From NCBI GenBank assembly GCA_021776025.1, contig JAJFGR010000012.1:186001-250000 (forward strand): DNA of 64,000 bases, given 5' to 3'. Shown one piece after another: positions 1 to 64,000 of the stretch. This stretch comes from Alphaproteobacteria bacterium (lineage in GTDB: Bacteria > Pseudomonadota > Alphaproteobacteria > Micavibrionales > Micavibrionaceae). Within the stretch, counting starts at the first letter, position 1, and every line of letters starts with the position of its first letter. The notes beneath the pieces are model-generated. The model was given only the letters and a program-made list of their open reading frames with translations. It had not been told where the DNA came from and did not search any database. The translations under genes were made by a program, and so were the position numbers.

Positions 1-1
1 T

Positions 2-574
2 ACTGTGGCCAATCCAGGATGTTTTGCCTTGCTGGGGCAAATGCTTTTACATCCATTTAAGGGGCTCATTGAAGCTGCGGATATTTTTGCCGTAACAGGG
101 TCCAGCGGCGCGGGGAAAATGCCAATTGAGGGCACACACCACCCGATCAGAAACCATAACATCAAAAGCTATAACATCAATGCTCACCGTCATATTCCGG
201 AGATTATTCGCGCTGGCGATATAACAGAAACTCAGCTCAATTTTGTGCCAACTTCGGGGCCATTTACGCGGGGGATTTTTGCCAATGCGTTTCTGCGGCT
301 AAAAGGCGATATTGAACCGCTTGATCTGGCTGAACAGGCCTATGAAGATGCGCCGTTTGTAAGGTTACAAGAATCTGTAGCGCTGGCCAATGTCGTTGGT
401 TCGAACTTTGTTGATCTATCATTTACCAAAGGCGTTGATGGCACAATCATCGCCCAAGGCGCGCTCGATAATTTGGTAAAAGGCGCCTCAGGCTGTGCGA
501 TTCAAAACATGAACTTAATGTTCGAACTTGATGAAACAGAAGGATTATTTAACTTGGGGACCGTGTATCCATGA
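2..574 (+). CDS. argC: N-acetyl-gamma-glutamyl-phosphate reductase, C-terminal part
   Basis: This enzyme reduces N-acetylglutamyl phosphate to the semialdehyde, the third step of arginine synthesis, in the cytoplasm. The reading frame is open at the left window edge, so the NAD(P)-binding N-terminal half is missing. The visible part begins at the NPGCF motif, which carries the catalytic cysteine of the family, and continues with the GSSGAGK segment and a His-rich stretch (EGTHHPIRNHNIKSYNINAH) typical of ArgC. The stop overlaps the argB start by four bases (ATGA), which points to translational coupling in an arg operon. GTG at position 5 is not the real start. The family call is confident. 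Confidence 0.9.
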   Translation, partial: TVANPGCFALLGQMLLHPFKGLIEAADIFAVTGSSGAGKMPIEGTHHPIRNHNIKSYNINAHRHIPEIIRAGDITETQLNFVPTSGPFTRGIFANAFLRLKGDIEPLDLAEQAYEDAPFVRLQESVALANVVGSNFVDLSFTKGVDGTIIAQGALDNLVKGASGCAIQNMNLMFELDETEGLFNLGTVYP

Positions 575-1479
575 GCAAGAAAAATAGAATGCCGGAATTT
601 TTTATCAATGCTTTTTACGAGAGCAAATTTAAGGACAACTTTTTTGTCATTAAAGCGGGCGGGAAAGTTATTGAAGATGAAAAGGCGCTGAATAATTTAC
701 TATCGAACATCCGCGATCTGACATTGCAGGGCATCAAAGTCCTGCTAATTTATGGCGGCGGCCGGGCCATGGATGTAGAATCTGAAAAACGCGGGATTGC
801 GGTTGAAAAAGTCGGGGGCTTGCGAATTAACCTCGCTGAAAACATCTCGGTTATGAAGCATGTTGTGGGCGGTGATCTGGCGCTGAGCGTATCTGCGGCG
901 CTGGCCAAAAACAACCTCGAAGGCTTGTCGCTCAATGCGCTACCAGCCAATTGGGCGGATATCCAGCTTGCCCCGAAAAACGATAAAGACCTTTTCACCG
1001 GCGGGATTGAGCGCATTCACGCGCGCCCGATTAACCGCTTATTTAAAGTCACGAACTTTGTCGCCTGCACCTGCCTTGCGCTAACCGATGACGGCGTTGT
1101 TTGCAACATAAACGCGGATAAAATTGCGACGCAAACGGCGATCGCCACCAAAGCCCACAAGCTGATTTTCCTCTCTGATGTTGATGGCGTACAGATCAAC
1201 AATGAGACAGCGGGGATCATCACGGCCGAACAAATTGACGGGCATATTGCCGATGGAACAGCAACGGGCGGCATGAAGGTGAAGCTTGAGAATTGCAAGG
1301 CAGCGCTTGATGCAGGTGTGCGGCGCGTGCATTTGCTAAGCGGTTTACGCGCGGATGCCCTCAAAAAAGAAATTTACGAGCCGGTTGGCCCGGGAACAAT
1401 GTTGTTCAGCGAAAGCGAACGTCAATCGTATGAGAATGAAGTTGAAGCGCAAAAATTAATTGAAGGACAGAAATCATGA
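571..1479 (+). CDS. argB: Acetylglutamate kinase
   Basis: This amino-acid kinase phosphorylates N-acetylglutamate, the step before ArgC. The 302 residues contain the N-terminal KAGGKVI loop, a YGGG phosphate-binding loop near residue 62, a GGLRIN segment equivalent to the GLRVT motif of the family, and a C-terminal ATP-binding part with FLSDVDGV and GTATGGMKVKLENC. It overlaps argC upstream and argD downstream by four bases each. The last 20 or so residues (after GPGTMLF) are polar and extend past the usual end of the kinase fold. The loop motifs deviate slightly from the commonest versions (KYGGNAM, HGGGPQI), but the operon position leaves little doubt about the role. Confidence 0.9.
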   Translation: MSKKNRMPEFFINAFYESKFKDNFFVIKAGGKVIEDEKALNNLLSNIRDLTLQGIKVLLIYGGGRAMDVESEKRGIAVEKVGGLRINLAENISVMKHVVGGDLALSVSAALAKNNLEGLSLNALPANWADIQLAPKNDKDLFTGGIERIHARPINRLFKVTNFVACTCLALTDDGVVCNINADKIATQTAIATKAHKLIFLSDVDGVQINNETAGIITAEQIDGHIADGTATGGMKVKLENCKAALDAGVRRVHLLSGLRADALKKEIYEPVGPGTMLFSESERQSYENEVEAQKLIEGQKS

Positions 1480-2675
1480 GTGATACACAGAAAATTATCG
1501 ATGAAACTTTTGAAATGCTGGTGAAAACCTATGCGCCACAACCGGTTATCCTTGATTACGGCAAAGGCTGTAAAGCGTGGGATACGGACGGCAAAGAGTA
1601 TATCGACTGTTCTGTTGGCTATGCGGTTGCCTCTTTGGGGCATGCCCACCCTGCCCTGCTCAAAACGATTAACGATCAAGCAGCCCGGATGATGATCTGC
1701 CAAGCATCTTATACAACAAAAGAGAAGCTGAAAGCGACCAAGCTGCTGGTCGAAAATAGTTGTTTTGATCTGATTTATTTTTCCAACAGCGGGACGGAAA
1801 GCGTTGAGGCTTCCCTAAAATGTGCACGTAAATGGGCCTATGAAGAAAAAGGTGAAGAGTGCAACGAGATTATCGCTTTTCACAAAAGCTTTCATGGGCG
1901 CACCTTTGGCGCTGCCAGTATCACAGAAAAGTGTCACTCCCAGCCATTCTTTGGCCCATATATCCCCGGTGTGCATTTTGCAACGCTGAATGATTTGGCG
2001 AGCGTGAAAGAATTGGTTTCTGATAAGACGGCAGCGATTATTATTGAACCTGTACAGGGTGAAGGTGGGCTTGTCCCTGCGGATAAGGACTTCCTGAAAG
2101 GCCTGCGCCAGCTTTGTGATGATGAAAATATCTGCCTCATATTCGATGAAGTACAGGTTGGATTTGGACGTCTCGGCACATTGCATGCTTATGAATCATT
2201 TGGCGTAGAACCAGATATTTCCGCATGGGCCAAGGGCATCGGCAGCGGCTTCCCTGTTGGGGCGATGGCGGCGAAGGAGAAATTCGGACGTGCCCTTACT
2301 GTGGGTACGCACGGCACGACCTTTGGCGGAAACCCGCTTGCCTGCGCGGTTGTGGCTTGTGTGGTGAGCGAGATGCTTAAACCTGAATTTCTTGAGAATG
2401 TGAACAAAGTCTCCGGTATTTTGTTTGACGGTTTGAATGAACTTAAACGCAGCTCGAACAAGATCACTGATATTCGCGGCAAAGGTCTGATGATTGGAAT
2501 TGATACGGTTTTTGATATATCGAACCTTATCAGCACACTGCAAAAAAACGGCTTGATGGCCACGCAAGCCGGGAAAGAAACGCTGCGCCTTGTTCCTCCT
2601 TTGGTTTTGAGTGAAGACGAAGCCAAAGAGGTTCTCGCAATCATCACGAAAACGCTCAGTGAGCTGGAAGAATGA
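1476..2675 (+). CDS. argD: Acetylornithine aminotransferase
   Basis: This class III PLP-dependent aminotransferase makes N-acetylornithine from the semialdehyde and glutamate. The 399 residues match the usual family length. Visible landmarks are SNSGTESVEASLK (cofactor phosphate site, from residue 103), the LIFDEVQVGFGR segment with the PLP-contacting Asp (around 221), and AWAKGIGSGFPVGA with the Schiff-base lysine at about residue 253. A GTTFGGNPLAC segment follows. It is translationally coupled to argB by a 4-bp overlap, and argF follows after 3 bases. Related class III enzymes such as succinylornithine or GABA aminotransferase look similar; the operon decides for ArgD. Confidence 0.92.
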   Translation: MSDTQKIIDETFEMLVKTYAPQPVILDYGKGCKAWDTDGKEYIDCSVGYAVASLGHAHPALLKTINDQAARMMICQASYTTKEKLKATKLLVENSCFDLIYFSNSGTESVEASLKCARKWAYEEKGEECNEIIAFHKSFHGRTFGAASITEKCHSQPFFGPYIPGVHFATLNDLASVKELVSDKTAAIIIEPVQGEGGLVPADKDFLKGLRQLCDDENICLIFDEVQVGFGRLGTLHAYESFGVEPDISAWAKGIGSGFPVGAMAAKEKFGRALTVGTHGTTFGGNPLACAVVACVVSEMLKPEFLENVNKVSGILFDGLNELKRSSNKITDIRGKGLMIGIDTVFDISNLISTLQKNGLMATQAGKETLRLVPPLVLSEDEAKEVLAIITKTLSELEE

Positions 2676-2678
2676 ATC

Positions 2679-3599
2679 ATGACACAGGTTAAACATTTCC
2701 TGGATCTGGATCAGATCGACCCGGATGAGCTGAAGAGCATTCTAAAAAAAGCTCACGCGCTTAAAGCTCAAAAATATAACCCGCCGCAGCTTTTTGCAGG
2801 GCTATCGCTAGCGATGGTGTTTGACAAGCTTTCGACGCGCACGCGTGTGTCCTTTGACGTGGCAATGAAGCAGCTCGGCGGGCACACGGTTGTGATGTCG
2901 AAAGGTGAAATGCAAATTGGCGGCGCGGAAAGCATTGAGAGTACAGCGAATGTACTCTCACGCTTTGTTGATGGCGTGATGGTGCGGATAAGCGAGCATA
3001 ACAAGCTGCTCGAGCTTGCCGAATATTCAGGCGTTCCAGTGATTAACGGCATGACCGATAAATCACACCCGTGCCAAATTATGGCGGACGTGATGACAAT
3101 TGAAGAAAAGCTGGGCAGCGCTGAGGGTAAGAAAATCGCGTGGCTTGGTGATTATAATAACGTGTCGCAGAGCTATATCGATGCCTCAAAAGTTTTCGGG
3201 TTTGAGTTTGTGATAGCCCTTCCGGAAGATCTTAATGGCAATGTGCCCGACGGTGTTTCCTTCACCAACGATGCGAAGGAAGCAGTAAAGGATGCTGACG
3301 TTCTTGTCACCGACACATGGGTATCGATGGGCCAAGAAGGCAAGGATATTGAAAAATTCTGGCCTTATCAGGTGAACGCCGACTTGATGTCGCTCGCGCA
3401 CAAGGACGCAATATTCATGCACTGCCTGCCTATCCATGAATGGGAAGAAGTGAGCGAAGAGGTTGCCAAAGGCCCCCAGAGCGTTATCTATGATGAAGCA
3501 GAGAACCGTTTACACGCGCAAAAAGCCATTCTCGCATGGTGTTTAGAGGATGCAGGCGTGAGCGTTTCACAAAAGAGTTTTAATTTCGGGAATAAATAA
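2679..3599 (+). CDS. argF: Ornithine carbamoyltransferase
   Basis: This enzyme condenses ornithine with carbamoyl phosphate to give citrulline. The 306-residue length is normal. The carbamoyl-phosphate motif STRTR lies near residue 51, followed by DKSHPCQIMAD with the His-Pro-Cys-Gln signature and MHCLPIHEWEEV with the catalytic HCLP motif. The residues after HCLP (IHEWEEV) differ from the common AHRGEEV version in this class, a small oddity outside the core motif. Overall similarity is to ordinary alphaproteobacterial OTCases rather than to the acetyl- or succinyl-ornithine enzymes, so the pathway here is the classical one. Its stop is directly followed by the next start. Confidence 0.92.
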   Translation: MTQVKHFLDLDQIDPDELKSILKKAHALKAQKYNPPQLFAGLSLAMVFDKLSTRTRVSFDVAMKQLGGHTVVMSKGEMQIGGAESIESTANVLSRFVDGVMVRISEHNKLLELAEYSGVPVINGMTDKSHPCQIMADVMTIEEKLGSAEGKKIAWLGDYNNVSQSYIDASKVFGFEFVIALPEDLNGNVPDGVSFTNDAKEAVKDADVLVTDTWVSMGQEGKDIEKFWPYQVNADLMSLAHKDAIFMHCLPIHEWEEVSEEVAKGPQSVIYDEAENRLHAQKAILAWCLEDAGVSVSQKSFNFGNK

Positions 3600-4922
3600 A
3601 TGAGCAAAAAAGACCAATATAAAAAGAAAACTATCGGTGAACATGCGCTTAAGCCTGAAACGATGATGATGTCCTATGGGTATAACCCTGCATTTTCGGA
3701 AGGGTCAGTCAAACCGCCGGTATTTTTAACATCGACCTTTGCCTATGAAACTCCTGAGGACGGCGAAGAATTTTTCCACATGATGGCCGGACGCAAACCA
3801 TCACCAGAAGGCAGCCTTGGGGGGCTTATTTATAGCCGTTTTAACCACCCAAACGTCGAAATCATCGAGGACCGCCTCGCCGTTTATGAAGGCTCAGAGC
3901 GCGCAGTGATGTTTGCCAGCGGTATGGGCGCGATTAGCGCGACATTGCTCGCTTACCTACGCCCCGGCGATGTGATTGTGCAGAGCGTTCCGCTTTATGG
4001 CGGCACAGAAACCCTGATCCGCAAGTTTTTGCCGGAGTTCAACATTGAAACAGCAGACTTCAATGATGGGCTCGATGAAGAAGCGATGCTGAGCTCTTTG
4101 CGCGAAGCCGCGAAAAAAGGTCGCTTGGCGATGGTTTTCTTCGAAACACCATCAAACCCAACCATCAGCATGGTTGATTTTGAAGCGCTGATCCGCTGCG
4201 TTGACACCATCGAAAAAGAAACGGGACACCGCCCGCTCACAGTATGTGACAACACGCTGCTTGGTCCGGTTTTTCAAAAGGCGGTGCCGCAAGGGATCGA
4301 TATTTCCGTTTATTCTGTTACCAAATATATTGGCGGGCATAGCGATCTTGTCGCTGGCGCTGTTTGCGGATCACGTGAAGTTCTTCGGCCTATACGCTCC
4401 TTACGCGGGACGATGGGGATTAATCTTGACCCGCATACGAGCTGGATGATTTCAAGATCATTGGAGACTTTAAGCATCCGCATGGAGCGCTCTGCCGATA
4501 GCGGGCGCAAGGTCGCTGAATGGCTTGCGGCAAACCCTTATATCAAGACCGATGTTTATCACCCAGACCTCATAGAAGACCCGAAATATAAGGCGGTTTA
4601 TGAACGCCAATGCACAGGGCCCGGCTCAACCTTTTCCTTTGTCATTGATGCAGGTAAGGATGAGGCCTTTAAGCTCATAAATGCTTTATCGATCTTCAAA
4701 TCTGCGGTATCACTAGGAGGAAGCGAAAGTCTCGTTTGTCATCCGGCCAGCACGACACATTCCGGCGTTCCAGTTGAGGTTAGGGAATCCGTAGGACTGA
4801 GCGACGGGATTGTACGCCTTTCCATTGGGCTTGAACATCCAGATGATCTGATCGCAGATCTGGATAACGCCTTTCAGGAAACCTTTGGACGCTCTAAACC
4901 CGCCAACAACACAGAAAGGTAG
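3600..4922 (+). CDS. Cys/Met-metabolism PLP-dependent enzyme (cystathionine gamma-synthase family)
   Basis: A 440-residue member of the gamma-family of PLP enzymes (cystathionine gamma-synthase, methionine gamma-lyase and O-acetylhomoserine sulfhydrylase relatives). Landmarks are YSRFNHPN near residue 78, ASGMGAISATLLA (PLP phosphate site), the aspartate in VCDNTLLGP, and the Schiff-base lysine at about 242 in SVTKYIGGHSD. The C-terminal SLGGSESLVCHPASTTH segment is characteristic of the family. The exact substrate cannot be read from the sequence. It sits inside the arginine operon, starting immediately after the argF stop, although it has no known arginine role; a link between sulfur and arginine metabolism is only inferred from position. 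A polar 15-residue N-terminus precedes the conserved part. Confidence 0.85.
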   Translation: MSKKDQYKKKTIGEHALKPETMMMSYGYNPAFSEGSVKPPVFLTSTFAYETPEDGEEFFHMMAGRKPSPEGSLGGLIYSRFNHPNVEIIEDRLAVYEGSERAVMFASGMGAISATLLAYLRPGDVIVQSVPLYGGTETLIRKFLPEFNIETADFNDGLDEEAMLSSLREAAKKGRLAMVFFETPSNPTISMVDFEALIRCVDTIEKETGHRPLTVCDNTLLGPVFQKAVPQGIDISVYSVTKYIGGHSDLVAGAVCGSREVLRPIRSLRGTMGINLDPHTSWMISRSLETLSIRMERSADSGRKVAEWLAANPYIKTDVYHPDLIEDPKYKAVYERQCTGPGSTFSFVIDAGKDEAFKLINALSIFKSAVSLGGSESLVCHPASTTHSGVPVEVRESVGLSDGIVRLSIGLEHPDDLIADLDNAFQETFGRSKPANNTER

Positions 4923-4929
4923 CAGAAAC

Positions 4930-5208
4930 ATGGATAAAATCAAAGCAACCTTAACACAGCTCTGGAATGGCGGCATACCGCTGGTACAGACATTCTGGCT
5001 CTATTATTTCGTCGGAATGCTGGTTATGCGTATTCCCGCCAATGCGATTGGCGCTGCTGGCGCGCTCCTTATTATAGGGTGGACCGGATATATGGTCTTG
5101 CCAATCTGGCGTTCAGCAGATAAATACACCGGCAAGCCGATATTTGCCTTACTGGCAAAAATCGCCGCCGTGCTGATAGCGCTCGGTGTATTGGGAAGCG
5201 TACTTTAA
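4930..5208 (+). CDS. Small membrane protein, unknown function
   Basis: The 92-residue product has about three hydrophobic stretches (roughly residues 15-35, 38-58 and 69-90), so it is probably an inner-membrane protein. The start at ATG 4930 is preferred over an upstream in-frame ATG inside the preceding gene, because that choice removes a polar extension translated from the neighbouring reading frame. It lies 7 bases after the PLP-enzyme gene and 12 bases before argG, so it is co-transcribed with the arginine genes. No family was recognised. A role as an accessory transporter subunit is possible but unsupported. Confidence 0.6.
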   Translation: MDKIKATLTQLWNGGIPLVQTFWLYYFVGMLVMRIPANAIGAAGALLIIGWTGYMVLPIWRSADKYTGKPIFALLAKIAAVLIALGVLGSVL

Positions 5209-5220
5209 AAAGGAAAAATT

Positions 5221-6498
5221 ATGAGCAAAGGTAAAATCGTACTCGCCTATTCGGGCGGACTGGACACATCTGTCATCCTCAAATGGTTTATTGAGGAAGA
5301 CTATGAGGTGATCGCCTATATCGCCGATGTCGGTCAAGAAGAAGATTTCGAAGCCGCGAAAGCAAAGGCTGAAAAAATCGGCGCGGCGAAGGTTTATATT
5401 GAAGACCTTAAAGAGGAATTCGTTACTGACTATATCTTTCCCATTATTAAATCTCACGGGGTTTATGAAGGTCGATACCAACAGGGCACTACGATTGCAC
5501 GGCCCATCATCGCCAAACGTCAAATTGAAATCGCCGAAAAAGAAGGCGCTCAATTCGTTAGCCATGGTGCAACGGGTAAAGGCAACGATCAGGTGCGGTT
5601 TGAACTATCTTACTATGCTTTGAAACCAGATATTAAAGTACTCGCACCATGGAAAATGGAGGAGTTTCTCACCCGTTTTCAGGGCCGCACGGATATGCTG
5701 AATTACTGCGACAAACACGGCATTCCCGTGACAGCAACGCGCAAGAAGCCGTATTCCGAGGATGATAACCTTCTGCATATTTCTCATGAAGCGGGCATTC
5801 TGGAAGATCCGAATGCGGTATGCGCTGAGGATGTGTATTCGCGCACCTCCTCTCCCGATCAATGGCCTGACGCACCAGAAGTGATTACGATCAGCTTTAA
5901 AGAAGGTATTCCGGTTAAGGTTGAGGCTGATGGACAAATCACCACAGGCGCTTTAGCGCTGTTCGAAAAGCTGAATGAGCTTGGCACAAAACACGGCATA
6001 GGCCGCATGGACATGGTTGAAAATCGTTTTGTCGGCATTAAATCCCGCGGTGTCTATGAAACACCGGGCGGCGATATTCTCTATAAAGCCCACCGTGATC
6101 TACAAAGCCTGACCATGGACCGTGAAGTAATGAAAATTTGCGACAGGCTAGCACTCGACATTGGCCATACCATCTATAACGGTTTCTGGTTTTCACCGGA
6201 ATTCGAACTGCTAATGCATACAACGGATAAAGCGCAGGAAGTTGTGAATGGCGAAGTGCAGGTGCAACTATACAAAGGCAGCGCATATCCTATTGCCCGC
6301 ACATCCCCCAACGCGCTGTATGATCCATACCAATCCTCCATGGATGAAGGTGAAGAGGAATATGTACAGGAAGGCGGCGCTTTGGATTATGATCAGAAAG
6401 ATGCCGACGGCTTTATCAAAATCAACGCGGTGCGGCTGCGGAATAACACCGCCGTGCGCGGTGAAACGCCGGCGAGCAAGCCACGGAAAGCTGCCTAG
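5221..6498 (+). CDS. argG: Argininosuccinate synthase
   Basis: This enzyme joins citrulline and aspartate using ATP, the penultimate step of arginine synthesis. The 425 residues include the PP-loop AYSGGLDTS near residue 9, the [14 protein letters not shown] motif (around residue 116) and the [15 protein letters not shown] segment, all hallmarks of ArgG. The C-terminal tail after RNNTAVRGE is short and polar. An AAAGGAAAA purine stretch lies just before the start. It precedes argH by 3 bases, completing the ornithine-to-arginine branch within this operon. Confidence 0.96.
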
Positions 6499-6501
6499 AC
6501 C

Positions 6502-7821
6502 ATGTCTAAAAACAGTGCGAACAAGATGTGGGGTGGGCGGTTCAGCGAGAAGCCGTCCGATATTATGGAGCAGATCAATGCGAGCATTGATGTGGATGTG
6601 CGGTTATGGCCCCATGATATTGCAGGTTCCAAAGCGCACTGTGAGATGCTGGTGAAGCAAAAGATTATTTCCAAAGATGACGGTGCGGCCATTCTCAAAT
6701 GTCTTGACCAGATTGCCGGGGAAATTGAGAGCGGTCAGTTTGAGTTTAAACGGAGCCTTGAAGACATTCATATGAATATCGAAAGCCGCTTGCGCGAGAT
6801 TATCGGCGATGTGGCGGGGAAGCTGCATACAGCGCGCAGCCGCAATGATCAGGTGGCGACAGATTTTCGCCTCTGGTGCCGGGATGCAATTAATGAGCTG
6901 ATCGCTAAAATTGAAGCTCTGCAGGGCACGCTTGAAGGTTTAAGCAATACGCATAAAGATGCGGTGATGCCGGGATTTACGCATTTACAGCCCGCGCAAC
7001 CTGTCACACTCGGCCTGCATCTTGATACTTATAATCAAATGCTTGCCCGAGATAAATCGCGGCTGGAGGATTGTACGATCCGGCTTAATCAATGCCCGCT
7101 AGGCGCAGCGGCAATGGCGGGAACGCCTTTTCCGATTGACCGGAAGATGACCGCTGAGGCGCTCGGCTTTGATAACCCCATCCCCAATACGATGGACGCC
7201 GTTTCAGACCGGGATTTTGTGGCTGAGCTGCTGTTTTGCTGCTCTCTCTCCGGCATTCACCTATCACGGCTGGCGGAGGAAATCATTATCTGGGCGACGC
7301 CGCAATTTAGTTATATCACGCTGTCTGATCAATGGAGCACAGGCTCGTCCATCATGCCGCAGAAGAAAAATCCGGATGCGGCGGAGCTGGTGCGGGGGAA
7401 AACAGGACGGCTGAATGGCAATTTGGTGCAGGCGCTGACGATGCTGAAAGGTTTGCCGCTGACTTATAACAAGGATCTTCAGGAAGACAAAGAGTTTGTT
7501 TTCGATAGCGTAGATACGCTTTCGCTGTGTCTGGAAGCGATGGAGGGGATGCTGTCATCCGCCACGTTTAACACCGCGCGGATGCTGGAGACTGCGGAAG
7601 ATGGCTATACGACTGCGACCGCGCTGGCCGACTGGCTGGTGATGAATCTGGATATGCCGTTTCGCGATGCCCACCACACTACCGGCGCGATTGTGAAGCT
7701 GGCCGAAGATAAGGGCTGCAAGCTTGATGAATTGGAGCTGGCCGATATGCAGGCTGTGGAAGCCAAGATCACGGATGCGGTTTATTCTGTTCTCAGCGTT
7801 AAAAATGCCGTAAACCGATAG
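6502..7821 (+). CDS. argH: Argininosuccinate lyase
   Basis: This enzyme splits argininosuccinate into arginine and fumarate. The 439 residues carry the fumarase/aspartase superfamily signature GSSIMPQKKNPD with the catalytic serine loop, the substrate segment HTARSRNDQVATDFRLW, and MPGFTHLQPAQPVT. The N-terminus NKMWGGRFSEKPS is typical of ArgH. Only two bases separate it from the following ABC ATPase gene, so the operon continues beyond the biosynthetic genes. Confidence 0.96.
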   Translation: MSKNSANKMWGGRFSEKPSDIMEQINASIDVDVRLWPHDIAGSKAHCEMLVKQKIISKDDGAAILKCLDQIAGEIESGQFEFKRSLEDIHMNIESRLREIIGDVAGKLHTARSRNDQVATDFRLWCRDAINELIAKIEALQGTLEGLSNTHKDAVMPGFTHLQPAQPVTLGLHLDTYNQMLARDKSRLEDCTIRLNQCPLGAAAMAGTPFPIDRKMTAEALGFDNPIPNTMDAVSDRDFVAELLFCCSLSGIHLSRLAEEIIIWATPQFSYITLSDQWSTGSSIMPQKKNPDAAELVRGKTGRLNGNLVQALTMLKGLPLTYNKDLQEDKEFVFDSVDTLSLCLEAMEGMLSSATFNTARMLETAEDGYTTATALADWLVMNLDMPFRDAHHTTGAIVKLAEDKGCKLDELELADMQAVEAKITDAVYSVLSVKNAVNR

Positions 7822-7823
7822 GT

Positions 7824-9446
7824 ATGGCTAGCAATAATTCCAAGGCACTTCTTTCGATAAAAAATCTATCCGTAGATTTTAAAGTCCAAGGCGGGTTATT
7901 CCGCGCGGTGGATGATGTCAGTTTTGAGATTGCCAAGGGCGAGACAGTGGCGCTGGTTGGTGAGAGCGGCTCGGGCAAGTCTGTCACTGCGCTGGCGGCG
8001 ATGCAGCTGCTGCCCTACCCGCAAGCCATTCATCCTGAGGGTTCTTCCATCATTTTCGAAGGTGATGAGTTGGTTGGCAAAGGCGATAGCTTTATGCGCG
8101 CCATTCGCGGGCAGCAAATCGGGATGATTTTTCAGGAACCGCTGACAGCGCTCAACCCGCTGCACAATATTGAGAAACAAATTTCCGAGGTGCTGTTCCT
8201 GCATCAAAATATGAGCAAGCCGGATGCGCGCGCGCGGGTGTTGGAGCTGCTCGATCTGGTTGGCTTAGAGAATTTAAAAACCCGGATGGGCGCGTACCCG
8301 CATGAACTTTCGGGCGGGCAACGTCAACGTGTGATGATTGCGATGGCCTTGGCGAATAACCCGGAGCTATTGATTGCCGATGAGCCAACAACGGCGCTGG
8401 ATGTCACCGTACAGGCGCAGGTGCTGGAGCTTTTGAAAGATTTACAAAAGCGTTTGGGGATGGCGCTGCTGCTCATCACTCATGACCTGACCATAGTTGA
8501 GAAAATGAGCGACCGTGTTTGCGTGATGCAAAATGGTAAAATTGTTGAACAGAACGAGACCAAAAAGCTGTTTGCCGCCCCCCAGCATGAATACACAAAA
8601 ATACTGCTCTCCGCACAACCAAAAGGTGATGCGATTGAAGTTGACGGGGACGCGCGGGTTATTGTTGAGGGCACAGGCATCAAAATTCACTTCCCGAATA
8701 AGAAAAATATTTTCGGCAAAGCAACATCATGGGTCAAGGCGGTCGATGATATTGATGTGGTGGCCAAAGAAGGCCAGACGATTGGCGTTGTTGGCGAAAG
8801 TGGTTCTGGGAAAACAACGCTAGGTCTAGGGCTGCTGCGACTTTTGGGTGCAGATGGAACAATCGTATTTGCGGGCCAAGATATTTCCCGCGCCTCACAA
8901 AAAGATATGCTGCCGCTACGTGAAGATATGCAGATTGTGTTTCAGGACCCGTTTGGCTCGCTTTCCCCGCGGATGAGCGTCAGCCAGATTATTGGCGAGG
9001 GTCTAAAAATTCACCGCAAAAATTTAAGCACCGAAGAACGCGAAGCCGAAATCATCAAGGCGCTGGAAGATGTGGAGATGGACCCGGACACCCGGCATCG
9101 TTATCCGCATGAGTTTTCCGGCGGGCAGCGACAGCGGATCTCGATTGCCCGCGCGCTCGCGCTTCGCCCGAAATTTATCGTGCTGGATGAGCCAACATCA
9201 GCACTAGATATTTCTGTGCAGGCGCAGATTGTTGATCTGCTGCGCGCATTACAGGAAAAGCATAAGCTGTCCTATATGTTCATCAGCCATGATCTGCGCG
9301 TTGTTAAAGCCATGGCGCATGATTTGATTGTGATGAAGGATGGCAAGGTCGTGGAATCCGGTCCGGCTAAAGCGATCTTTGATAATCCGCAGGAAGACTA
9401 CACCAAGGCGCTTCTCGCTGCCGCGCTTGATCTCAAGACCGCATAA
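7824..9446 (+). CDS. Double ABC-transporter ATPase (oligopeptide/microcin C type, YejF-like)
   Basis: The 540-residue protein contains two complete nucleotide-binding domains. The first has Walker A GESGSGKS near residue 47, signature LSGGQRQR and Walker B LLIADEPT. The second has GESGSGKT near 333, FSGGQRQR and FIVLDEPT. Each domain ends in the short C-terminal segment typical of the oligopeptide/dipeptide importer subfamily. Fused double ATPases of this kind usually energise a peptide importer with separate permeases and a periplasmic binding protein, none of which is encoded nearby. It starts 2 bases after argH and ends at a terminator, so it is the last gene of the operon. A role in peptide or arginine-containing substrate uptake is inference. 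Confidence 0.85.
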   Translation: MASNNSKALLSIKNLSVDFKVQGGLFRAVDDVSFEIAKGETVALVGESGSGKSVTALAAMQLLPYPQAIHPEGSSIIFEGDELVGKGDSFMRAIRGQQIGMIFQEPLTALNPLHNIEKQISEVLFLHQNMSKPDARARVLELLDLVGLENLKTRMGAYPHELSGGQRQRVMIAMALANNPELLIADEPTTALDVTVQAQVLELLKDLQKRLGMALLLITHDLTIVEKMSDRVCVMQNGKIVEQNETKKLFAAPQHEYTKILLSAQPKGDAIEVDGDARVIVEGTGIKIHFPNKKNIFGKATSWVKAVDDIDVVAKEGQTIGVVGESGSGKTTLGLGLLRLLGADGTIVFAGQDISRASQKDMLPLREDMQIVFQDPFGSLSPRMSVSQIIGEGLKIHRKNLSTEEREAEIIKALEDVEMDPDTRHRYPHEFSGGQRQRISIARALALRPKFIVLDEPTSALDISVQAQIVDLLRALQEKHKLSYMFISHDLRVVKAMAHDLIVMKDGKVVESGPAKAIFDNPQEDYTKALLAAALDLKTA

Positions 9447-9448
9447 AA

Positions 9449-9473
9449 AAAGGCGGCCATTACAGCCGCCTTT
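9449..9473. terminator. Bidirectional intrinsic terminator
   Basis: A perfect 9-bp inverted repeat (AAAGGCGGC / GCCGCCTTT) has a 7-base loop between two convergent genes. On the - strand it is followed by six T residues, making it a good terminator for the aquaporin gene; on the + strand the T tract is short. Confidence 0.85.
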
Positions 9474-9503
9474 GGTTACGCAGTATAATCAAGTTAAGCA
9501 GAG

Positions 9504-10154
9504 TTACTCGGCATCGAACCAGCCGAGTTTAAACAGCACGCCGCCGAACAAAGCACCAGCGAGCGGCGCGACAAAGAACAGCCAGAGCTGGTCCATTGCT
9601 TCACCGCCAATAAAAATGGCCGGACCAAGGCTCCGCGCCGGGTTCACGGATGTGCCCGTGATGTTAATTCCGACAATGTGGATGACGGCCAGCGTTAAAC
9701 CGATCGCTAAACCGGCAACATGGCCTGCGCCTTTTTTCTGCGTTGAACTGAGAACCACAATCACAAAAATGGCCGTTGCGATAAATTCAAAGGTAAAAGC
9801 AGCTTGCAGATTGTAAGCATCGCTTATACCGTTTTGGCCAAGGCCGCCTTCGGTGCCGCCAACGATAGTCATCAAAACGAACGCGCCGACAATCGCGCCC
9901 AAACACTGGGAAACGACATAGCGAACCATTTCTTTGAACTCCATCTGCCCGGCGATATAAGCGCCGAAGCTGACGGCCGGATTGATGTGGCAACCCGAAA
10001 CCGGGCCAATGCAATAGGCCATGGCAATTAACGCCAGACCAAAAGCCAGTGCTATCCCAAGAACGCCAATCGAGCTCCCCGCAATAACGGCTGCACCACA
10101 GCCAAACAGCACAAGAGTGAATGTGCCAATAAATTCAGCAATTTCTTTTTTCAT
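9504..10154 (-). CDS. aqpZ: Aquaporin Z-type water channel
   Basis: This inner-membrane MIP-family channel allows rapid osmotic water movement. The 216 residues include both pore motifs, HINPAVS and SVNPARS, and six hydrophobic segments. The start at the ATG beginning MKKEIAEFIG is chosen because a GGAGTAGGGCA ribosome binding site lies directly upstream; a longer frame adds 19 polar residues without a better site. The Gly-Cys-His residues before the first NPA box and the Arg of the second fit water-selective AqpZ rather than a glycerol facilitator. It is transcribed alone and ends at the bidirectional terminator. Confidence 0.93.
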   Translation of the reverse strand: MKKEIAEFIGTFTLVLFGCGAAVIAGSSIGVLGIALAFGLALIAMAYCIGPVSGCHINPAVSFGAYIAGQMEFKEMVRYVVSQCLGAIVGAFVLMTIVGGTEGGLGQNGISDAYNLQAAFTFEFIATAIFVIVVLSSTQKKGAGHVAGLAIGLTLAVIHIVGINITGTSVNPARSLGPAIFIGGEAMDQLWLFFVAPLAGALFGGVLFKLGWFDAE

Positions 10155-10310
10155 TGCCCTACTCCTTACAAAGTTTTGAGATCTGACCCGAAACGGCCAA
10201 GATTTATACATAATGGTCTCATGCGCCCGTATGACAACCTAGCTGCAGTGCACCATTCCATCCACAGATTTATACAAAACCCTTACTGGAAGCGGTATTT
10301 ATTGCGCTCT

Positions 10311-12071
10311 TTACTGCCCCAAGGCCAGCCCTTCACGACGCGGGTCGGCAGCACCAATGAGAGAATCACCGCGAATTTGGATGGCTGTAAGGCCGCTATT
10401 GAGGGTTTTCACATCTACCTGATTCTCCAGTGCTTTGAGGCCCTGCTCTAATGCCGTATTTTCTGTTTCAATCGTCGCGCCGCGCGCCAGAGTATGTTTC
10501 ATCGCGATGGCTTCTTCGATTGGTATATTCCAATCCAGCGCGGCGATGATTTGTTCCAGCACGTAACCGATGATGCGGCTACCCCCTGCACTGCCCACAA
10601 CGAACACAGGATTTCCGCTCGCATCAAAGACGATTGTGGGGGACATAGAAGAGCGCGGACGCTTTCCGCCCTCGGCCATATTGGCGACAAGTTTTTGATC
10701 TTTATCAATCGGGGTGAAGGCAAAATCGGTGAGTTGGTTGTTGAGCAAAAATCCGTGGGCCATGACGTGCGATCCGAACGCGCCTTCGATCGTCGTCGTC
10801 ACGGAAACGATATTGCCGTCTTTATCGACCACGCTGATATGGCTGGTGCCGGGTTTTGAAATATCTGGCCCTTGTTCATACAGCGGCCCGTCCCAGCTTT
10901 CTGGGCGCCCGGGCTCAATGACCTCCAGCGGCTTATCGGGATTAATCAATCCGGCGCGGGTTTTGATATAACCCGGCTCCAACAGCTTCACGCCCGGCGA
11001 ATTCACAAAATCCGGATCGGCCATATAGAGGTTGCGATCAGCGAAGGCCAAAGCACTGGCCTGAGCGATCAGGCTCCAGCCCTTGGCGTCGTTGGTGATT
11101 TTAAAATGCTCGAGCATCCCCAGAGTTTGCAGCAAGGTCAGCGCACCGGAAGATGGCTCCCCCATCGAACAAACAATATAGGCACGGTATGGCCCGCAAA
11201 CAGGATCGCGCTGCTTGACTTCATAGGCGGCGAAATCGTGGACGCTGAGCAGGCCAGGATTATCCTCAATATTCTGCACTGTTTGCACAATGTCAGCCGC
11301 GATTTGGCCACGGTAAAATCTTACAGGGCCGTAAAAGGAATAATCTTTAAGCGTTTCAGCATAGGCCGGGTTTTTGAGAACTGTGCCTGCCTTAAGAGCC
11401 TGACCACCGGGAAGAAAATACGCGGCCGTTTGCGAGAATTTTGAAAGACGGTCCTTTGCCTCTATTACCATTTTTTCGAGACGCGGGGAGACGGTAAAAC
11501 CTTCTTCGGCCAATTTGATGGGTTCATTAAATAATTCCATCCATGTCAGTGAACCATGCAATTGATGAAATTCTTTTAAAAGTGCAGGCGTTCCGGGAAC
11601 GCCGACAGCGCGCCCGCCAACGACCGCGCTCATAAACTCCATGGGCTTACCTTCTTGCTGGAACAAGAACGGCCCGGCGAGATTTGGCGCGGTTTCGCGA
11701 CCATCGTAGCTGGTGAGCTGTTTTTCCTTCGCATCGTAGTGCAGAATGAAGGCCCCGCCGCCCAAACCCGAGCTTTGAGGCTCTGTAAGCCCTAACGTCA
11801 ATTGCGCGGTAATGGCCGCATCGGCTGCGCTGCCGCCTTTTTTAAGAATTTCATAGCCTGCGCGGCTCGCATAGGGATTAGCCGTGACAATCATGAAATC
11901 GGTACCGCTGGCGCTTGAAACCTCGCCGAAACCGCTGGAAATCTCCGGCTGCGGGCGCTGCACATCTTGTGCCCATGCAGGAGGGTAAAATACGGCAAAA
12001 AGGGCTGATATTTGTAGAAATCTCAAAAAAATCATATAATTAAGGCTCAATTCTATTTTTTTCCTTTGCAT
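10311..12071 (-). CDS. ggt: Gamma-glutamyltranspeptidase
   Basis: This periplasmic N-terminal-nucleophile hydrolase cleaves and transfers the gamma-glutamyl group of glutathione. An N-terminal hydrophobic signal peptide ends near AWAQ (about residue 35). SGLGGGAFILHYD and YDGRETAP form the substrate-binding part of the large subunit. The autoprocessing nucleophile is Thr409 in KPGTSHISVVD, and GSAGGSRI lies in the small subunit. At 586 residues it has normal length. A second in-frame ATG at 12035 would give a shorter signal peptide and may be the real start. It may recover cysteine and glutamate from external glutathione, which is inference from the family. Confidence 0.93.
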   Translation of the reverse strand: MQRKKIELSLNYMIFLRFLQISALFAVFYPPAWAQDVQRPQPEISSGFGEVSSASGTDFMIVTANPYASRAGYEILKKGGSAADAAITAQLTLGLTEPQSSGLGGGAFILHYDAKEKQLTSYDGRETAPNLAGPFLFQQEGKPMEFMSAVVGGRAVGVPGTPALLKEFHQLHGSLTWMELFNEPIKLAEEGFTVSPRLEKMVIEAKDRLSKFSQTAAYFLPGGQALKAGTVLKNPAYAETLKDYSFYGPVRFYRGQIAADIVQTVQNIEDNPGLLSVHDFAAYEVKQRDPVCGPYRAYIVCSMGEPSSGALTLLQTLGMLEHFKITNDAKGWSLIAQASALAFADRNLYMADPDFVNSPGVKLLEPGYIKTRAGLINPDKPLEVIEPGRPESWDGPLYEQGPDISKPGTSHISVVDKDGNIVSVTTTIEGAFGSHVMAHGFLLNNQLTDFAFTPIDKDQKLVANMAEGGKRPRSSMSPTIVFDASGNPVFVVGSAGGSRIIGYVLEQIIAALDWNIPIEEAIAMKHTLARGATIETENTALEQGLKALENQVDVKTLNSGLTAIQIRGDSLIGAADPRREGLALGQ

Positions 12072-12161
12072 TCTACCTTCAGAATGATAGGAAATGTGAG
12101 CCTTTCAAAGGTGAAAGGCAGATTTTAACTCTAACATCCTTATTAGAAAGGGGTGAGCATT

Positions 12162-12368
12162 GTGGTCAGTGTAAGTGTACGTGATAACAATGTCGAACAG
12201 GCTTTAAAGGCCTTGAAGAAGAAAATGCAGCGTGAAGGTATCTTCCGTGAAATGAAACTTCGTCGTCATTACGAAAAACCTTCTGAAAAGAAGGCCCGCG
12301 AACAATCTGAATCTGTGCGCCGTTCGCGCAAGATGGATCGTAAGCGCCGTGAACGCGACGGGTTCTAG
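12162..12368 (+). CDS. rpsU: 30S ribosomal protein S21
   Basis: This small basic ribosomal protein has about 68 residues and the diagnostic core [16 protein letters not shown] followed by [18 protein letters not shown]. The tail is rich in Arg and Lys. The GTG at 12162 is preferred because it sits about 8 bases after the AGAAAGGGG ribosome binding site and gives the usual short N-terminus MVSVSVRDN. The GTG at 12153 is in frame but overlaps that site. It is a single-gene unit closed by a strong terminator. Confidence 0.95.
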
Positions 12369-12384
12369 CATTAAACGAATTTTT

Positions 12385-12429
12385 AAAAAACCGCTGCAAA
12401 TAGCTTAAAACTTTGCGGCGGTTTTTTTT
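12385..12429 (+). terminator. Intrinsic terminator after rpsU
   Basis: An 11-bp stem (ACCGCTGCAAA / TTTGCGGCGGT, one G-T pair) is followed by a run of T residues and preceded by matching A residues. Confidence 0.9.
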
Positions 12430-12476
12430 ATGCTTTATAATGGAGGCTTAACCACCGTGAGAAGTTTTTAATTTTT

Positions 12477-13568
12477 ATGCTTAGTTCAAAATATAAATTT
12501 TTATTATGGTTGACGGCTTTTGCCTTGATGGGCGGTGCAAGCATTGCAGCGGCGCAAGAGTGGCATCTCTTTAAATCCGAAACCAATCTTTTCTCCGTGC
12601 GCATTCCGGACAACATTCAAGAAGACATAAAAGAATTCAGATTGGGGCCGCGCCGCGTGACACAAACCGGCCAGAGCGCTTCAACAATCGACCAGCGCCC
12701 ACTTAAAGATGCTGTTAAGAACTATATTATTAAATATGAACAAACATTAGGAACAAACATCGTCGACGATGACCTTAGTGAGCTCATTGCTTCTGAACTC
12801 GACATCTATGAAAATTATTATAAAAAACTCAAAGGTGATCTGAGAAGAAGGAACGAAATCATACAAATCAACGGTGCAGTCGGTGGAGAGATTCAAATTG
12901 CCTATGAAGATCCTGCGCTAGGTCCGCAGCATATCCGTGCACGCGTATTCTTCACGCGATCAGGGAAAGTTCAGCAAATCGTTACCGGACCGCCCAATAT
13001 TATAGACTCGATCCCGACACGGCATTATTTTGAGTCTCTTCGTCTACACGAAGGCTATAAACACAAAGTAGGGTCTTTTAAAGAAGACTGGCCGGCGGTA
13101 AAATCACAGCTTGGAATTTTTACAGCTTACCTCCCTGAAAAAACGAAGCCTTACGTTCCGAAAGACGTTGAGATAAAAAACTCTGATAATGCTGAGCGCG
13201 TCGCGATCAGTTTCCGCGACCCCATCTGGAAAGAAACGGTGTTTTATAATATTTACGGCTATCAGCTTGGCCAGGACCTTAATTATCTTAATGTAGAAAA
13301 ATTTCTGCGGAAAAACCATGTTTTGCGCCATGTTTTTAAAGACGGGTTGATTGAATTCGATAAACTCACCAATGAAGATGCAGGCATGATGGAGACGGAA
13401 TATATCATTGAGGCGCCGGAGAAATTTCCTTATGTGACAACGGTGAAACTTCGCGCGCTTTTTTCAGGTGATCATCTTCTTGTGCATGAAGTTATGGGCT
13501 CGCCGCGACTTGTCCGCTCAACTTTCATGAAAAAGGTTGTGGAGAGCGTTGAGTTTCACGCCGAATAA
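12477..13568 (+). CDS. Secreted protein of unknown function
   Basis: The 363-residue product starts with a clear signal peptide (positively charged start, hydrophobic core WLTAFALMGGASIA, AAA-Q cleavage region near residue 27). The mature part is mixed alpha/beta in character, with two copies of an extracellular-looking segment: one begins after the signal (LFKSETNLFSVRIPDN) and a second, looser one begins around residue 200 (SQLGIFTAYLPEKTKP), suggesting two related halves. No enzyme motif and no lipobox were seen. It lies between the rpsU terminator and the convergent aminopeptidase gene, so it forms its own unit. The function is unknown. Confidence 0.75.
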   Translation: MLSSKYKFLLWLTAFALMGGASIAAAQEWHLFKSETNLFSVRIPDNIQEDIKEFRLGPRRVTQTGQSASTIDQRPLKDAVKNYIIKYEQTLGTNIVDDDLSELIASELDIYENYYKKLKGDLRRRNEIIQINGAVGGEIQIAYEDPALGPQHIRARVFFTRSGKVQQIVTGPPNIIDSIPTRHYFESLRLHEGYKHKVGSFKEDWPAVKSQLGIFTAYLPEKTKPYVPKDVEIKNSDNAERVAISFRDPIWKETVFYNIYGYQLGQDLNYLNVEKFLRKNHVLRHVFKDGLIEFDKLTNEDAGMMETEYIIEAPEKFPYVTTVKLRALFSGDHLLVHEVMGSPRLVRSTFMKKVVESVEFHAE

Positions 13569-13575
13569 TACCCCG

Positions 13576-15333
13576 TTACAGAGCCGCAGTTTCGAATTTG
13601 AGCCATTCTTGCTCATCAACCGTTAAGCCCGGCGATACCAGCTCATAGACACGTTCATGATACGCATTGAGCCAAGCGCGTTCTTCCTTGGTTAAAAGCT
13701 GCGCATCAATTAATTTCCGATCAATCGGCGCATAACTTACCGTTTCGAACTCCAGCATCTGTGCGCCGGTATCGGCCGCGCGCCCCGCCTCTTTGACAAA
13801 GACAAGATTTTCAATGCGGATGCCGTATTCGCCGTCTTTGTAATATCCCGGTTCGTTAGAGATTAGCATGCCGGGCTTAAAGGCGTCTTTACCGCGCGGG
13901 GAAATGCCTGCAGCCTCCTCATGCACTGCCAGATAACACCCGACGCCGTGGCCGGTGCCATGGGCGTAATCCAGATCTTCGTCCCAAAGCGGCTGACGCG
14001 CCAGCGTATCAATTTGTTTGCCCGTTGTGCCTTCTGGGAAATGCGCCTTGGCCAGTGCGATATGTCCTTTCAAGACAAGTGTGAAATGCTTAATCATTTC
14101 TGCTGAGGGCTGGCCAATAGCCATCGTGCGGGTAATATCCGTGGTTCCGGCAAGCCCATCGCCATAATATTGGCCGCCGCTATCGACCAACAACAGGCCA
14201 TCCCCCTCGATATTCACAGAGCTCTCTTCCGTGGCCCGGTAATGGACGATCGCCCCATTGGCACCAAAACCGGCAATAGTAGGAAAGCTGGCCTTTTTGT
14301 AGCTTGCTGCTTCGCCGCGCAGCTCCTGCAGCTTGGTATCGACTTCTATTTCAGTGAACGACTTTGTTGTTTGCGCCCAGTGCAAAAACTTTGTCAGGGC
14401 AATTCCATCAAGAATATGCGCGCGTTTGATCGCTTCAAACTCTGCATCACTTTTAATCGCTTTCGGATCGACAGCCGGATCTTTGGCGTTAATTACTTCG
14501 CCGCCCTGCGCTTCCACCTCGTTTTTAAACCATACGGAGCTGCGCATAAAATCAAGAAGCACAGGACCTTCTAAGCCCTTAAGAACATCGAGCGTCGCGA
14601 CATTTATGCCATTATCTAAAGCCAACCCGGAAACTTTTTGTGGATCAACAATCCATTCAACGGCCCTCGCTTCATCGGCATAAACAACAGCGTAAGACAA
14701 CACACTAGGGATATAGTTTATATCGCTGCCGCGGATATTCAAAAGCCATGCGATCGAGTCGGGAAGTGTGATGATGGCGGCGCGCGCTCCTTCACGCTTT
14801 ATAATTTCAGAAACTTCTTTTTTCTTTTCTTGAAAAGATTTACCCGCGATTTTTTTATTAAAACCCTGCACTTTACCGCACGGTTTTTCCGGTTGATCCG
14901 CCCAGATTTCATCGAGCAAATTTTTTGCAACGGCCTTAAGCTCTACATGTTTAACTTCATCCTTAATTTTTTGAATTTGATCGGGTGTGTGCAGCCACGG
15001 ATCATAGCCGATGATGACATCACTTTCCGTATGCTCGTCGAGCCAGCCATGCGCGCCGTATTTGACGCTATCGCCCGTTTGAAAAATATCCGTATCAACT
15101 TGCTGATCAATCTGCAGACTATAACGTCCATCGGTCAATACGCACGCTTTATCGGCCAGCACGATGGCCACGCCAGCAGACCCGGTAAAACCGGTGAGCC
15201 ATTTCAGCCGCTCCGCATAGGGCGCAAGGAATTCCCCCTGATACTCATCAGCCTTGGGAATGAGGAAACCGTCAAGCCCCTCTTCCTTCATACGCCCCCG
15301 AAGCGCGGCTATTTTCTCAGCAGCATTTTTCAT
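13576..15333 (-). CDS. pepP: Xaa-Pro aminopeptidase (peptidase M24B)
   Basis: This metalloaminopeptidase removes the N-terminal residue from peptides with proline in second position. At 585 residues it is the long form, with two creatinase-like N-terminal domains before the catalytic domain. Metal ligands of the pita-bread fold are visible: Asp in LLLVDSGGQYYGDG and GTTDITRT, His in AHGTGHGVG, and Glu in LISNEPGYY and IRIENLVFV. The gene is convergent with the secreted-protein gene, only 7 bases apart, and divergent from the J-domain gene at 15379. The symbol is by family; several M24B paralogs exist in bacteria. Confidence 0.9.
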   Translation of the reverse strand: MKNAAEKIAALRGRMKEEGLDGFLIPKADEYQGEFLAPYAERLKWLTGFTGSAGVAIVLADKACVLTDGRYSLQIDQQVDTDIFQTGDSVKYGAHGWLDEHTESDVIIGYDPWLHTPDQIQKIKDEVKHVELKAVAKNLLDEIWADQPEKPCGKVQGFNKKIAGKSFQEKKKEVSEIIKREGARAAIITLPDSIAWLLNIRGSDINYIPSVLSYAVVYADEARAVEWIVDPQKVSGLALDNGINVATLDVLKGLEGPVLLDFMRSSVWFKNEVEAQGGEVINAKDPAVDPKAIKSDAEFEAIKRAHILDGIALTKFLHWAQTTKSFTEIEVDTKLQELRGEAASYKKASFPTIAGFGANGAIVHYRATEESSVNIEGDGLLLVDSGGQYYGDGLAGTTDITRTMAIGQPSAEMIKHFTLVLKGHIALAKAHFPEGTTGKQIDTLARQPLWDEDLDYAHGTGHGVGCYLAVHEEAAGISPRGKDAFKPGMLISNEPGYYKDGEYGIRIENLVFVKEAGRAADTGAQMLEFETVSYAPIDRKLIDAQLLTKEERAWLNAYHERVYELVSPGLTVDEQEWLKFETAAL

Positions 15334-15378
15334 GAGACTTATACTGGCGCGGGGCTTTTCATTTTGCTAGCTTAATTT

Positions 15379-15822
15379 ATGCCTTACTTGCTTTTAGTTA
15401 TTGGTTTACTCATTGGCGCATATACGCTGTACCGGTTTTTTATGAATGCCGATGTGCAGCAGATCAAGGCGCTGTTTCTGCTCGCCATTATTGTCGTGCT
15501 GTGCGCGGCGCTGTTTACGCTGGCCGTTACGGGGCGTCTACCTGCTGCAATTGCGTTGCTTAGCGCGGTAATTCCTTTGGGTTTGGGGTGGTGGCGTGCG
15601 CGTAGCCAAGAGCATGATGAAGCGCTTGAGCCGGGCTTGCATAAAGAGGTTGCAACGCGCGAAGAAGCGCTTGAGGTTTTAGGTCTTGAGGATGGGGCTA
15701 GCGAAGCTGATATTAAAGCTACTTACAAAAAACTGATGAAAAAGGTTCATCCCGACCATGAGGGCTCCGAATGGATGGCTGCGAAGCTCAATCAGGCGCG
15801 GGATATCCTGCTGAATAAGTAG
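15379..15822 (+). CDS. Membrane-anchored J-domain protein
   Basis: The 147-residue protein has two hydrophobic segments at the N-terminus (roughly residues 2-20 and 29-48, with a third possible to 72) and a C-terminal J domain of about 55 residues. The J domain shows VLGLEDGASEADIKATYKKLMKKVHPDHEG, including the HPD tripeptide needed to stimulate DnaK ATPase. The C-terminal position of the J domain after a membrane anchor recalls the TIM14/DjlA-like arrangement and a membrane-recruited DnaK co-chaperone. The real partner is unknown. It is divergent from pepP. Confidence 0.85.
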   Translation: MPYLLLVIGLLIGAYTLYRFFMNADVQQIKALFLLAIIVVLCAALFTLAVTGRLPAAIALLSAVIPLGLGWWRARSQEHDEALEPGLHKEVATREEALEVLGLEDGASEADIKATYKKLMKKVHPDHEGSEWMAAKLNQARDILLNK

Positions 15823-15894
15823 CTCTAACTTGCCAAACCGCGCTAAAAATGCGAGATTCTTCCGTCTTTAATAAAAAAACGCTGTATATAAAGT

Positions 15895-16809
15895 ATGAGT
15901 GATTCACCAATACGCCCTGTTCGCAAAGCCGTATTCCCCGTTGCAGGGCTCGGCACGCGCTTTCTTCCTGCTACAAAGGTCATGCCTAAAGAGATGCTAC
16001 CGCTCAATGACCGGCCACTTATTCAACATGCCGTTGAGGAAGCGCGCGAAGCAGGCATTGAAGAATTCATCTTCGTTACAAGCGATCATAAAGACATGCT
16101 GGCAAAGCATTTTGATTTTCAACCAGAATTGGTGGAAACGCTAAAATCTCGGGGTAAAACAGATATGCTCCAAAAGGTTCAGGATTCTGACATGCCAGCG
16201 GGCGCTTTATTCCTAACGCATCAAGCACAGCCACTTGGATTGGGTCATGCTGTTTGGTGCGCGCGGGAGCTAGTTGGGGATGAGCCTTTTGCCGTCATCC
16301 TGCCTGATGATGTGTTTTTAGCTGAGAAAAGCTGCCTTGCGCAAATGGTCGAAGCTTATAACGAGCTTGGCGGCAATTTGATGGCGGTGACCGATGTTTC
16401 AAAAGAAGATACTGCCCGTTACGGAATTGTCGATATCAAGGAAGATAAAGGCAAGACGGTTTCGATTAACACCCTCGTTGAAAAGCCCGGACCTGACAAA
16501 GCCCCGTCGCAAACCGCGATTATGGGGCGTTATATTCTACAGCCTGAAATATTCGAGCATTTATCCGCGTTTGAAACCGGTGCAGGCGGAGAAATTCAGC
16601 TCACCGATTCCATGGTTAAGCTCATTGAAAGCCAGCCATTTCACGGTTTTCGCTATGATGGACAGCGTTATGATTGCGGGACGCGCCTTGGGTTTATAGA
16701 GAGCAACTTGGCCTTTGGACTTTCCGATTCGGAAATCAGCGGGACGCTTGAAAAAATACTTAGAAATCTCCTCAATCCATCGGGGGCGTTGAATGAAGCC
16801 GCAGAATAA
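15895..16809 (+). CDS. galU: UTP-glucose-1-phosphate uridylyltransferase
   Basis: This enzyme makes UDP-glucose for cell-surface polysaccharides. The 304 residues contain the nucleotide-binding signature AGLGTRFLPATKVMPKEML, the HQAQPLGLGHAVWCA segment, the metal-binding ILPDD motif and TLVEKP, all conserved in GalU. The 3' end overlaps the next gene by 17 bases if that gene starts at 16793. The pairing with a phosphoglucomutase/phosphomannomutase supplies both glucose-1-phosphate and its activation, a common sugar-nucleotide module. Confidence 0.93.
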   Translation: MSDSPIRPVRKAVFPVAGLGTRFLPATKVMPKEMLPLNDRPLIQHAVEEAREAGIEEFIFVTSDHKDMLAKHFDFQPELVETLKSRGKTDMLQKVQDSDMPAGALFLTHQAQPLGLGHAVWCARELVGDEPFAVILPDDVFLAEKSCLAQMVEAYNELGGNLMAVTDVSKEDTARYGIVDIKEDKGKTVSINTLVEKPGPDKAPSQTAIMGRYILQPEIFEHLSAFETGAGGEIQLTDSMVKLIESQPFHGFRYDGQRYDCGTRLGFIESNLAFGLSDSEISGTLEKILRNLLNPSGALNEAAE

Positions 16810-18247
16810 CACAGAGCGTAAAGACCCCTCCCTTATGAACGGCTATAATTTCTCCCCCACGATTTTGCGTGAATATGATATTCGCGGACAGATCGGTAAA
16901 AACTTAAGTGAAGATGATGCCTACGCGCTAGGCCGCGCTTTCGGGACTTATATCATTCGTGAAACCGCACTTGATGGTAAAGCGGGTAAAGTTTGCGTTG
17001 GTTACGATGGCCGCCATTCGTCTCCTGCTTTGGCCGCAGCCCTGACAAAAGGCCTGAGCGAATGCGGACACACGGTTGAAAATGTTGGGCTTGGCCCATC
17101 ACCCATGCTGTATTTCGCGGTGAAAGACCGGATGGCCGATGCGGGGATCATGGTCACGGGTTCACACAACCCGTCAGATTATAACGGTTTTAAAATGATG
17201 ATGCAGAGCGGCCCGGTATTTGGTGAAACAATTCAACATCTCGGTAAGATCGCGGCAGCTGGCGATTTTGAATCCGGCGCAGGACAGAGCATAGACATTG
17301 ATGTGCGCGAACAATATATTGCGCGCTTGTTACAGGACTTTACCGGGAGCAGGCCGCTGAAAGTCGCGTGGGATGCCGGCAACGGCGCAGCTGGTGAATG
17401 TTTGCGCATGCTTACCGAAAAACTACCCGGTGAGCATATTTTATTATTTGATGATATTGATGGCGATTTTCCGAACCACCACCCTGACCCGACAGTTGAT
17501 AAAAATCTCATCGATTTACAAAAAGCCGTCAAAGACAATGGCTGCGATCTCGGTATTGCCTTTGATGGGGATGGTGACCGCATCGGCGTGGTTGATGAAA
17601 ATGGCGATGTCCTGCGCTGTGACATTCTGATGACCATTTACGCGCGCGAAGTCCTGGAGACGCACCCCGGCGCAGCGATCATTGGCGATGTGAAATGCAG
17701 CCAAGTGATGTTTGATGAAATTAACCGTCTGGGCGGGCAAGCGGTGATGTGGAAGACCGGACATTCATTGATTAAAGACAAGATGTCGGAGCTAAAATCA
17801 CCGCTGGCTGGTGAGCTATCAGGGCATATATTTTTCGCAGATAAATATTACGGGTTTGATGATGCTCTATATTGCGGCATTCGCCTGCTCAACGAAGTGA
17901 GCGAAGCCGAGGGTGCGCTTTCGAGCCTGACTGAAAACCTGCCGAAACTGTTTAACACACCAGAGATTCGTGTTGATGTTGATGAAGATAAAAAATTTGG
18001 CATCGTGCCGCAGATTATCGAGAGCACTAAAGATGAATTGCCCGAGGGCTACAGTCTGGATGATATTGATGGTATCCGCATTTCAGGCGAAGACGGGTGG
18101 TGGTTGCTGCGCCCCTCAAACACGCAGGATGTTTTAGTGTTTCGTGCAGAAAGCGCCAGCGAAGAAGGGCTGGAGCGCCTTAAGAACATGGCGCTTCATG
18201 AGCTTACAAAATTGGGCTATACATTAGACTTTAAAGAATTAGGGTAA
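16793..18247 (+). CDS. Phosphomannomutase/phosphoglucomutase
   Basis: This alpha-D-phosphohexomutase interconverts the 6- and 1-phosphates of mannose or glucose. The 484 residues show the four-domain layout: the phosphoserine loop TGSHNPSDYNGFKMM near residue 122, metal loop DGDGDRIGVV, sugar loop GELSGHIFF and C-terminal phosphate loop RPSNTQDVLVFR. The GEXSGH sugar loop and overall similarity fit the bifunctional AlgC/ManB type. The start at 16793 overlaps galU and has a GGGGGCG stretch upstream; an ATG at 16835 would give a protein beginning MNGYNFSPTI and is also plausible. It supplies sugar phosphate for the upstream GalU. Confidence 0.9.
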   Translation: MKPQNNTERKDPSLMNGYNFSPTILREYDIRGQIGKNLSEDDAYALGRAFGTYIIRETALDGKAGKVCVGYDGRHSSPALAAALTKGLSECGHTVENVGLGPSPMLYFAVKDRMADAGIMVTGSHNPSDYNGFKMMMQSGPVFGETIQHLGKIAAAGDFESGAGQSIDIDVREQYIARLLQDFTGSRPLKVAWDAGNGAAGECLRMLTEKLPGEHILLFDDIDGDFPNHHPDPTVDKNLIDLQKAVKDNGCDLGIAFDGDGDRIGVVDENGDVLRCDILMTIYAREVLETHPGAAIIGDVKCSQVMFDEINRLGGQAVMWKTGHSLIKDKMSELKSPLAGELSGHIFFADKYYGFDDALYCGIRLLNEVSEAEGALSSLTENLPKLFNTPEIRVDVDEDKKFGIVPQIIESTKDELPEGYSLDDIDGIRISGEDGWWLLRPSNTQDVLVFRAESASEEGLERLKNMALHELTKLGYTLDFKELG

Positions 18248-18251
18248 AATT

Positions 18252-18902
18252 ATGAGTACAGAAATTGACATCAGCATTTTGGAACTTCTGGCTTCAAAGG
18301 TTTGTCACGATTTAATCAGTCCGATTGGCGCGGTGAATAACGGCATTGAATTTCTTGAAGATATGGGACCAGATGCGGGCAAAGAGGTTACTGACCTGAT
18401 TGCCTTTAGCGCCGGGCAAGCCTCCGCTAGACTCAAAGCTTACCGCATGGCCTATGGCTCTGGCGGAGCCGACGATTCAATCAAACCCGAAGAAGTTCAC
18501 GAAACCATTCAGGGTATTGTTGGGGCCGAAGATAAAGTCACGCAAGATTGGGATGCTTATGGTGATCTGGGTTACGGTGATGATCGCCCAAAAGCCTTCT
18601 GCAAAATGCTGATTTGCGCCTTGTTACTCGCCATGGATTCGATGCCTAAAGGCGGAACGCTCAACGTTGGTGCGGGCCAAAACAATGGCCAAACACTTGT
18701 TACAGCTAAGGGCGAGAATGCATCAATCCGCGAACAATCTGATGAAGCCCTAACTCTGGCCATTACGCGTGAAAATCTAGAACCTAAATATGTTCATGCC
18801 TATATGACAGGGCTACTTGGGCAAGCCTATGGATATAGTTTTTTGATCGCCAATGCAGATACAAACCATGTTGAGATCACGATTACGCATCCGAGCGCGT
18901 GA
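18252..18902 (+). CDS. chpT: ChpT-type histidine phosphotransferase
   Basis: This is the phosphotransfer protein of the alphaproteobacterial CckA-ChpT-CtrA relay, passing phosphate from the CckA receiver to CtrA and CpdR. The 216 residues begin with the DHp-like helix LLASKVCHDLISPIGAVNNGIEF, whose histidine (about residue 20) is the phosphorylation site, followed by a degenerate ATPase-like domain. This is the normal length and layout of ChpT. It follows the mutase gene after 4 bases and precedes the chemotaxis operon, whose promoter region carries a CtrA-type site. The identification comes from the HDLxxP helix plus overall length and is fairly sure. Confidence 0.85.
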   Translation: MSTEIDISILELLASKVCHDLISPIGAVNNGIEFLEDMGPDAGKEVTDLIAFSAGQASARLKAYRMAYGSGGADDSIKPEEVHETIQGIVGAEDKVTQDWDAYGDLGYGDDRPKAFCKMLICALLLAMDSMPKGGTLNVGAGQNNGQTLVTAKGENASIREQSDEALTLAITRENLEPKYVHAYMTGLLGQAYGYSFLIANADTNHVEITITHPSA

Positions 18903-19030
18903 ACTGAGAAAAAACATACCAATGCACACTTGTTGAAAAATTTGTGCGAGACTATTCTGAATTACAAAAAGTTCGTATACACTTGTTTTTATTCACTGCG
19001 TAATCGCACAGGTTTTAATAACATAATAAT

Positions 19031-19045
19031 TTAAGCTGGCTTTAA
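19031..19045. promoter_or_regulatory. CtrA-type site upstream of cheA
   Basis: TTAA-GCTGGCT-TTAA matches the CtrA consensus TTAA-N7-TTAA exactly and lies about 80 bases before the cheA start. The surrounding 18903-19126 gap is AT-rich and also holds two direct copies of ACACTTGTT (near 18926 and 18979). CtrA is the final acceptor of the relay that uses ChpT, encoded just upstream. Binding is inferred from the match only. Confidence 0.55.
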
Positions 19046-19126
19046 GAAGTTCACGCTAAAATATTAGAATCGCGACAGTTTTACACACACACCACGTCAT
19101 AGAATATGATGAAGGAAATGGGCGCA

Positions 19127-22078
19127 ATGGATGATTTAATTTCAGAGTTTTTAACCGAAACAAACGAAAGCCTCGAAGAACTCGATCTTGACCTCGTCAA
19201 TCTTGAGCAAAACCCCAACGATGAAGATTTAATCGGTAAAATCTTTAGACTGGTACACACCATTAAGGGTACATGCGGGTTTTTAGCACTGCCGCGACTT
19301 GAAAAGGTTGCGCACCACGGTGAAAACGTTTTAGGACGTTTTCGTGCCAAGGATCTAGAGGTCACGCCCGAATATGTGACGCTGATTTTTGAATGCATTG
19401 ATTGTATTAAAATGATTGTTGCCGACCTCGAATCCAATGGATCAGAGCCCGAAGGTGATGATTCGGCGCTTATTGAGAAGCTCGATGCTGTCTATGAAGG
19501 GCGCGATGGTCAGGATAGCGGTGATGGCGGCTCGGAAGCCGCGCCTAAGGAAGAGTCAAAAGCCTCGGAAAAGGCAAGCGAAGGCGGAGACAACATCACC
19601 CAAGCAGAGCTTGATGCTTTGGAAGAAGCTTTTAACTCTACTGAGGGACCTGTGAACTTTGCGGAGAACGTAGCTGAGGAAACGGCACCAGAGCCGGAGC
19701 CTGAGGAAGTAAAAGAAGCTCCACCACCTGCCGAAGAGGGAGCTACGACTACAAAAACTGCAGAAAAATCAGTCTCCTCACAATCTTTACGCGTGAGCGT
19801 CGATGTTCTGGAAAATCTGATGACGATGGTCAGTGAACTGGTTTTAACCCGTAATCAGCTGATCCAAATTTTACGTCAGCACACCGACAGCGAATTTACT
19901 ACGCCGCTACAACGGCTCAATCATGTTGTTTCTGACCTACAAGAAGGAGTCATGAAGACCCGGATGCAACCTATTGGTAACGCTTGGTCGAAACTGCCGC
20001 GGATTATTCGTGACCTGTCTATCGAACTCAACAAGAAGATTGATCTTGAGATGATTGGCCAAGACACAGAGCTTGACCGTCAGGTTCTTGAGTTGATCAA
20101 AGACCCTCTTACTCACATGGTTCGTAATTCCGGCGATCACGGCATTGAAGAGCCGGAAGACCGCAAGGCTGCCGGAAAGCTGGAAACAGGCACAATCACG
20201 CTTAAAGCTTTCCATGAAGGCGGACATATCATTATCCAAATTATTGATGATGGTAAGGGGCTCTCGAATGAAAAAATTAAAGCCAAAGTTCTTGAAAATG
20301 GTCTGGCTACACAAGAAGAGCTAGATGAAATGTCTGATCATCAGCTGCACAAATATATTTTTCATGCCGGACTTTCGACAGCCGAGAAAGTTACAGCGGT
20401 CTCCGGGCGCGGCGTTGGTATGGATGTTGTGCGCACGAATATTGAAAAAATTGGCGGATCCGTCGACCTCAAATCTGTTGAGGGCAAAGGCTCTACATTC
20501 ACTATAAAAATTCCACTGACGCTGGCGATTGTATCAGCCCTCATTGTTGAATCTTCAAATGAGCGCTTTGCGATCCCTCAACTCGCAGTGCGCGAGCTGG
20601 TGATGGCTTCAGAGCATGGTGATAACCGCATTGAGACAATCAAAGGTGCACCGGTTTTCCGGTTGCGCGACCGTTTGCTGCCTTTAATCTCGCTTTCTGA
20701 TTTGCTCCAACTTAAATCCGTTGATGATGAAACGCTTCAGGAAGCACTTGCAGACGAGCATGAAAACACTACCGCAACGCCAAATGAAGGCGCGGCTCCG
20801 ATACCGGTTAAGGATGAGATATCGACACCGAATGAAGATGGAGTACCAGCGTCGGCTGAGGATAGAGCTTCCACACCATCGAACAAAGAGCAGGTTGAAA
20901 AGCCTGAAACAGATGAGAGCAGACAGCGTGAATACATCGTTGTTGCGCAAGTTGGCACTACAGACTTTGGCATTATCGTTGACCGGGTTTTTGACACGGA
21001 AGAAATTGTCGTCAAGCCTGTGGCAAAAATTTTGCGGGATATTGAGCTGTTTTCCGGTAATACCATTTTAGGAGACGGCAGTGTTATCATGATTCTGGAT
21101 CCAAATGGTATTGCTAATCATATCGGTCAGATTGGCGCGGCGGATGAAGCTGAGGCCAATGTACAAGAACAACAGCTGGAAACCGGTCGCAGGGACAAGA
21201 CATCCTTGCTGCTTTTTACTGCTGGGAACAATACGCCCAAAGCCGTGCCTTTATCTCTCGTGGCGCGTATTGAAAATATTGATGTTGCAAAAGTTGAGCG
21301 TTCCGGCGATCAAATGATGGTGCAGTATCGTGAGCAACTCATGCCGCTTACGCCTTTTGATGCAAACGTTCAAATTCCAGAAAATGGTGACAAGCCTGTA
21401 CTTGTCTTTACAGATAATAACCGCTCGATGGGGCTTATTATTGATAACATTATCGATATCACCGAAGAGCATATCGATGTGCAGATTGATGGTGGACAAA
21501 GCGGTCTATTAGGCAGCGCTATTATTGACGGAAAAGCTACTGATGTTGTCGATGTTGGGCATTATCTGCAATCAAGTGATAAAGATTGGTTTAAAGACCA
21601 CGATGATGACCCCTTCGGAGGCGCCAATGATGAAAACGGAAAGCCCAATGGCCGCGCAAACGGTCATACCAAAAAGCGTGTACTTTTGGTTGATGACAGC
21701 CCCTTCTTCCGTAACATGCTGACACCTTTGCTCAGCATTGCGGGTTATGACGTTATCTCACTTGAAAGTCCTCATGATGCCCTCAAAATGTGTGACACAG
21801 GCGCGGTGTTTGACGTCATTATTAGCGATATTGAAATGCCCGACATGGATGGTTTTGAGTTTGCAGAAAAAGTCAAAACAGACACAGACTGGAAGGAAAT
21901 TCCAATGTTGGCACTGACATCGCACGCCACACAAAAAGATATTGACCGCGGTATGAGCGTTGGTTTTTCAAATTATATTGCAAAATTTGACCGCGACACT
22001 TTGCTTGATACCTTGTCGCAGACCTTGGCAGAAAACCAACAAAACATTGATAAAAACGCGCAAGGAGATGCAGCATGA
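19127..22078 (+). CDS. cheA: Chemotaxis histidine kinase CheA with C-terminal receiver
   Basis: This kinase autophosphorylates in response to chemoreceptors and passes phosphate to CheY and CheB. With the start at 19127 it has 983 residues. The Hpt domain shows LVHTIKGTCGFL with the phosphorylated His44. A dimerisation helix follows (RVSVDVLENLMTMVSELVL), then the ATPase domain (N box MVRNSGDHGIEEPEDR, GRGVGMDVV) and CheW-like regulatory segments separated by an acidic, Thr/Pro-rich insertion of about 70 residues. The protein ends in a complete receiver (LLVDDSPFFRNM, phospho-acceptor region ISDIEMPDMDG). The start is chosen because an AAGGAA site lies 10 bases upstream; in-frame ATGs at 19106 and 19118 give longer versions. 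CheW is coupled by a 4-bp overlap. Confidence 0.93.
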   Translation: MDDLISEFLTETNESLEELDLDLVNLEQNPNDEDLIGKIFRLVHTIKGTCGFLALPRLEKVAHHGENVLGRFRAKDLEVTPEYVTLIFECIDCIKMIVADLESNGSEPEGDDSALIEKLDAVYEGRDGQDSGDGGSEAAPKEESKASEKASEGGDNITQAELDALEEAFNSTEGPVNFAENVAEETAPEPEPEEVKEAPPPAEEGATTTKTAEKSVSSQSLRVSVDVLENLMTMVSELVLTRNQLIQILRQHTDSEFTTPLQRLNHVVSDLQEGVMKTRMQPIGNAWSKLPRIIRDLSIELNKKIDLEMIGQDTELDRQVLELIKDPLTHMVRNSGDHGIEEPEDRKAAGKLETGTITLKAFHEGGHIIIQIIDDGKGLSNEKIKAKVLENGLATQEELDEMSDHQLHKYIFHAGLSTAEKVTAVSGRGVGMDVVRTNIEKIGGSVDLKSVEGKGSTFTIKIPLTLAIVSALIVESSNERFAIPQLAVRELVMASEHGDNRIETIKGAPVFRLRDRLLPLISLSDLLQLKSVDDETLQEALADEHENTTATPNEGAAPIPVKDEISTPNEDGVPASAEDRASTPSNKEQVEKPETDESRQREYIVVAQVGTTDFGIIVDRVFDTEEIVVKPVAKILRDIELFSGNTILGDGSVIMILDPNGIANHIGQIGAADEAEANVQEQQLETGRRDKTSLLLFTAGNNTPKAVPLSLVARIENIDVAKVERSGDQMMVQYREQLMPLTPFDANVQIPENGDKPVLVFTDNNRSMGLIIDNIIDITEEHIDVQIDGGQSGLLGSAIIDGKATDVVDVGHYLQSSDKDWFKDHDDDPFGGANDENGKPNGRANGHTKKRVLLVDDSPFFRNMLTPLLSIAGYDVISLESPHDALKMCDTGAVFDVIISDIEMPDMDGFEFAEKVKTDTDWKEIPMLALTSHATQKDIDRGMSVGFSNYIAKFDRDTLLDTLSQTLAENQQNIDKNAQGDAA

Positions 22079-22563
22079 GTGCTGATGCCAATACATTAAG
22101 CTATGAAGAAAGCGCTGAGGACCAGCATAACGCCCAGTCAAAAGAATTTCTGACCATCATTATTGCTGGTCAACGTTTTGGCATTCCTATTCTTCAGATT
22201 CAAGATGTTTTGGGAGAACAGAGAGTAACCAAAATTCCGCTGGCCCCTCCGGAAGTCGCAGGCTCTTTGAATTTGCGTGGCCGGGTTGTTACCGCCATTG
22301 ATGTTCGGAGACGCTTAGAGATAGAACCGTGTAATGGCGTAGAATCAGAAATGGGCGTTGTTGTTGAGCATGAAAATGAGCTTTATAGTCTGATTATTGA
22401 TAAGGTTGGAGATGTTTTGAGGCTTAAAAATGAAAATTTTGAGTCTACACCCCCTACGCTTGATCCCCTCTGGCGTGATATTTCATCTGGTATATATAGA
22501 CTTAAAGACGAACTGCTTGTGATTTTGGATGTTCCTAAATTTGTGAGCACCGTTCATTTATAA
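22075..22563 (+). CDS. cheW: Chemotaxis coupling protein CheW
   Basis: CheW links receptors to CheA. The 162 residues form a single CheW domain with a roughly 20-residue polar N-terminus. The core KEFLTIIIAGQRFGIPILQI, the LAPPEVAGSLNLRGRVVTAID segment and the closing RLKDELLVILDVPKF are all characteristic. It overlaps the cheA stop by four bases (ATGA). An 82-base gap containing a CtrA-type site separates it from cheY, so the downstream genes may have an additional promoter. Confidence 0.93.
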   Translation: MSADANTLSYEESAEDQHNAQSKEFLTIIIAGQRFGIPILQIQDVLGEQRVTKIPLAPPEVAGSLNLRGRVVTAIDVRRRLEIEPCNGVESEMGVVVEHENELYSLIIDKVGDVLRLKNENFESTPPTLDPLWRDISSGIYRLKDELLVILDVPKFVSTVHL

Positions 22564-22580
22564 AAAAAGCATGCATCTAA

Positions 22581-22600
22581 ATCATTTAAATGATTTTTAA
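22581..22600. promoter_or_regulatory. CtrA-type site and palindrome upstream of cheY
   Basis: TTAA-ATGATTT-TTAA at 22586-22600 matches TTAA-N7-TTAA. It overlaps a perfect 14-bp palindrome, ATCATTTAAATGAT (22581-22594). It lies 45 bases before the cheY start, in the only sizeable gap inside the chemotaxis cluster. Confidence 0.5.
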
Positions 22601-22645
22601 GAGACAAGCTGGCATAATAGTGAAAATCTTAGGGAGACCCCATCC

Positions 22646-23023
22646 ATGAAATCTTGCCTTATTGTTGATGATAGCCGCGTTGTACGCAAAGTTGCGCGAC
22701 GGATTGCCGAAGACCTTGGCTTTCAATGCGAAGAAGCCGAAGACGGCCAAAAAGCCTATGAGGCGTGCGAAAGCACGATGCCTGATGCCATCTTACTGGA
22801 TTGGAACATGCCGATTATGAGCGGCATTGAATTTCTGGAAAAGCTTCGTGAGATGGAAAACGGTAAAGGTCCGAAAGTTATTTTCTGCACAACTGAAAAC
22901 GATATGAATCATATCCAGCGTGCGATACAAGCCGGAGCCGACGAATATATTATGAAACCGTTTGATAGCGAAATCATTGAATCGAAATTCATCCAGATTG
23001 GTTTACTGGAGCAATCGGCATAA
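22646..23023 (+). CDS. cheY: Chemotaxis response regulator CheY
   Basis: A single receiver domain of 125 residues that, when phosphorylated by CheA, binds the flagellar motor. Visible are the acidic pair DD near residue 8, the phospho-acceptor Asp in ILLDWNMPIMSG, the Thr in FCTTEND and the Lys in MKPFDSE. A purine-rich AGGGAGA site precedes the start. Position between cheW and cheB supports the CheY call over a general stand-alone regulator. Confidence 0.9.
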   Translation: MKSCLIVDDSRVVRKVARRIAEDLGFQCEEAEDGQKAYEACESTMPDAILLDWNMPIMSGIEFLEKLREMENGKGPKVIFCTTENDMNHIQRAIQAGADEYIMKPFDSEIIESKFIQIGLLEQSA

Positions 23024-23055
23024 AACATACAACAGATTAAGGCTTTAATTTCAAA

Positions 23056-24180
23056 ATGAACGACTCTGCCTCCAACACTTCTAGCACCTCACAGCAAATT
23101 CAAGTTATGCTTGTTGATGACTCCGCGGTTATCCGCGGCGGGCTGAGCCGCGTTATAGAAAGCGACCCGGCTATCAATATTGTGTCCTCCGTTTCAAATG
23201 GTGAAATGGCCGTTAGCGCGGCAGAACGGCGTCAGCCGCATGTTGTTATTCTCGACATTGAAATGCCCGTGATGGACGGGCTCACAGCATTGCCGGAAAT
23301 TCTAAAAGTTAGCCCCGATTCGAAAGTGGTTATGTTTTCGTCTTTGACAGAAAAAGGAGCGGATTCAACGCTTAAAGCCTTCTCATTGGGCGCGGTTGAA
23401 TGCATAGCAAAGCCTTCCAGCTCACAAGATGTTGGTGATGGCTCTGATTTTCAAAAAACGATTCTCAATATTATCAAAAACCTTGCTCCCGGTGGGGGGC
23501 ACGCAGCGGCGGCGCAAACGACAGTTGCCAGCACCGACAGCGGACAAAAAACATCACTGCTCAGCGCTGAAACTATCGCTTTACGCAGTGGGCCTGAAGT
23601 CTACAAAGGTAAGCCCTCGATTTTGGCTATTGGCTCCTCAACGGGTGGGCCTAATGCCTTATTTGAGGTTATAAAAAACTTTCAAAATTTTGATATCCCT
23701 ATTGTTCTCACCCAACATATGCCCGCTACCTTTACGAAAATCCTAGCTCAACACATTACACAGCAATCAGGCGTACAGGCTCAGGAAGCGGCAGAAGGAA
23801 TGCGACTAGAAAACGGACAGGTCTATGTTGCTCCTGGCGGTTTTCATATGAAAATTGCAAAGGACGATGATGGAATGTTTGTGCACATTGACGACGGCCC
23901 ACAGGAAAATTTTTGTAAACCTTCCGTCGAACCTATGTTCCGCAGCGTTATAGAACTTTTTGGCAAAAAGGTTTTTGGGCTTATCCTCACGGGGATGGGC
24001 AATGACGGCATCAATGGCGGGAAACTATTGGCAGATTGCGGCGGGACGCTTGTTGCCCAAGATGAAGAGACTAGCGTTGTTTGGGGTATGCCCGGCGCGG
24101 TCGCAAAGGCAGGATATTGCACCGGTGTTTTGCCCTTAAATGAAATCGGCCCTTATGTTCGAAAGGCGATAGTAGGATAA
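23056..24180 (+). CDS. cheB: Chemotaxis methylesterase CheB
   Basis: This protein-glutamate methylesterase removes methyl groups from chemoreceptors and is activated by CheA. The 374 residues comprise an N-terminal receiver (MLVDDSAVIRGGL, acceptor region ILDIEMPVMDG), a linker, and a C-terminal esterase with the Ser of AIGSSTGGPNAL, the His of LTQHMPATFT and the Asp of LTGMGNDGINGG forming the triad. Length is usual. It starts 32 bases after cheY and is followed by cheR after 3 bases, which supports joint adaptation of receptor methylation. Confidence 0.95.
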   Translation: MNDSASNTSSTSQQIQVMLVDDSAVIRGGLSRVIESDPAINIVSSVSNGEMAVSAAERRQPHVVILDIEMPVMDGLTALPEILKVSPDSKVVMFSSLTEKGADSTLKAFSLGAVECIAKPSSSQDVGDGSDFQKTILNIIKNLAPGGGHAAAAQTTVASTDSGQKTSLLSAETIALRSGPEVYKGKPSILAIGSSTGGPNALFEVIKNFQNFDIPIVLTQHMPATFTKILAQHITQQSGVQAQEAAEGMRLENGQVYVAPGGFHMKIAKDDDGMFVHIDDGPQENFCKPSVEPMFRSVIELFGKKVFGLILTGMGNDGINGGKLLADCGGTLVAQDEETSVVWGMPGAVAKAGYCTGVLPLNEIGPYVRKAIVG

Positions 24181-24183
24181 AAA

Positions 24184-25041
24184 ATGAAAATAACTGACTT
24201 TGAACTCTATAAAGATTTGCTGAAAAGTAAATCGGGTCTGGTGCTCTCGCAGGACAAATCTTACCTGCTAGAATCGCGCCTGAACCCGGTTGCAAAGAAA
24301 TGGGGTTATGACTCACTGGATGCGATGACAATGACAATGCAGGGCGTTCCTGACCCTGAGCTTATCACTGATATTATTGAAGCGATGACGACAAATGAAA
24401 CTTCATTTTTCCGTGATTCTCGTCCTTTTGATATGTTCAAAGATGTGGTTTTAGCTCACGTAAAACAAGCCCGCCCTCAAAAGAAAATCAAAATTTGGTG
24501 TGCAGCAGCCTCAAGCGGGCAAGAGCCCTATACCTTGGCCATGCTTTTAAAAGAAGCGGCGAGTGATTTTCCGGGGTGGAGTTTTGAAATTTATGCGACC
24601 GATATCTCTAACGAAATTCTTAATCAGGCCCGTGAAGCGAAATATTCACAATTCGAGGTCCAGCGCGGCCTGCCTATTCAACTGCTGATGAAATATTTTA
24701 TTCAAGATGGTGATAAATGGCAGCTCAACGATGAAATTCGGGGTATGGTCAAATATGATTATTTCAACCTGATGGAACCCATGAGCAAGCTTGGCACTTA
24801 TGACATTATCTTCTGCCGTAATGTTTTGATCTATTTTGATGAAGAAACCAAAGGTAAAATCTTAGGAGATATGGCCGGGCATATTGAAAAAGACGGCTTC
24901 CTCTTCCTTGGCGGTGCGGAAACTGTTTTGGGCATTACAGATGCCTTTAAACCTGTTCCTGGACAGCGTGGACTGTATGCGGTCGAAGGCAGCGAACATC
25001 TGGAACAAAAAAAAGAAACTAGCGCGCAAGCCCTTGCTTAA
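24184..25041 (+). CDS. cheR: Chemotaxis methyltransferase CheR
   Basis: This enzyme uses S-adenosylmethionine to methylate glutamates of chemoreceptors. The 285 residues contain the alpha-helical N-terminal domain, the TTNETSFFRDSRPFDMF motif, the SAM-binding segment KIWCAAASSGQEPYTLAM, and the IFCRNVLIYFD motif. Length and motifs are standard. It is the last gene of the chemotaxis cluster; purH begins 56 bases later. No chemoreceptor or flagellar gene is present in this window. Confidence 0.95.
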   Translation: MKITDFELYKDLLKSKSGLVLSQDKSYLLESRLNPVAKKWGYDSLDAMTMTMQGVPDPELITDIIEAMTTNETSFFRDSRPFDMFKDVVLAHVKQARPQKKIKIWCAAASSGQEPYTLAMLLKEAASDFPGWSFEIYATDISNEILNQAREAKYSQFEVQRGLPIQLLMKYFIQDGDKWQLNDEIRGMVKYDYFNLMEPMSKLGTYDIIFCRNVLIYFDEETKGKILGDMAGHIEKDGFLFLGGAETVLGITDAFKPVPGQRGLYAVEGSEHLEQKKETSAQALA

Positions 25042-25103
25042 ACCCGCTAAAACGCTTAAATAAGCACGGTTAATCAACTTTAACTGAAAAGAAGCCCGTG
25101 TTT

Positions 25104-26732
25104 ATGAGTGCCAAAGCGAACCCCCAAGAAAATGTTATCCGCGATCCGCGCGCCGTTAAAATTAAGCGCGCGCTTATTTCTGCTTCCAATAAAGACGGAC
25201 TGGAAGATTTTGTTCGTGAGCTGCAGGCACGCGGCGTTGAAATTCTTTCTACGGGCGGCACAGCGAAAATGCTGAAAGATGCCGATATTCCGGTTAAGGA
25301 TGTTTCCGAGCACACTGGTTTTCCGGAAATTATGGATGGACGCGTGAAAACACTGCACCCTACTATTCACGGCGGCATTCTAGCCCGGCGCTCAGACGAA
25401 GCGCATGTCAAAGCTATGGAAGATAACGGCATTACCGATATTGATATGGTTGTTGTGAACCTCTATCCATTCGTTGAAACGGTGCAAAGCGGCAAAGACT
25501 TTGAGGCGTGCATAGAAAATATTGATATTGGCGGGCCGGCAATGATCCGCGCCGCGGCGAAGAACCATGAATTTGTGGCGGTAATTACCGATCCGGAAGA
25601 TTATCAGCGCGTTCTTGACGATATGGAAGCCAATGACGGCGCCGTTACACACAAAACCCGCAAGCATTTAGCGGCAACCGCTTATTCTCTCACCGCGACT
25701 TATGATTCAAATATCGCCAGCTGGTTTGTTTCTCAAATGGACGATAAATTCGGCTACCCCCGCCGGATCAGTTTCTCCGGCAACCTTAAACAAACGCTGC
25801 GTTATGGCGAAAACCCGCATCAAAGCGCGGCCCTTTACACAGTGGACGATTCCGTGCGCCCCGGCGCGGCCCGCGCTACGCAGGTGCAAGGGAAGGAACT
25901 TTCTTATAACAATTTGAATGATACGGATGCGGCGTTTGAACTGGTTTCGGAATTTGATGAACCGACCGTAGCCATTATCAAACACGCAAACCCGTGCGGC
26001 GTAGCGAGCGCGGAAAACACTCTTGAGGCCTATAACCGCGCCTTTATCTGTGATCCGGTAAGTGCCTTTGGGGGCATTATTGCTTTCAACCGCACACTAA
26101 CTAAAGACACAGCCGAAGCCATTATCCAAAAATTCTGCGAAGTGATTATTGCGCCGGACATTGAAGGCGATGCGATTGACCTGCTGAAGACCAAGAAAAA
26201 TGTGCGCGTGCTGACCACTGGTGGCATGCCCGATATTACTCAAAAACGGCGCATGGTAAACCGCATCGCTGGCGGTTTGCTGGTGCAAGATGCAGATATT
26301 GGACAGGTCAATGAAGAAGAGTTGAAAGTTGTAACAGACCGCGAACCGACCGCCGAAGAAATGAAAGATATGCTCTTTGCGTTCCGCATTGCCAAACATG
26401 TTAAATCCAATGCGATTATCTACGCAAAAGACGGTGCGACTGTCGGCATTGGCGCCGGACAGATGAGCCGTTTGGATTCTGCACGTATTGCCGCTTCAAA
26501 GTCTGAAGATGCTGCCAAAGCCCTTGGATTGGATGAACCTCTGGCCAAAGGCTCTGTTGTGGCTTCTGATGCGTTCTTCCCGTTTGCTGACGGCCTCATC
26601 AGCGCCGCAGAAGCGGGCGTGACAGCCGTTATTCAGCCTGGTGGATCGATCCGTGATGAAGAGGTTATCGAAGCCGCCAATGAACGCGGTTTGGCCATGG
26701 TGATGACCGGCATGCGCCATTTTCGTCACTAA
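25104..26732 (+). CDS. purH: Bifunctional AICAR formyltransferase/IMP cyclohydrolase
   Basis: This enzyme catalyses the last two steps of de novo purine synthesis, giving IMP. The N-terminal MGS-like cyclohydrolase domain begins near [18 protein letters not shown] and includes STGGTAKML and [16 protein letters not shown]. The formyltransferase domain follows ([36 protein letters not shown]). The ATG at 25104 is preferred over an in-frame GTG at 25098. The protein has 542 residues, close to the typical length. Confidence 0.96.
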
Positions 26733-26760
26733 CCATCTAACATATTGATATTATTTAATT

Positions 26761-26785
26761 AAGTCCGCTTTTTTGCGGCTTTTTC
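26761..26785 (+). terminator. Probable intrinsic terminator after purH
   Basis: A short GC stem (CCGC / GCGG with a T loop, extended by AAG/CTT around a bulge) is followed by a T run. It is weaker than the other terminators in the window. Confidence 0.6.
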
Positions 26786-27101
26786 TACTGCGCTTACTTC
26801 ATACCTAGAAAGCGTGAAAAGACCTGCAAACCCTCACTTTTTCCAAAGATTAGCCGCATTTTTAACTTTTTGTTAACTCCGCATCTATACCATGGGACTT
26901 AAGTAAAAAGCACAAGAGCGATCTAGTGCGAAGTTGAATAAGACGGCTCATATAAAAAGAAGCCCGATATTCAAAGGTAATAAGAGGGTATGAAAGCATC
27001 GATTTCACAATAGAGTTTACACTCGAAATCCCCCCTTTCCATTCCTTCTTTTGAGTTTAACCAAGGCGCTTTAAAGCTGCCTAATTAAAGGACAAAGATC
27101 A
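26786..27101. promoter_or_regulatory. AT-rich gap with a CtrA-type site upstream of a membrane protein gene
   Basis: No gene was found in this gap of about 315 bases. It contains TTAA-CTTTTTG-TTAA at 26862-26876, an exact match to TTAA-N7-TTAA, with a further C after the second half site as in many CtrA boxes. The site is 225 bases before the next start, leaving room for a promoter and a leader. Confidence 0.5.
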
Positions 27102-27593
27102 ATGCTCCCACTTTTAGCTTTAGCAGGTGTTACGACCGATGCTGTAGTCAATAAAGGTGACGCGACTCGCTGGAGTTTTAACAAAGCAAAGAGCTTTGTT
27201 AGCGGTGATGAGAATGAGAATAACAGCAACACGCTCTTAAATATTCCGGGCATGTCCAATTTAGGTGAAGGTGATAATGGCCTCCTTGATTTTCTCGGCG
27301 ACCATTGGGGGAAATCTGCAAGTGTCGCAGGGCTGGGTGCATTATGGATGTCTCCTGCACCAAGTTTTTTCAAGAAACTGGCTACAGCGGCAGTGCTCAT
27401 TGTTGCTGTTGTGAGCTACTTTCAGAACCAAAATAAAAGCGAATTTAATGTCGCGAGCGGCGCAGAAAATGGCCGCCATAACGTTTTAGAAAAAGGGATC
27501 AACTTGGATGACCCAAACATGGTCGGGCAGAAAGGGACAGTATTCTACGCTGACGATGACCATGATTCAAAACCAGAGCCAGAACAAACATAA
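27102..27593 (+). CDS. Membrane protein of unknown function
   Basis: The 163-residue product has one clear membrane segment (about residues 93-107, LATAAVLIVAVVSYF) and a weaker hydrophobic N-terminus. The rest is Asn-, Asp- and Gly-rich and probably exposed. The C-terminus is strongly acidic (YADDDHDSKPEPEQ). An AAAGGAC site precedes the ATG. The gene lies 94 bases upstream of a very large gene of similar character, and the two are likely a functional pair. No family was recognised. A CtrA-type site upstream hints at cell-cycle control. Confidence 0.6.
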   Translation: MLPLLALAGVTTDAVVNKGDATRWSFNKAKSFVSGDENENNSNTLLNIPGMSNLGEGDNGLLDFLGDHWGKSASVAGLGALWMSPAPSFFKKLATAAVLIVAVVSYFQNQNKSEFNVASGAENGRHNVLEKGINLDDPNMVGQKGTVFYADDDHDSKPEPEQT

Positions 27594-27687
27594 GAATTTG
27601 AAGTGAATGAAAGAGCTGAATAATCAGCCAAAAATAAAAATAAGAAGCTCGAAACGGGCAAACGGTAAAAAATAGAAGGTGTAAAAG

Positions 27688-30600
27688 ATGGCGCAAGCCG
27701 CACAAAATTTAATAGAAGAAGAGGAAAGAGCCCGTGAGGCATTTCTGGCGGCTTACCTGCTGGGTGCACAGCCTTCTTCTTATGGACCTACGTCTTGGAA
27801 CAGCATAGTTCCTGCTGCCTATGACAAGCCCGTATTCCCCACTACAAAGGCAACTTTTAATGCGCCCGCTGCAGATAGCACAGCTACGCAAGGCGCGCTT
27901 ATCACGCCCGTGGAACAAACGGCAGCAGCGGTTATTCCGTTTCCTGCAGATGGGCCGAGGGGCTCTGTTGCGGCAAACAGCGCTGATCTATTCGTCGAGG
28001 ACAAAACCGCTTTTTGGCAAAGCAAAGGCTATGACGGCAAAATCTTTGAACAAGAACTCGGGATTTGGGACTCCTTTTTTAACAACGATTTAACCGACGA
28101 AGTGCTATCGCAGGATGAAAGCTTTATAAAAGCTGCCAAAATCGTTTACGAAGCAGAAGAAGGTCACGCTTGGCCTTCATCATCTGGCAGCGAGGAGCTC
28201 ACAACCTGGACCATGAATCACATGCGCTGGGTTAAAAACAACCTTGTTGTTGGCGGCCAGAACATGCTGCAAAACGCTATGGCAGAGCAAGATGTTCAAG
28301 ATGCTTTCAAATATGTCGGCGATGCCTATGACGCAAAAGACTGGACTGGATTGGGATTTGCAAAAGCGGCAGGTCAGTCCTTTGCCGACCCGACAAACCT
28401 TATCGGCGGCGGATTAATTGCCAAAGCAGGTCTAAAGGCCGTGAGAATCACCGGCGCGACCGGCGTGCTTAAAAAAGCCGGAACATTTGCAGCCAAAACA
28501 TTTTTACCCGCTACGGGGTTGGGCGGCGCTTTTGGCGCAGTGCAAAGCGTGGGCGTAGAACAGGGCATTGATTACGCGGCCGGCGCACAGGAAAACCGCA
28601 TCAATTGGTCAAGAACGGGAACAGACGCGCTAATGGGCGCAGCTTTCGGCGGCGGGTTTTCGGTCCTTGGCGCCAGCGCGGTTGGTTTTGCACCCAAGAT
28701 TGGACGGGCGTTTCGTGGAACCACGCGGAATGCGGGAACAGCAACTCCGAATGCTGGCCAAAGCGGTGGCTCAATATTTTCCCGTACAATAAATAATGAA
28801 GGTGGATTTATTCGTCTTGGAGGAACGAGAGATCGAGGCGCTCCCGACAGAATAGTCATTCCTGATTACAAAGAAGGCGAGAACTGGAAAACAAGAGGAT
28901 ACGTTCGCAGTTGGAAGCCACATAAAATATTCCGAAACTGGTTCCATCACAGAAGTTCTGCTGAAACAGACCCCTACCCAATGCTGCGGAAAATTATCAA
29001 TGCTGTAGATGACAACATGGAAAAAAACGAGTTGATTGACAAAATCAATGATCTAGATGTTGATATGAATACGCTGGCCAGAGACTTACGCGCAGACCCA
29101 AGTAAAAAAACTAATATTTTAGCGAGGCTTGATACACTTCGTTCTGATTTTGTAGAAAATAATGCTACTGCCCTAGGCCTATTCGAAACCAACGTGAAAG
29201 CAATGCGGAAACACATTGCTGATAATTATCTGACCGAAGCTCAATGGCAAGCTCAAAATCCCGGCCAGAGCCCGCCTAGCGGCATGGATTTTTTACTGAA
29301 GGGCAATAACGGTAAGAAAGCTGGGTTATTACATGGGGTGGACGAGAAGACTGGAGCAACGTTGTTCAGTCACAAAGATGCGTTGGATGCGTGGCTCAAA
29401 GACCTAGAAAATATGACTAACGACCTCCAAGACCCTAATTTTGGCTCCAGAAAAACTGCCGCAACAACCCCAGACAACCCCACTCCAGAACCCGGCAGTT
29501 TGGGAGAACGGCTTCAGGGGCTTTCAACTCTCAACACAGATGAAATCGCAGGGCGCATTGAAACTGGCTTAAACCGCGTAACTTTATATGCTTCTGAAAC
29601 CCAAAAAAGACTGAACCCGCATGGAGTATGGGCACAGGACCGTGAAGGGCTAATAAGAAGCCTAGTAGAGGGGTATTACAACCCGCATTGGAGAGGGAAA
29701 ACAGCGCCCGGCGGTCTGAATGTTGAAAAATCTTGGCAAAACATAGACGAATGGCACACAAAATATCTGAAAGATGACGGCTCAGTTGAATGGCCAGCTG
29801 AAGTACCTGAAGCTTTCACTGTAAAGTTAAAGTCTATGTTTGACCTAGGGTACGAGCAAGAAGCTTTAAATGCAATGCGGTACCTCCAATTAAAACGTGG
29901 CAACAAGGACATTAAAACTTTTCCGCCAAGTCTTGCTGGGCGGCTCAAAAACGATGCCCGCTATAAAAAAGATTTACGTTATACGCACTGGGTAGACAAG
30001 ATTGAGGTTATGACCGACGACGGTAATCTACAAGGATTCAACACGGTCTTTTTTGGAGAAGGACGGAACACACAAAGATGGTATGCCAACCAGAGCCAAA
30101 TGTGGAGAGAAGGAACACGATTTACCACAGAGGGAACTTGGTTAAATGCATATAAAAGATATATTGCCCTTCCCGGCGCTATCACAATTAAAGATGAGTT
30201 GGCGGTCAACCCCATCCTTAAGACTGTCTATTATTTTGCCGGGGCGCATTCATCTAAAAAGAACTCCAATTCTGATGCAGTTATGCAAGTAATTCCAGAA
30301 TGGAACGCAAGTCCTAAAAAAGGTGAGCCAGGCAAGGCCACATTTTTCAAGAACCCCGTTGTTAGAGCTATGTACAGGATACCCACAGGTGGCATTACGT
30401 CCACACCCGGTCTGTATGCAGTGGGCTATACTGCAGGTTTCTATGCCCTTGACGCTGGCATGGAATACGGCAGAAGCTATTTATCAGACGGCGAATATGA
30501 AGCTGATTATAACATCAAAGGCCCTGCAAAATGGATCGCGAACAAAGCGATCGACCTTTCGGATCACGCTTCGGACTTTGCCAGCTTTGGTATATTGCCT

Positions 30601-31821
30601 AGGCTTTCAGCCGCTGGCGTTCCGCTCCTTCGTTATCTAGACGCGCCTCATGATCTTGCGCGGGAATCAATCAACTTGAGACGTATCTCCAAACGACAAG
30701 CCATGGCGGCGCTGTCCAAATACACATTGGCTGCGAATGGGCAATTGGTGGACTTTACTGGCGCGCCGGGGACAACAAGCCTGAATGAAGACCCTATAGC
30801 AGGCCTCGCGGCACAGAACCTTGCAGAAAATAATGAAGAACTCACCAAAGCAAATTTGCAAAAATATTATACTGCCGCGCGAAAGGGTAGGGCCGTTACG
30901 AAGACCATAGACGACGACAAAACAAAGACCAAAGACGACGACAAAACCAAAACCAAGACCAAAACCAAGACTTCGGGGACGACAACGACGACGACAACGA
31001 CGACGACAACTCCGGAGACAACGACTAGAACCGGCGGCGCGACCAGTGCCTGGGGTGCGGCCGGTGACCTTGTTAGTGGTCTTTACGGCGGCGGAGCAGA
31101 CTGGCTCGGTGATGGCCGCCCTGGCGGCATGGGTTCAAAGTTCGGCGCGGTTGCCAGCGGTTTCGGCGGATGGGCCTCAAACCTGTTCAGCGACATGTCT
31201 AGCGGCCGAATGAAAGACGGACAAAAATGGTTGGCCGGAATCATTGGGGTAGTCGCCGCAATTTTTGGGACGAACATTCTTAAAAGCTCATTGGGTCTCG
31301 ACAAAGTTCCGTTTATCGGTTTGATTCTTGCGCCATTGTTCTTCCTTTATGGCGGAAAGTTAGCCCACGCCGCAATACAAGGTGAAGGCTCGCTTCTTCC
31401 AGCCTCGGTAAACAACAATAGCCAATCAGCAGTCCCCCCGACAGATGATATTCTTGCTAAAACTGATCATGCTGGCAACCCGGATTACGACTGGTATCAA
31501 ATCAGAGTGGCTGACAACGACAATGATGGTGACTATGACGCTGTGCAAATGACCATGGATGATGGTACGCATATCGACTTTAAACTTGTCAGCGCGTCAT
31601 CAGTAAATTCAGCCGTAAGCCCAGCAGACATCGCTAATGCGAAAACCACCGGACGCTATCTCGATAAAACCTTCCTAAAAGGGAAAAATCTAGGTAAAGC
31701 TTCAAGGTGGGATAGTACTTTTGCAGCTGTGGCCCATGACGTTCCCGGCGGAAAAGAAGTCTACATGCGCGCGGCTAGTGGTAATGATGACCGCGTGATG
31801 GTTCTTGAGTTTGACAACTAA
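27688..31821 (+). CDS. Very large protein of unknown function, possibly phage- or secretion-related
   Basis: The 1377-residue protein has a polar N-terminus, a Gly/Ala-rich amphipathic region (about residues 231-340, starting at QSFADPTNLIGGG) and a long polar middle. A low-complexity Lys/Thr/Asp tract spans about residues 1071-1116, including eleven consecutive threonines. Two hydrophobic segments lie near the C-terminus (about 1181-1200 and 1208-1228), followed by an acidic region with DNDNDGDYD, reminiscent of a calcium-binding loop. The Gly/Ala-rich segment after a DPTNLI motif resembles internal or ejection proteins of podoviruses, but no catalytic motif was found and the resemblance is weak. 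It follows the 163-residue membrane protein gene. The function is unknown; a large secreted or membrane-penetrating protein is one possibility. Confidence 0.6.
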   Translation: MAQAAQNLIEEEERAREAFLAAYLLGAQPSSYGPTSWNSIVPAAYDKPVFPTTKATFNAPAADSTATQGALITPVEQTAAAVIPFPADGPRGSVAANSADLFVEDKTAFWQSKGYDGKIFEQELGIWDSFFNNDLTDEVLSQDESFIKAAKIVYEAEEGHAWPSSSGSEELTTWTMNHMRWVKNNLVVGGQNMLQNAMAEQDVQDAFKYVGDAYDAKDWTGLGFAKAAGQSFADPTNLIGGGLIAKAGLKAVRITGATGVLKKAGTFAAKTFLPATGLGGAFGAVQSVGVEQGIDYAAGAQENRINWSRTGTDALMGAAFGGGFSVLGASAVGFAPKIGRAFRGTTRNAGTATPNAGQSGGSIFSRTINNEGGFIRLGGTRDRGAPDRIVIPDYKEGENWKTRGYVRSWKPHKIFRNWFHHRSSAETDPYPMLRKIINAVDDNMEKNELIDKINDLDVDMNTLARDLRADPSKKTNILARLDTLRSDFVENNATALGLFETNVKAMRKHIADNYLTEAQWQAQNPGQSPPSGMDFLLKGNNGKKAGLLHGVDEKTGATLFSHKDALDAWLKDLENMTNDLQDPNFGSRKTAATTPDNPTPEPGSLGERLQGLSTLNTDEIAGRIETGLNRVTLYASETQKRLNPHGVWAQDREGLIRSLVEGYYNPHWRGKTAPGGLNVEKSWQNIDEWHTKYLKDDGSVEWPAEVPEAFTVKLKSMFDLGYEQEALNAMRYLQLKRGNKDIKTFPPSLAGRLKNDARYKKDLRYTHWVDKIEVMTDDGNLQGFNTVFFGEGRNTQRWYANQSQMWREGTRFTTEGTWLNAYKRYIALPGAITIKDELAVNPILKTVYYFAGAHSSKKNSNSDAVMQVIPEWNASPKKGEPGKATFFKNPVVRAMYRIPTGGITSTPGLYAVGYTAGFYALDAGMEYGRSYLSDGEYEADYNIKGPAKWIANKAIDLSDHASDFASFGILPRLSAAGVPLLRYLDAPHDLARESINLRRISKRQAMAALSKYTLAANGQLVDFTGAPGTTSLNEDPIAGLAAQNLAENNEELTKANLQKYYTAARKGRAVTKTIDDDKTKTKDDDKTKTKTKTKTSGTTTTTTTTTTTPETTTRTGGATSAWGAAGDLVSGLYGGGADWLGDGRPGGMGSKFGAVASGFGGWASNLFSDMSSGRMKDGQKWLAGIIGVVAAIFGTNILKSSLGLDKVPFIGLILAPLFFLYGGKLAHAAIQGEGSLLPASVNNNSQSAVPPTDDILAKTDHAGNPDYDWYQIRVADNDNDGDYDAVQMTMDDGTHIDFKLVSASSVNSAVSPADIANAKTTGRYLDKTFLKGKNLGKASRWDSTFAAVAHDVPGGKEVYMRAASGNDDRVMVLEFDN
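30899..31035 (+). repeat. Low-complexity Lys/Asp/Thr coding tract
   Basis: Imperfect repeats of GACGACAAAAC and CCAAGACCAAAA are followed by an ACG/ACA run, all in frame within the 1377-residue protein. They encode DDDKTKTK repeats and then a poly-Thr run. Such tracts mutate by slippage and act as flexible linkers. Confidence 0.85.
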
Positions 31822-31965
31822 AACACAGAATTCGGGCTGTGAGCTTATCGATGCGACCCCCTTTATCCAATCCCTTGCAAATGCTATGCTTAGACAATGG
31901 AAAAGTGCGTCTTTTGCGCTTTTTACCCTTATCCTATTTGGGCGTGGTTCTCACGCTAAAAGATC

Positions 31966-32334
31966 ATGAGTGACGATAAAGACAATAAAGACAGCATTAA
32001 AGGTGCCTTTGAGCCGGGTGAGGCCAAGGACAAGCCGTCTTTATTCCTGCCTGATGAAATGGATATTTACTGCAATAAAATGACCAAGGAAAGTTTCATT
32101 TTCCACGGCAAAACTATCGATTACGATACTTTGGAGCGGATGGAATATGACGCAAACGATTATTCTGTTGATGTTTTCCTCAAAGACGGCAGCGTTCTGG
32201 ATTTAGGCGTTAAAATTCAATGGCTCATACGCCCGTACTTTACGAAAGCCGAAGAAATTCAGATTGTACGGACAAAAGATGGCGAGGCCGTGGACGGCAC
32301 CTTTATTCCGATTACACACAAAGATAAAAAATAA
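31966..32334 (+). CDS. Small acidic protein of unknown function (paralog of the 33795 product)
   Basis: This 122-residue soluble-looking protein has no signal peptide or membrane segment. Its C-terminal 75 residues align with those of the protein encoded at 33795: both have an F-H-x-K motif followed by an E-[YF]-D segment, a D-G-S/E-x-L-x-D-[LF]-G strand and a closing G-[ED]-A-x-x-G-x-[FY]-I-P-[IL] motif. The shared pattern suggests a small beta-rich fold duplicated in this genome. It precedes the antiporter gene by 56 bases. The function is unknown. Confidence 0.65.
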   Translation: MSDDKDNKDSIKGAFEPGEAKDKPSLFLPDEMDIYCNKMTKESFIFHGKTIDYDTLERMEYDANDYSVDVFLKDGSVLDLGVKIQWLIRPYFTKAEEIQIVRTKDGEAVDGTFIPITHKDKK

Positions 32335-32390
32335 TACTCTTCCAGCGTCACCTCATGTAACCTTTCCTTGAAAAAAGGAGAGCTTAAAAC

Positions 32391-33668
32391 ATGGATGCTT
32401 TGCTCCATCTTACAATTATTTGGTGTTCGGTTTATGCCGCAATTTTTCTTGCCGGCAAAACACGCTTAACGCCTGTACTGTACTATCTGGCGATGGGCGC
32501 TTTGCTCGTCAACCTCGACATCCTCCCTCATGAACCGAAAGAATTTATCCGCGATTTTGCCGAGCTTGGCATCATTCTGATTATGTTTGCGCTGGGTTTT
32601 GAAGAAAGCACCAGTAATTTTGTCAAAAGCATCAAGCGCAGCTGGGGCATTGCCCTGTTCGGCGCAATAGCCCCGTTTACATGGGCCTATATGGTTGCGG
32701 ATTATTTCTGGGACGACACCAATTTATCGATCATGTGCGGATTGGCCATGACAGCGACAGCCGTATCCCTGACGATGGCCGTTCTAAAAGGGGCTGGCCT
32801 ACACAGGCACAAAGCGGCGACCGGCATCATGACATCAGCTATCTTGGATGATATCGCCTCGCTTGTTTTGGTGGCTATCCTCATACCCGTCGCAACGGGC
32901 GGCGGCGATGTCACGATTGAAGGGCTGGCCCTCATTGCCGGAAAAGCGATTGCCTTCTTCGCTGTCGTTGCCTTTGTCGGGCTATGGGTTTTTCCTCATG
33001 AAATGTCGAAACGCTTTCAGAAAGTGCCCCTGATCGGGCGCTTTGGCATTAAGCATCTTCTGTCTTTTGGCGGGGGCGAACATACCATGCTCGGCGTGCT
33101 GCTCATGGCTGTCTTTGGCGGCATACTTGCGCATTATTTCGGTTTTCATCCTGCTGTGGGGGCCTATATGGCCGGGCTTATTCTCAAGGAAGAATACTTC
33201 CATCTTGGCGACGAACACGCCGACAAACATTTTGAAAGCACCAAAAAAATCGTCGATAATATTGCCTTCACATGGATCGGGCCGGTCTTTTTTGTTGTGC
33301 TGGGGACGCAAATCCTTTTTGACTGGGAAGTGCTGCGCGCCATTATGCCGCAGGTGGTCGTTTTAACCACGGGCATGTTTGTTGTGCAGGTTACATCTGC
33401 TGCGCTGGCTGCCCGCTATACCGGGGACTTTGATTTTAAAGAAAGCATGATGATCGGTTTCGGCATGCTGGGGCGCGCCGAGCTATGTTTTGTTGTTCTG
33501 GACATTGCCTATGTCCAACATGGTATTTTGAACACCGAAGCGTTCTTTACATTGATGGTCACAGCCTTTTGGCTCAATCTCGCCGTTCCGGTCACAATAT
33601 TGCTCTGGAAGCCATATTTTGAGGGGGAAAAGCAGCTTTTTAGCGATAAACACCCCAAAACCCCTTAA
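32391..33668 (+). CDS. Cation:proton antiporter (CPA2 family)
   Basis: A 425-residue inner-membrane protein with about 12 hydrophobic segments. Landmarks are the FALGFEES stretch in segment 3, GLAMTATAVSLTMAVLKG, SAILDDIASLVLVAI with the ion-binding Asp pair, and the HPAVGAYMAGLILKEE segment. All are typical of KefB/NapA-like sodium or potassium/proton exchangers. There is no C-terminal RCK domain, so it is closer to NapA-type antiporters than to KefB/C. An AAAAGGAGAG site precedes the start. The transported ion cannot be decided from sequence. Confidence 0.88.
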   Translation: MDALLHLTIIWCSVYAAIFLAGKTRLTPVLYYLAMGALLVNLDILPHEPKEFIRDFAELGIILIMFALGFEESTSNFVKSIKRSWGIALFGAIAPFTWAYMVADYFWDDTNLSIMCGLAMTATAVSLTMAVLKGAGLHRHKAATGIMTSAILDDIASLVLVAILIPVATGGGDVTIEGLALIAGKAIAFFAVVAFVGLWVFPHEMSKRFQKVPLIGRFGIKHLLSFGGGEHTMLGVLLMAVFGGILAHYFGFHPAVGAYMAGLILKEEYFHLGDEHADKHFESTKKIVDNIAFTWIGPVFFVVLGTQILFDWEVLRAIMPQVVVLTTGMFVVQVTSAALAARYTGDFDFKESMMIGFGMLGRAELCFVVLDIAYVQHGILNTEAFFTLMVTAFWLNLAVPVTILLWKPYFEGEKQLFSDKHPKTP

Positions 33669-33671
33669 ATG

Positions 33672-33686
33672 TTAAAAAAGTGTTAA
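33672..33686. promoter_or_regulatory. CtrA-type site upstream of the 33795 gene
   Basis: TTAA-AAAAGTG-TTAA matches TTAA-N7-TTAA in an AT-rich gap about 110 bases before the next start. A third TTAA lies 7 bases earlier. The AT-rich context makes a chance match more likely than for the chemotaxis sites. Confidence 0.35.
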
Positions 33687-33794
33687 GAAAACACGCGCAA
33701 TTCACAGATAAAACATTGAAAAATATGAATATTTTCTTTGCAAAGCTGAAAAACCCTATGGTATAATATAAGTGTTGAAGGCGTATAGGGTGAT

Positions 33795-34199
33795 GTGGCT
33801 TTTCAATCGAAATATGAGTATACTGCCACTATGACAGAAGATACTCACAATGAGATTTCAGATCGCCCACCCGTCGGTAACCTGACGGACTTTGTTTATG
33901 GGGCAGATACAGACAATCCGCTACATATAGAGGTTGCTATAAAAGATGACGGACGTGTTGTGGTCTTTCATGACAAGCCTTTTAAGAATGATATTTCTTG
34001 GTTTGAATTTGATCTGGGCACAAACAAGTTTGATTTTATAATGGATGAAGGCGAACTCCGCGACTTTGGAATGCCTCTAGACCAGTCAGTTGCTAAACAC
34101 ATGCAGAATTCTCATCAGGTTATGATGATTTTACTGGATGACGACACAGGAGAAGCAAAAGAAGGAAATTATATCCCGCTTATCCTACACGGAGCTTAA
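33795..34199 (+). CDS. Small acidic protein of unknown function (paralog of the 31966 product)
   Basis: The 134-residue soluble protein shares a C-terminal pattern with the product of 31966 (FH-x-K, E-F-D, G-x-L-x-D-F-G, and a closing G-E-A-x-x-G-x-Y-I-P-L). The two genes flank the antiporter gene. The start is uncertain: GTG at 33795 has an AGGG stretch just upstream, while ATG at 33831 would give a protein starting MTEDTHNEIS. The second half is rich in Asp and Met. No function was recognised. Confidence 0.6.
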   Translation: MAFQSKYEYTATMTEDTHNEISDRPPVGNLTDFVYGADTDNPLHIEVAIKDDGRVVVFHDKPFKNDISWFEFDLGTNKFDFIMDEGELRDFGMPLDQSVAKHMQNSHQVMMILLDDDTGEAKEGNYIPLILHGA

Positions 34200-34258
34200 G
34201 TCTTCTTTAAGAAAGACTGGGTTATAATTACATAACGATAAAAGAGGAGTGTGAATAA

Positions 34259-34426
34259 ATGAGCTTAACAAAATGCTTTGCAGGGCACGCAATGTTACAT
34301 CATACAGATGGAAACTGTGAACAAGCCCTTTCGGTAGGCCTTGGGCATGAAAAAGGCCAAGCTTTTGACGCAAATATATCTGATGGTATGTCACATGACG
34401 CCGCTATCGATTTTACAAACAGTTAA
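34259..34426 (+). CDS. Small protein of 55 residues, unknown function
   Basis: The short frame starts at an ATG preceded by a strong AAAGAGGAG ribosome binding site 9 bases upstream and runs to a TAA at 34424. The product (MSLTKCFAGHAMLHHTDGNC at its start) has two cysteines, five histidines and a polar C-terminus; it has no membrane segment. It lies 59 bases after the 134-residue protein gene in the same direction and may be co-transcribed. No homolog was recognised. The good ribosome binding site is the main reason to call it real. Confidence 0.5.
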   Translation: MSLTKCFAGHAMLHHTDGNCEQALSVGLGHEKGQAFDANISDGMSHDAAIDFTNS

Positions 34427-34428
34427 AA

Positions 34429-34956
34429 CTAACCACACCAGATGCGGGTAATTGCACCCGCTTCATTCAAGTCAAAATTTACGCGCGCTGGGGCATGATC
34501 CATTGTCATTGCACTCCCCGGCTCTAGAACACGATAAGGGCGCTCAGCGCCCTTTAATGCACCCAGCATATCCTCAGAAACCTTTAACCCCACCCACGGG
34601 GCAAAGTCACATTTATAGGCTGTTTTTTTCTCCGCAGCAGGTTTCGGCGTTATAGCCGGATTATCGATGGCGACCCCTCCCCCGCGCTGACCGTAAGATT
34701 CGCTTTTCACTTTCGTTTTTGCTTCCTCGGCTGCGATAAGCCTTGGGTTTTCTATCGGGGCATCCGGGGCACCCTTATTCAGACTAATAACCAGCCCTAG
34801 AACCAGCGGCACAGCCAAGAATGTAAGCCACACAGCCGGGTTGATAGCAGGGAGCGCCTTGCGCTCGTATAAAACAGCGTTATTATCATCTTCTTCATCC
34901 ATACCCCCAACATAAACCAGCCCGCCGCGCTTATAAAGCTTGAATTTGCGGCCCAT
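34429..34956 (-). CDS. Membrane-anchored protein with I78-type peptidase-inhibitor domain
   Basis: The 175-residue protein has a charged N-terminus, one membrane segment (about residues 41-59, [18 protein letters not shown]), a polar linker and a C-terminal domain of about 60 residues. This domain begins at [11 protein letters not shown] and ends in [19 protein letters not shown], with [16 protein letters not shown] in the middle. The two terminal cysteines, the R-x-[IL]-x-P-G-x-x-x-T-x-D core and the closing CG fit the peptidase-inhibitor I78 family (elastase-inhibitor type). It would face the periplasm. An internal ATG at 34902 (MDEEDDNN) is an alternative start. It is divergent from lepA, 21 bases away. 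Confidence 0.65.
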
Positions 34957-34977
34957 TCCCCCTATTCATTTCACCCT

Positions 34978-36786
34978 ATGAGCAAGCCTTTAGAACATAT
35001 ACGCAATTTCGCGATTATCGCCCATATCGATCATGGGAAAAGCACGCTGGCCGACCGCCTTATTCAAACCTGCGGCGGGCTGGAAGAGCGTGAGATGGAA
35101 GAGCAGGTGCTCGATAACACCGATATTGAGCGTGAGCGCGGCATTACCATCAAAGCGCAGACTGTGCGGCTGGAATACACCGCCAAGGACGGGGTGACCT
35201 ATCAGCTCAATTTGATGGACACGCCGGGGCATGTCGATTTCTCTTATGAAGTTTCGCGCTCGCTTGCGTCCTGCGAAGGCTCCCTCCTCGTTGTTGACGC
35301 ATCCCAAGGGGTGGAGGCGCAGACACTGGCCAATGTTTATATGGCGCTGGATAATGACCACGAGATTGTGCCGGTGATTAACAAAATCGACCTTCCCGCG
35401 GCTGATCCCGAGAAAGTCCGCCACGAGATTGAAGATGTCATCGGGCTTGATTGTGAAAGCGCAATTTGCGCCTCGGCTAAAACCGGAGAAGGCATTCAAG
35501 ATTTGCTTGAAGCCATCGTTACAACGCTCCCTCCTCCCCATGAAGGCGAAGCGGAGAAGCCGACCAAGGCGCTGCTGGTCGACAGTTGGTATGACATTTA
35601 TCTCGGCGTGGTTGTTCTTGTCCGCGTGATGGATGGTTACTTACGCAAGGGCCAGAAAATCAAATTCATGAGCAATGGCGCGACGCGCGATATTGACCGC
35701 GTCGGCATGTTCACCCCGAAAAAAGTCGAGCTGGAAGAACTTGGCCCCGGCGAGATGGGCTTTATCACTGCCTCCATCAAAGACATATCCGAGACCGATG
35801 TTGGTGACACCATCACGGATGATAAAACGCCCTGCACCGAGGCTCTCAAAGGCTTTAAGCCCTCTATTCCCATGGTGTTTTGTTCGTTTTATCCATCGGA
35901 CGCCGGGGAGTTTGAAAAGCTCCGCGATAGTTTGGGCCGCGTGCGCCTTAATGATGCGTCTTTGCATTACGAGATGGAAAGTTCGCAAGCGCTTGGCCTT
36001 GGTTTTCGCTGCGGCTTCCTTGGCCTGCTGCATATGGAGATTATTCAGGAACGGCTGGAGCGGGAATTTGACCTCGACCTCATCCCGACCGCGCCATCCG
36101 TGGTTTACAAACTCCACCTCACCAATGGTGATGATATCGAGCTATATAACCCCGTTGATATGCCCGATGTGGTGCGGATTGAAACGATTGAAGAGCCGTG
36201 GATCAAGGCGACCATTTTGGTGCCCGATGAATATCTGGGCGGGCTGCTGCAGCTTTGTCAGGAACGGCGCGGCGAGCAGGTTGATCTCACCTATGCCGGG
36301 GACCGCGCGATGCTGGTTTACCGCCTGCCGCTCAACGAAGTGGTGTTTGATTTTTATGACCGCCTGAAGAGCCTGTCGAAGGGCTATGCGAGCTTTGATT
36401 ATGAACTCGACGGATACAGCCCGAACGAGCTGGTGAAGCTGGAAATCCGCGTTAATGAGGAGCCTGTCGATGCGCTGGCGATGATTTGCCACCGCGATAG
36501 CGCAACGGCGCGAGGGCGCGGCATGTGTGAACGGCTGAAGGATCTCATCCCCCGCCAGATGTTTAAAATTGCGATACAGGCGGCAATCGGCGGCAAGATT
36601 ATTGCCCGCGAGAACGTGAGTGCGATGCGTAAAGATGTAACCGCGAAATGTTATGGCGGCGACATCACGCGGAAGAAAAAGCTGCTGGAAAAGCAGAAAA
36701 AGGGTAAGAAGAAAATGCGCCAATACGGGAATGTTGAAATCCCGCAAAGCGCGTTCATCGCGGCGCTTAAGATGGGTGATGAGTGA
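34978..36786 (+). CDS. lepA: Elongation factor 4 (LepA)
   Basis: This ribosome-associated GTPase is thought to help with stalled or misassembled ribosomes. The 602 residues contain G1 [11 protein letters not shown]2 region [10 protein letters not shown]3 DTPGHVDF and G4 NKIDLP. The EF-G-like C-terminal domains and the LepA-specific C-terminal tail ([21 protein letters not shown]) follow. Length and motifs are standard. Its stop lies one base before the convergent coiled-coil gene. Confidence 0.97.
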
Positions 36787-37323
36787 TTATTTACTCAAAG
36801 CTTGTAATTTTTGTGTTATGCGCTCCCTAGCCATAAAATCTAAAAGTCTATCAACACAAGTTCTAGCTTTATCGAGATGCACTGTTGCATCGTTTTCAAG
36901 TCTTGTTCTCTCTTCTCCAAGTTCGTGATTTTTTGACTCTGCCCAATTTCGCGTAAAACTATTAATTTCATTTTGAATGCGTGCAGTTTTAATAGAAACC
37001 TCAGTTAGAAATGCCTTGATTTCAGCTCTTAACTCAGGACTTTGAATATTTATAAGATGTTCTCTATTTCTTGCATATAACTCAATCTCACCATTAATCA
37101 ACCCTAAATAATCAGTGTTTATATACTCATTATTAGTCTGCCTTTCTGAATTAATCTGCTCTACGTATGTATTTATGGTTTGAATTACGTCTTCTATGAA
37201 TCGTGCGATAGATTTTCTTTTAATCCTCTCTTGTTTTTCGTGTAAAGCCCATGAACCCAGCAAGGTAAGAACCAAGCCAATTATTATTCCCCATAGAAAA
37301 TCTGAAGTTATAATATCTTGCAT
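36787..37323 (-). CDS. Membrane-anchored coiled-coil protein, unknown function
   Basis: The 178-residue protein has a single N-terminal membrane segment (about residues 9-26, FLWGIIIGLVLTLLGSWA) followed by a long helical, charged region likely to form a coiled coil. The gene is clearly richer in A and T than lepA and the monooxygenase gene on either side, suggesting recent acquisition. It ends directly against the lepA stop on the other strand. No family was recognised. Confidence 0.6.
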   Translation of the reverse strand: MQDIITSDFLWGIIIGLVLTLLGSWALHEKQERIKRKSIARFIEDVIQTINTYVEQINSERQTNNEYINTDYLGLINGEIELYARNREHLINIQSPELRAEIKAFLTEVSIKTARIQNEINSFTRNWAESKNHELGEERTRLENDATVHLDKARTCVDRLLDFMARERITQKLQALSK

Positions 37324-37414
37324 GCTTTAATAACTAGTACATTCAATGTGTTGTTTGCAAGCAATTGACAAACTTAACTTCCCCCCACCCAAAAAAAACC
37401 ATAACATCACCCCC

Positions 37415-38476
37415 ATGAATATCCTCATCGCAGGGGCCGGGCCTACGGGGCTTACCGCCGCCATAGAGCTGACCCGCCGGGGCCACAGCCCGCGCATCAT
37501 TGACCGCAAGGATGCGCCCTCGCCGCTCAGCCGCGCGGTGGGTATCAATGCGCGCTCGCTTGAGCTGTTGGAGCCATCGGGCGTTAGCGAAGCGCTGATT
37601 GCCCGCGGCATTAAAGTTCAGCGCCCGCAGATCTACGAAGGCGATAGCATCATCGGCACCATTCATATGGACCGCCTGCCGCATCGCTATAACTTCCTGC
37701 TGGCTTTGCCGCAGAATGAAACCGAAGAGATCATGCGCGATGCGCTGCACGCGCTTGGCGGAAACGTTGAATATGGCCACGCCCTTACGGGCCTCCGCAT
37801 TGAAAACGGCAAAGCCCATGTCACGATTAACGAGGAGAAGCGCGCGCAGTATGATCTGGTGATTGGCGCGGATGGTGCGCGCAGTTTTGTGCGCGAAGCA
37901 ATGGGCATTGCGTTCGAGGGGCATGATTACGGCGCGCATTGGAGCATTGCGGATTTTGAATCCAAAGATTGGCAGGGCGATGCGAATTTGTTCATCATTC
38001 CCGGCGGGCATGTGCGTTTTGTTATCAGGATTGGTGAGCGCCGTTACCGCGCGGTGGCGGATCAGCCTGAGGCCCTGCCCGGCATTCCGGTAGACTTCAC
38101 GCTCGATAAGCTGCACCGCGCTGATGATTTTCTTATTTCTGTGCGTCAGGCCGTTACGTATCAAAAAGAGTGCGTGTATCTGGCCGGGGACGCAGCGCAT
38201 GTGCACTCCCCCGCTGGTGGGCGCGGCATGAATCTCGGCATTGATGATGCGTGCGATCTGGCCCGCCGAATTGCGGAGAGCGATCTTGCGGGTTATACCG
38301 CCGCCCGCCACCCCGTTGGAGAAAGCGTTCTGAAGATGAGTGAGGCGATGGTGAGAATGGCAACGACGCGCAAGCCGCTTGTTAAGGTCGCGCGGCGGGT
38401 TATGCTCGCCATCATCTCGACCTTCCCTTTCTTACAAATTCCGTTTCTAAAAAGCGTGTCAGGATTAAAAGGATAG
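37415..38476 (+). CDS. FAD-dependent monooxygenase
   Basis: A 353-residue flavoprotein of the aromatic hydroxylase type. It starts with the Rossmann motif ILIAGAGPTGLTAAIEL, has the DLVIGADGARSFVREAMGI segment (the DG fingerprint) near residue 157 and the VYLAGDAAHVHSPAGGRGMNLGIDDA segment (GD motif, FAD ribityl site) near residue 250. The substrate is unknown. The start at 37415 is chosen because the Rossmann motif begins immediately after it. The gene has strong third-position GC bias, which produces a long spurious frame on the opposite strand. Confidence 0.88.
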   Translation: MNILIAGAGPTGLTAAIELTRRGHSPRIIDRKDAPSPLSRAVGINARSLELLEPSGVSEALIARGIKVQRPQIYEGDSIIGTIHMDRLPHRYNFLLALPQNETEEIMRDALHALGGNVEYGHALTGLRIENGKAHVTINEEKRAQYDLVIGADGARSFVREAMGIAFEGHDYGAHWSIADFESKDWQGDANLFIIPGGHVRFVIRIGERRYRAVADQPEALPGIPVDFTLDKLHRADDFLISVRQAVTYQKECVYLAGDAAHVHSPAGGRGMNLGIDDACDLARRIAESDLAGYTAARHPVGESVLKMSEAMVRMATTRKPLVKVARRVMLAIISTFPFLQIPFLKSVSGLKG

Positions 38477-38651
38477 CCCTTCCCAAAATCAAAAAAATCG
38501 CATAGCATTATGGGGTGTAAAGGCTTATGGGGCGGGGAGTTAAGGCAAAACCGAAATGGGCCCGTTAAACGGGTCCGAATTCGCCAAGTCCTTGAAAAAT
38601 CTCAAAACACTCTCAAAACAGAGCGGGCCCAGCTCATTTTATGACGCTCAA

Positions 38652-38840
38652 TTAAGCCGCTTTCTGGGTTTCGTCCCTGATCACATCGCTGCCGGCATTT
38701 TGGCGCACAGATTCAATGCCTTTTTCGGCGCCCTGTTTGCTCGTGTAGCCTTCGCTCTGGCAGATTATTTCGTGATTGGCGGCCTTCAGATTCCAGTAAA
38801 ACTGGCCGTCTTTGCCTTTAAAAAGTGTGTAATAGCCCAT
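38652..38840 (-). CDS. DUF1508 (YegP-like) small protein
   Basis: A 62-residue single-domain protein of the YegP/DUF1508 family. It has the pattern F-x-x-x-D-G-x-F-Y-W-N-L-K-A-A-N-x-E-I-I and Y-x-S-K-Q-G-A-E-x-G-I-x-S-V, found in small, often stress-associated proteins. The E. coli protein has two copies of the domain, this one has one. It is preceded on the - strand by the SpoIIAA-like gene, 33 bases away, so the two are likely co-transcribed. Molecular role unknown. Confidence 0.85.
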   Translation of the reverse strand: MGYYTLFKGKDGQFYWNLKAANHEIICQSEGYTSKQGAEKGIESVRQNAGSDVIRDETQKAA

Positions 38841-38873
38841 TCGAGCCTCCTCTTTTCATGGTTTAGTTGTGCC

Positions 38874-39257
38874 TTAAGCCGCCATCTCCTGCTCGGGGGC
38901 GGCGATCCAGCTTTTCGCCTGCTCGGCCTCAGCCAGCTTAAAAAGCTTCACTTCAGCGGGGAAGAACGGTTTAACGACCGCCGCTATATTACGCATCCAG
39001 CCCACATCCGTGGCCAGTGCGATATGGGATAGGTCGTGCCAATGCTTCAGGCCGTAGGTCATATCATCCCACATGGCGCTGAGTTCCATGCCGCTAAAAT
39101 CCTCGGTCATCACGACCAGCATTTTACCCTGTTTATGCTTTTTCAGCAGATCATCGCATAGCGGCAGCATGCCATCGACATAATCCTCATGCGTCAGCTT
39201 GCCGCTGATCTCAAAGCCCACTGTGTTTTCAGGAAGTCCTTCAATTACTTTATACAT
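38874..39257 (-). CDS. SpoIIAA-like (STAS-type) protein
   Basis: A 127-residue protein of the SpoIIAA-like family, shown by VGFEISGKLTHEDYV at the start and the VKLFKLAEAEQAKSWI closing segment. The start at ATG 39257 sits 8 bases after an AAAAAGGAG site; an in-frame GTG nine bases earlier overlaps the spacer. Family members are small, fold like anti-sigma-factor antagonists and are often found with stress genes; the function here is not known. A 141-base divergent promoter region separates it from the macro-domain gene. Confidence 0.8.
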   Translation of the reverse strand: MYKVIEGLPENTVGFEISGKLTHEDYVDGMLPLCDDLLKKHKQGKMLVVMTEDFSGMELSAMWDDMTYGLKHWHDLSHIALATDVGWMRNIAAVVKPFFPAEVKLFKLAEAEQAKSWIAAPEQEMAA

Positions 39258-39398
39258 CGCGTTCACTCCTTTTTATTGTATGGATATGGGGTGAATATAG
39301 ACCTGTTTTCAGGGCCACTTCTTGACATTAATCAAGGGACGGCGGTCGGGCGTTTGGTACATGTATAGACAACACTCAACAACAAAGGACACTCCCAC

Positions 39399-39896
39399 AT
39401 GATTAAGACCGTTTCCGGCGATATTCTCCTTACACAGGCCCAAGCGATAGTTCATGGCGTGGCCCCGCATGACCATTTTAATCAGGGGCTGGCGCTAGCG
39501 TTGCGGGAGAATTACCCCGCGATGGCCAAGGATTTTCGCCATTTTTGCCATCAAAACAACCCGAAAGCGGGCGTTGCGTGGCTCTGGGCAGGCTCTGATG
39601 CGGTGATTATCAATTTGATGACCCAGGAACCCGCCCCGGACAAAAGCGGCAATCCCGGCAAGGCCAGCACCAAGTATGTCGGCCATGCGCTGAAAGACTT
39701 GCGCAAAATTATTGAGAAGGAAGGCCTGACCTCGATTGCCCTGCCGAGGCTGGCAACCGGCGTTGGCGGGTTAGAGTGGGGCGATGTTAAGGCGCTGATT
39801 GAAGAGCATTTGGGCGATCTTGAAATCCCTGTGATACTCTATGAGACCTTTGCCAAGGGCGAAAAGGCGCAGGAAAATATCGCCAAAGCCGCTTAA
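39399..39896 (+). CDS. Macro-domain protein
   Basis: The 165 residues form a single macro domain, a fold that binds or hydrolyses ADP-ribose derivatives. GDILLTQAQAIVHGVAPHDHFNQGLALAL matches the N-terminal motif, with the usual asparagine-rich N-x-[VA]-N replaced by VHGVAP. IALPRLATGVGGLEWGDVKALIEEHL matches the phosphate-binding loop near residue 112. It is closest in feel to the ALC1/DarG branch. There is no DarT-like toxin gene nearby, so an antitoxin role is not supported. It is divergent from the SpoIIAA-like gene. Confidence 0.85.
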   Translation: MIKTVSGDILLTQAQAIVHGVAPHDHFNQGLALALRENYPAMAKDFRHFCHQNNPKAGVAWLWAGSDAVIINLMTQEPAPDKSGNPGKASTKYVGHALKDLRKIIEKEGLTSIALPRLATGVGGLEWGDVKALIEEHLGDLEIPVILYETFAKGEKAQENIAKAA

Positions 39897-40027
39897 AACA
39901 TAGCGATTGTCTTGGGCAGGGGCGGTGAATTTATCATCGTTTGCATTCTCTACATAAAAAAGCGGTTCCATAGGGCATTCTGTTTGTGTATAAAAAAATA
40001 GGGCTTAAGACCCAGAGGAAGAGAAAA

Positions 40028-40150
40028 ATGAAGAAATCGCTTATATTACTTTTTGTTCTTATCGGCTCTATTTCGGCCTTGTCGGCCTGCGCTGGTAGTC
40101 ATAACGGCTACGAGGGCCGGAACCCCGGCGGCGCGCGCGGCGGCTCATAG
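40028..40150 (+). CDS. Very small lipoprotein
   Basis: A 40-residue frame starting with MKKSLILLFVLIGSISALSAC, a lipoprotein signal ending in the lipobox L-S-A-C. Only about 20 residues follow, Gly/Asn/Arg-rich. A GAGGAAGAG ribosome binding site precedes the ATG by a few bases. It lies alone between the macro-domain gene and a convergent gene. Entericidin-like mini-lipoproteins have this layout, but no specific family can be claimed. Confidence 0.6.
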   Translation: MKKSLILLFVLIGSISALSACAGSHNGYEGRNPGGARGGS

Positions 40151-40205
40151 GATTAGTAAGCCTTGATGTGAAAGTGATCGCGGCTTTTTATCTGCGGTTG
40201 TTACC

Positions 40206-40706
40206 TCAGTCTTCTGGTCGTGGGGGTTGTTGGGTCAGATCGGGCTGCGCCTTCATGCCTTTCCAACCCAGCTCCGGTATTTCGCAGGGGACTTTGATGA
40301 GTCCGGCCTCTCGCAAAACCTCAAAGCTTAGAGTGCGGGAATCGAGATTCACCGCATTCTCGCTGTTTGCGTCTGCATAAATCTTCAATGCGTGGCCTTC
40401 AAGCCGCTTCCATAGCGCAGTCATTTCTTCATCCTCACCGCACTTAATAATTTCAATCAGCTTAACAAGCTTCACTTCTCTGGGTTCGGGTTCGTCTAGA
40501 AAGGCCCGTCCTAACGGCAGTCCTTCAGAGTTAAAGTTGTTGCCTAACATTTTTTGTTTAGTCTCTGCCGAATTTGCACGAACGATGAGGTGAATTTCTG
40601 GGCCGTGATAGTGCGCCGCATCGGCTTCTGCCAATGGGATCTCGCGCACGAGTTTCAGATACCCGTGATTGCTGTTTTTTTCTTCTATGTAGCATAGCAA
40701 TTTCAT
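40206..40706 (-). CDS. Hypothetical protein
   Basis: A 166-residue soluble protein with no signal peptide or membrane segment. The middle is helical and Lys/Glu-rich, and the C-terminus is Pro-rich. The start has no strong ribosome binding site. Codon use is similar to its neighbours. No family was recognised. Confidence 0.55.
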   Translation of the reverse strand: MKLLCYIEEKNSNHGYLKLVREIPLAEADAAHYHGPEIHLIVRANSAETKQKMLGNNFNSEGLPLGRAFLDEPEPREVKLVKLIEIIKCGEDEEMTALWKRLEGHALKIYADANSENAVNLDSRTLSFEVLREAGLIKVPCEIPELGWKGMKAQPDLTQQPPRPED

Positions 40707-40787
40707 AATAAGAGGGTGTATAGCAGCATTTACTTTATATGTAAATAAATTTATAGGTCGTTTGGCCTTCTTAAAGTCGGTTAAGAC

Positions 40788-40821
40788 AAAAAAAGCCCCG
40801 CCATTGCGAACAACAGCGGGG
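40788..40821 (-). terminator. Intrinsic terminator of the His-rich protein gene
   Basis: On the - strand a CCCCGC/GCGGGG stem with a 14-base loop is followed by seven T residues, 26 bases after the stop codon. Confidence 0.8.
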
Positions 40822-40846
40822 GGAGGTTTGGGGAAGTAAGCCTTAA

Positions 40847-41308
40847 TCAGTGATGACCATTACATTGGCTATGGTCATGATATTTTTTGTGCTTCTTGTA
40901 ATGCTTCTTTTTGTAATGCTTCTTATGGTGTTTTTTGGCGCGGCTATATTTGCCGTGATCATATGCATGGCTGTAGTAATACGGCTTAGAATATTTTACA
41001 TGGCGTCTATAGTGCGTTTGCGGATAATCGTAATCTCTATCGGCAATCGCGACGCGATAATCATCATCGTCATATAAATCATCGTAGATGCGCTCTTTCA
41101 CGCGCTCACGCGCTTCATACGGGCCGGAGAGCTTAACGATCTCCCACGTGTCACCATGCTTACACGCCTTGCCATAGCCGATTTCAAGAACGCCATCGAT
41201 ACGAATGGTTTTGGTATATTGTTTACAACGATCTCTGGCCTCGGCTTTGACCGGAACCAGTAGGGGAAGCGCCGCCAGTGCGGCAATTAGTAAGACTTTG
41301 TGTTTCAT
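40847..41308 (-). CDS. Secreted protein with His/Lys/Tyr-rich tail
   Basis: The 153-residue product starts with a signal peptide (about 22 residues, ending near KAEA). A small domain with two cysteines follows (YGKACKHGDTWEIVKLSG), then an Asp/Tyr-rich stretch and a C-terminal tail of about 40 residues made almost entirely of His, Lys and Tyr. The tail could bind metal ions or anionic surfaces; that is inference from composition. The start at 41308 is chosen because a TGGAG site lies 8 bases upstream. The gene ends in a strong terminator. Confidence 0.7.
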   Translation of the reverse strand: MKHKVLLIAALAALPLLVPVKAEARDRCKQYTKTIRIDGVLEIGYGKACKHGDTWEIVKLSGPYEARERVKERIYDDLYDDDDYRVAIADRDYDYPQTHYRRHVKYSKPYYYSHAYDHGKYSRAKKHHKKHYKKKHYKKHKKYHDHSQCNGHH

Positions 41309-41454
41309 ATGAACCACTCCATTATAGGTTAACCATTTTGGTCATTGAGTGTGCAGCGTTCATACAGCTGTTACGGCGCGTTTTTAAAAACCCTTCGAAA
41401 AAAAATAAAAAAGCGTTATGGTGACCATGCACTACATTGATAAGGAGAGAATTC

Positions 41455-42186
41455 ATGCGCGCGTTGTTAGTTTTTGCATTGTTACTGATTGCCCCTGCCC
41501 CTGCTTTTGCCCAAATCGAAGATCCGATTTTCAAGCTGGATGAGAATGAAAGCCTGCTGCATATCTCGGCCACGGAAACCCGCGAGGTTGACCAGGATTT
41601 ATTGATGGCGAGTTTGCGCATTGAGGTGGAAGATGCCGATAACAAAAAAGTGCAAAACGACATCAACACGGCAATGGCAAAAGCGCTCGACAAAACCAAA
41701 AAGTTCAAAAATGTCAAAGCGATCACGCGGCAATATAATGTGCATTCTTATGATAAAAATGGCGGAAAGAAAAACCTGCCGCGGCGGATTGTCTGGAAAG
41801 GTCAGCAATCGCTGACGCTTAAATCTAAAAATGCGGATGAACTTTTGGAATTGGCCGGTGAAATTCAGGCGGCCGGTTTTGTTATGGGCGGCTTGAACTA
41901 CACACTCTCTCCCGAAGTAGCGGCGAAAATACAGGATGAGATGCTCGAAGCGGCGTTGAAAAAACTTACAGCCCGTGCACAGCGCGCCGCGAAGGCTCTG
42001 GGTAAATCCAAGGCTGAGCTGAAGGAAATCAATGCGCAGGGCAATCACCGCCCGCAACCTGTTTACGCACAGCGCGGTATGGTGCAAATGGAAATGTCCG
42101 CGCCAGCAAAAATGGCCGCGCCTGTGGCCTCGCCCGGCGAAACCACCCTCACCATGAATGTTAGCGCCAAAGCGTTGCTGCGGTAA
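41455..42186 (+). CDS. SIMPL-domain (DUF541) periplasmic protein
   Basis: A 243-residue secreted protein with a signal peptide (cleavage near AFAQ) and a SIMPL domain: ISATETREVDQDLLMASLRIEVE near the start, the coiled LTARAQRAAKALGKSKAELKEIN segment and a C-terminal TTLTMNVSAKALL strand. Family members form periplasmic oligomers of unknown use. ATG 41455 lies 5 bases after an AAGGAGAG site, so the longer TTG-initiated frame is unlikely. It precedes the DUF3137 gene by 11 bases, likely one operon. Confidence 0.85.
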   Translation: MRALLVFALLLIAPAPAFAQIEDPIFKLDENESLLHISATETREVDQDLLMASLRIEVEDADNKKVQNDINTAMAKALDKTKKFKNVKAITRQYNVHSYDKNGGKKNLPRRIVWKGQQSLTLKSKNADELLELAGEIQAAGFVMGGLNYTLSPEVAAKIQDEMLEAALKKLTARAQRAAKALGKSKAELKEINAQGNHRPQPVYAQRGMVQMEMSAPAKMAAPVASPGETTLTMNVSAKALLR

Positions 42187-42197
42187 TTTGGAAAAAT

Positions 42198-43226
42198 ATG
42201 ACGGATAAAAACGAAAAAGCGGAAGACACCGCCGAGGCGCCCGAACAAACGGATGTTTTGCGCGCGCACGATGATGAGTTTTACCAGGAGATCGAGGCCT
42301 TGATCCGCGAGGCGGAGAGCACGCGCCTGTCCTTTATGAAACGTCACCGCACCCGCGGGCACATCAGCATGACACTCGGGCTTATCAGCCTGACGATTGG
42401 GGCCTCCGGCTTTGGCTGGTATCTGCTTATGGACGGTGACATTGTAAGAGCGGCGGGATCGATGCTGATTGCCCTGACTATCCCGATCCTGCTTAACTCT
42501 TGGAGCGTTTCCATTCTTCAGGATTATAAGAAAAGCTATAAGCGAGAGTTTTTACCGCGGCTAGGACAGGCCATCGGAGGATTTAAATTTCACCCCGAGC
42601 GCGGCATCAGCAGCAAGATCATTGCAAAAACTGGCCTGATTCCCAAGCATGATTTTTATGAAGCGGAAGATTGCTTTATGGGCAAGTATAAAGGCGTGAA
42701 GGTGTTGTTTTCAGAAGCCCGCCTGCGTCATAAGAAGAAATATGCGGAGCCGATTTTCGACGGTGTGTTTGTATTGCTGGAAATTCCTTCGACGGTTTTT
42801 GAAGGCCATACCATTTTAACAGCCGATGAGACGCTTTATCAAAAATGGAAGCCTTCGCGCTGGCAAAAGCTTCAGGATGTACGGATTAAAACCGGCAACG
42901 AGCAGTGGGACAGATTTCAAATCGTATCTGACAACCCTGAGGCTGCTAAACTACTCATTGGGGAGCGATTCTTAAAGGAGCTGTCAGAAGCAGCTGATAT
43001 TTTTGATGAATCGCCCTTGAGCGCGGCTCTATTTCGCGGAAAGTTTATATTCCTGATGATCCCTTATAAGGGGGATATGTTTGAAGCCTCAGACATTCAT
43101 GTTCCTGTTGCGACCAAGCAACATGCGATGCGGTGCAAACGTGAAATTGAACAAATTTTGGAAATTATCGATGTGTTTGAGCTTTACGAACCGGCGAAAA
43201 ACCCCGGTGAATCACCGGCCGGTTAA
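42198..43226 (+). CDS. DUF3137-type membrane protein
   Basis: A 342-residue protein with an acidic N-terminus, two adjacent membrane segments (about residues 55-75 and 79-99) and a long cytoplasmic domain. The pattern of a helical start, two membrane helices and then a domain with EDCFMGKYKGVKVLFSEARL and a FDGVFVLLEIP strand fits the DUF3137 family. The function of the family is unknown. It follows the SIMPL gene closely and overlaps the end of the convergent 43223 gene by 4 bases. Confidence 0.75.
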   Translation: MTDKNEKAEDTAEAPEQTDVLRAHDDEFYQEIEALIREAESTRLSFMKRHRTRGHISMTLGLISLTIGASGFGWYLLMDGDIVRAAGSMLIALTIPILLNSWSVSILQDYKKSYKREFLPRLGQAIGGFKFHPERGISSKIIAKTGLIPKHDFYEAEDCFMGKYKGVKVLFSEARLRHKKKYAEPIFDGVFVLLEIPSTVFEGHTILTADETLYQKWKPSRWQKLQDVRIKTGNEQWDRFQIVSDNPEAAKLLIGERFLKELSEAADIFDESPLSAALFRGKFIFLMIPYKGDMFEASDIHVPVATKQHAMRCKREIEQILEIIDVFELYEPAKNPGESPAG

Positions 43227-43546
43227 ATTTTTACGCGTAAAATAACCTCGCCATCAAGGATCATTACAGATTTCTGTGCGCTTTTTGGCAGCGGGATACC
43301 CGCGCCGCGGCAAAAAACCATCAGGGCAGCAGCTAAAAAATCCCGGCCATACTCACGTACCTCTTCTGTTTTCTGCGCCGGATTTTCCAAATTTAAAACA
43401 ATTTGCGTGGCGTCACTCTCCTTTTCAGAAACTTTTGTCACCGCACCTGGCGGCGGTTTCGGCATCTGTTTTTGTGCGGAAAGTGCGTAAACAGCTTTAT
43501 AAACCTCGTCATAGCTAAAAATAATTCGGCGATCTTCTCTTGGCAT
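43223..43546 (-). CDS. Hypothetical protein
   Basis: A 107-residue soluble protein. The central SEKESDATQIVLNLENPAQKTEEVREYGRDFLAAALMVFCRG contains a helix with a buried look, and the C-terminus forms a short strand-rich end. No family was recognised. Its 3' end overlaps the DUF3137 gene by 4 bases on the opposite strand. Confidence 0.55.
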   Translation of the reverse strand: MPREDRRIIFSYDEVYKAVYALSAQKQMPKPPPGAVTKVSEKESDATQIVLNLENPAQKTEEVREYGRDFLAAALMVFCRGAGIPLPKSAQKSVMILDGEVILRVKI

Positions 43547-43719
43547 TTTTAAGTCATCTCACAATGGTTCTGTTTGCACCGATAATTTTAATATTTAATA
43601 CAAGTGTATAGCAAACAGAAAACTCTGAAAGAAAGGGACCCTTTGGATTAAAATATTTTGTTAAAGCTTTTACACATGTTAAATAGATACAGTAATTATT
43701 GATAGAATTTAGGTGTCAT

Positions 43720-44364
43720 ATGAACAAAAAAGATAACGAGCCCGGAGAGGAAACTCCACAAGAAGTATTTTCAGTTGTGGACGGTGTTGCTGACAAGCTG
43801 TCAACAATTGAAGAGTTCATTACCCGGCGCTTTGATGAAATCTCCATGGAAATTAATGCAACGTCTCAGCAAATCGACATGAACGACGAAGAGATGTCGA
43901 AGCGTTTTACTGACGTTATGGGGGTCTTGCGCGCCGTATCTTATAGCGGAGACGGCACAACAGCTGCGAATGCGGGGGTAGAACTAGACGCTGTTGTTGA
44001 GACGACAGAAAAGGCCGCCAACACCATCTTAGATGCTGCCGAACGGATATCCGAGCGGATCAAAGCCAGTCAGGGCACTGATAATGAAGCCGTTAAGCAA
44101 AGCGTTCTGGAACAAATTGGTCAGGATATAGAAGACATTTTTATGGCCTGTTCTTTTCAAGATATTACAGGGCAACGTATTCGTAAAACGCTTGAGAATT
44201 TGCGCGAAATTGAAGATCGCCTTGGCAGCGCGCTTGAAAAAATAGGGATTGCGGTTGAGGCTAAAGCCGAAGATCATGCTGCCATTAAAAATAAATTATC
44301 TTCGCAGGATGATGTTGATGATTTCTTTAGCGCAGAAAGCTCATCTAAAAAAGATGAAGATTAA
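43720..44364 (+). CDS. cheZ: CheZ-type protein phosphatase
   Basis: A 214-residue, highly helical, acidic protein. The segment IFMACSFQDITGQRIRKTL matches the CheZ catalytic motif (Q-D-x-T-G-Q, with the water-positioning Gln), and the C-terminal tail DDVDDFF matches the CheY-binding end of CheZ. It would dephosphorylate CheY. It lies 18.7 kb from the chemotaxis cluster. The start at 43720 has an AGGTG stretch upstream. A terminator follows. Confidence 0.85.
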   Translation: MNKKDNEPGEETPQEVFSVVDGVADKLSTIEEFITRRFDEISMEINATSQQIDMNDEEMSKRFTDVMGVLRAVSYSGDGTTAANAGVELDAVVETTEKAANTILDAAERISERIKASQGTDNEAVKQSVLEQIGQDIEDIFMACSFQDITGQRIRKTLENLREIEDRLGSALEKIGIAVEAKAEDHAAIKNKLSSQDDVDDFFSAESSSKKDED

Positions 44365-44395
44365 ACCTTAAACCCCTTATATTTCAATTCACTAT

Positions 44396-44426
44396 ACCCT
44401 TTTCGAGAAATCGGAAAGGGTTTTTT
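44396..44426 (+). terminator. Intrinsic terminator after cheZ
   Basis: A 10-bp stem (ACCCTTTTCG / CGGAAAGGGT, one G-T pair) with a 6-base loop is followed by TTTTT. Confidence 0.85.
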
Positions 44427-44552
44427 GATGTGATTAGATAAAATTTTATACAAATACAATCAAAGTAATCACTAAACTATTACTTAAAATACCATCTATA
44501 ATTAAATAGATATTTACCCGTGACCTCTATCCTCAAATAAAAGAGGGTCACG

Positions 44553-45092
44553 ATGAGTAATTTAACTGCGCTAAAAGCAGAATTTAATATAAAAACAATA
44601 GAGGGTCGGATTAAGGGTCTTGCGGCAAAGCTTTATAAGCTGGCTCCGCATCCAAACAATGCAGATTATCGTGGCCCACTTTTCATTTCCTTAAATTCAG
44701 CCTTCAAACCAGCCGCCGAATATGACGGTATGCTTGGCAGTGTTATGTTGGAAGGCTTTTTAGGCAGCGCCTTTGTCACAGCGGCAAATGACAACGGCGG
44801 CGCATCAGCACTTGCATATACAGGCGCAAGCAATCTTGAAATATTTGCTGAAGCTTTGAGTGAATATGCGGAATACCGCGCAGATCAAAATCGTGGCAAA
44901 GGTACATATGCGCTAGGGGAACATAAAACAATATGCAATCAATTTGATGACGAAGGCGATGCGGATATGCTGGCCTATGCACAGGATTTCAAAAAACGCA
45001 TCAATATTGAAGAAACAATTGCACAGTTGAGTAAACAGCTCACCGCACTAAAAAGCCAGAAAGTTTCCCCTGCACTGGCACTCTACGCTTAA
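44553..45092 (+). CDS. Hypothetical protein
   Basis: A 179-residue soluble protein rich in Ala, with a predicted helical C-terminus (INIEETIAQLSKQLTALKSQ). The middle carries a small Gly/Ala-rich segment (TAANDNGGASALAYTGAS). An AGAGGGTCACG site precedes the ATG. No signal peptide and no family were recognised. It is followed by two more uncharacterised genes in the same direction, but with gaps of 92 and 87 bases, so they may be separate units. Confidence 0.6.
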   Translation: MSNLTALKAEFNIKTIEGRIKGLAAKLYKLAPHPNNADYRGPLFISLNSAFKPAAEYDGMLGSVMLEGFLGSAFVTAANDNGGASALAYTGASNLEIFAEALSEYAEYRADQNRGKGTYALGEHKTICNQFDDEGDADMLAYAQDFKKRINIEETIAQLSKQLTALKSQKVSPALALYA

Positions 45093-45184
45093 TCACAGTC
45101 TTCTTTCAAAAAGCGTTGTTCCCTATCACTATGCAGATATGCTAAAATTGTGGGACCTTAAGGATTAAGCACGCAGATATATTC

Positions 45185-46120
45185 ATGAATGAATTCAACT
45201 CATCACTCCTGCGGGAAAAGTTTGTTATCCATGACGCCAAAGCTGGTGATGATGGGGCAACGACAGCACTCAGCAACCGCTTTGTCGTTGATCTGCATGA
45301 CAAGAAAAACAAGGTCATCGAAACATTCATCGTACGTGGCCACAACATGCATTCTGTCGTGCGGATGGCCGCGCGTATCATTTACGATTTTAATACGAGT
45401 GGGCCAATAGCAAACCGCGCAAAGTACGATTGGAGCAAAACTTGGGATTCAATCGTCAATGACTATGAATTTGCTTATAATTCACAGCGCTGGATTGCGG
45501 TTTACCATGAAGGAAAATGCACTTTTGCGGCTGGTGAACATCACCCTTTTCTTGACATGATCGAAAAATGTGACGAGGGCAATGACCAAGACTATGACTA
45601 TGCTATCCCCATGGCCGAAAAGCTCTTCCAAAAGGCCGGTAAGAATATCAAGATTGATCATGATGCCAATGTGGCGCTTTCGGTAAATTTTGAGAATAAT
45701 GAAGGTCGGCTTGGCATTATTTTACGTGGGTCTAATAAAACAACAACGTTCAGCTTTGCGACGCGCTCAAAAAAAGAAACAGATGCGTTCAATATTCCGC
45801 AATGTTTGGGCAGTGCGGCAGCCTTTTTAGAAGGGGTGCAGCTGGCCTTTTTGGTTGGTATGAATATGGAGAAGATCCGCATTGGCATTATTGAGCGTTT
45901 TTCTAAGGAAGAAAAGCAGACAAAAGAAGGCCGGGAGCGCCTGAAGCGCCTGAGCTCAGAGATTAGCAACTTGGAAAGTGCTTTTGATGTGCGCTACCGC
46001 CCGGAAAAGCCCGAATTCCACCTGCTTATGGCTGAAGCCGAAGAACTGGGACAGCGGATCTTAGAGCCGCCGGAGTCCAAAGAAAGCCATGACGGCGACG
46101 ATGAAGAGATGGTCGAATAG
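45185..46120 (+). CDS. Hypothetical protein
   Basis: A 311-residue soluble protein. The N-terminal part is mixed alpha/beta (RFVVDLHDKKNKVIETFIVR, then HSVVRMAARIIYDF). The last 80 residues are helical and highly charged, with a probable coiled coil (EEKQTKEGRERLKRLSSEI) and an acidic end. No catalytic motif or family was recognised. It may be a general alphaproteobacterial protein, but that could not be tested. Confidence 0.6.
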   Translation: MNEFNSSLLREKFVIHDAKAGDDGATTALSNRFVVDLHDKKNKVIETFIVRGHNMHSVVRMAARIIYDFNTSGPIANRAKYDWSKTWDSIVNDYEFAYNSQRWIAVYHEGKCTFAAGEHHPFLDMIEKCDEGNDQDYDYAIPMAEKLFQKAGKNIKIDHDANVALSVNFENNEGRLGIILRGSNKTTTFSFATRSKKETDAFNIPQCLGSAAAFLEGVQLAFLVGMNMEKIRIGIIERFSKEEKQTKEGRERLKRLSSEISNLESAFDVRYRPEKPEFHLLMAEAEELGQRILEPPESKESHDGDDEEMVE

Positions 46121-46207
46121 CCGGCTTTCTGGTGTATTGCCTTTAAATCTTGCAATATTTCCCATAATGATGTAGTTTTCTGCTCTCCTAAAACAGAGTA
46201 AAATGTT

Positions 46208-48004
46208 ATGGCCGTCAAAAAAAAAATAGCCTCCTCTGCTTATCTTCTTTCTGAAGGAGAAAAGCAGGAATATGCAGACTATCTTAACGCCGCCTTCAAG
46301 GAGGCGACCCAGTACAATGGGTCAGAAAAATCTCTAAACCAGCTCATCAAGGTTCTTAGTCAGCCGGAACGCTTCGTGCGCAAGCATAACAATGGAAAAA
46401 TATCAGAAGCACTCGAAGAGACTTTTGCAGATCAAGCCAAACCAGAACTTTCTCAAACACAGCCGGTCAAACTCGCTGATATTATGGTTGATGCCGGCGA
46501 GCGGTATTTTCAGAAACTCCGAGATGCTGGAGACTTATCGGAAACCTTTAAGCTCATGGCCAATGGCAATGCCGCCATTGTCCATTCAAATGCGACTTTC
46601 ATACAGTCTGACAAAATTGATGCGCAATCTGATTTTGATGCGCACGGCGGCACCTCCAATGACAATAGAAGACAAACAGAAACGCAGCCACGGGTCGCAT
46701 GGCTTATGGAAGGCTTAAAGAGTATCGGAATTTATGCCGATGATGTTATTTTCAGGGTTGGTAAAAACGATGCTGGAATGCGACGAGAAAATCCATATAT
46801 CATCATGGAAATTCCGCGCCTCCAAAAACAGATTGCTGTGAATAATGAAGTTGGCCAAGTGACCTTTGTGAGCAAAGAAATCCTTGGCTCCAAAGTCTAT
46901 GAAACACTGACGAAAAAACAACTAAAGTCCTTATCTTGCATTGAAGATGAACCCTGTAGAAACAAATCAACATGGTTAAAAAACATTCTAGGCCATCTTG
47001 TTGGCGGCCCGACTCACGAGCATGACCCCAAAAACAACCCTAAAAAAATTAACGTTAAGGCCTATGCTAAGAAAAGCTTCAAGCGTTCCTTTCCCTTATC
47101 AGAATATCTGATCGTCGAGTCTGCGCGCGCAACACAAGAGGCATCACCAGACGGCCGAATTCCATCAGCCCGGGACACCTTGATAGAACACGGTCCTTTA
47201 GCGGGCATCATAACTTGGGGCGCAGTGCATGTGGATTTAGTCCGTGGCAGAAGAGGTCTTCCCGGCGGTTCCACGCTTTCACAATGCCTGATGAAGCATG
47301 GGTTACGCGATAAAAAGATAGAGATTACCAAAGATAAAATATGGGAATGCGTACAATTACATCGCAAAAAATTCGGACATTGGCCCGAAAAACGTATGGA
47401 AGACAGCATCGAATTCAAACCATTGAAGGGCCGGACATGGGTAGAAGCGGATAGTTATTTAAAACAAAGAGAGTCTTCACTCTTCCAATTCATTACACAA
47501 AAGCGAATAAAGCTCGCGGGCGATATTTTTACAGCTGATAATATTTGGAATTCAATCAAAGACCATCATGAAAAAACCAACCAATGGCCAATGGTAAGCT
47601 CAGGTGTTATTCAAGGAGGTCCGTTAAAGGATCAAGAATGGGATCTTGTAAACACGATCCTCAAACAGGGCAATAAGCACCTACCCGGCAAGTCAAACTT
47701 ACAAGAATTTATAGATGAGCGCCGCCTTCGTTATACACGTGAAAACATTCTTGAATCGGCCAAGCTTCATTTTGAGGAAACTGGGCACTGGCCACATGAT
47801 AAAAGTGGAGAAATAGAATTTGGGCCTCTAAAATGTGGAAACTGGGGCTCTGCTGACAACGCATTGCGCAACGGTAACCAGCATTTACCCAAGGGTTCTT
47901 CCTTGCACTTACTCCTTGTCAAAGAAGGATTAAAAGCAAATAACTGGCGAAGCGTTCCTTCTGGCCGCCCGTCTGCTCCGCATAGAACACCTAATTCGCC
48001 ATAA
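46208..48004 (+). CDS. Protein with four tandem 65-residue repeats, unknown function
   Basis: A 598-residue protein. The first 280 residues have no recognised domain. From about residue 298 to 580 there are four tandem repeats (approximately 298-370, 373-437, 442-508, 510-580). Each contains a helix with an H-x-x-[KE]-[KE] segment, a [HQ]-W-P turn, a G-P-L-K core, a W, and a closing L-P-[GK]-[GK]-S-x-L segment; repeat 2 lacks part of the last element. The tail is Pro/Ser-rich. Modular repeats with conserved Trp-Pro turns often bind nucleic acid or protein, but no function is known here. The stop lies 37 bases from the convergent aconitase gene. Confidence 0.65.
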   Translation: MAVKKKIASSAYLLSEGEKQEYADYLNAAFKEATQYNGSEKSLNQLIKVLSQPERFVRKHNNGKISEALEETFADQAKPELSQTQPVKLADIMVDAGERYFQKLRDAGDLSETFKLMANGNAAIVHSNATFIQSDKIDAQSDFDAHGGTSNDNRRQTETQPRVAWLMEGLKSIGIYADDVIFRVGKNDAGMRRENPYIIMEIPRLQKQIAVNNEVGQVTFVSKEILGSKVYETLTKKQLKSLSCIEDEPCRNKSTWLKNILGHLVGGPTHEHDPKNNPKKINVKAYAKKSFKRSFPLSEYLIVESARATQEASPDGRIPSARDTLIEHGPLAGIITWGAVHVDLVRGRRGLPGGSTLSQCLMKHGLRDKKIEITKDKIWECVQLHRKKFGHWPEKRMEDSIEFKPLKGRTWVEADSYLKQRESSLFQFITQKRIKLAGDIFTADNIWNSIKDHHEKTNQWPMVSSGVIQGGPLKDQEWDLVNTILKQGNKHLPGKSNLQEFIDERRLRYTRENILESAKLHFEETGHWPHDKSGEIEFGPLKCGNWGSADNALRNGNQHLPKGSSLHLLLVKEGLKANNWRSVPSGRPSAPHRTPNSP

Positions 48005-48041
48005 ACCATGACCCTTGCCTTCGCAGGGACAGGCTTTTGTA

Positions 48042-50693
48042 TTACGCCGCCATATTGCGCAGAACGTAGTGCAAAATCCCGCCATTGAGGAAGTACTCAA
48101 CTTCATCAAGCGTATCAAGACGACAGAGAAGCGTGACATCTTCACTGCGCCCGTCGGCGTAGTTAACGGTCATGGCGACATCCTGGCCGGGCTTTAAGCC
48201 GCCGGAAATGCCGGAGATGTCGAAAGTTTCGCTGCCATCCAAGCCCAGAGTTGCACGGTTTACACCACCTTTGAATTGCAGCGGCAACACACCCATGCCG
48301 ATGAGGTTGGAGCGGTGGATACGCTCAAAGCTTTCGGTGACGACGGCTTTGACGCCGAGCAGCCGCGTGCCTTTGGCCGCCCAATCGCGCGATGAGCCAG
48401 TGCCGTATTCCTTACCGCCGATGACGACAAGCTGCGTCCCGTCTTTGCGGTATTTCATGGCCGCGTCATAAATGCTCATTTCTTTACCTGATGGCATATG
48501 CTTGGTATAGCCGCCCTCGGTTTCAGGAACCATTTCATTGCGGATGCGGATATTAGCAAAGGTGCCGCGCGTCATAACGCGGTCATTCCCCCTGCGCGAG
48601 CCATAGGAGTTAAAATCTTTTGGTGAAACCTTGTGCTCGACCAGATACTGCCCGGCCGGGTGTTCGGAGCGGAATGCGCCGGCTGGCGATATGTGATCGG
48701 TTGTTACAGAGTCGCCAAGAATTGCCAAAGGCCGCGCGCCTTTGACATCGCTCAGATTTTCCGGCTTCATGCCCATACCCTCGAAAAATGGCGGGTTCTG
48801 AATATAGGTCGAGCTGTCCTTCCAGCTATAGGTTTCGCTGGCGGCGGCTGTTCCGATTGCTTGCCATTCTTTTGTGCCTTTGAACACATCAGCGTAACGC
48901 TTGGTGAACATTTGCGAGGTGAGGCAATCACGCACGGTATCTTCAATTTCTTTGTTGGTCGGCCAGATATCTTTCATATAAATCTCCTCGCCATCAAGAC
49001 CATTACCCAGCGCGTCTTTATAGAGATCGACCTTCATTGAACCCGCAATTGCATAGACCACCACCAAAGGCGGGGAAGCCAGATAGTTTGATTTCACATG
49101 CGGAGAAATGCGCCCTTCGAAATTGCGGTTTCCTGAAAGGACCGAGGTTACATTAAGGTCGCCCGCATCGACAGCATCACCAATTGGTCCTGATAATGGG
49201 CCGGAGTTGCCGATGCAAGTTGTGCAGCCATAGCCAACGGTATCAAAGCCCAGCTCATTAAGGTCGTCTGACAGTCCGGCTTTGTCGAGATAATCAGTGA
49301 CGACCTGTGAGCCTGGAGCAAGAGATGTTTTAACCCATGGCTTAGTATGCAGACCCAGCGCGCGCGCTTTTTTTGCAACCAATCCAGCAGCAACCATAAC
49401 AGCCGGGTTTGACGTGTTGGTGCAAGAAGTGATCGCCGCGATGACAACATCGCCGTTATCGAGCATGTAATCCTCGCCTGCGACTTTTTCACATTTGTCT
49501 TCCGAACAGACTTTGGCAAAGCTAGAAACAGAGTCTGTCAATGCTATGCGGTCCTGCGGGCGTTTCGGGCCGGAGATTGCGGGTACGACATCGTCCAGAT
49601 CAAGATGCATTGTGGTGGTAAATTCCGGGTCAGGAGAATTGCCGTCACGCCACATGCCTTGTTCCTTGGCATAGGCTTCAACGACTTTGACGCGGTGTTC
49701 ATCGCGGCCGGTGAAGCGCAGGTAATTGAGCGTTTCCTCATCAATGGGGAAGAAGCCACAAGTTGCGCCATATTCGGGCGCCATGTTGGCGATGGTGGCT
49801 TGGTCAGCGAGCGTAAGGTGATCGAGGCCGGGGCCATAGAATTCAACAAACTTTCCAACCACGCCAAGTTCGCGGAGCATTTCGACAACGCGCAGCACAA
49901 GGTCGGTGGCAGTGGTGCCTTCTTTCATTTTGCCGGTTATTTTAAAGCCGACAACTTCGGGGATAAGCATCGAAATGGGTTGGCCCAGCATCGCAGCTTC
50001 AGCTTCAATCCCTCCAACGCCCCAGCCCAAAACGGACAGGCCGTTGACCATAGTCGTATGCGAGTCTGTGCCCACAAGCGTATCGGGATAAACAACGCCG
50101 CCCTCTTCCCAAACAGTCTGAGCAAGATATTCAAGATTGACCTGATGGCAAATGCCTGTTCCCGGCGGAACAACGCGGAAATTTTTAAAAGCGCTTTGCC
50201 CCCATTTCAAGAATTCATAACGCTCACTATTTCTTTTAAACTCATGCTCAACATTGGCCTGAAATGCTGATGGCGTGCCAAACTCATCAACCATCACGGA
50301 ATGGTCAATCACCAGATCCACAGGCACAAGCGGGTTGATTTTTTGTGGGTCACCGCCCAGAGATTTCATTGCTTCACGCATCGCGGCCAGATCCACAACG
50401 GCGGGAACACCAGTAAAATCCTGCATCAACACACGGGCGGGACGAAAGGCGATTTCTTGCGTGGATTTTTTGGCTTTCTGCCAATCTGCGATAGCTTGTA
50501 CATCTTCGGTCGTCACGGAGCGACCATCCTCGAAACGAAGCAGATTTTCCAGCAAAATTTTCAGCGTATAGGGCAGTTTTGAAATATCGCCGATTTTGTC
50601 CGCGGCGGTCGCCAGACTGAAATAATCGTAATTTTTACCATCTACGGTAAGCGTTTTGCGCGTTCCTAAAGAATCGTGGCCTGTGCGTGTCAT
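48042..50693 (-). CDS. acnA: Aconitate hydratase
   Basis: This citric-acid-cycle enzyme interconverts citrate and isocitrate with a 4Fe-4S cluster. The 883 residues match the AcnA/IRP type. Cluster cysteines are in [11 protein letters not shown] and [31 protein letters not shown] is the substrate-binding segment of the swivel domain; the N-terminal [19 protein letters not shown] is typical. The ATG at 50693 is chosen because a GGGGGAA site sits just before it and overlaps the upstream in-frame ATG at 50705. The isocitrate dehydrogenase gene lies 3 kb away on the same strand. Confidence 0.96.
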
Positions 50694-50705
50694 TATTTCC
50701 CCCAT

Positions 50706-51148
50706 AATGTGTCAGAATTTGACGTGAATAAGAGCATATCATGCACTGCAACAGTTTAAAATCCGTAAAAATACGTGTGAATTCAGTAATTTATAAAAAT
50801 TCAAGAAAAGGGCATGATATGTCCTTTTTTCTGCCACATTTGCAGGAGATACTAAAACTATAGACACAGATCAGAATTTCAAGAATTCAGACCTCTACCG
50901 TCTAAATATTAGCTCACTACCGTAATTATAACCGCTGCGCCTTACCAACGCAGCGGTTCTTACGTTTCCGGGCTGGATTTCACCATTTAAACTCCCCACA
51001 CATAAACTCATGAACAATAAGAAGCGCAGAAAAATCGGTATTGTCCGCGCAGGTGTTGGGACTGACCCTGCATTTGTTAGGCCCCGATGATCTGGTATTT
51101 GCACCTTATGATATGTATGGGCGATCTTGAGAGCGCCTTAAAAGCAGC
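50706..51148. other. Gap without a recognised gene, containing a strong hairpin
   Basis: The right-hand part probably holds nothing but leader sequence of the aconitase gene and remnants. A perfect 10-bp inverted repeat with a 9-base loop lies at 50930-50958. Short frames of doubtful reality occur around 51010-51130, for instance one reading SAQVLGLTLHLLGPDDLVFA without a good start. No tRNA could be folded. Confidence 0.5.
50930..50958. repeat. Perfect inverted repeat (10 bp stem, 9-base loop)
   Basis: AACCGCTGCG and CGCAGCGGTT pair completely around CCTTACCAA. There is no T run on either side, so it is not a standard terminator. On the - strand the loop reads TTGGTAAGG, the sequence often seen in the anticodon loop of tRNA-Thr, but no other tRNA arms were found. 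Confidence 0.8.
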
Positions 51149-51853
51149 TTAACGGCTGCGGCTGGCGGCGATCGGCGATCTATAATCCGGACACGTTGCC
51201 TGAACGCGCTTATATTCTTCGAGACTATCTATGGCCTGCTGCGCCTCGGCGCGTTCGATTTCTAGCTTTTTATATTCAAACTCGATGAGCTGAGAGACGG
51301 TCTTTTTCATGCGGTCAGAAACTGCTTGCGTATTTTCCGGCGGAATTGGACCAGCAATAAAGCCGCGCTGCTGCAAACCATCAAAAACTTTTTTACCAAT
51401 CGTTTTCGCATATTTATTGACAATTTTTCGATCGGCATTGACGTGCTTCATTTCGTGATTCAGAACCGCTTTATACATGCAGCGATCTTCCTTCACCTCT
51501 TTAGCAATGACAATTTTGGGCGTGATATTCAGTTCAATTGTGACTTTGTCGTACCACAGGCAAAAGGCGTTCATGCGCTGGGCTTGCTTATAATCCAGAG
51601 ATACTTCCGAACGCATGCCGATTTGCCCCTCCATAAAGCCATTTGTATGGGTGGCGCTATCATAGCTATAGGGATTGATGGTATCGATGCTTTGGCCCTG
51701 AAGCTGGCTGCCGCTACGCGATGTATCAATGACAAGCTCTTGCGTCTTTGGCACAACAGCAATCTCTGCCGCTTTTGGAATTTGACAAATACTCGGCGAA
51801 GATGCCGCCATAATCAGCAAAGAACCGGTTGTTATAGGATCAAATGGAAGCAT
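51149..51853 (-). CDS. Putative HExxH-type metalloprotease or related secreted protein
   Basis: A 234-residue protein. LNHEMKHVNADRKIVNKYAK contains an H-E-x-x-H motif (about residues 133-137), the zinc site of many metalloproteases. The N-terminus has a short hydrophobic stretch (ITTGSLLIMAASSPSICQ) that could be a signal or a weak lipobox. The C-terminal 90 residues are helical, ending in a probable coiled coil. No clear third zinc ligand can be assigned. The protease role is a hypothesis from the motif and could be false. Confidence 0.55.
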   Translation of the reverse strand: MLPFDPITTGSLLIMAASSPSICQIPKAAEIAVVPKTQELVIDTSRSGSQLQGQSIDTINPYSYDSATHTNGFMEGQIGMRSEVSLDYKQAQRMNAFCLWYDKVTIELNITPKIVIAKEVKEDRCMYKAVLNHEMKHVNADRKIVNKYAKTIGKKVFDGLQQRGFIAGPIPPENTQAVSDRMKKTVSQLIEFEYKKLEIERAEAQQAIDSLEEYKRVQATCPDYRSPIAASRSR

Positions 51854-51944
51854 TTTGATATCTCGCCAGGTGTTGAACCGCTCTGTTTAATAGTATATCA
51901 GGGGTATTAAAATTGTCTGAATACTTATTTAAAGGGCTTAAACT

Positions 51945-52226
51945 ATGGGTATGATTGCATATTTCGTTTCTCTGGCTTTCGATATTTATATCGGAATTAT
52001 TATTATCCAGATCGCGGTGAGCTGGCTGATGATCTTTGATGTGATCAATGCCAACAACGCACAGGCGCAAAATCTGATTGCGCTGCTCAAACGGGCAACA
52101 GACCCGGTTTATAAGCCTTTGCGTAAATATATCCCTCCGATTGGCGGGATCGACATTACACCGATTATTGTGATTTTGGGCTTGAATTTGGCTCGCGGCC
52201 TTATTATAGGCGCTTTATTTTATTAA
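51945..52226 (+). CDS. yggT: YggT-family membrane protein
   Basis: A 93-residue inner-membrane protein with two hydrophobic segments (about residues 2-28 and 69-92). The segments YKPLRKYIPPIGGIDITPIIVILGL and AVSWLMIFDVIN match the YggT family, which is linked to osmotic resistance and cell-shape functions. It precedes folD by 15 bases, likely in one operon. Confidence 0.88.
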   Translation: MGMIAYFVSLAFDIYIGIIIIQIAVSWLMIFDVINANNAQAQNLIALLKRATDPVYKPLRKYIPPIGGIDITPIIVILGLNLARGLIIGALFY

Positions 52227-52241
52227 GAGGATTAAACGCAC

Positions 52242-53081
52242 GTGAGCAGTACACAAATTATTGATGGTAAGGCAATTGCGGCCGGTTTACGCGAAGACCT
52301 CGCGGCGCAAGTTACGGCGCTGGGCGTTCAGCCGGGACTAGCGGTTATTTTGGTCGGGGATGACCCGGCCAGCCATGTTTATGTGCGTAACAAGATTAAA
52401 GCGTGTGAAAAGGTCGGGATTAAAAGCTTTGAATCACGCCTGCCGGAAAAAGTCACGCAGGCGGAAGTGGCGGCAGAAATCAAAGCCTTTAACGACAACC
52501 CGAGAGTGCACGGCATTTTGATGCAGCTCCCCGTGCCCGATCATTTGAATTCAGATGATTTGATCCATTTGATAGATCCAGCCAAGGATGTGGACGGGCT
52601 GACCTTTATCAATATGGGCAAATTGGTTGCTGGCGATGACAGCGGGATGGTGCCCTGCACACCGCAAGGCTCTTTGACGCTAATTAAAAGCGTCGAGGAG
52701 AATTTAAGCGGGAAACATGCTGTGGTGATTGGGCGGAGCCTGCTGTTCGGCAAGCCGATGGCGCAATTGCTTTTGGCTGAAAACTGCACAGTAACAACCG
52801 CGCATTCGCGAACTCAGAATTTAGAAGAGGTGTGTAAGCAAGCGGATATCCTTGTGGCAGCGGTGGGCCGGGCTAAAATGGTGAAAGGCAGCTGGATAAA
52901 ACCCGGCGCGATTGTCATTGATGTCGGTATTAACCGTCAGGAAGACGGCAAACTCTGCGGAGATGTTGACTTCACGCAAGCACAAGGCGTTGCAGGCGCG
53001 ATTACTCCTGTCCCCGGCGGCGTAGGCCCTATGACGATTGCCTGCCTACTGAAAAATACGGTGGCAGCAGCCAAAGCCTAA
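52242..53081 (+). CDS. folD: Methylenetetrahydrofolate dehydrogenase/cyclohydrolase
   Basis: This bifunctional enzyme interconverts methylene- and formyl-tetrahydrofolate, supplying formyl groups for PurH-type reactions. The 279 residues include the substrate segment [19 protein letters not shown] with the catalytic Lys near residue 54, [10 protein letters not shown], the NADP site [15 protein letters not shown] and the closing [11 protein letters not shown] motif. The start codon is GTG, with an AAGAGGA site upstream. Its stop is adjacent to the convergent secreted-protein gene. Confidence 0.95.
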
Positions 53082-53822
53082 TTAATACACCATCATGCGA
53101 AACGGCGTGTAGCCATGAATTTCCTTGAGGGCGTCTTGCCGGGCTTTATACAACCGGGCAAATTTCTTTAAATCTCTTTGATCGTTAAATGTAAAAACAT
53201 GGGATTTAAACTTGTAGCCTTGCGGCCCTGTTTTAAGCAATAACTCAAGTAGCGCACGGTTGTTATGCGTCCAGCTCTGCGCCTCGACAAAGAAGGCCTC
53301 GGCGATACCGCGATTATATTTTAAAGAGCTGCGAATTGAAGAAGACGCGCCTTTTTCTTCCATTTCAGCTTCTATGTTCGCAATTTCTTTTTGATGAGCC
53401 TGACGCCAATACCTCAGAATAATTTCGGCACTTTTAATGTTTTTAATTTGTCCTTTGAGATTTACGGGAGACCCTAAAATTTCTGGTCCAGCGACCGAGG
53501 TCATATAGCGCCGAACCTCATAACCAAAATGATCGTACTCAGGAGGTATATCGACATAGATACCATGAATGAGGCGTTCAATCCGCTCATTCATAGAGCG
53601 TGGCGGGTCAAGCTTAAGAAAGGTGACCTCGTCAAAGACAGGCTCTGCGGGGGGGCTATATGGAAGCTGCTGATGGCCCTGCATGCCCGACTGCATGCCC
53701 AGCGCCTCTTTTTGCGCATCAGTGAGAGGAATCATAGATTGGGCTCGCGCGGGCGCAGCCACGGCCGCAACCAAGCTTACCAGCACAAAAACATTGCGAG
53801 CTATGAGCTGAAAATCCCTCAT
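53082..53822 (-). CDS. Secreted protein of unknown function
   Basis: A 246-residue protein with a signal peptide (FVLVSLVAAVAAPARAQS, cleavage near residue 28). The mature part is helical, Glu/Lys-rich, with an RYWRQAHQKEIANIEAEME segment. The ATG at 53822 is selected because the longer frame runs into the isocitrate dehydrogenase gene and adds a non-signal leader. It lies 19 bases downstream of that gene on the same strand. No family was recognised. Confidence 0.6.
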   Translation of the reverse strand: MRDFQLIARNVFVLVSLVAAVAAPARAQSMIPLTDAQKEALGMQSGMQGHQQLPYSPPAEPVFDEVTFLKLDPPRSMNERIERLIHGIYVDIPPEYDHFGYEVRRYMTSVAGPEILGSPVNLKGQIKNIKSAEIILRYWRQAHQKEIANIEAEMEEKGASSSIRSSLKYNRGIAEAFFVEAQSWTHNNRALLELLLKTGPQGYKFKSHVFTFNDQRDLKKFARLYKARQDALKEIHGYTPFRMMVY

Positions 53823-53841
53823 AGCTTTATTATAGCTGATT

Positions 53842-55299
53842 TTACTCGCCTTGCGCCACTGTGAAGCCGGGGACCCCATCGTAGTTGTGGAGCATTACCG
53901 ATTTGGTGAAGTTAAGATGAGCTTCATTCATGCGGTTCATCAGAGACAGCACCTGAGAAGTTTTGATATGTTCCCCGTTATCAGACATGAAACGCATGCG
54001 CCAGTTATCGGCGCAAAATGTGCCCTCTTTGCCATCGGGCCAAACTTTTGTGCCGCGGTTGGAAATCATGTGCAGTTTGAGGTTATCATTGATGCATTCA
54101 TTGATTTTTTCTGCCAGATCATCGGCGCTGCCATTCCAATTAATACCAATATCCACCCCGACACGTTCTTTCGGTACTTCAACACGCGGCTTTAAAGGTG
54201 GAAGTTTGAGACCGCCAGAGGGGACGGAGGAATAATCGATGACAGCGAGCGTTGTTGGTGTTTGGCCTAGGCGTTCGATTATGGCTTCGCACATACCATT
54301 GGTGCCGACCTTTTCTGCGCTTTGGTCTTCACGGTAGATATCACCGGTATGGATGCCATCTTCGATGGTTTTGAGCCATGCATTATGGATTTTAGCCGCG
54401 ACTTCTCCCTGACCGATATGCACCAGCATTTGCACCGCGCCGAGCAAGAGGCCCGAGGGGTTTGCTATACCCTGCCCTGCAATATCAGGAGCGGAACCAT
54501 GTACAGCTTCAAACATGGCGAAGTCCGAGCCTATATTGGCGGAGCCTCCTAAACCGACGGAGCCTGTGACTTCCGCAGCCACATCGGAGATGATATCGCC
54601 ATAGAGATTGCCCGTGACGATAACGTCAAACATTTCGGGGTGGGCGGCGACCTTGGCCGTGCCGATGTCGATAATCATGTGATCTTGTTCAATATCGGGA
54701 TATTCGGCGCCGATTTCATCGAAAACTTTGTGAAACAAGCCGTCCGAAATTTTCATGATGTTGTCTTTGGACATGCAGGTGACTTTTTTGCGGCCATTGG
54801 CGCGGGCATATTCAAAGGCGTAGCGCGAGATGCGTTCACAGCCGGGGCGAGAGATGATTTTTAGGGACGCCATCACGTCTTGCGACTGACGATATTCGAT
54901 GCCGCCATAGAGGTCTTCCTCGTTCTCGCGGACAATTACAAGGTTCATTTTCGGGTGATGGGTTTTGACGTAAGGGGCATAGGCCACACACGGGCGCACG
55001 TTCGCGTACAGGCTACATTGTTTGCGGATTGTTACGTTGAGCGATTTAAAGCCGCCGCCTTGTGGAGTGGTGATTGGCGCTTTCAGGAAGATTTTAGTGC
55101 GGTTCAGGGAGTCCCATGAGCTATCGGCGATGCCATTTGCGACGCCGCTTTTATAGACAGCTTCACCAATTTCAATTTCTTCAATATCGAGCTGCGCACC
55201 TGCGGCTTCTAATATCTTCAGCGTTGCATCCATAATCTCCGGGCCAATGCCGTCGCCACGCGCCACTGTGATTGGTGTCTTCTTAGTGTCTTGGATCAT
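53842..55299 (-). CDS. icd: Isocitrate dehydrogenase (extended type)
   Basis: This enzyme oxidises isocitrate to 2-oxoglutarate. The 485 residues are longer than the ~405-420 of many proteobacterial enzymes. The conserved core is present: RGDGIGPEIMDATL, SLNVTIRKQCSLYANVRP (substrate site), TGNLYGDIISDVAAEVTGSVGLGGSANIG and EAVHGSAPDIAGQGIANPSGLLL. A C-terminal extension of about 150 residues follows, as in the Thermus/Rickettsia-type enzyme. Together with aconitase it covers two adjacent steps of the cycle. NADP versus NAD preference was not determined; the symbol is by function. Confidence 0.88.
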   Translation of the reverse strand: MIQDTKKTPITVARGDGIGPEIMDATLKILEAAGAQLDIEEIEIGEAVYKSGVANGIADSSWDSLNRTKIFLKAPITTPQGGGFKSLNVTIRKQCSLYANVRPCVAYAPYVKTHHPKMNLVIVRENEEDLYGGIEYRQSQDVMASLKIISRPGCERISRYAFEYARANGRKKVTCMSKDNIMKISDGLFHKVFDEIGAEYPDIEQDHMIIDIGTAKVAAHPEMFDVIVTGNLYGDIISDVAAEVTGSVGLGGSANIGSDFAMFEAVHGSAPDIAGQGIANPSGLLLGAVQMLVHIGQGEVAAKIHNAWLKTIEDGIHTGDIYREDQSAEKVGTNGMCEAIIERLGQTPTTLAVIDYSSVPSGGLKLPPLKPRVEVPKERVGVDIGINWNGSADDLAEKINECINDNLKLHMISNRGTKVWPDGKEGTFCADNWRMRFMSDNGEHIKTSQVLSLMNRMNEAHLNFTKSVMLHNYDGVPGFTVAQGE

Positions 55300-55360
55300 A
55301 TGTTTAGTCTCCCCTTGGAATCAAAAGCTGGTGAGATTCTAGCATTGAAGTCTTTGAGAC

Positions 55361-56683
55361 TTAAGCGGTTTTATCAGCTTGGGTTAGGCTTTGTGCTTTT
55401 ACGGGTGCAAAGCGTAAGATGCAATAACCCAGCGTGGCGGAAATGAGGGAGGCGATTAGCACGCCAAGACGAATAGACGCCTGCGCCTCATCCGTTTCGA
55501 AGGCGAGCGAGCCGATAAAGAGCGACATGGTAAAACCGATCCCACAAAGCACAGAAACAGCATACAGCTGCACCCATGTCACGCCACGCGGCATAGGGGA
55601 TAGACCGGATTTTATTGTTATTGCCAACATGGTAAAGATGCCGAGCTGTTTTCCTAAAGTGAGCCCGACGATAATGCCCAGCGTTAACGGATCCTTGAGA
55701 GAATGAATGCCCATCCCTTCAAACGGTACGCCGGCATTCGCAAAAGCAAAAATGGGTAGAATGGCAAAGGCAACCCATGGGTGGAGTTTATGTTCGAGAT
55801 GGGTACAGGGCGAATAGTCTTTATTCTTCGTGCAAGACATAGGAATAAATAACGCAGTGACAACACCGGCGAGCGTGGCATGCACGCCGGATTTGAGAAC
55901 TGCAACCCAGAGGATAATGCCCAGAATGACATAGGGGGAGAGAATTGAGACGCCGTGGCGGTTGAGGAGGAATAGGCCGACCAAAGCTGCCGCACCAAAA
56001 TAGAGCGGTTGCAAATCCAGCCCGCCTGTATAGAAAAATGCGATCACAAGGATGGCCAGCAAGTCATCAATCACAGCAATAGCAGTGAGGAGAATTTTCA
56101 AGCGCGTGGGCGCACGACTTCCTAGTAAAGCCAACACACCAAGTGCAAAAGCAATATCGGTGGCAGCGGGGATTGCCCAGCCAGACATATTTTCAGGTGT
56201 GCCTTTATTAATAAACCAGTAAAGCAGCGCCGGAACCGCCATACCACCCACAGCCGCCAACGCGGGAAGCAGCGCGCGAGCGCGGCTGGAGAGCTCCCCG
56301 CCCATAATTTCACGTTTGATTTCCAGTCCAATTAAAAAGAAAAACACGGCCATGAAGCCGTCATTTATCCAGTGCAGGAGTGATTTTTTAATCTCGTAAT
56401 CAAAGCTACCTTGCAAATCGTCAAAGCCAATACGGAATTTGATTTCATTGAGGATATGATCGTAATTCACAAACATGGGCGAATTGGCAATGAGAATGGC
56501 GGCCAGTGCCGCAAACACCAAAATTATACCACCTGACGCCTCCATATGGAGGAAGTGCGTCGTGGCACTGACGATACGTTTAGCACCCCGTTCGGCTTCA
56601 TGCGCGATATGTTCTATTTCATGCACCACAACTTCTTCGGCATGATGGATGGTATCGCCAGCTTTTTTGAAAAAATCATTCAT
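55361..56683 (-). CDS. nhaA: Na+/H+ antiporter NhaA
   Basis: This inner-membrane antiporter exports sodium in exchange for protons. Of 440 residues, about the first 45 form a His/Glu-rich amphipathic extension (HHAEEVVVHEIEHIAHEAE) that is absent from E. coli NhaA. The core shows LLHWINDGFMAVFFFLIGLEIKREI, the ion-binding Asp pair in IAVIDDLLAILVIAFFYTGGL, and GMGIHSLKDPLTLGIIVGLTLGKQ. It is divergent from nhaD, with 110 bases between the starts. Confidence 0.93.
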   Translation of the reverse strand: MNDFFKKAGDTIHHAEEVVVHEIEHIAHEAERGAKRIVSATTHFLHMEASGGIILVFAALAAILIANSPMFVNYDHILNEIKFRIGFDDLQGSFDYEIKKSLLHWINDGFMAVFFFLIGLEIKREIMGGELSSRARALLPALAAVGGMAVPALLYWFINKGTPENMSGWAIPAATDIAFALGVLALLGSRAPTRLKILLTAIAVIDDLLAILVIAFFYTGGLDLQPLYFGAAALVGLFLLNRHGVSILSPYVILGIILWVAVLKSGVHATLAGVVTALFIPMSCTKNKDYSPCTHLEHKLHPWVAFAILPIFAFANAGVPFEGMGIHSLKDPLTLGIIVGLTLGKQLGIFTMLAITIKSGLSPMPRGVTWVQLYAVSVLCGIGFTMSLFIGSLAFETDEAQASIRLGVLIASLISATLGYCILRFAPVKAQSLTQADKTA

Positions 56684-56750
56684 GGGTCCAAATATAATTC
56701 ATTCTGCGTGCATGAACAGTTTTTTCGGGTTATTAATGAACAAAGAATCT

Positions 56751-56771
56751 CTTACACAAACCGTGTGTAAG
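56751..56771. promoter_or_regulatory. Inverted repeat upstream of nhaD
   Basis: CTTACACA and TGTGTAAG form an 8-bp stem with a 5-base loop 22 bases before the nhaD start, in the divergent nhaA-nhaD promoter region. No T run follows, so an operator or leader hairpin is more likely than a terminator. Confidence 0.5.
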
Positions 56772-56793
56772 GGACATCAAACAAGGATAAACA

Positions 56794-58218
56794 ATGAATT
56801 TTTCTAAACTCGCCTCCCTCTTTACAATATTTACATTTTTGAGCTTTTCAGCTTTCATACCCGACGCTTTTGCAATGAGCGCTGCGGAAAACGTTACAGA
56901 AAAACTCCCTATTCCACCGCTGCATCCCGGGGCGCTGTTTTGTATTGCGGTATTTGTGATTGCTTATTTCTTTGTGTTGATCGAGGAAAAGACGCATTTG
57001 AGCAAATCCAAACCAGTGATGGTTGGTGCGGCGGTGATTTGGATAACAATTGCTTTTATCGCGGGCGATTACGGGTATAGCCACGACGACATCCACACGG
57101 CTGTGTTTCATGGGTTAGAGGAATATGCGGCGCTGCTGCTCTTCCTGCTGGCGGCGATGACCTATATCACGACGATGGAAGACAGGAATGTGTTTGAGGT
57201 GCTGCGGGCGCGGCTTGTTGAAGCGGGCATGAATATGCGACAGCTGTTCTGGGCCACGGGAATTATCGCGTTTTTCCTTTCACCCATGGCGGATAATTTG
57301 ACAACGGCGCTGGTCATGGGCGCGGTGATTATGTCGGTCGGCAAGCATGATCCGAAATTTGTGGCGCTGGCGTGCGTGAATGTGGTGGCGGCGGCGAATG
57401 CCGGCGGGGCGTTTTCGCCCTTTGGGGATATTACGACATTGATGGTCTGGCAGGCGAACAAGGTTGAGTTTTTTGAATTTTTTGCCCTGTTTATTCCTTC
57501 GGCCGTGAACTTTTTGATTCCAGCTGTGATTATGAGTTTCTTTGTCCCGAAAGATTTACCGGATCCTTTATCTGAAGAAATAAAATTAAAACGCGGCGCC
57601 AAGCGTGTGATTATGTTTGGCATTTTGACGATTGCGACGGCCGTGAGCTGTGAGCAGTTTCTGGGACTGCCGCCATTTTTGGGGATGATGGCGGGGCTAT
57701 CAGCCTTGATGATTTTGTCCTATTTCCTTCGCATGACCGGACAAGGTAAGACTGAAGATAATTTCAACGCCCTACAACTGGTTAAACGGGCAGAGTGGGA
57801 TACATTGTTGTTCTTCTATGGCGTGATTTTCTGTGTGGGCGGTTTGAGCTTCTTGGGTTACATGGAGCTGGCCTCGATGACCATGTATGAAGGGTACGGC
57901 GCGAGTGTAACCAATGTCGCGCTAGGGGTTGCGTCTGCGGTCGTTGATAACATCCCTGTGATGTTTGCGGTGCTGACCATGGATCCGACGATGGATCATT
58001 TCCAATGGCTGCTTATTACTTTGACCACCGGGGTTGGCGGGACGATGCTGTCGATCGGTTCGGCGGCCGGTGTAGCGTTGATGGGATCGGCGCATGGAAA
58101 ATATACGTTCATGAGCCATTTAAAATGGACGCCTATTCTTGCCATTGGTTACGCCGCGGCGATCTGGGCACATTTCCTTGTGAATGGGCATTTAATGGGT
58201 GTGGGGCTGACGCATTAA
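56794..58218 (+). CDS. nhaD: Na+/H+ antiporter NhaD
   Basis: A 474-residue membrane antiporter of the NhaD/ion-transporter superfamily. After a hydrophobic, probably cleaved N-terminus there are roughly 12 membrane segments. SPMADNLTTALVMGAVIMSVG and NAGGAFSPFGDITTLMVWQ are the two conserved ion-binding segments of the family. An AAACAAGGATAAACA leader precedes the ATG. The 3' end overlaps the broken holin gene on the other strand by 4 bases. Confidence 0.92.
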   Translation: MNFSKLASLFTIFTFLSFSAFIPDAFAMSAAENVTEKLPIPPLHPGALFCIAVFVIAYFFVLIEEKTHLSKSKPVMVGAAVIWITIAFIAGDYGYSHDDIHTAVFHGLEEYAALLLFLLAAMTYITTMEDRNVFEVLRARLVEAGMNMRQLFWATGIIAFFLSPMADNLTTALVMGAVIMSVGKHDPKFVALACVNVVAAANAGGAFSPFGDITTLMVWQANKVEFFEFFALFIPSAVNFLIPAVIMSFFVPKDLPDPLSEEIKLKRGAKRVIMFGILTIATAVSCEQFLGLPPFLGMMAGLSALMILSYFLRMTGQGKTEDNFNALQLVKRAEWDTLLFFYGVIFCVGGLSFLGYMELASMTMYEGYGASVTNVALGVASAVVDNIPVMFAVLTMDPTMDHFQWLLITLTTGVGGTMLSIGSAAGVALMGSAHGKYTFMSHLKWTPILAIGYAAAIWAHFLVNGHLMGVGLTH

Positions 58219-58604
58219 GGTTTGTTCCAGAATATAGTTTCCGGCAGCGGCAAAAGCTTTTTATCGTCGCTACGACGGTAAACGTAAACCCCTAGGACAG
58301 ACAATCCGACAGCCCAGATTGCGCTGAGGTTTACCATCGCGTTTAATATATATTCGGTACGTTGCGCATCGAATATTACGATGTAGGCGATAGCTAGCAT
58401 TTGAGCTGCCCATGTTATTGCCATCAAATAGCCAAAAGTTGGGCGCATCCGGCGGACATAGAGGTCATCAGACCCAATTTCGGCGCGCAAAGATTTGTTA
58501 ATTTCTTCAAATGCTGCGCGCGTTTCCTCTCATTTCAGTTCGGCGAGATGCTCGATATGGGCGATAGCGACCTTGCAGGCGTCATGTGATGCGATTACAG
58601 GCAT
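58215..58604 (-). pseudogene. Broken 3TM holin gene (phage/GTA type)
   Basis: The - strand frame from ATG 58604 reads MPVIASHDACKVAIAHIEHL and then hits an in-frame TGA at 58532-58530. The same frame continues after the stop with EETRAAFEEINKSLRAEIG, the RRMRPTFGYLMAITWAAQM start of the membrane part, three hydrophobic segments and the closing VYVYRRSDDKK. This layout matches the 3TM holin family found in gene-transfer agents and prophages. Downstream of the stop, only TTG (58490) is available as a start. The stop could also mean a shortened functional product. The 3' end overlaps nhaD by 4 bases. Confidence 0.65.
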
Positions 58605-58617
58605 CGTGCAAAGTGCC

Positions 58618-58797
58618 TCACCTAGAGGGTAACACCTTTGAGTTACCCCTATATGGGTACACCGATAAGTTACACGCCTGTGTAATTTTGAATTGGCCAA
58701 AGAAGTTACTCATAAGAGTACACAAAGGTGTATCCCCGCATTCGAACTGCTTGATGAAGGCCTGATCTATTGTCGTAGACATAGGCATATACCTCAT
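58618..58797 (-). pseudogene. Remnant of the 5' end of a phage capsid gene
   Basis: The - strand frame starts MRYMPMSTTIDQAFIKQFE; MSTTIDQAFxKQFE is the usual beginning of a podovirus-like major capsid protein. After about 16 matching residues (58788-58741) the similarity ends abruptly and the frame runs through a hairpin array to a TGA at 58618. This looks like a deletion junction that removed the rest of the capsid gene and the genes between it and the holin. Recognition rests on memory of the capsid N-terminus and is moderately sure. Confidence 0.5.
58627..58735. repeat. Array of small covarying hairpins
   Basis: Consecutive stem-loops share a frame of the form GTTAC-x-C ... G-x'-GTA with compensating changes: GTTACCC-ctatat-GGGTAC, GTTACAC-gcct-GTGTAA, GTTACTC-ataa-GAGTAC, and a last GTACAC-aaag-GTGTA. 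The first unit also pairs with GGGTAAC at 58627-58633. The pattern lies exactly where phage capsid and holin remnants meet. Confidence 0.75.
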
Positions 58798-59120
58798 ATT
58801 TAGATGTTAAAAGAAAGGGGTAGAGGCCCGGCCCTCAGGTGGTTTTCGCCCTTAATGATAAAAACGGCCGTATGTCGGGGAATCGCAGACCAGCGCCTTT
58901 AAAGATAAAGCTTCGGTTATCTGCGTATTCAAAAAGATTTCGGGCGTTGTTAAGCCTAAAATAGGAATTAATTCTTATTTTATCAAGCGAAAACTTGGAT
59001 AAAGTTGCATTTTTTGCGATGCACCCTTACAATTGCCATAATTTTGTGGATACTGTGTCTTGTATAAATTTGAAAAAAACTGACAATAGCGGTATGGTTA
59101 TTGGAAACAGGGACCAAAAA
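58798..59120. other. Gap without a recognised gene
   Basis: This stretch of about 320 bases holds no convincing gene. It separates the capsid remnant from the PilZ gene and is AT-rich toward the right. A longer in-frame ATG at 58995 would extend the PilZ protein by 42 residues with no domain, and is not preferred. Confidence 0.5.
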
Positions 59121-59513
59121 ATGTTTGGACGATTATTTTCTTCATTACAAGCTGACAACAGCAACGAGCCAGAAACGGCTCGGCGCAGGTATGCGCGGCG
59201 TGATTGTGACCGCTGTGTAACCGTTATTAACGGCAAAACTTATCCGGTTGAGAACTGGTCACTTGGCGGCGTATTGCTCAGCGCTGATGAGCGTGAATTT
59301 GCCAACGAAGATGAGATGAACATCACACTCAAATTTAAACTGCGTGATGATATCGTTGATGTTCCGCATGCGGCGCGCGTTATTCGCAAAGGTCGCAACA
59401 AAATAGCTTTTGAGTTTAAACCTCTCACACAGCAGATTCGTAGCAACTTTCAAAATGTAGTTGATGATTATGTTGCTTCACAGTTTGCGGCATCACAGAG
59501 TCAGCTTCATTAA
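59121..59513 (+). CDS. PilZ-domain protein
   Basis: A 130-residue protein built around a PilZ domain, which binds cyclic di-GMP. RRRYARRDCDR (R-x-x-x-R) and VENWSLGGVLLS (the [DN]-x-S-x-x-G motif, with N in place of D) are the two ligand-contacting elements. The start at 59121 is chosen because an AGGGA site lies 7 bases upstream. It probably controls motility or adhesion in response to c-di-GMP; that role is inference. It is transcribed against the phage-like genes around it, and its own terminator follows. Confidence 0.85.
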   Translation: MFGRLFSSLQADNSNEPETARRRYARRDCDRCVTVINGKTYPVENWSLGGVLLSADEREFANEDEMNITLKFKLRDDIVDVPHAARVIRKGRNKIAFEFKPLTQQIRSNFQNVVDDYVASQFAASQSQLH

Positions 59514-59538
59514 GGCTTAAAAACACTTAGAGAACAAT

Positions 59539-59563
59539 AAAGGCCGGCTATAAACCGGCCTTT
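59539..59563. terminator. Bidirectional intrinsic terminator
   Basis: A 9-bp perfect stem (AAAGGCCGG / CCGGCCTTT) has a 7-base loop between the convergent PilZ and scaffold-like genes. Confidence 0.88.
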
Positions 59564-59577
59564 TGCATTTCTGGGTT

Positions 59578-60147
59578 TTACTGTCCGTAAACTTTCTCAA
59601 AACCCTCGGTAACCTTAGACACAAATGCTGGGCCTTTATCGCGCCAATAGCGCGGATCACGCATCATGGATTTGAGGTCTTGCTCGTTTACGCTAGAGGG
59701 ATTGTCGGCTTTCTTACGAAGGCCCGGCTCATCCGATTGCATCATTTTGAAGAGCGCGAGCACACCTTCATGTGAGCTGGAAAGATTTTCAAGAACATCC
59801 GCGGGCAAGTTACGCTGACCAAAGGCTAAAAGCTGGCGAGAAACTTCTTTCCATTTATCCGGACCACCGAAATGCTCAACGAGTTTTTCAACTTCGCGGT
59901 CAGCACTAAAATCTCCGGCCGCCTGTGCAACCATCGGCACCATTTTTTCAGCCGCTAGATCATACACTTCCTGCACCTGATCCTGAGTCATGCCTTTGGC
60001 GTGTAGGCGCTGGTTAATATCTGCATCCGGTTCAAAAAGGCCGTGGTCACAATTCACGCAATATTCATCGGGGGTTTTGTTCCTTTTTTTAGATAAATCT
60101 GTTCTCTTTATGTTCTCATTTGTGGTGTATATTTTAGATAGAGTCAA
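59578..60147 (-). CDS. Phage scaffold-like (capsid assembly) protein
   Basis: The 189-residue protein ends in LKSMMRDPRYWRDKGPAFVS and KVTEGFEKVYGQ, which resembles the C-terminus of podovirus capsid-assembly (scaffold) proteins, with a preceding helical, acidic stretch. The N-terminus has YCVNCDHGLFEPDADINQRL, a Cys-x-x-Cys piece also seen in such proteins. In T7-like phages scaffold and capsid genes are adjacent; here the capsid remnant lies 790 bases downstream on the same strand, with the PilZ gene inserted between. The open frame is intact. A cellular protein with a similar tail is the alternative. Confidence 0.55.
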   Translation of the reverse strand: MTLSKIYTTNENIKRTDLSKKRNKTPDEYCVNCDHGLFEPDADINQRLHAKGMTQDQVQEVYDLAAEKMVPMVAQAAGDFSADREVEKLVEHFGGPDKWKEVSRQLLAFGQRNLPADVLENLSSSHEGVLALFKMMQSDEPGLRKKADNPSSVNEQDLKSMMRDPRYWRDKGPAFVSKVTEGFEKVYGQ

Positions 60148-60189
60148 GAAGAAAATAAGATTTTATTCCTATTTTTTTCTCTTTATTTA

Positions 60190-60215
60190 TGTGCGCACAA
60201 ATGGGACTATCGTCC
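60190..60215. promoter_or_regulatory. Palindromes at the start of the HTH-PyrE gene
   Basis: TGTGCGCACA (60190-60199) is a perfect palindrome, and GGAC-tatc-GTCC (60204-60215) ends one base before the ATG. There is no ribosome binding site, so translation may be leaderless or weak. The position suits an autoregulatory operator; this is inference. Confidence 0.4.
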
Positions 60216-60216
60216 T

Positions 60217-61149
60217 ATGTTGACACATGAGAGAATTTGGTTAGCCATCGACCGCCTTGCAAAAGCTTTTGGCTACTCCCCATCCGGCCTTGCCAAACAA
60301 GCAGGTCTGGATCCTACATCCTTTAATAAAAGCAAACGGCTTAGCCCCGATGGAAAACCGCGATGGCCATCGACAGAGAGCATTGCGAAAATACTGGCCG
60401 TGACGGATTCAACGATGCGGGAATTTATTAGCCTTATTGATGATGAGACAGACCGCCGGAGGCAGATTCTGACCATGGACAAAGCCGGGATAGCAAGCAC
60501 AACAGCGCAAATTCTACTTGATACTGAGTCCGTGCTATTTAACAGCCGCGAACCGTTCACTTTAAAATCAGGTCGCCAAAGCCCTGTCTATATAGATTGC
60601 CGCCGGCTGATTTCATTTCCGAAAGAACGCAACTTTCTGATGGACGCCGCGGCGCAAATGATCACATCCGAAATCGGTGCAGAGAATATTGATATTGTGG
60701 CTGGCGGAGAAACAGCCGGCATTCCGTATGGAGCTTTCGTTGCTGAGCGCCTTGAAAAATCAATGATTTATGTTCGCAAGGAACCGAAAGGTTATGGTCG
60801 CACGGCGCAAATTGAAGGGCACCTCCCAGAAAGCGGCACACCGAAAGCCATTCTGGTTGAAGATCTACAAACAGATGGCGGCAGCAAAAAGATTTTCATC
60901 GATGCGATGCGTGAAGCGGGGCTTAGCGTTGAGCATACCTTTGTCGTGTTCCACTACGGCATATTTCCCCGCAGCACTCAAAACATGGAAGAGATGGGGG
61001 TTACGCTGCATGCTTTGGCAACCTGGTGGGACGTTTTGGCGCTGACCAAAGAACAAAAATATTTTGATGAAGAAACGTTACTTTCCGTTGAATCGTTCCT
61101 GAATGATCCCGACAGTTGGGCTCCATCTAATCAAGAGGGTGCAGCATGA
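60217..61149 (+). CDS. pyrE: Helix-turn-helix domain fused to orotate phosphoribosyltransferase
   Basis: The 310-residue protein joins two parts. Residues 1-80 (MLTHERIWLAIDRLAKAFGY onward, with SPSGLAKQAGLDPTSFNKSK and RWPSTESIAKIL) match the DNA-binding N-terminus of S24-family, LexA-like repressors. Residues from about 88 on match PyrE, which makes orotidine 5'-phosphate: AQILLDTESVLFNSREPFTLKSGRQSP near the start and the PRPP site AILVEDLQTDGGSK. An internal ATG at 60475 with GGAGG 12 bases upstream could also give PyrE alone. It overlaps nadK by 4 bases. The frame is continuous, with no sign of error. The fusion suggests a pyrimidine-sensing regulator, which is inference. Confidence 0.85.
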   Translation: MLTHERIWLAIDRLAKAFGYSPSGLAKQAGLDPTSFNKSKRLSPDGKPRWPSTESIAKILAVTDSTMREFISLIDDETDRRRQILTMDKAGIASTTAQILLDTESVLFNSREPFTLKSGRQSPVYIDCRRLISFPKERNFLMDAAAQMITSEIGAENIDIVAGGETAGIPYGAFVAERLEKSMIYVRKEPKGYGRTAQIEGHLPESGTPKAILVEDLQTDGGSKKIFIDAMREAGLSVEHTFVVFHYGIFPRSTQNMEEMGVTLHALATWWDVLALTKEQKYFDEETLLSVESFLNDPDSWAPSNQEGAA

Positions 61150-61904
61150 AGCTAGGATTTTTTGCCGGCAGAAAACCAAGAGCGCAAAAGGCGCTTGAGG
61201 AGCTGAAAAGTGCATATGACGTCGTCGCCCCTGAAGAGGCTGACACGATTGTTGTGCTGGGCGGGGATGGAACAATGCTGCGCGCGCTACACGCTTTTGC
61301 CGATTACCAAGCGCCGCTTTACGGTATGAATTTAGGAACGCTGGGCTTTCTTTTAAATGCCCATGAAAAGGATAATTTGGAAGAGCGGATTCAAAATGCC
61401 AAGCGTTTTACCATCCACCCTCTGATTATGAAGGCCATTGATAAGGACGGGCAAAAACACGAAGAGCTGGCCTTTAATGAAGTTTCATTGTTACGAGAAA
61501 CGCATAACTCAGCTAAAATCAAAGTGCATGTGAATGATGAGTTGAGGATTAAAGAATTGGTCTGTGACGGGGTTATGGTTTCAACGCCAGTTGGTAGCAC
61601 GGCTTATAATTCTTCTGCGGGTGGCCCTATTCTTCCATTACAGGCTAACATTGTTGCGATGACGCCAATTTCAGCGTTTCGTCCGCGGAGATGGCCTGGG
61701 GCGCTTCTAAAAAACAATAGCAAGATTAAATTTGAGATTTCGAGTGCTGTTGAGCGCCCAGTCAGCGCAACAGCGGATTCAAAAGAAGTGCGCGATGTCA
61801 AAGAGGTCAGCATCTGCGAGTCTAAAAAGATTTCAAAATCGCTACTGTTTGATCCTGAGAACCCTCTTCAGGAGCGTGTCTTTAAAGAACAGTTCTTCGG
61901 TTAA
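61146..61904 (+). CDS. nadK: NAD kinase
   Basis: This enzyme phosphorylates NAD to NADP. The 252 residues contain the diphosphate loop [14 protein letters not shown] near residue 35, the LGFLLN segment (NE/D-like motif region), and [19 protein letters not shown] (substrate site). Start and stop overlap the neighbours: ATGA with the pyrE fusion and a 4-base overlap with convergent purC. Length is slightly shorter than many homologs. Confidence 0.92.
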
Positions 61905-62737
61905 GCTTTTCTTGGTTTGCTAGGTTTCAAATTCTTAAGTTGCCGTTGTTTGGCAAGCTCGTTTTCAATTTGATCGAGCTTTTCAAACATTTGCTCGTTA
62001 ATGCTGCCACCTTCAGGAACAAGACCGAGTTTTTCGGCAATTTTCTGATAGCCCTCAACCAAATCTCCCAAATCATAACGAAAACGGTCTTTATCCAGCT
62101 TTTCGCCTGTCTTGGCATCCCACAAACGGCACGTATCAGGCGCGATTTCATCGGCCAACACAATATAAAGCTCGCCATGCTCGCCATAGATACGCCCAAA
62201 CTCCAGCTTAAAGTCAATCAGACGCAATCCTATCCCGGCAAACAACCCGTTCATATAATCATTGATGCGCCAAGCCATAGAGGCCATTTCTTCCAGCTCA
62301 TACGGATCTGCCCAACCAAATGTGAATATATGCTCGTCGCTAACCAGCGGATCCCCGAGTTCGTCTTTCTTATAATAATATTCGACCAGCGGACGAGGCA
62401 GAATTGTGCCCTCTTCCACGCCGAGGCGTTTACACAGCGTGCCGGCGGCCACATTACGCACGACAACTTCAATGGGAATGATTTCGACGCGGCGCACCAG
62501 CTGCTCTCGCATATTAATTTGTTTGATAAAATGCGTTGGAATACCAATGCCTTCAAGCTTGGTCATAAGATGCGCGGAAATGCGGTTGTTCAAAACGCCT
62601 TTACCGGCGATAACATCCTTTTTTTCAGCATTAAAGGCCGTGGCATCGTCTTTGAAATACTGAATAACAGTCCCGGCATCCGGGCCTTCATAAATAATTT
62701 TGGCTTTGCCTTCGTAAATCATTTTTCTGCGCGGCAT
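61901..62737 (-). CDS. purC: SAICAR synthetase
   Basis: This enzyme adds aspartate to CAIR in purine synthesis. The 278 residues begin [20 protein letters not shown], contain [21 protein letters not shown] and [10 protein letters not shown], the family signatures. The ATG at 62737 follows an AGGAAGGA site by 9 bases. The C-terminal 30 residues are a charged helix not needed for the core. It is divergent from the DUF1476 gene. Confidence 0.95.
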
Positions 62738-62886
62738 AACAGGCGGTCCTTCCTAGCTTTAGGGACTTAAGGGCTGAATCTTTAAACCATTTTTGCATAT
62801 ATAACAATGGATTTTACGCGATTCCAGTGCTACAAACCAACAAAGGATTTAATTCATCCCTAAACTTACGCTTTTAAGAGGTAAAA

Positions 62887-63210
62887 ATGGCATCATTCGA
62901 CGATCGAGAAAAAATTTTTGAAAATAAATTTGCGCATGAAGAAAAGCTAGATTTTGCTGTAGAAGCCCGCTGTTCAAAGCTTTTCGGCTTATGGGTCGCC
63001 GAACAAATCGGCCTAGAAGGTGCAGATGCAAACACTTATGCCATGGAAGTTGTTGAAGCCAACCTTGAAGAACCCGGCTTTGAAGACATTATGCGCAAGG
63101 TTAATGGCGATTTGGATGAAAAAAAGATAGAGATTTCAGATCATATTTTACGCACAGAGCTTGATAACGCTCTGGCCGAAGCTAAAAAACAGATCGAAGC
63201 TGAAAGCTAA
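62887..63210 (+). CDS. DUF1476 protein, ATPase inhibitor zeta-subunit type
   Basis: A 107-residue helical protein with the DUF1476 pattern: FDDREKIFENKFAHEEKLDF near the start and RCSKLFGLWVAEQIGL after residue 29. In alphaproteobacteria this family contains the zeta inhibitor of the F1-ATPase, which binds with its N-terminus. The taxonomic restriction supports the alphaproteobacterial call. It is followed by bolA after 27 bases and a glutaredoxin. Confidence 0.88.
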   Translation: MASFDDREKIFENKFAHEEKLDFAVEARCSKLFGLWVAEQIGLEGADANTYAMEVVEANLEEPGFEDIMRKVNGDLDEKKIEISDHILRTELDNALAEAKKQIEAES

Positions 63211-63237
63211 GCTGTAAACAAAAAAGGAACCTGTTTC

Positions 63238-63474
63238 ATGGCAATGGACATGGCAACTATCAAAACAATGATTCAAGAAAGCATCCCGGATGCAGAAGTT
63301 CGAATTGAAGACTTACGGGGTGATGGTGATCATTATGCAGCCTATATCACAGCCCCTGCCTTCAAAGGGAAAACCCGCGTACAACAACACCAGATGGTTT
63401 ATGCCGCTTTAGAAGGCAAAATGGGTAATGAGTTACATGCCCTTGCAATTCAAACATCAGCCCCTGCCGATTAA
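63238..63474 (+). CDS. BolA-family protein
   Basis: A 78-residue member of the BolA family, partner of monothiol glutaredoxins in iron-sulfur trafficking. The core is PDAEVRIEDLRGDGDHYAAYI followed by KTRVQQHQMVYAALEGKMGNELHALAIQT, with the conserved HQ and the histidine of LHAL used for cluster binding. An AAAGGAACC site precedes the ATG. The glutaredoxin gene follows, a classic pairing. Confidence 0.92.
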   Translation: MAMDMATIKTMIQESIPDAEVRIEDLRGDGDHYAAYITAPAFKGKTRVQQHQMVYAALEGKMGNELHALAIQTSAPAD

Positions 63475-63505
63475 TAATTCACGGATACCTTAGGAGTAGC
63501 ACAAA

Positions 63506-63835
63506 ATGCAAAATGTAGTTTTTGAACGTATACAAGCCGAGCTCGATAGCAATGATATTGTTTTATTCATGAAAGGTGAAGCAGCCTTCCCACAATGCGG
63601 TTTTTCTTCATTGGTTGTACAGGTTTTGTCGCAGCTCGGTGTCAATTTTAAAGATATCAACGTGCTAGAGGATAGTGACTTGCGCCAAGGCGTTAAGGAC
63701 TTCACAAACTGGCCAACAATCCCGCAGCTCTATGTGAAGGGTGAATTTGTTGGCGGGTGCGATATTGTTCGCGAAATGTATGAGTCTGGAGAGCTTCAAG
63801 GTTTACTTGATGAAAAAGGCATAAAGGCGGCTTAA
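63506..63835 (+). CDS. grxD: Monothiol glutaredoxin (CGFS type)
   Basis: A 109-residue glutaredoxin with the CGFS active site (Cys31 in FPQCGFSSL), the [22 protein letters not shown] glutathione-binding segment and the expected length. It carries or inserts 2Fe-2S clusters with BolA, encoded upstream. It overlaps the convergent rodA stop by 3 bases. Confidence 0.95.
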
Positions 63836-64000
63836 CGACTTATTTTTGAGTCACGGCTTAAGCTGCATGACATCATTAACCCAAAACCGATGAGCGCGGC
63901 CAACATTGACGTGCCACCATATGAGATCAGTGGCAGAGGTGCACCTACAACTGGTATAAGCCCCATCACCATGGCTATATTGATAAACACATAGAGCGAA
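63832..64000 (-). CDS. rodA: Rod shape-determining protein RodA, C-terminal end
   Basis: The - strand frame cut by the right edge encodes the last 55 residues of a SEDS-family peptidoglycan polymerase: [39 protein letters not shown] and a short tail. The [13 protein letters not shown] segment is diagnostic of RodA/FtsW; the ending fits RodA better. The N-terminus lies outside the window. The stop overlaps grxD by 3 bases. Confidence 0.85.

Follow-up and report, generated by a model that had tools for sequence, protein, structure and literature searches.

Enzymes fused to helix-turn-helix (HTH) DNA-binding domains are already known. In HTH-phosphoribosyltransferase regulators, such as PurR of B. 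subtilis and GfcR of haloarchaea, a DNA-binding domain is followed by a phosphoribosyltransferase (PRT) domain, and these proteins are regulators with PRT folds rather than the cell's orotate phosphoribosyltransferase (OPRT, or PyrE). The trigger enzymes PutA, BirA and NadR also carry a fused DNA-binding domain and are associated with autoregulation.

In the 64-kb stretch of alphaproteobacterial DNA analysed here (the window), a single gene joins an HTH to PyrE. Like S24-family repressors (LexA, lambda/434 CI type), the fusion has an N-terminal Cro/CI-type HTH and palindromes in its own promoter region, with the phage-like genes running divergently; unlike them, it has no S24 domain or Ser-Lys pair and carries PyrE instead. 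As in PurR and GfcR, a DNA-binding domain precedes a PRT domain, but here the PRT is the genome's only convincing OPRT and scores above the NF001729 cut-off. As in PutA, BirA and NadR, a metabolic enzyme and a DNA-binding domain share one chain, with autoregulation proposed here from the sequence, but the enzyme is a different one and its likely target includes a phage-like cluster. A CI/LexA-type regulator that has swapped S24 for the cell's PyrE beside a phage-like cluster was not found described, and no HTH-PyrE fusion was reported among the literature matches listed (titles and abstract beginnings of open-licence papers).

We propose that the fusion is probably a bifunctional protein, being both the sole PyrE of the cell and a DNA-binding autoregulator and repressor of the phage-like cluster. 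The loci would then document, step by step, how a regulator of phage type shed its S24 protease and was joined to an enzyme of core metabolism, its sites being conserved before and after the fusion.

Domain architecture and probable enzyme role of the fusion

The original prediction held that one uninterrupted frame joins an HTH to a complete PyrE, and the open frame and its NF001729 match bear this out. The features are as follows:

60217-61149, plus strand: HTH-PyrE fusion gene, 310 aa, ATG start, uninterrupted frame
60217-60444, plus strand: HTH domain, residues 1-76, of the Cro/CI type that HTH-S24 regulators carry
60445-60492, plus strand: linker, residues 77-92, the least conserved part (major-residue frequency 0.37, no invariant columns)
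60475-60477, plus strand: internal ATG (Met87), the start put forward by the original prediction, not conserved
60493-61146, plus strand: orotate phosphoribosyltransferase (PyrE) domain, the only convincing PyrE of the genome
61146-61904, plus strand: NAD kinase (nadK), next gene of the operon, with a 4-base overlap with the fusion gene

The fusion protein (P0001) gives its own Pfam HTH matches below cut-off (Xre-like-HTH, E 0.014; HTH_36, E 0.022). Its N-terminus shares 45-89% identity with the corresponding part of HTH-S24 proteins and of further fusions, and an AlphaFold2 model of the protein (mean pLDDT 86.8) places confident N-domain helices at residues 4-17, 22-28, 33-38, 53-62 and 67-86, so that identity and predicted fold together assign the HTH to the S24-regulator family. 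Behind the same HTH, Peptidase_S24 was matched in all four unfused relatives tested (E 4e-26 to 2e-23). The Pfam search found no S24 match in P0001, which also lacks the Ser-Lys pair, and PyrE stands in the place of S24; the earlier description of an S24-family HTH without its peptidase thus holds.

The second domain is an OPRT by family match and by fold. Residues 87-306 match NCBIfam NF001729 with 312 bits against a cut-off of 245, the fusion scores 101.7 bits against TIGR00336 (just under the cut-off of 106.8), the PyrE part matches PDB 4ohc (E 2.4e-72), and a Foldseek comparison of the fusion model with 4ohc gives a TM-score of 0.90 by target length. Both the PRPP loop (VEDLQTDGGSK) and the flexible-loop lysines (RKEPKGYGR) are kept in the window. 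Matches to the PurR model TIGR01743 and to the OPRT-like family NF002620 are weak and far under their cut-offs. In the genome that carries the window (G000), the fusion is the sole PyrE-like match above 26 bits, and PyrB and PyrF are encoded. The fusion is thus probably the cell's OMP-forming enzyme.

Across 24 of the 26 fused sequences (all but L014 and L049), the major-residue frequency is 0.81 in the HTH and 0.78 in PyrE, against 0.37 in the linker, and 34 of the 76 HTH columns are invariant. Among ten pairs, dN/dS of the HTH is approximately 0.01-0.06 in seven and dS is saturated in the other three (one PyrE pair was not computable). These substitution patterns indicate that the HTH of the fusion is under purifying selection.

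As a separate observation, the PRPP loop is changed from TDGGS to NFGHS, NHGSS or NYGSS in four loci (L014, L049, L062 and L067). These are placed apart in the PyrE tree, and NadK groups L014, L049 and L067 with the fusions; their PyrE part may have evolved fast or been replaced. We considered whether the altered loop marks a loss of OPRT activity in L014, L049 and L067 and set this aside, because the solved structure of a Burkholderia OPRT likewise has a sequence other than TDGGS there.

Distribution and origin of the fusion

The original prediction suggested a search for other fusions, and at least 26 distinct fused sequences, including one from a viral contig, were found among 64 rows after de-duplication by PyrE sequence (loci from genome contigs are the best 80 of 571 relatives, with viral contigs added). 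This recurrence rules out a sequencing or assembly error as the source of the fusion. The fused loci include Micavibrio sp. and alphaproteobacterial MAGs, and a full-length fusion was matched in 14 of 57 genomes searched (that of the window included), all within one family of 36 genomes. Two IMG/VR contigs, L031 and L032, carry the HTH-PyrE fusion at one end, with L032 continuing into nadK, and so the cluster has been binned as a virus in a public collection.

In the PyrE tree (64 rows) 24 fused sequences form a fused-only clade with 98/99 support that excludes L014 and L049. The NadK tree has 59 rows, of which 24 are fused, L014 and L049 among them; all of these lie in one 27-row clade (100/100), which also holds the HTH-only locus L067 and the S24-intact loci L066 and L084. 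The simpler reading of both trees would be one fusion origin, with later PyrE divergence or replacement in L014 and L049 and a re-split in L067. Two or more independent fusions, as the position of L014 and L049 in the PyrE tree could imply, were rejected since the NadK tree groups all 24 of its fused rows, and we do not claim convergence. L066 and L084 have intact HTH-S24 loci, yet their NadK lies inside the fused clade, which suggests recombination at the locus.

The unfused relatives usually have the gene order HTH-S24, pyrE, nadK, often with purC on the other strand, and some (e.g. L052-L054, L076, L088) have an extra reading frame between HTH-S24 and pyrE. Several states of the S24 domain are found. 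Specifically, among 25 de-duplicated HTH-S24 loci that also hold pyrE, the Ser/Lys pair is 1) intact in 14; and 2) replaced at one or both positions in 11 (L021, L051-L054, L056, L057, L060, L061, L063 and L072). Elsewhere S24 is truncated (L059 and L065) or absent, leaving a lone HTH of 72-83 codons (L017, L050, L062, L067 and L071). HTH stop and pyrE start share one base in L017, and in L067 they adjoin or overlap. In the more distant alphaproteobacterial HTH-S24 proteins aligned the pair is also mostly intact, the exceptions being L082, L091-L093 and L099-L101. The fusion has the appearance of a final step in the decay of an adjacent HTH-S24 regulator.

One genome, G009, has no portal gene of the phage-like cluster and keeps an HTH-only gene, ending after 76 codons, together with one of the operator sites described below (O2), which shows that the HTH can outlive the cluster. 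Decay of the HTH as a consequence of cluster loss in G009 was considered and rejected, because HTH-only genes of 72-83 codons also adjoin intact-looking clusters and O2 is kept in G009.

The T7-like head-tail cluster and its relics

In most fused loci and many unfused ones, the genes that lie upstream of the HTH and diverge from it comprise at most three small ones without a Pfam match and a portal gene. The full cluster in G006 (L113) encodes a portal (PF12236, E 2.5e-146), a T7 capsid assembly protein (PF05396), a capsid (PF19821), a tail protein (phrog_376), a tailspike-like protein, a terminase (phrog_38), a cell-wall hydrolase (PF07486) and a GTA_holin_3TM holin (PF11351), along with a T7 gp14-like match under cut-off. 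Of 20 proteins from L113, L032 and L116 that were scanned, not one matched an integrase or polymerase; one of the 20 is a flanking host transporter, and some small genes lay outside the scan. Gene order is kept in L116, L117, L118 and L120, and L115 and L119 hold the portal-scaffold end only, beside the HTH.

A portal is present in 41 of the 57 genomes (weakly in four) and absent from that of the window. HTH and strong portal occur together in 36 of these genomes, HTH alone in four (G000, G009, G013 and G046, the last with a weak portal), strong portal alone in one (G032) and neither in 16, and Fisher tests of this co-occurrence ignore phylogeny. A class-wide sample of 240 genomes includes 31 with a strong portal (E < 1e-100, a cut-off chosen by this analysis); the HTH lies divergent within 8 kb of 27 of these, lies elsewhere in two and has no match in two. 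Beside weaker portals (to 1e-40) the HTH is found in only 2 of 22 cases, giving 29 of 53 overall at the 1e-40 cut-off, and 40 of 69 class-level genomes with the HTH have no strong portal match. The HTH family is thus broader than the cluster, and other portals lack the HTH.

In 28 Micavibrio-like loci, portal distances correlate with NadK distances (Spearman 0.81; none of 999 permutations as high). Portal dN/dS is about 0.02-0.11 in seven pairs and is low in three close pairs (0.03/0.90, 0.03/0.57 and 0.04/1.23). On this correlation and these low ratios the cluster looks domesticated, in the manner of a gene transfer agent (GTA), but is of T7 type. As in the alphaproteobacterial GTAs of the RcGTA and Bartonella types, its head-tail and lysis genes appear to be under purifying selection and to track host phylogeny, no integrase or replication gene was recognised among the cluster proteins scanned, and there is a GTA_holin_3TM match. 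Unlike those GTAs, it has a T7/podovirus-type portal and scaffold, and an HTH-S24 regulator and a LexA box adjoin it.

A 2022 classification proposes three GTA families, and its one match to 'podovir' lies in the reference list; the nearest title among the literature matches listed is that of a roseobacter phage with podovirus and GTA features (PMC4961962). No report of a T7-type GTA in the Micavibrio-like group was among the literature matches listed, which are open-licence papers. The locus also points to a T7-type cluster of domesticated appearance that comes with an HTH-S24 regulator and, in many cases, a LexA box, and for which we found no description. The T7/podovirus-type head-tail-lysis cluster with a divergent HTH-S24 gene recurs across Alphaproteobacteria, in genomes from several families (L113 3242-18161, L114, L116-L118 and L120), and its portal end only is seen in Caenispirillum bisanense (L104) and Rhodovibrio sodomensis (L107). 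As a conserved cluster it is a candidate gene transfer agent of a kind not described before.

A gene for a PilZ domain, of the c-di-GMP receptor type, lies inside the cluster on the opposite strand (window 59118-59513, L113 14399-14794, L114 13731-14114). No PilZ match was found in the more distant clusters L117-L120.

In the window itself the cluster has decayed to the following:

56794-58218, plus strand: nhaD, far-side flank of the cluster in the window and in G016 (L114)
58221-58559, minus strand: relic of a GTA_holin_3TM-type holin, residues 60-172
58536-58610, minus strand: relic of a small cluster gene, g101, residues 43-67
58741-58782, minus strand: relic of the capsid gene, residues 1-14 of 278
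59118-59513, plus strand: PilZ-domain gene, full length, in the former cluster (the open reading frame as listed begins at 58995)
59578-60099, minus strand: relic of the T7-type capsid assembly (scaffold) gene, residues 37-214 of 216

The holin, g101, capsid, PilZ and scaffold remains keep their original order in the interval from nhaD to the fusion. The survivors in the window are the fusion, PilZ, three candidate operators (O1, O2 and O3) and a LexA box. With the cluster gone in this genome, the known candidate targets that would be left are the fusion's own operon and PilZ.

Candidate operators and the proposed regulation

The candidate sites in the window are:

58961-58978, unstranded: predicted operator O3 (18.9 bits), in the gap that separates the capsid relic from PilZ, on the upstream side of PilZ
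60101-60115, unstranded: GTTC-N7-GTTC, the alphaproteobacterial LexA-box consensus
60155-60172, unstranded: predicted operator O1 (AAGA-N6-TCCT core at 60157-60170)
60201-60218, unstranded: predicted operator O2 (GGGA-N6-TCCT core at 60203-60216), which abuts and overlaps the start codon

O1 and O2 are two 14-bp palindromes of the form RRGA-N6-TCCY upstream of the HTH, of which 0.026 are expected per 250 bp. The motif was first spotted by eye in the same loci where it was later counted, and palindromes and LexA boxes were first counted in a redundant set of 109 regions; the class counts given here are from de-duplicated loci and, for O1 and O2, use a matrix trained on such sites, with O3 serving as the out-of-sample test. 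At least one palindrome lies upstream in 26 of 26 fused, 14 of 14 S24-intact, 10 of 11 S24-degenerate and 7 of 7 HTH-only loci. Two are present in 25 of the 26 fused loci, spaced 36 bp apart in 24 of these 25 and 46 bp apart in the window, where a 10-bp insertion of about one helical turn separates them; the unfused L070 also has 46 bp. Another palindrome, TGTGCGCACA at 60190-60199, was rejected as an operator, being not conserved in 11 relatives aligned, and a definite promoter assignment in the intergenic region was abandoned since no hexamer pair was convincing by eye.

In most loci a LexA box precedes O1: such a box lies upstream in 22 of the 26 fused loci and in 24 of the 32 unfused, against an expectation of 0.006 per 250 bp, and a LexA gene is present in the genome of the window. 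Two sources give GTTC-N7-GTTC as the alphaproteobacterial LexA box (PMC3091678, PMC12700426). A LexA-type box (GTTC/GAAC-N7) also precedes the HTH in 8 of 10 loci that have a portal but no pyrE within the sequence covered (L080-L082, L085-L087, L090, L098, L104 and L107).

For O3, the entire window was scanned with a matrix that had been built solely from sites preceding the HTH. The scan gave three matches of at least 9 bits (O1, O2 and O3), where 2.4 are expected at that cut-off, and O3 itself reaches 18.9 bits, where random sequence yields 0.07 matches of at least 16 bits per 64 kb. The capsid gene and PilZ share the gap that holds O3 in the Micavibrio relatives. Of 24 stretches examined, 21 have both capsid and PilZ, and a site of at least 11 bits (a cut-off of our choosing; random expectation 0.8 per 64 kb) lies in the capsid-PilZ gap of 20 (10 of 10 fused, 10 of 11 unfused), the one exception at this cut-off being L141. 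L128 and L139, in which neither capsid nor PilZ was matched, have no site of at least 11 bits, and L123 has one further site match. The presence of O3 in 20 of 21 gaps suggests that the phage-like cluster holds a second control point, marked by the motif of the HTH, whether the locus is fused or not. A large regulon in the window's genome was rejected: the loose motif is not enriched genome-wide (20 sites against 40 in a reversed control), and the strict motif occurs once, as in the control.

The sequences show the architecture of the fusion and its origin, the conservation of the HTH, the operator footprints, the linkage to the cluster and the relics, and we infer DNA binding, repression rather than activation, and dimerisation through PyrE. 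The ancestor would have been a CI/LexA-type HTH-S24 regulator between a divergent T7-like head-tail cluster and pyrE-nadK, whose S24 domain decayed and was then lost, the HTH becoming joined to PyrE. PyrE is a dimer in known structures. It would replace S24 as the dimerisation module, presenting two HTHs to the palindromes. By binding O1 and O2 the fusion would repress the pyrE-nadK operon to which it belongs and probably also the phage-like cluster that diverges from it, and by binding O3 it would act on the capsid/PilZ region, with LexA supplying DNA damage as a second input. That the enzyme also binds DNA, as originally predicted, is likely given an HTH under purifying selection and conserved palindromic sites, and the fusion reading predicts precise, testable DNA sites and ligands. 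The source of the HTH in a neighbouring HTH-S24 gene, its probable T7-like target, the operators and the LexA box go beyond the original prediction.

Two forms of this explanation differ in what PyrE contributes. In one the repressor does not sense metabolites, and PyrE would give only dimerisation and a constant protein level. The HTH and its sites stayed conserved after the S24 catalytic pair was lost and in the HTH-only state, so that no sensor domain seems required, and the linker is unconserved; against this, the 24-row PyrE clade (98/99) is fused-only, and the fusion has thus been kept across deep divergence. We give this form nearly an even chance. In the other, occupancy by PRPP, orotate or OMP would shift the geometry of the HTH pair, tuning operon and cluster to the pyrimidine state. 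A ligand-binding enzyme has indeed taken the place of the ancestral S24 domain, HTH-phosphoribosyltransferase regulators are known, and the PyrE part has the weak TIGR01743 and NF002620 matches far under cut-off, but no conserved linker is present, and we consider gating by metabolites, raised in the original prediction as a report on pyrimidine or PRPP state, possible and rather doubtful. About as doubtful is a wider proposal in which a LexA-linked, T7-type, GTA-like element is widespread in Alphaproteobacteria, and the swap of S24 for PyrE in the SOS-type repressor of one Micavibrio lineage would let pyrimidine or PRPP state gate the making of phage-like particles.

Other readings would deny the HTH of the fusion this role. 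O1-O3 might be bound by another protein, the HTH acting elsewhere, which could account for a strict core occurring at nine sites in G007 and for a core repeated at 10 other places in G015, but the sites adjoin the HTH gene and lie in a cluster that co-occurs with the HTH, making this improbable. The internal start at 60475 might yield PyrE alone, with the long frame not the main product. The original prediction was right that an ATG is present there, and a GGAGG lies 12 nt upstream; conservation of this start was nevertheless rejected, as only 7 of the 26 fused sequences have an ATG at residues 82-91, and a short PyrE as the main product is very improbable. We give least credence to the HTH being a passive leftover, with PyrE alone mattering. 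Deletion of the window's phage-like cluster, the main presumed target, would favour it, but the HTH is conserved like PyrE and has low dN/dS, at least one site is kept in 26 of 26 fused loci, and the insertion between O1 and O2 adds about one helical turn.

The extra cores in G015 (L159-L170) are spelled as in its own O3. They apparently lie within a repeated palindrome of approximately 30 bp that looks like a TTGACA/TATAAT promoter whose two hexamers enclose the core, and they could represent either a regulon expansion or a separate repeat.
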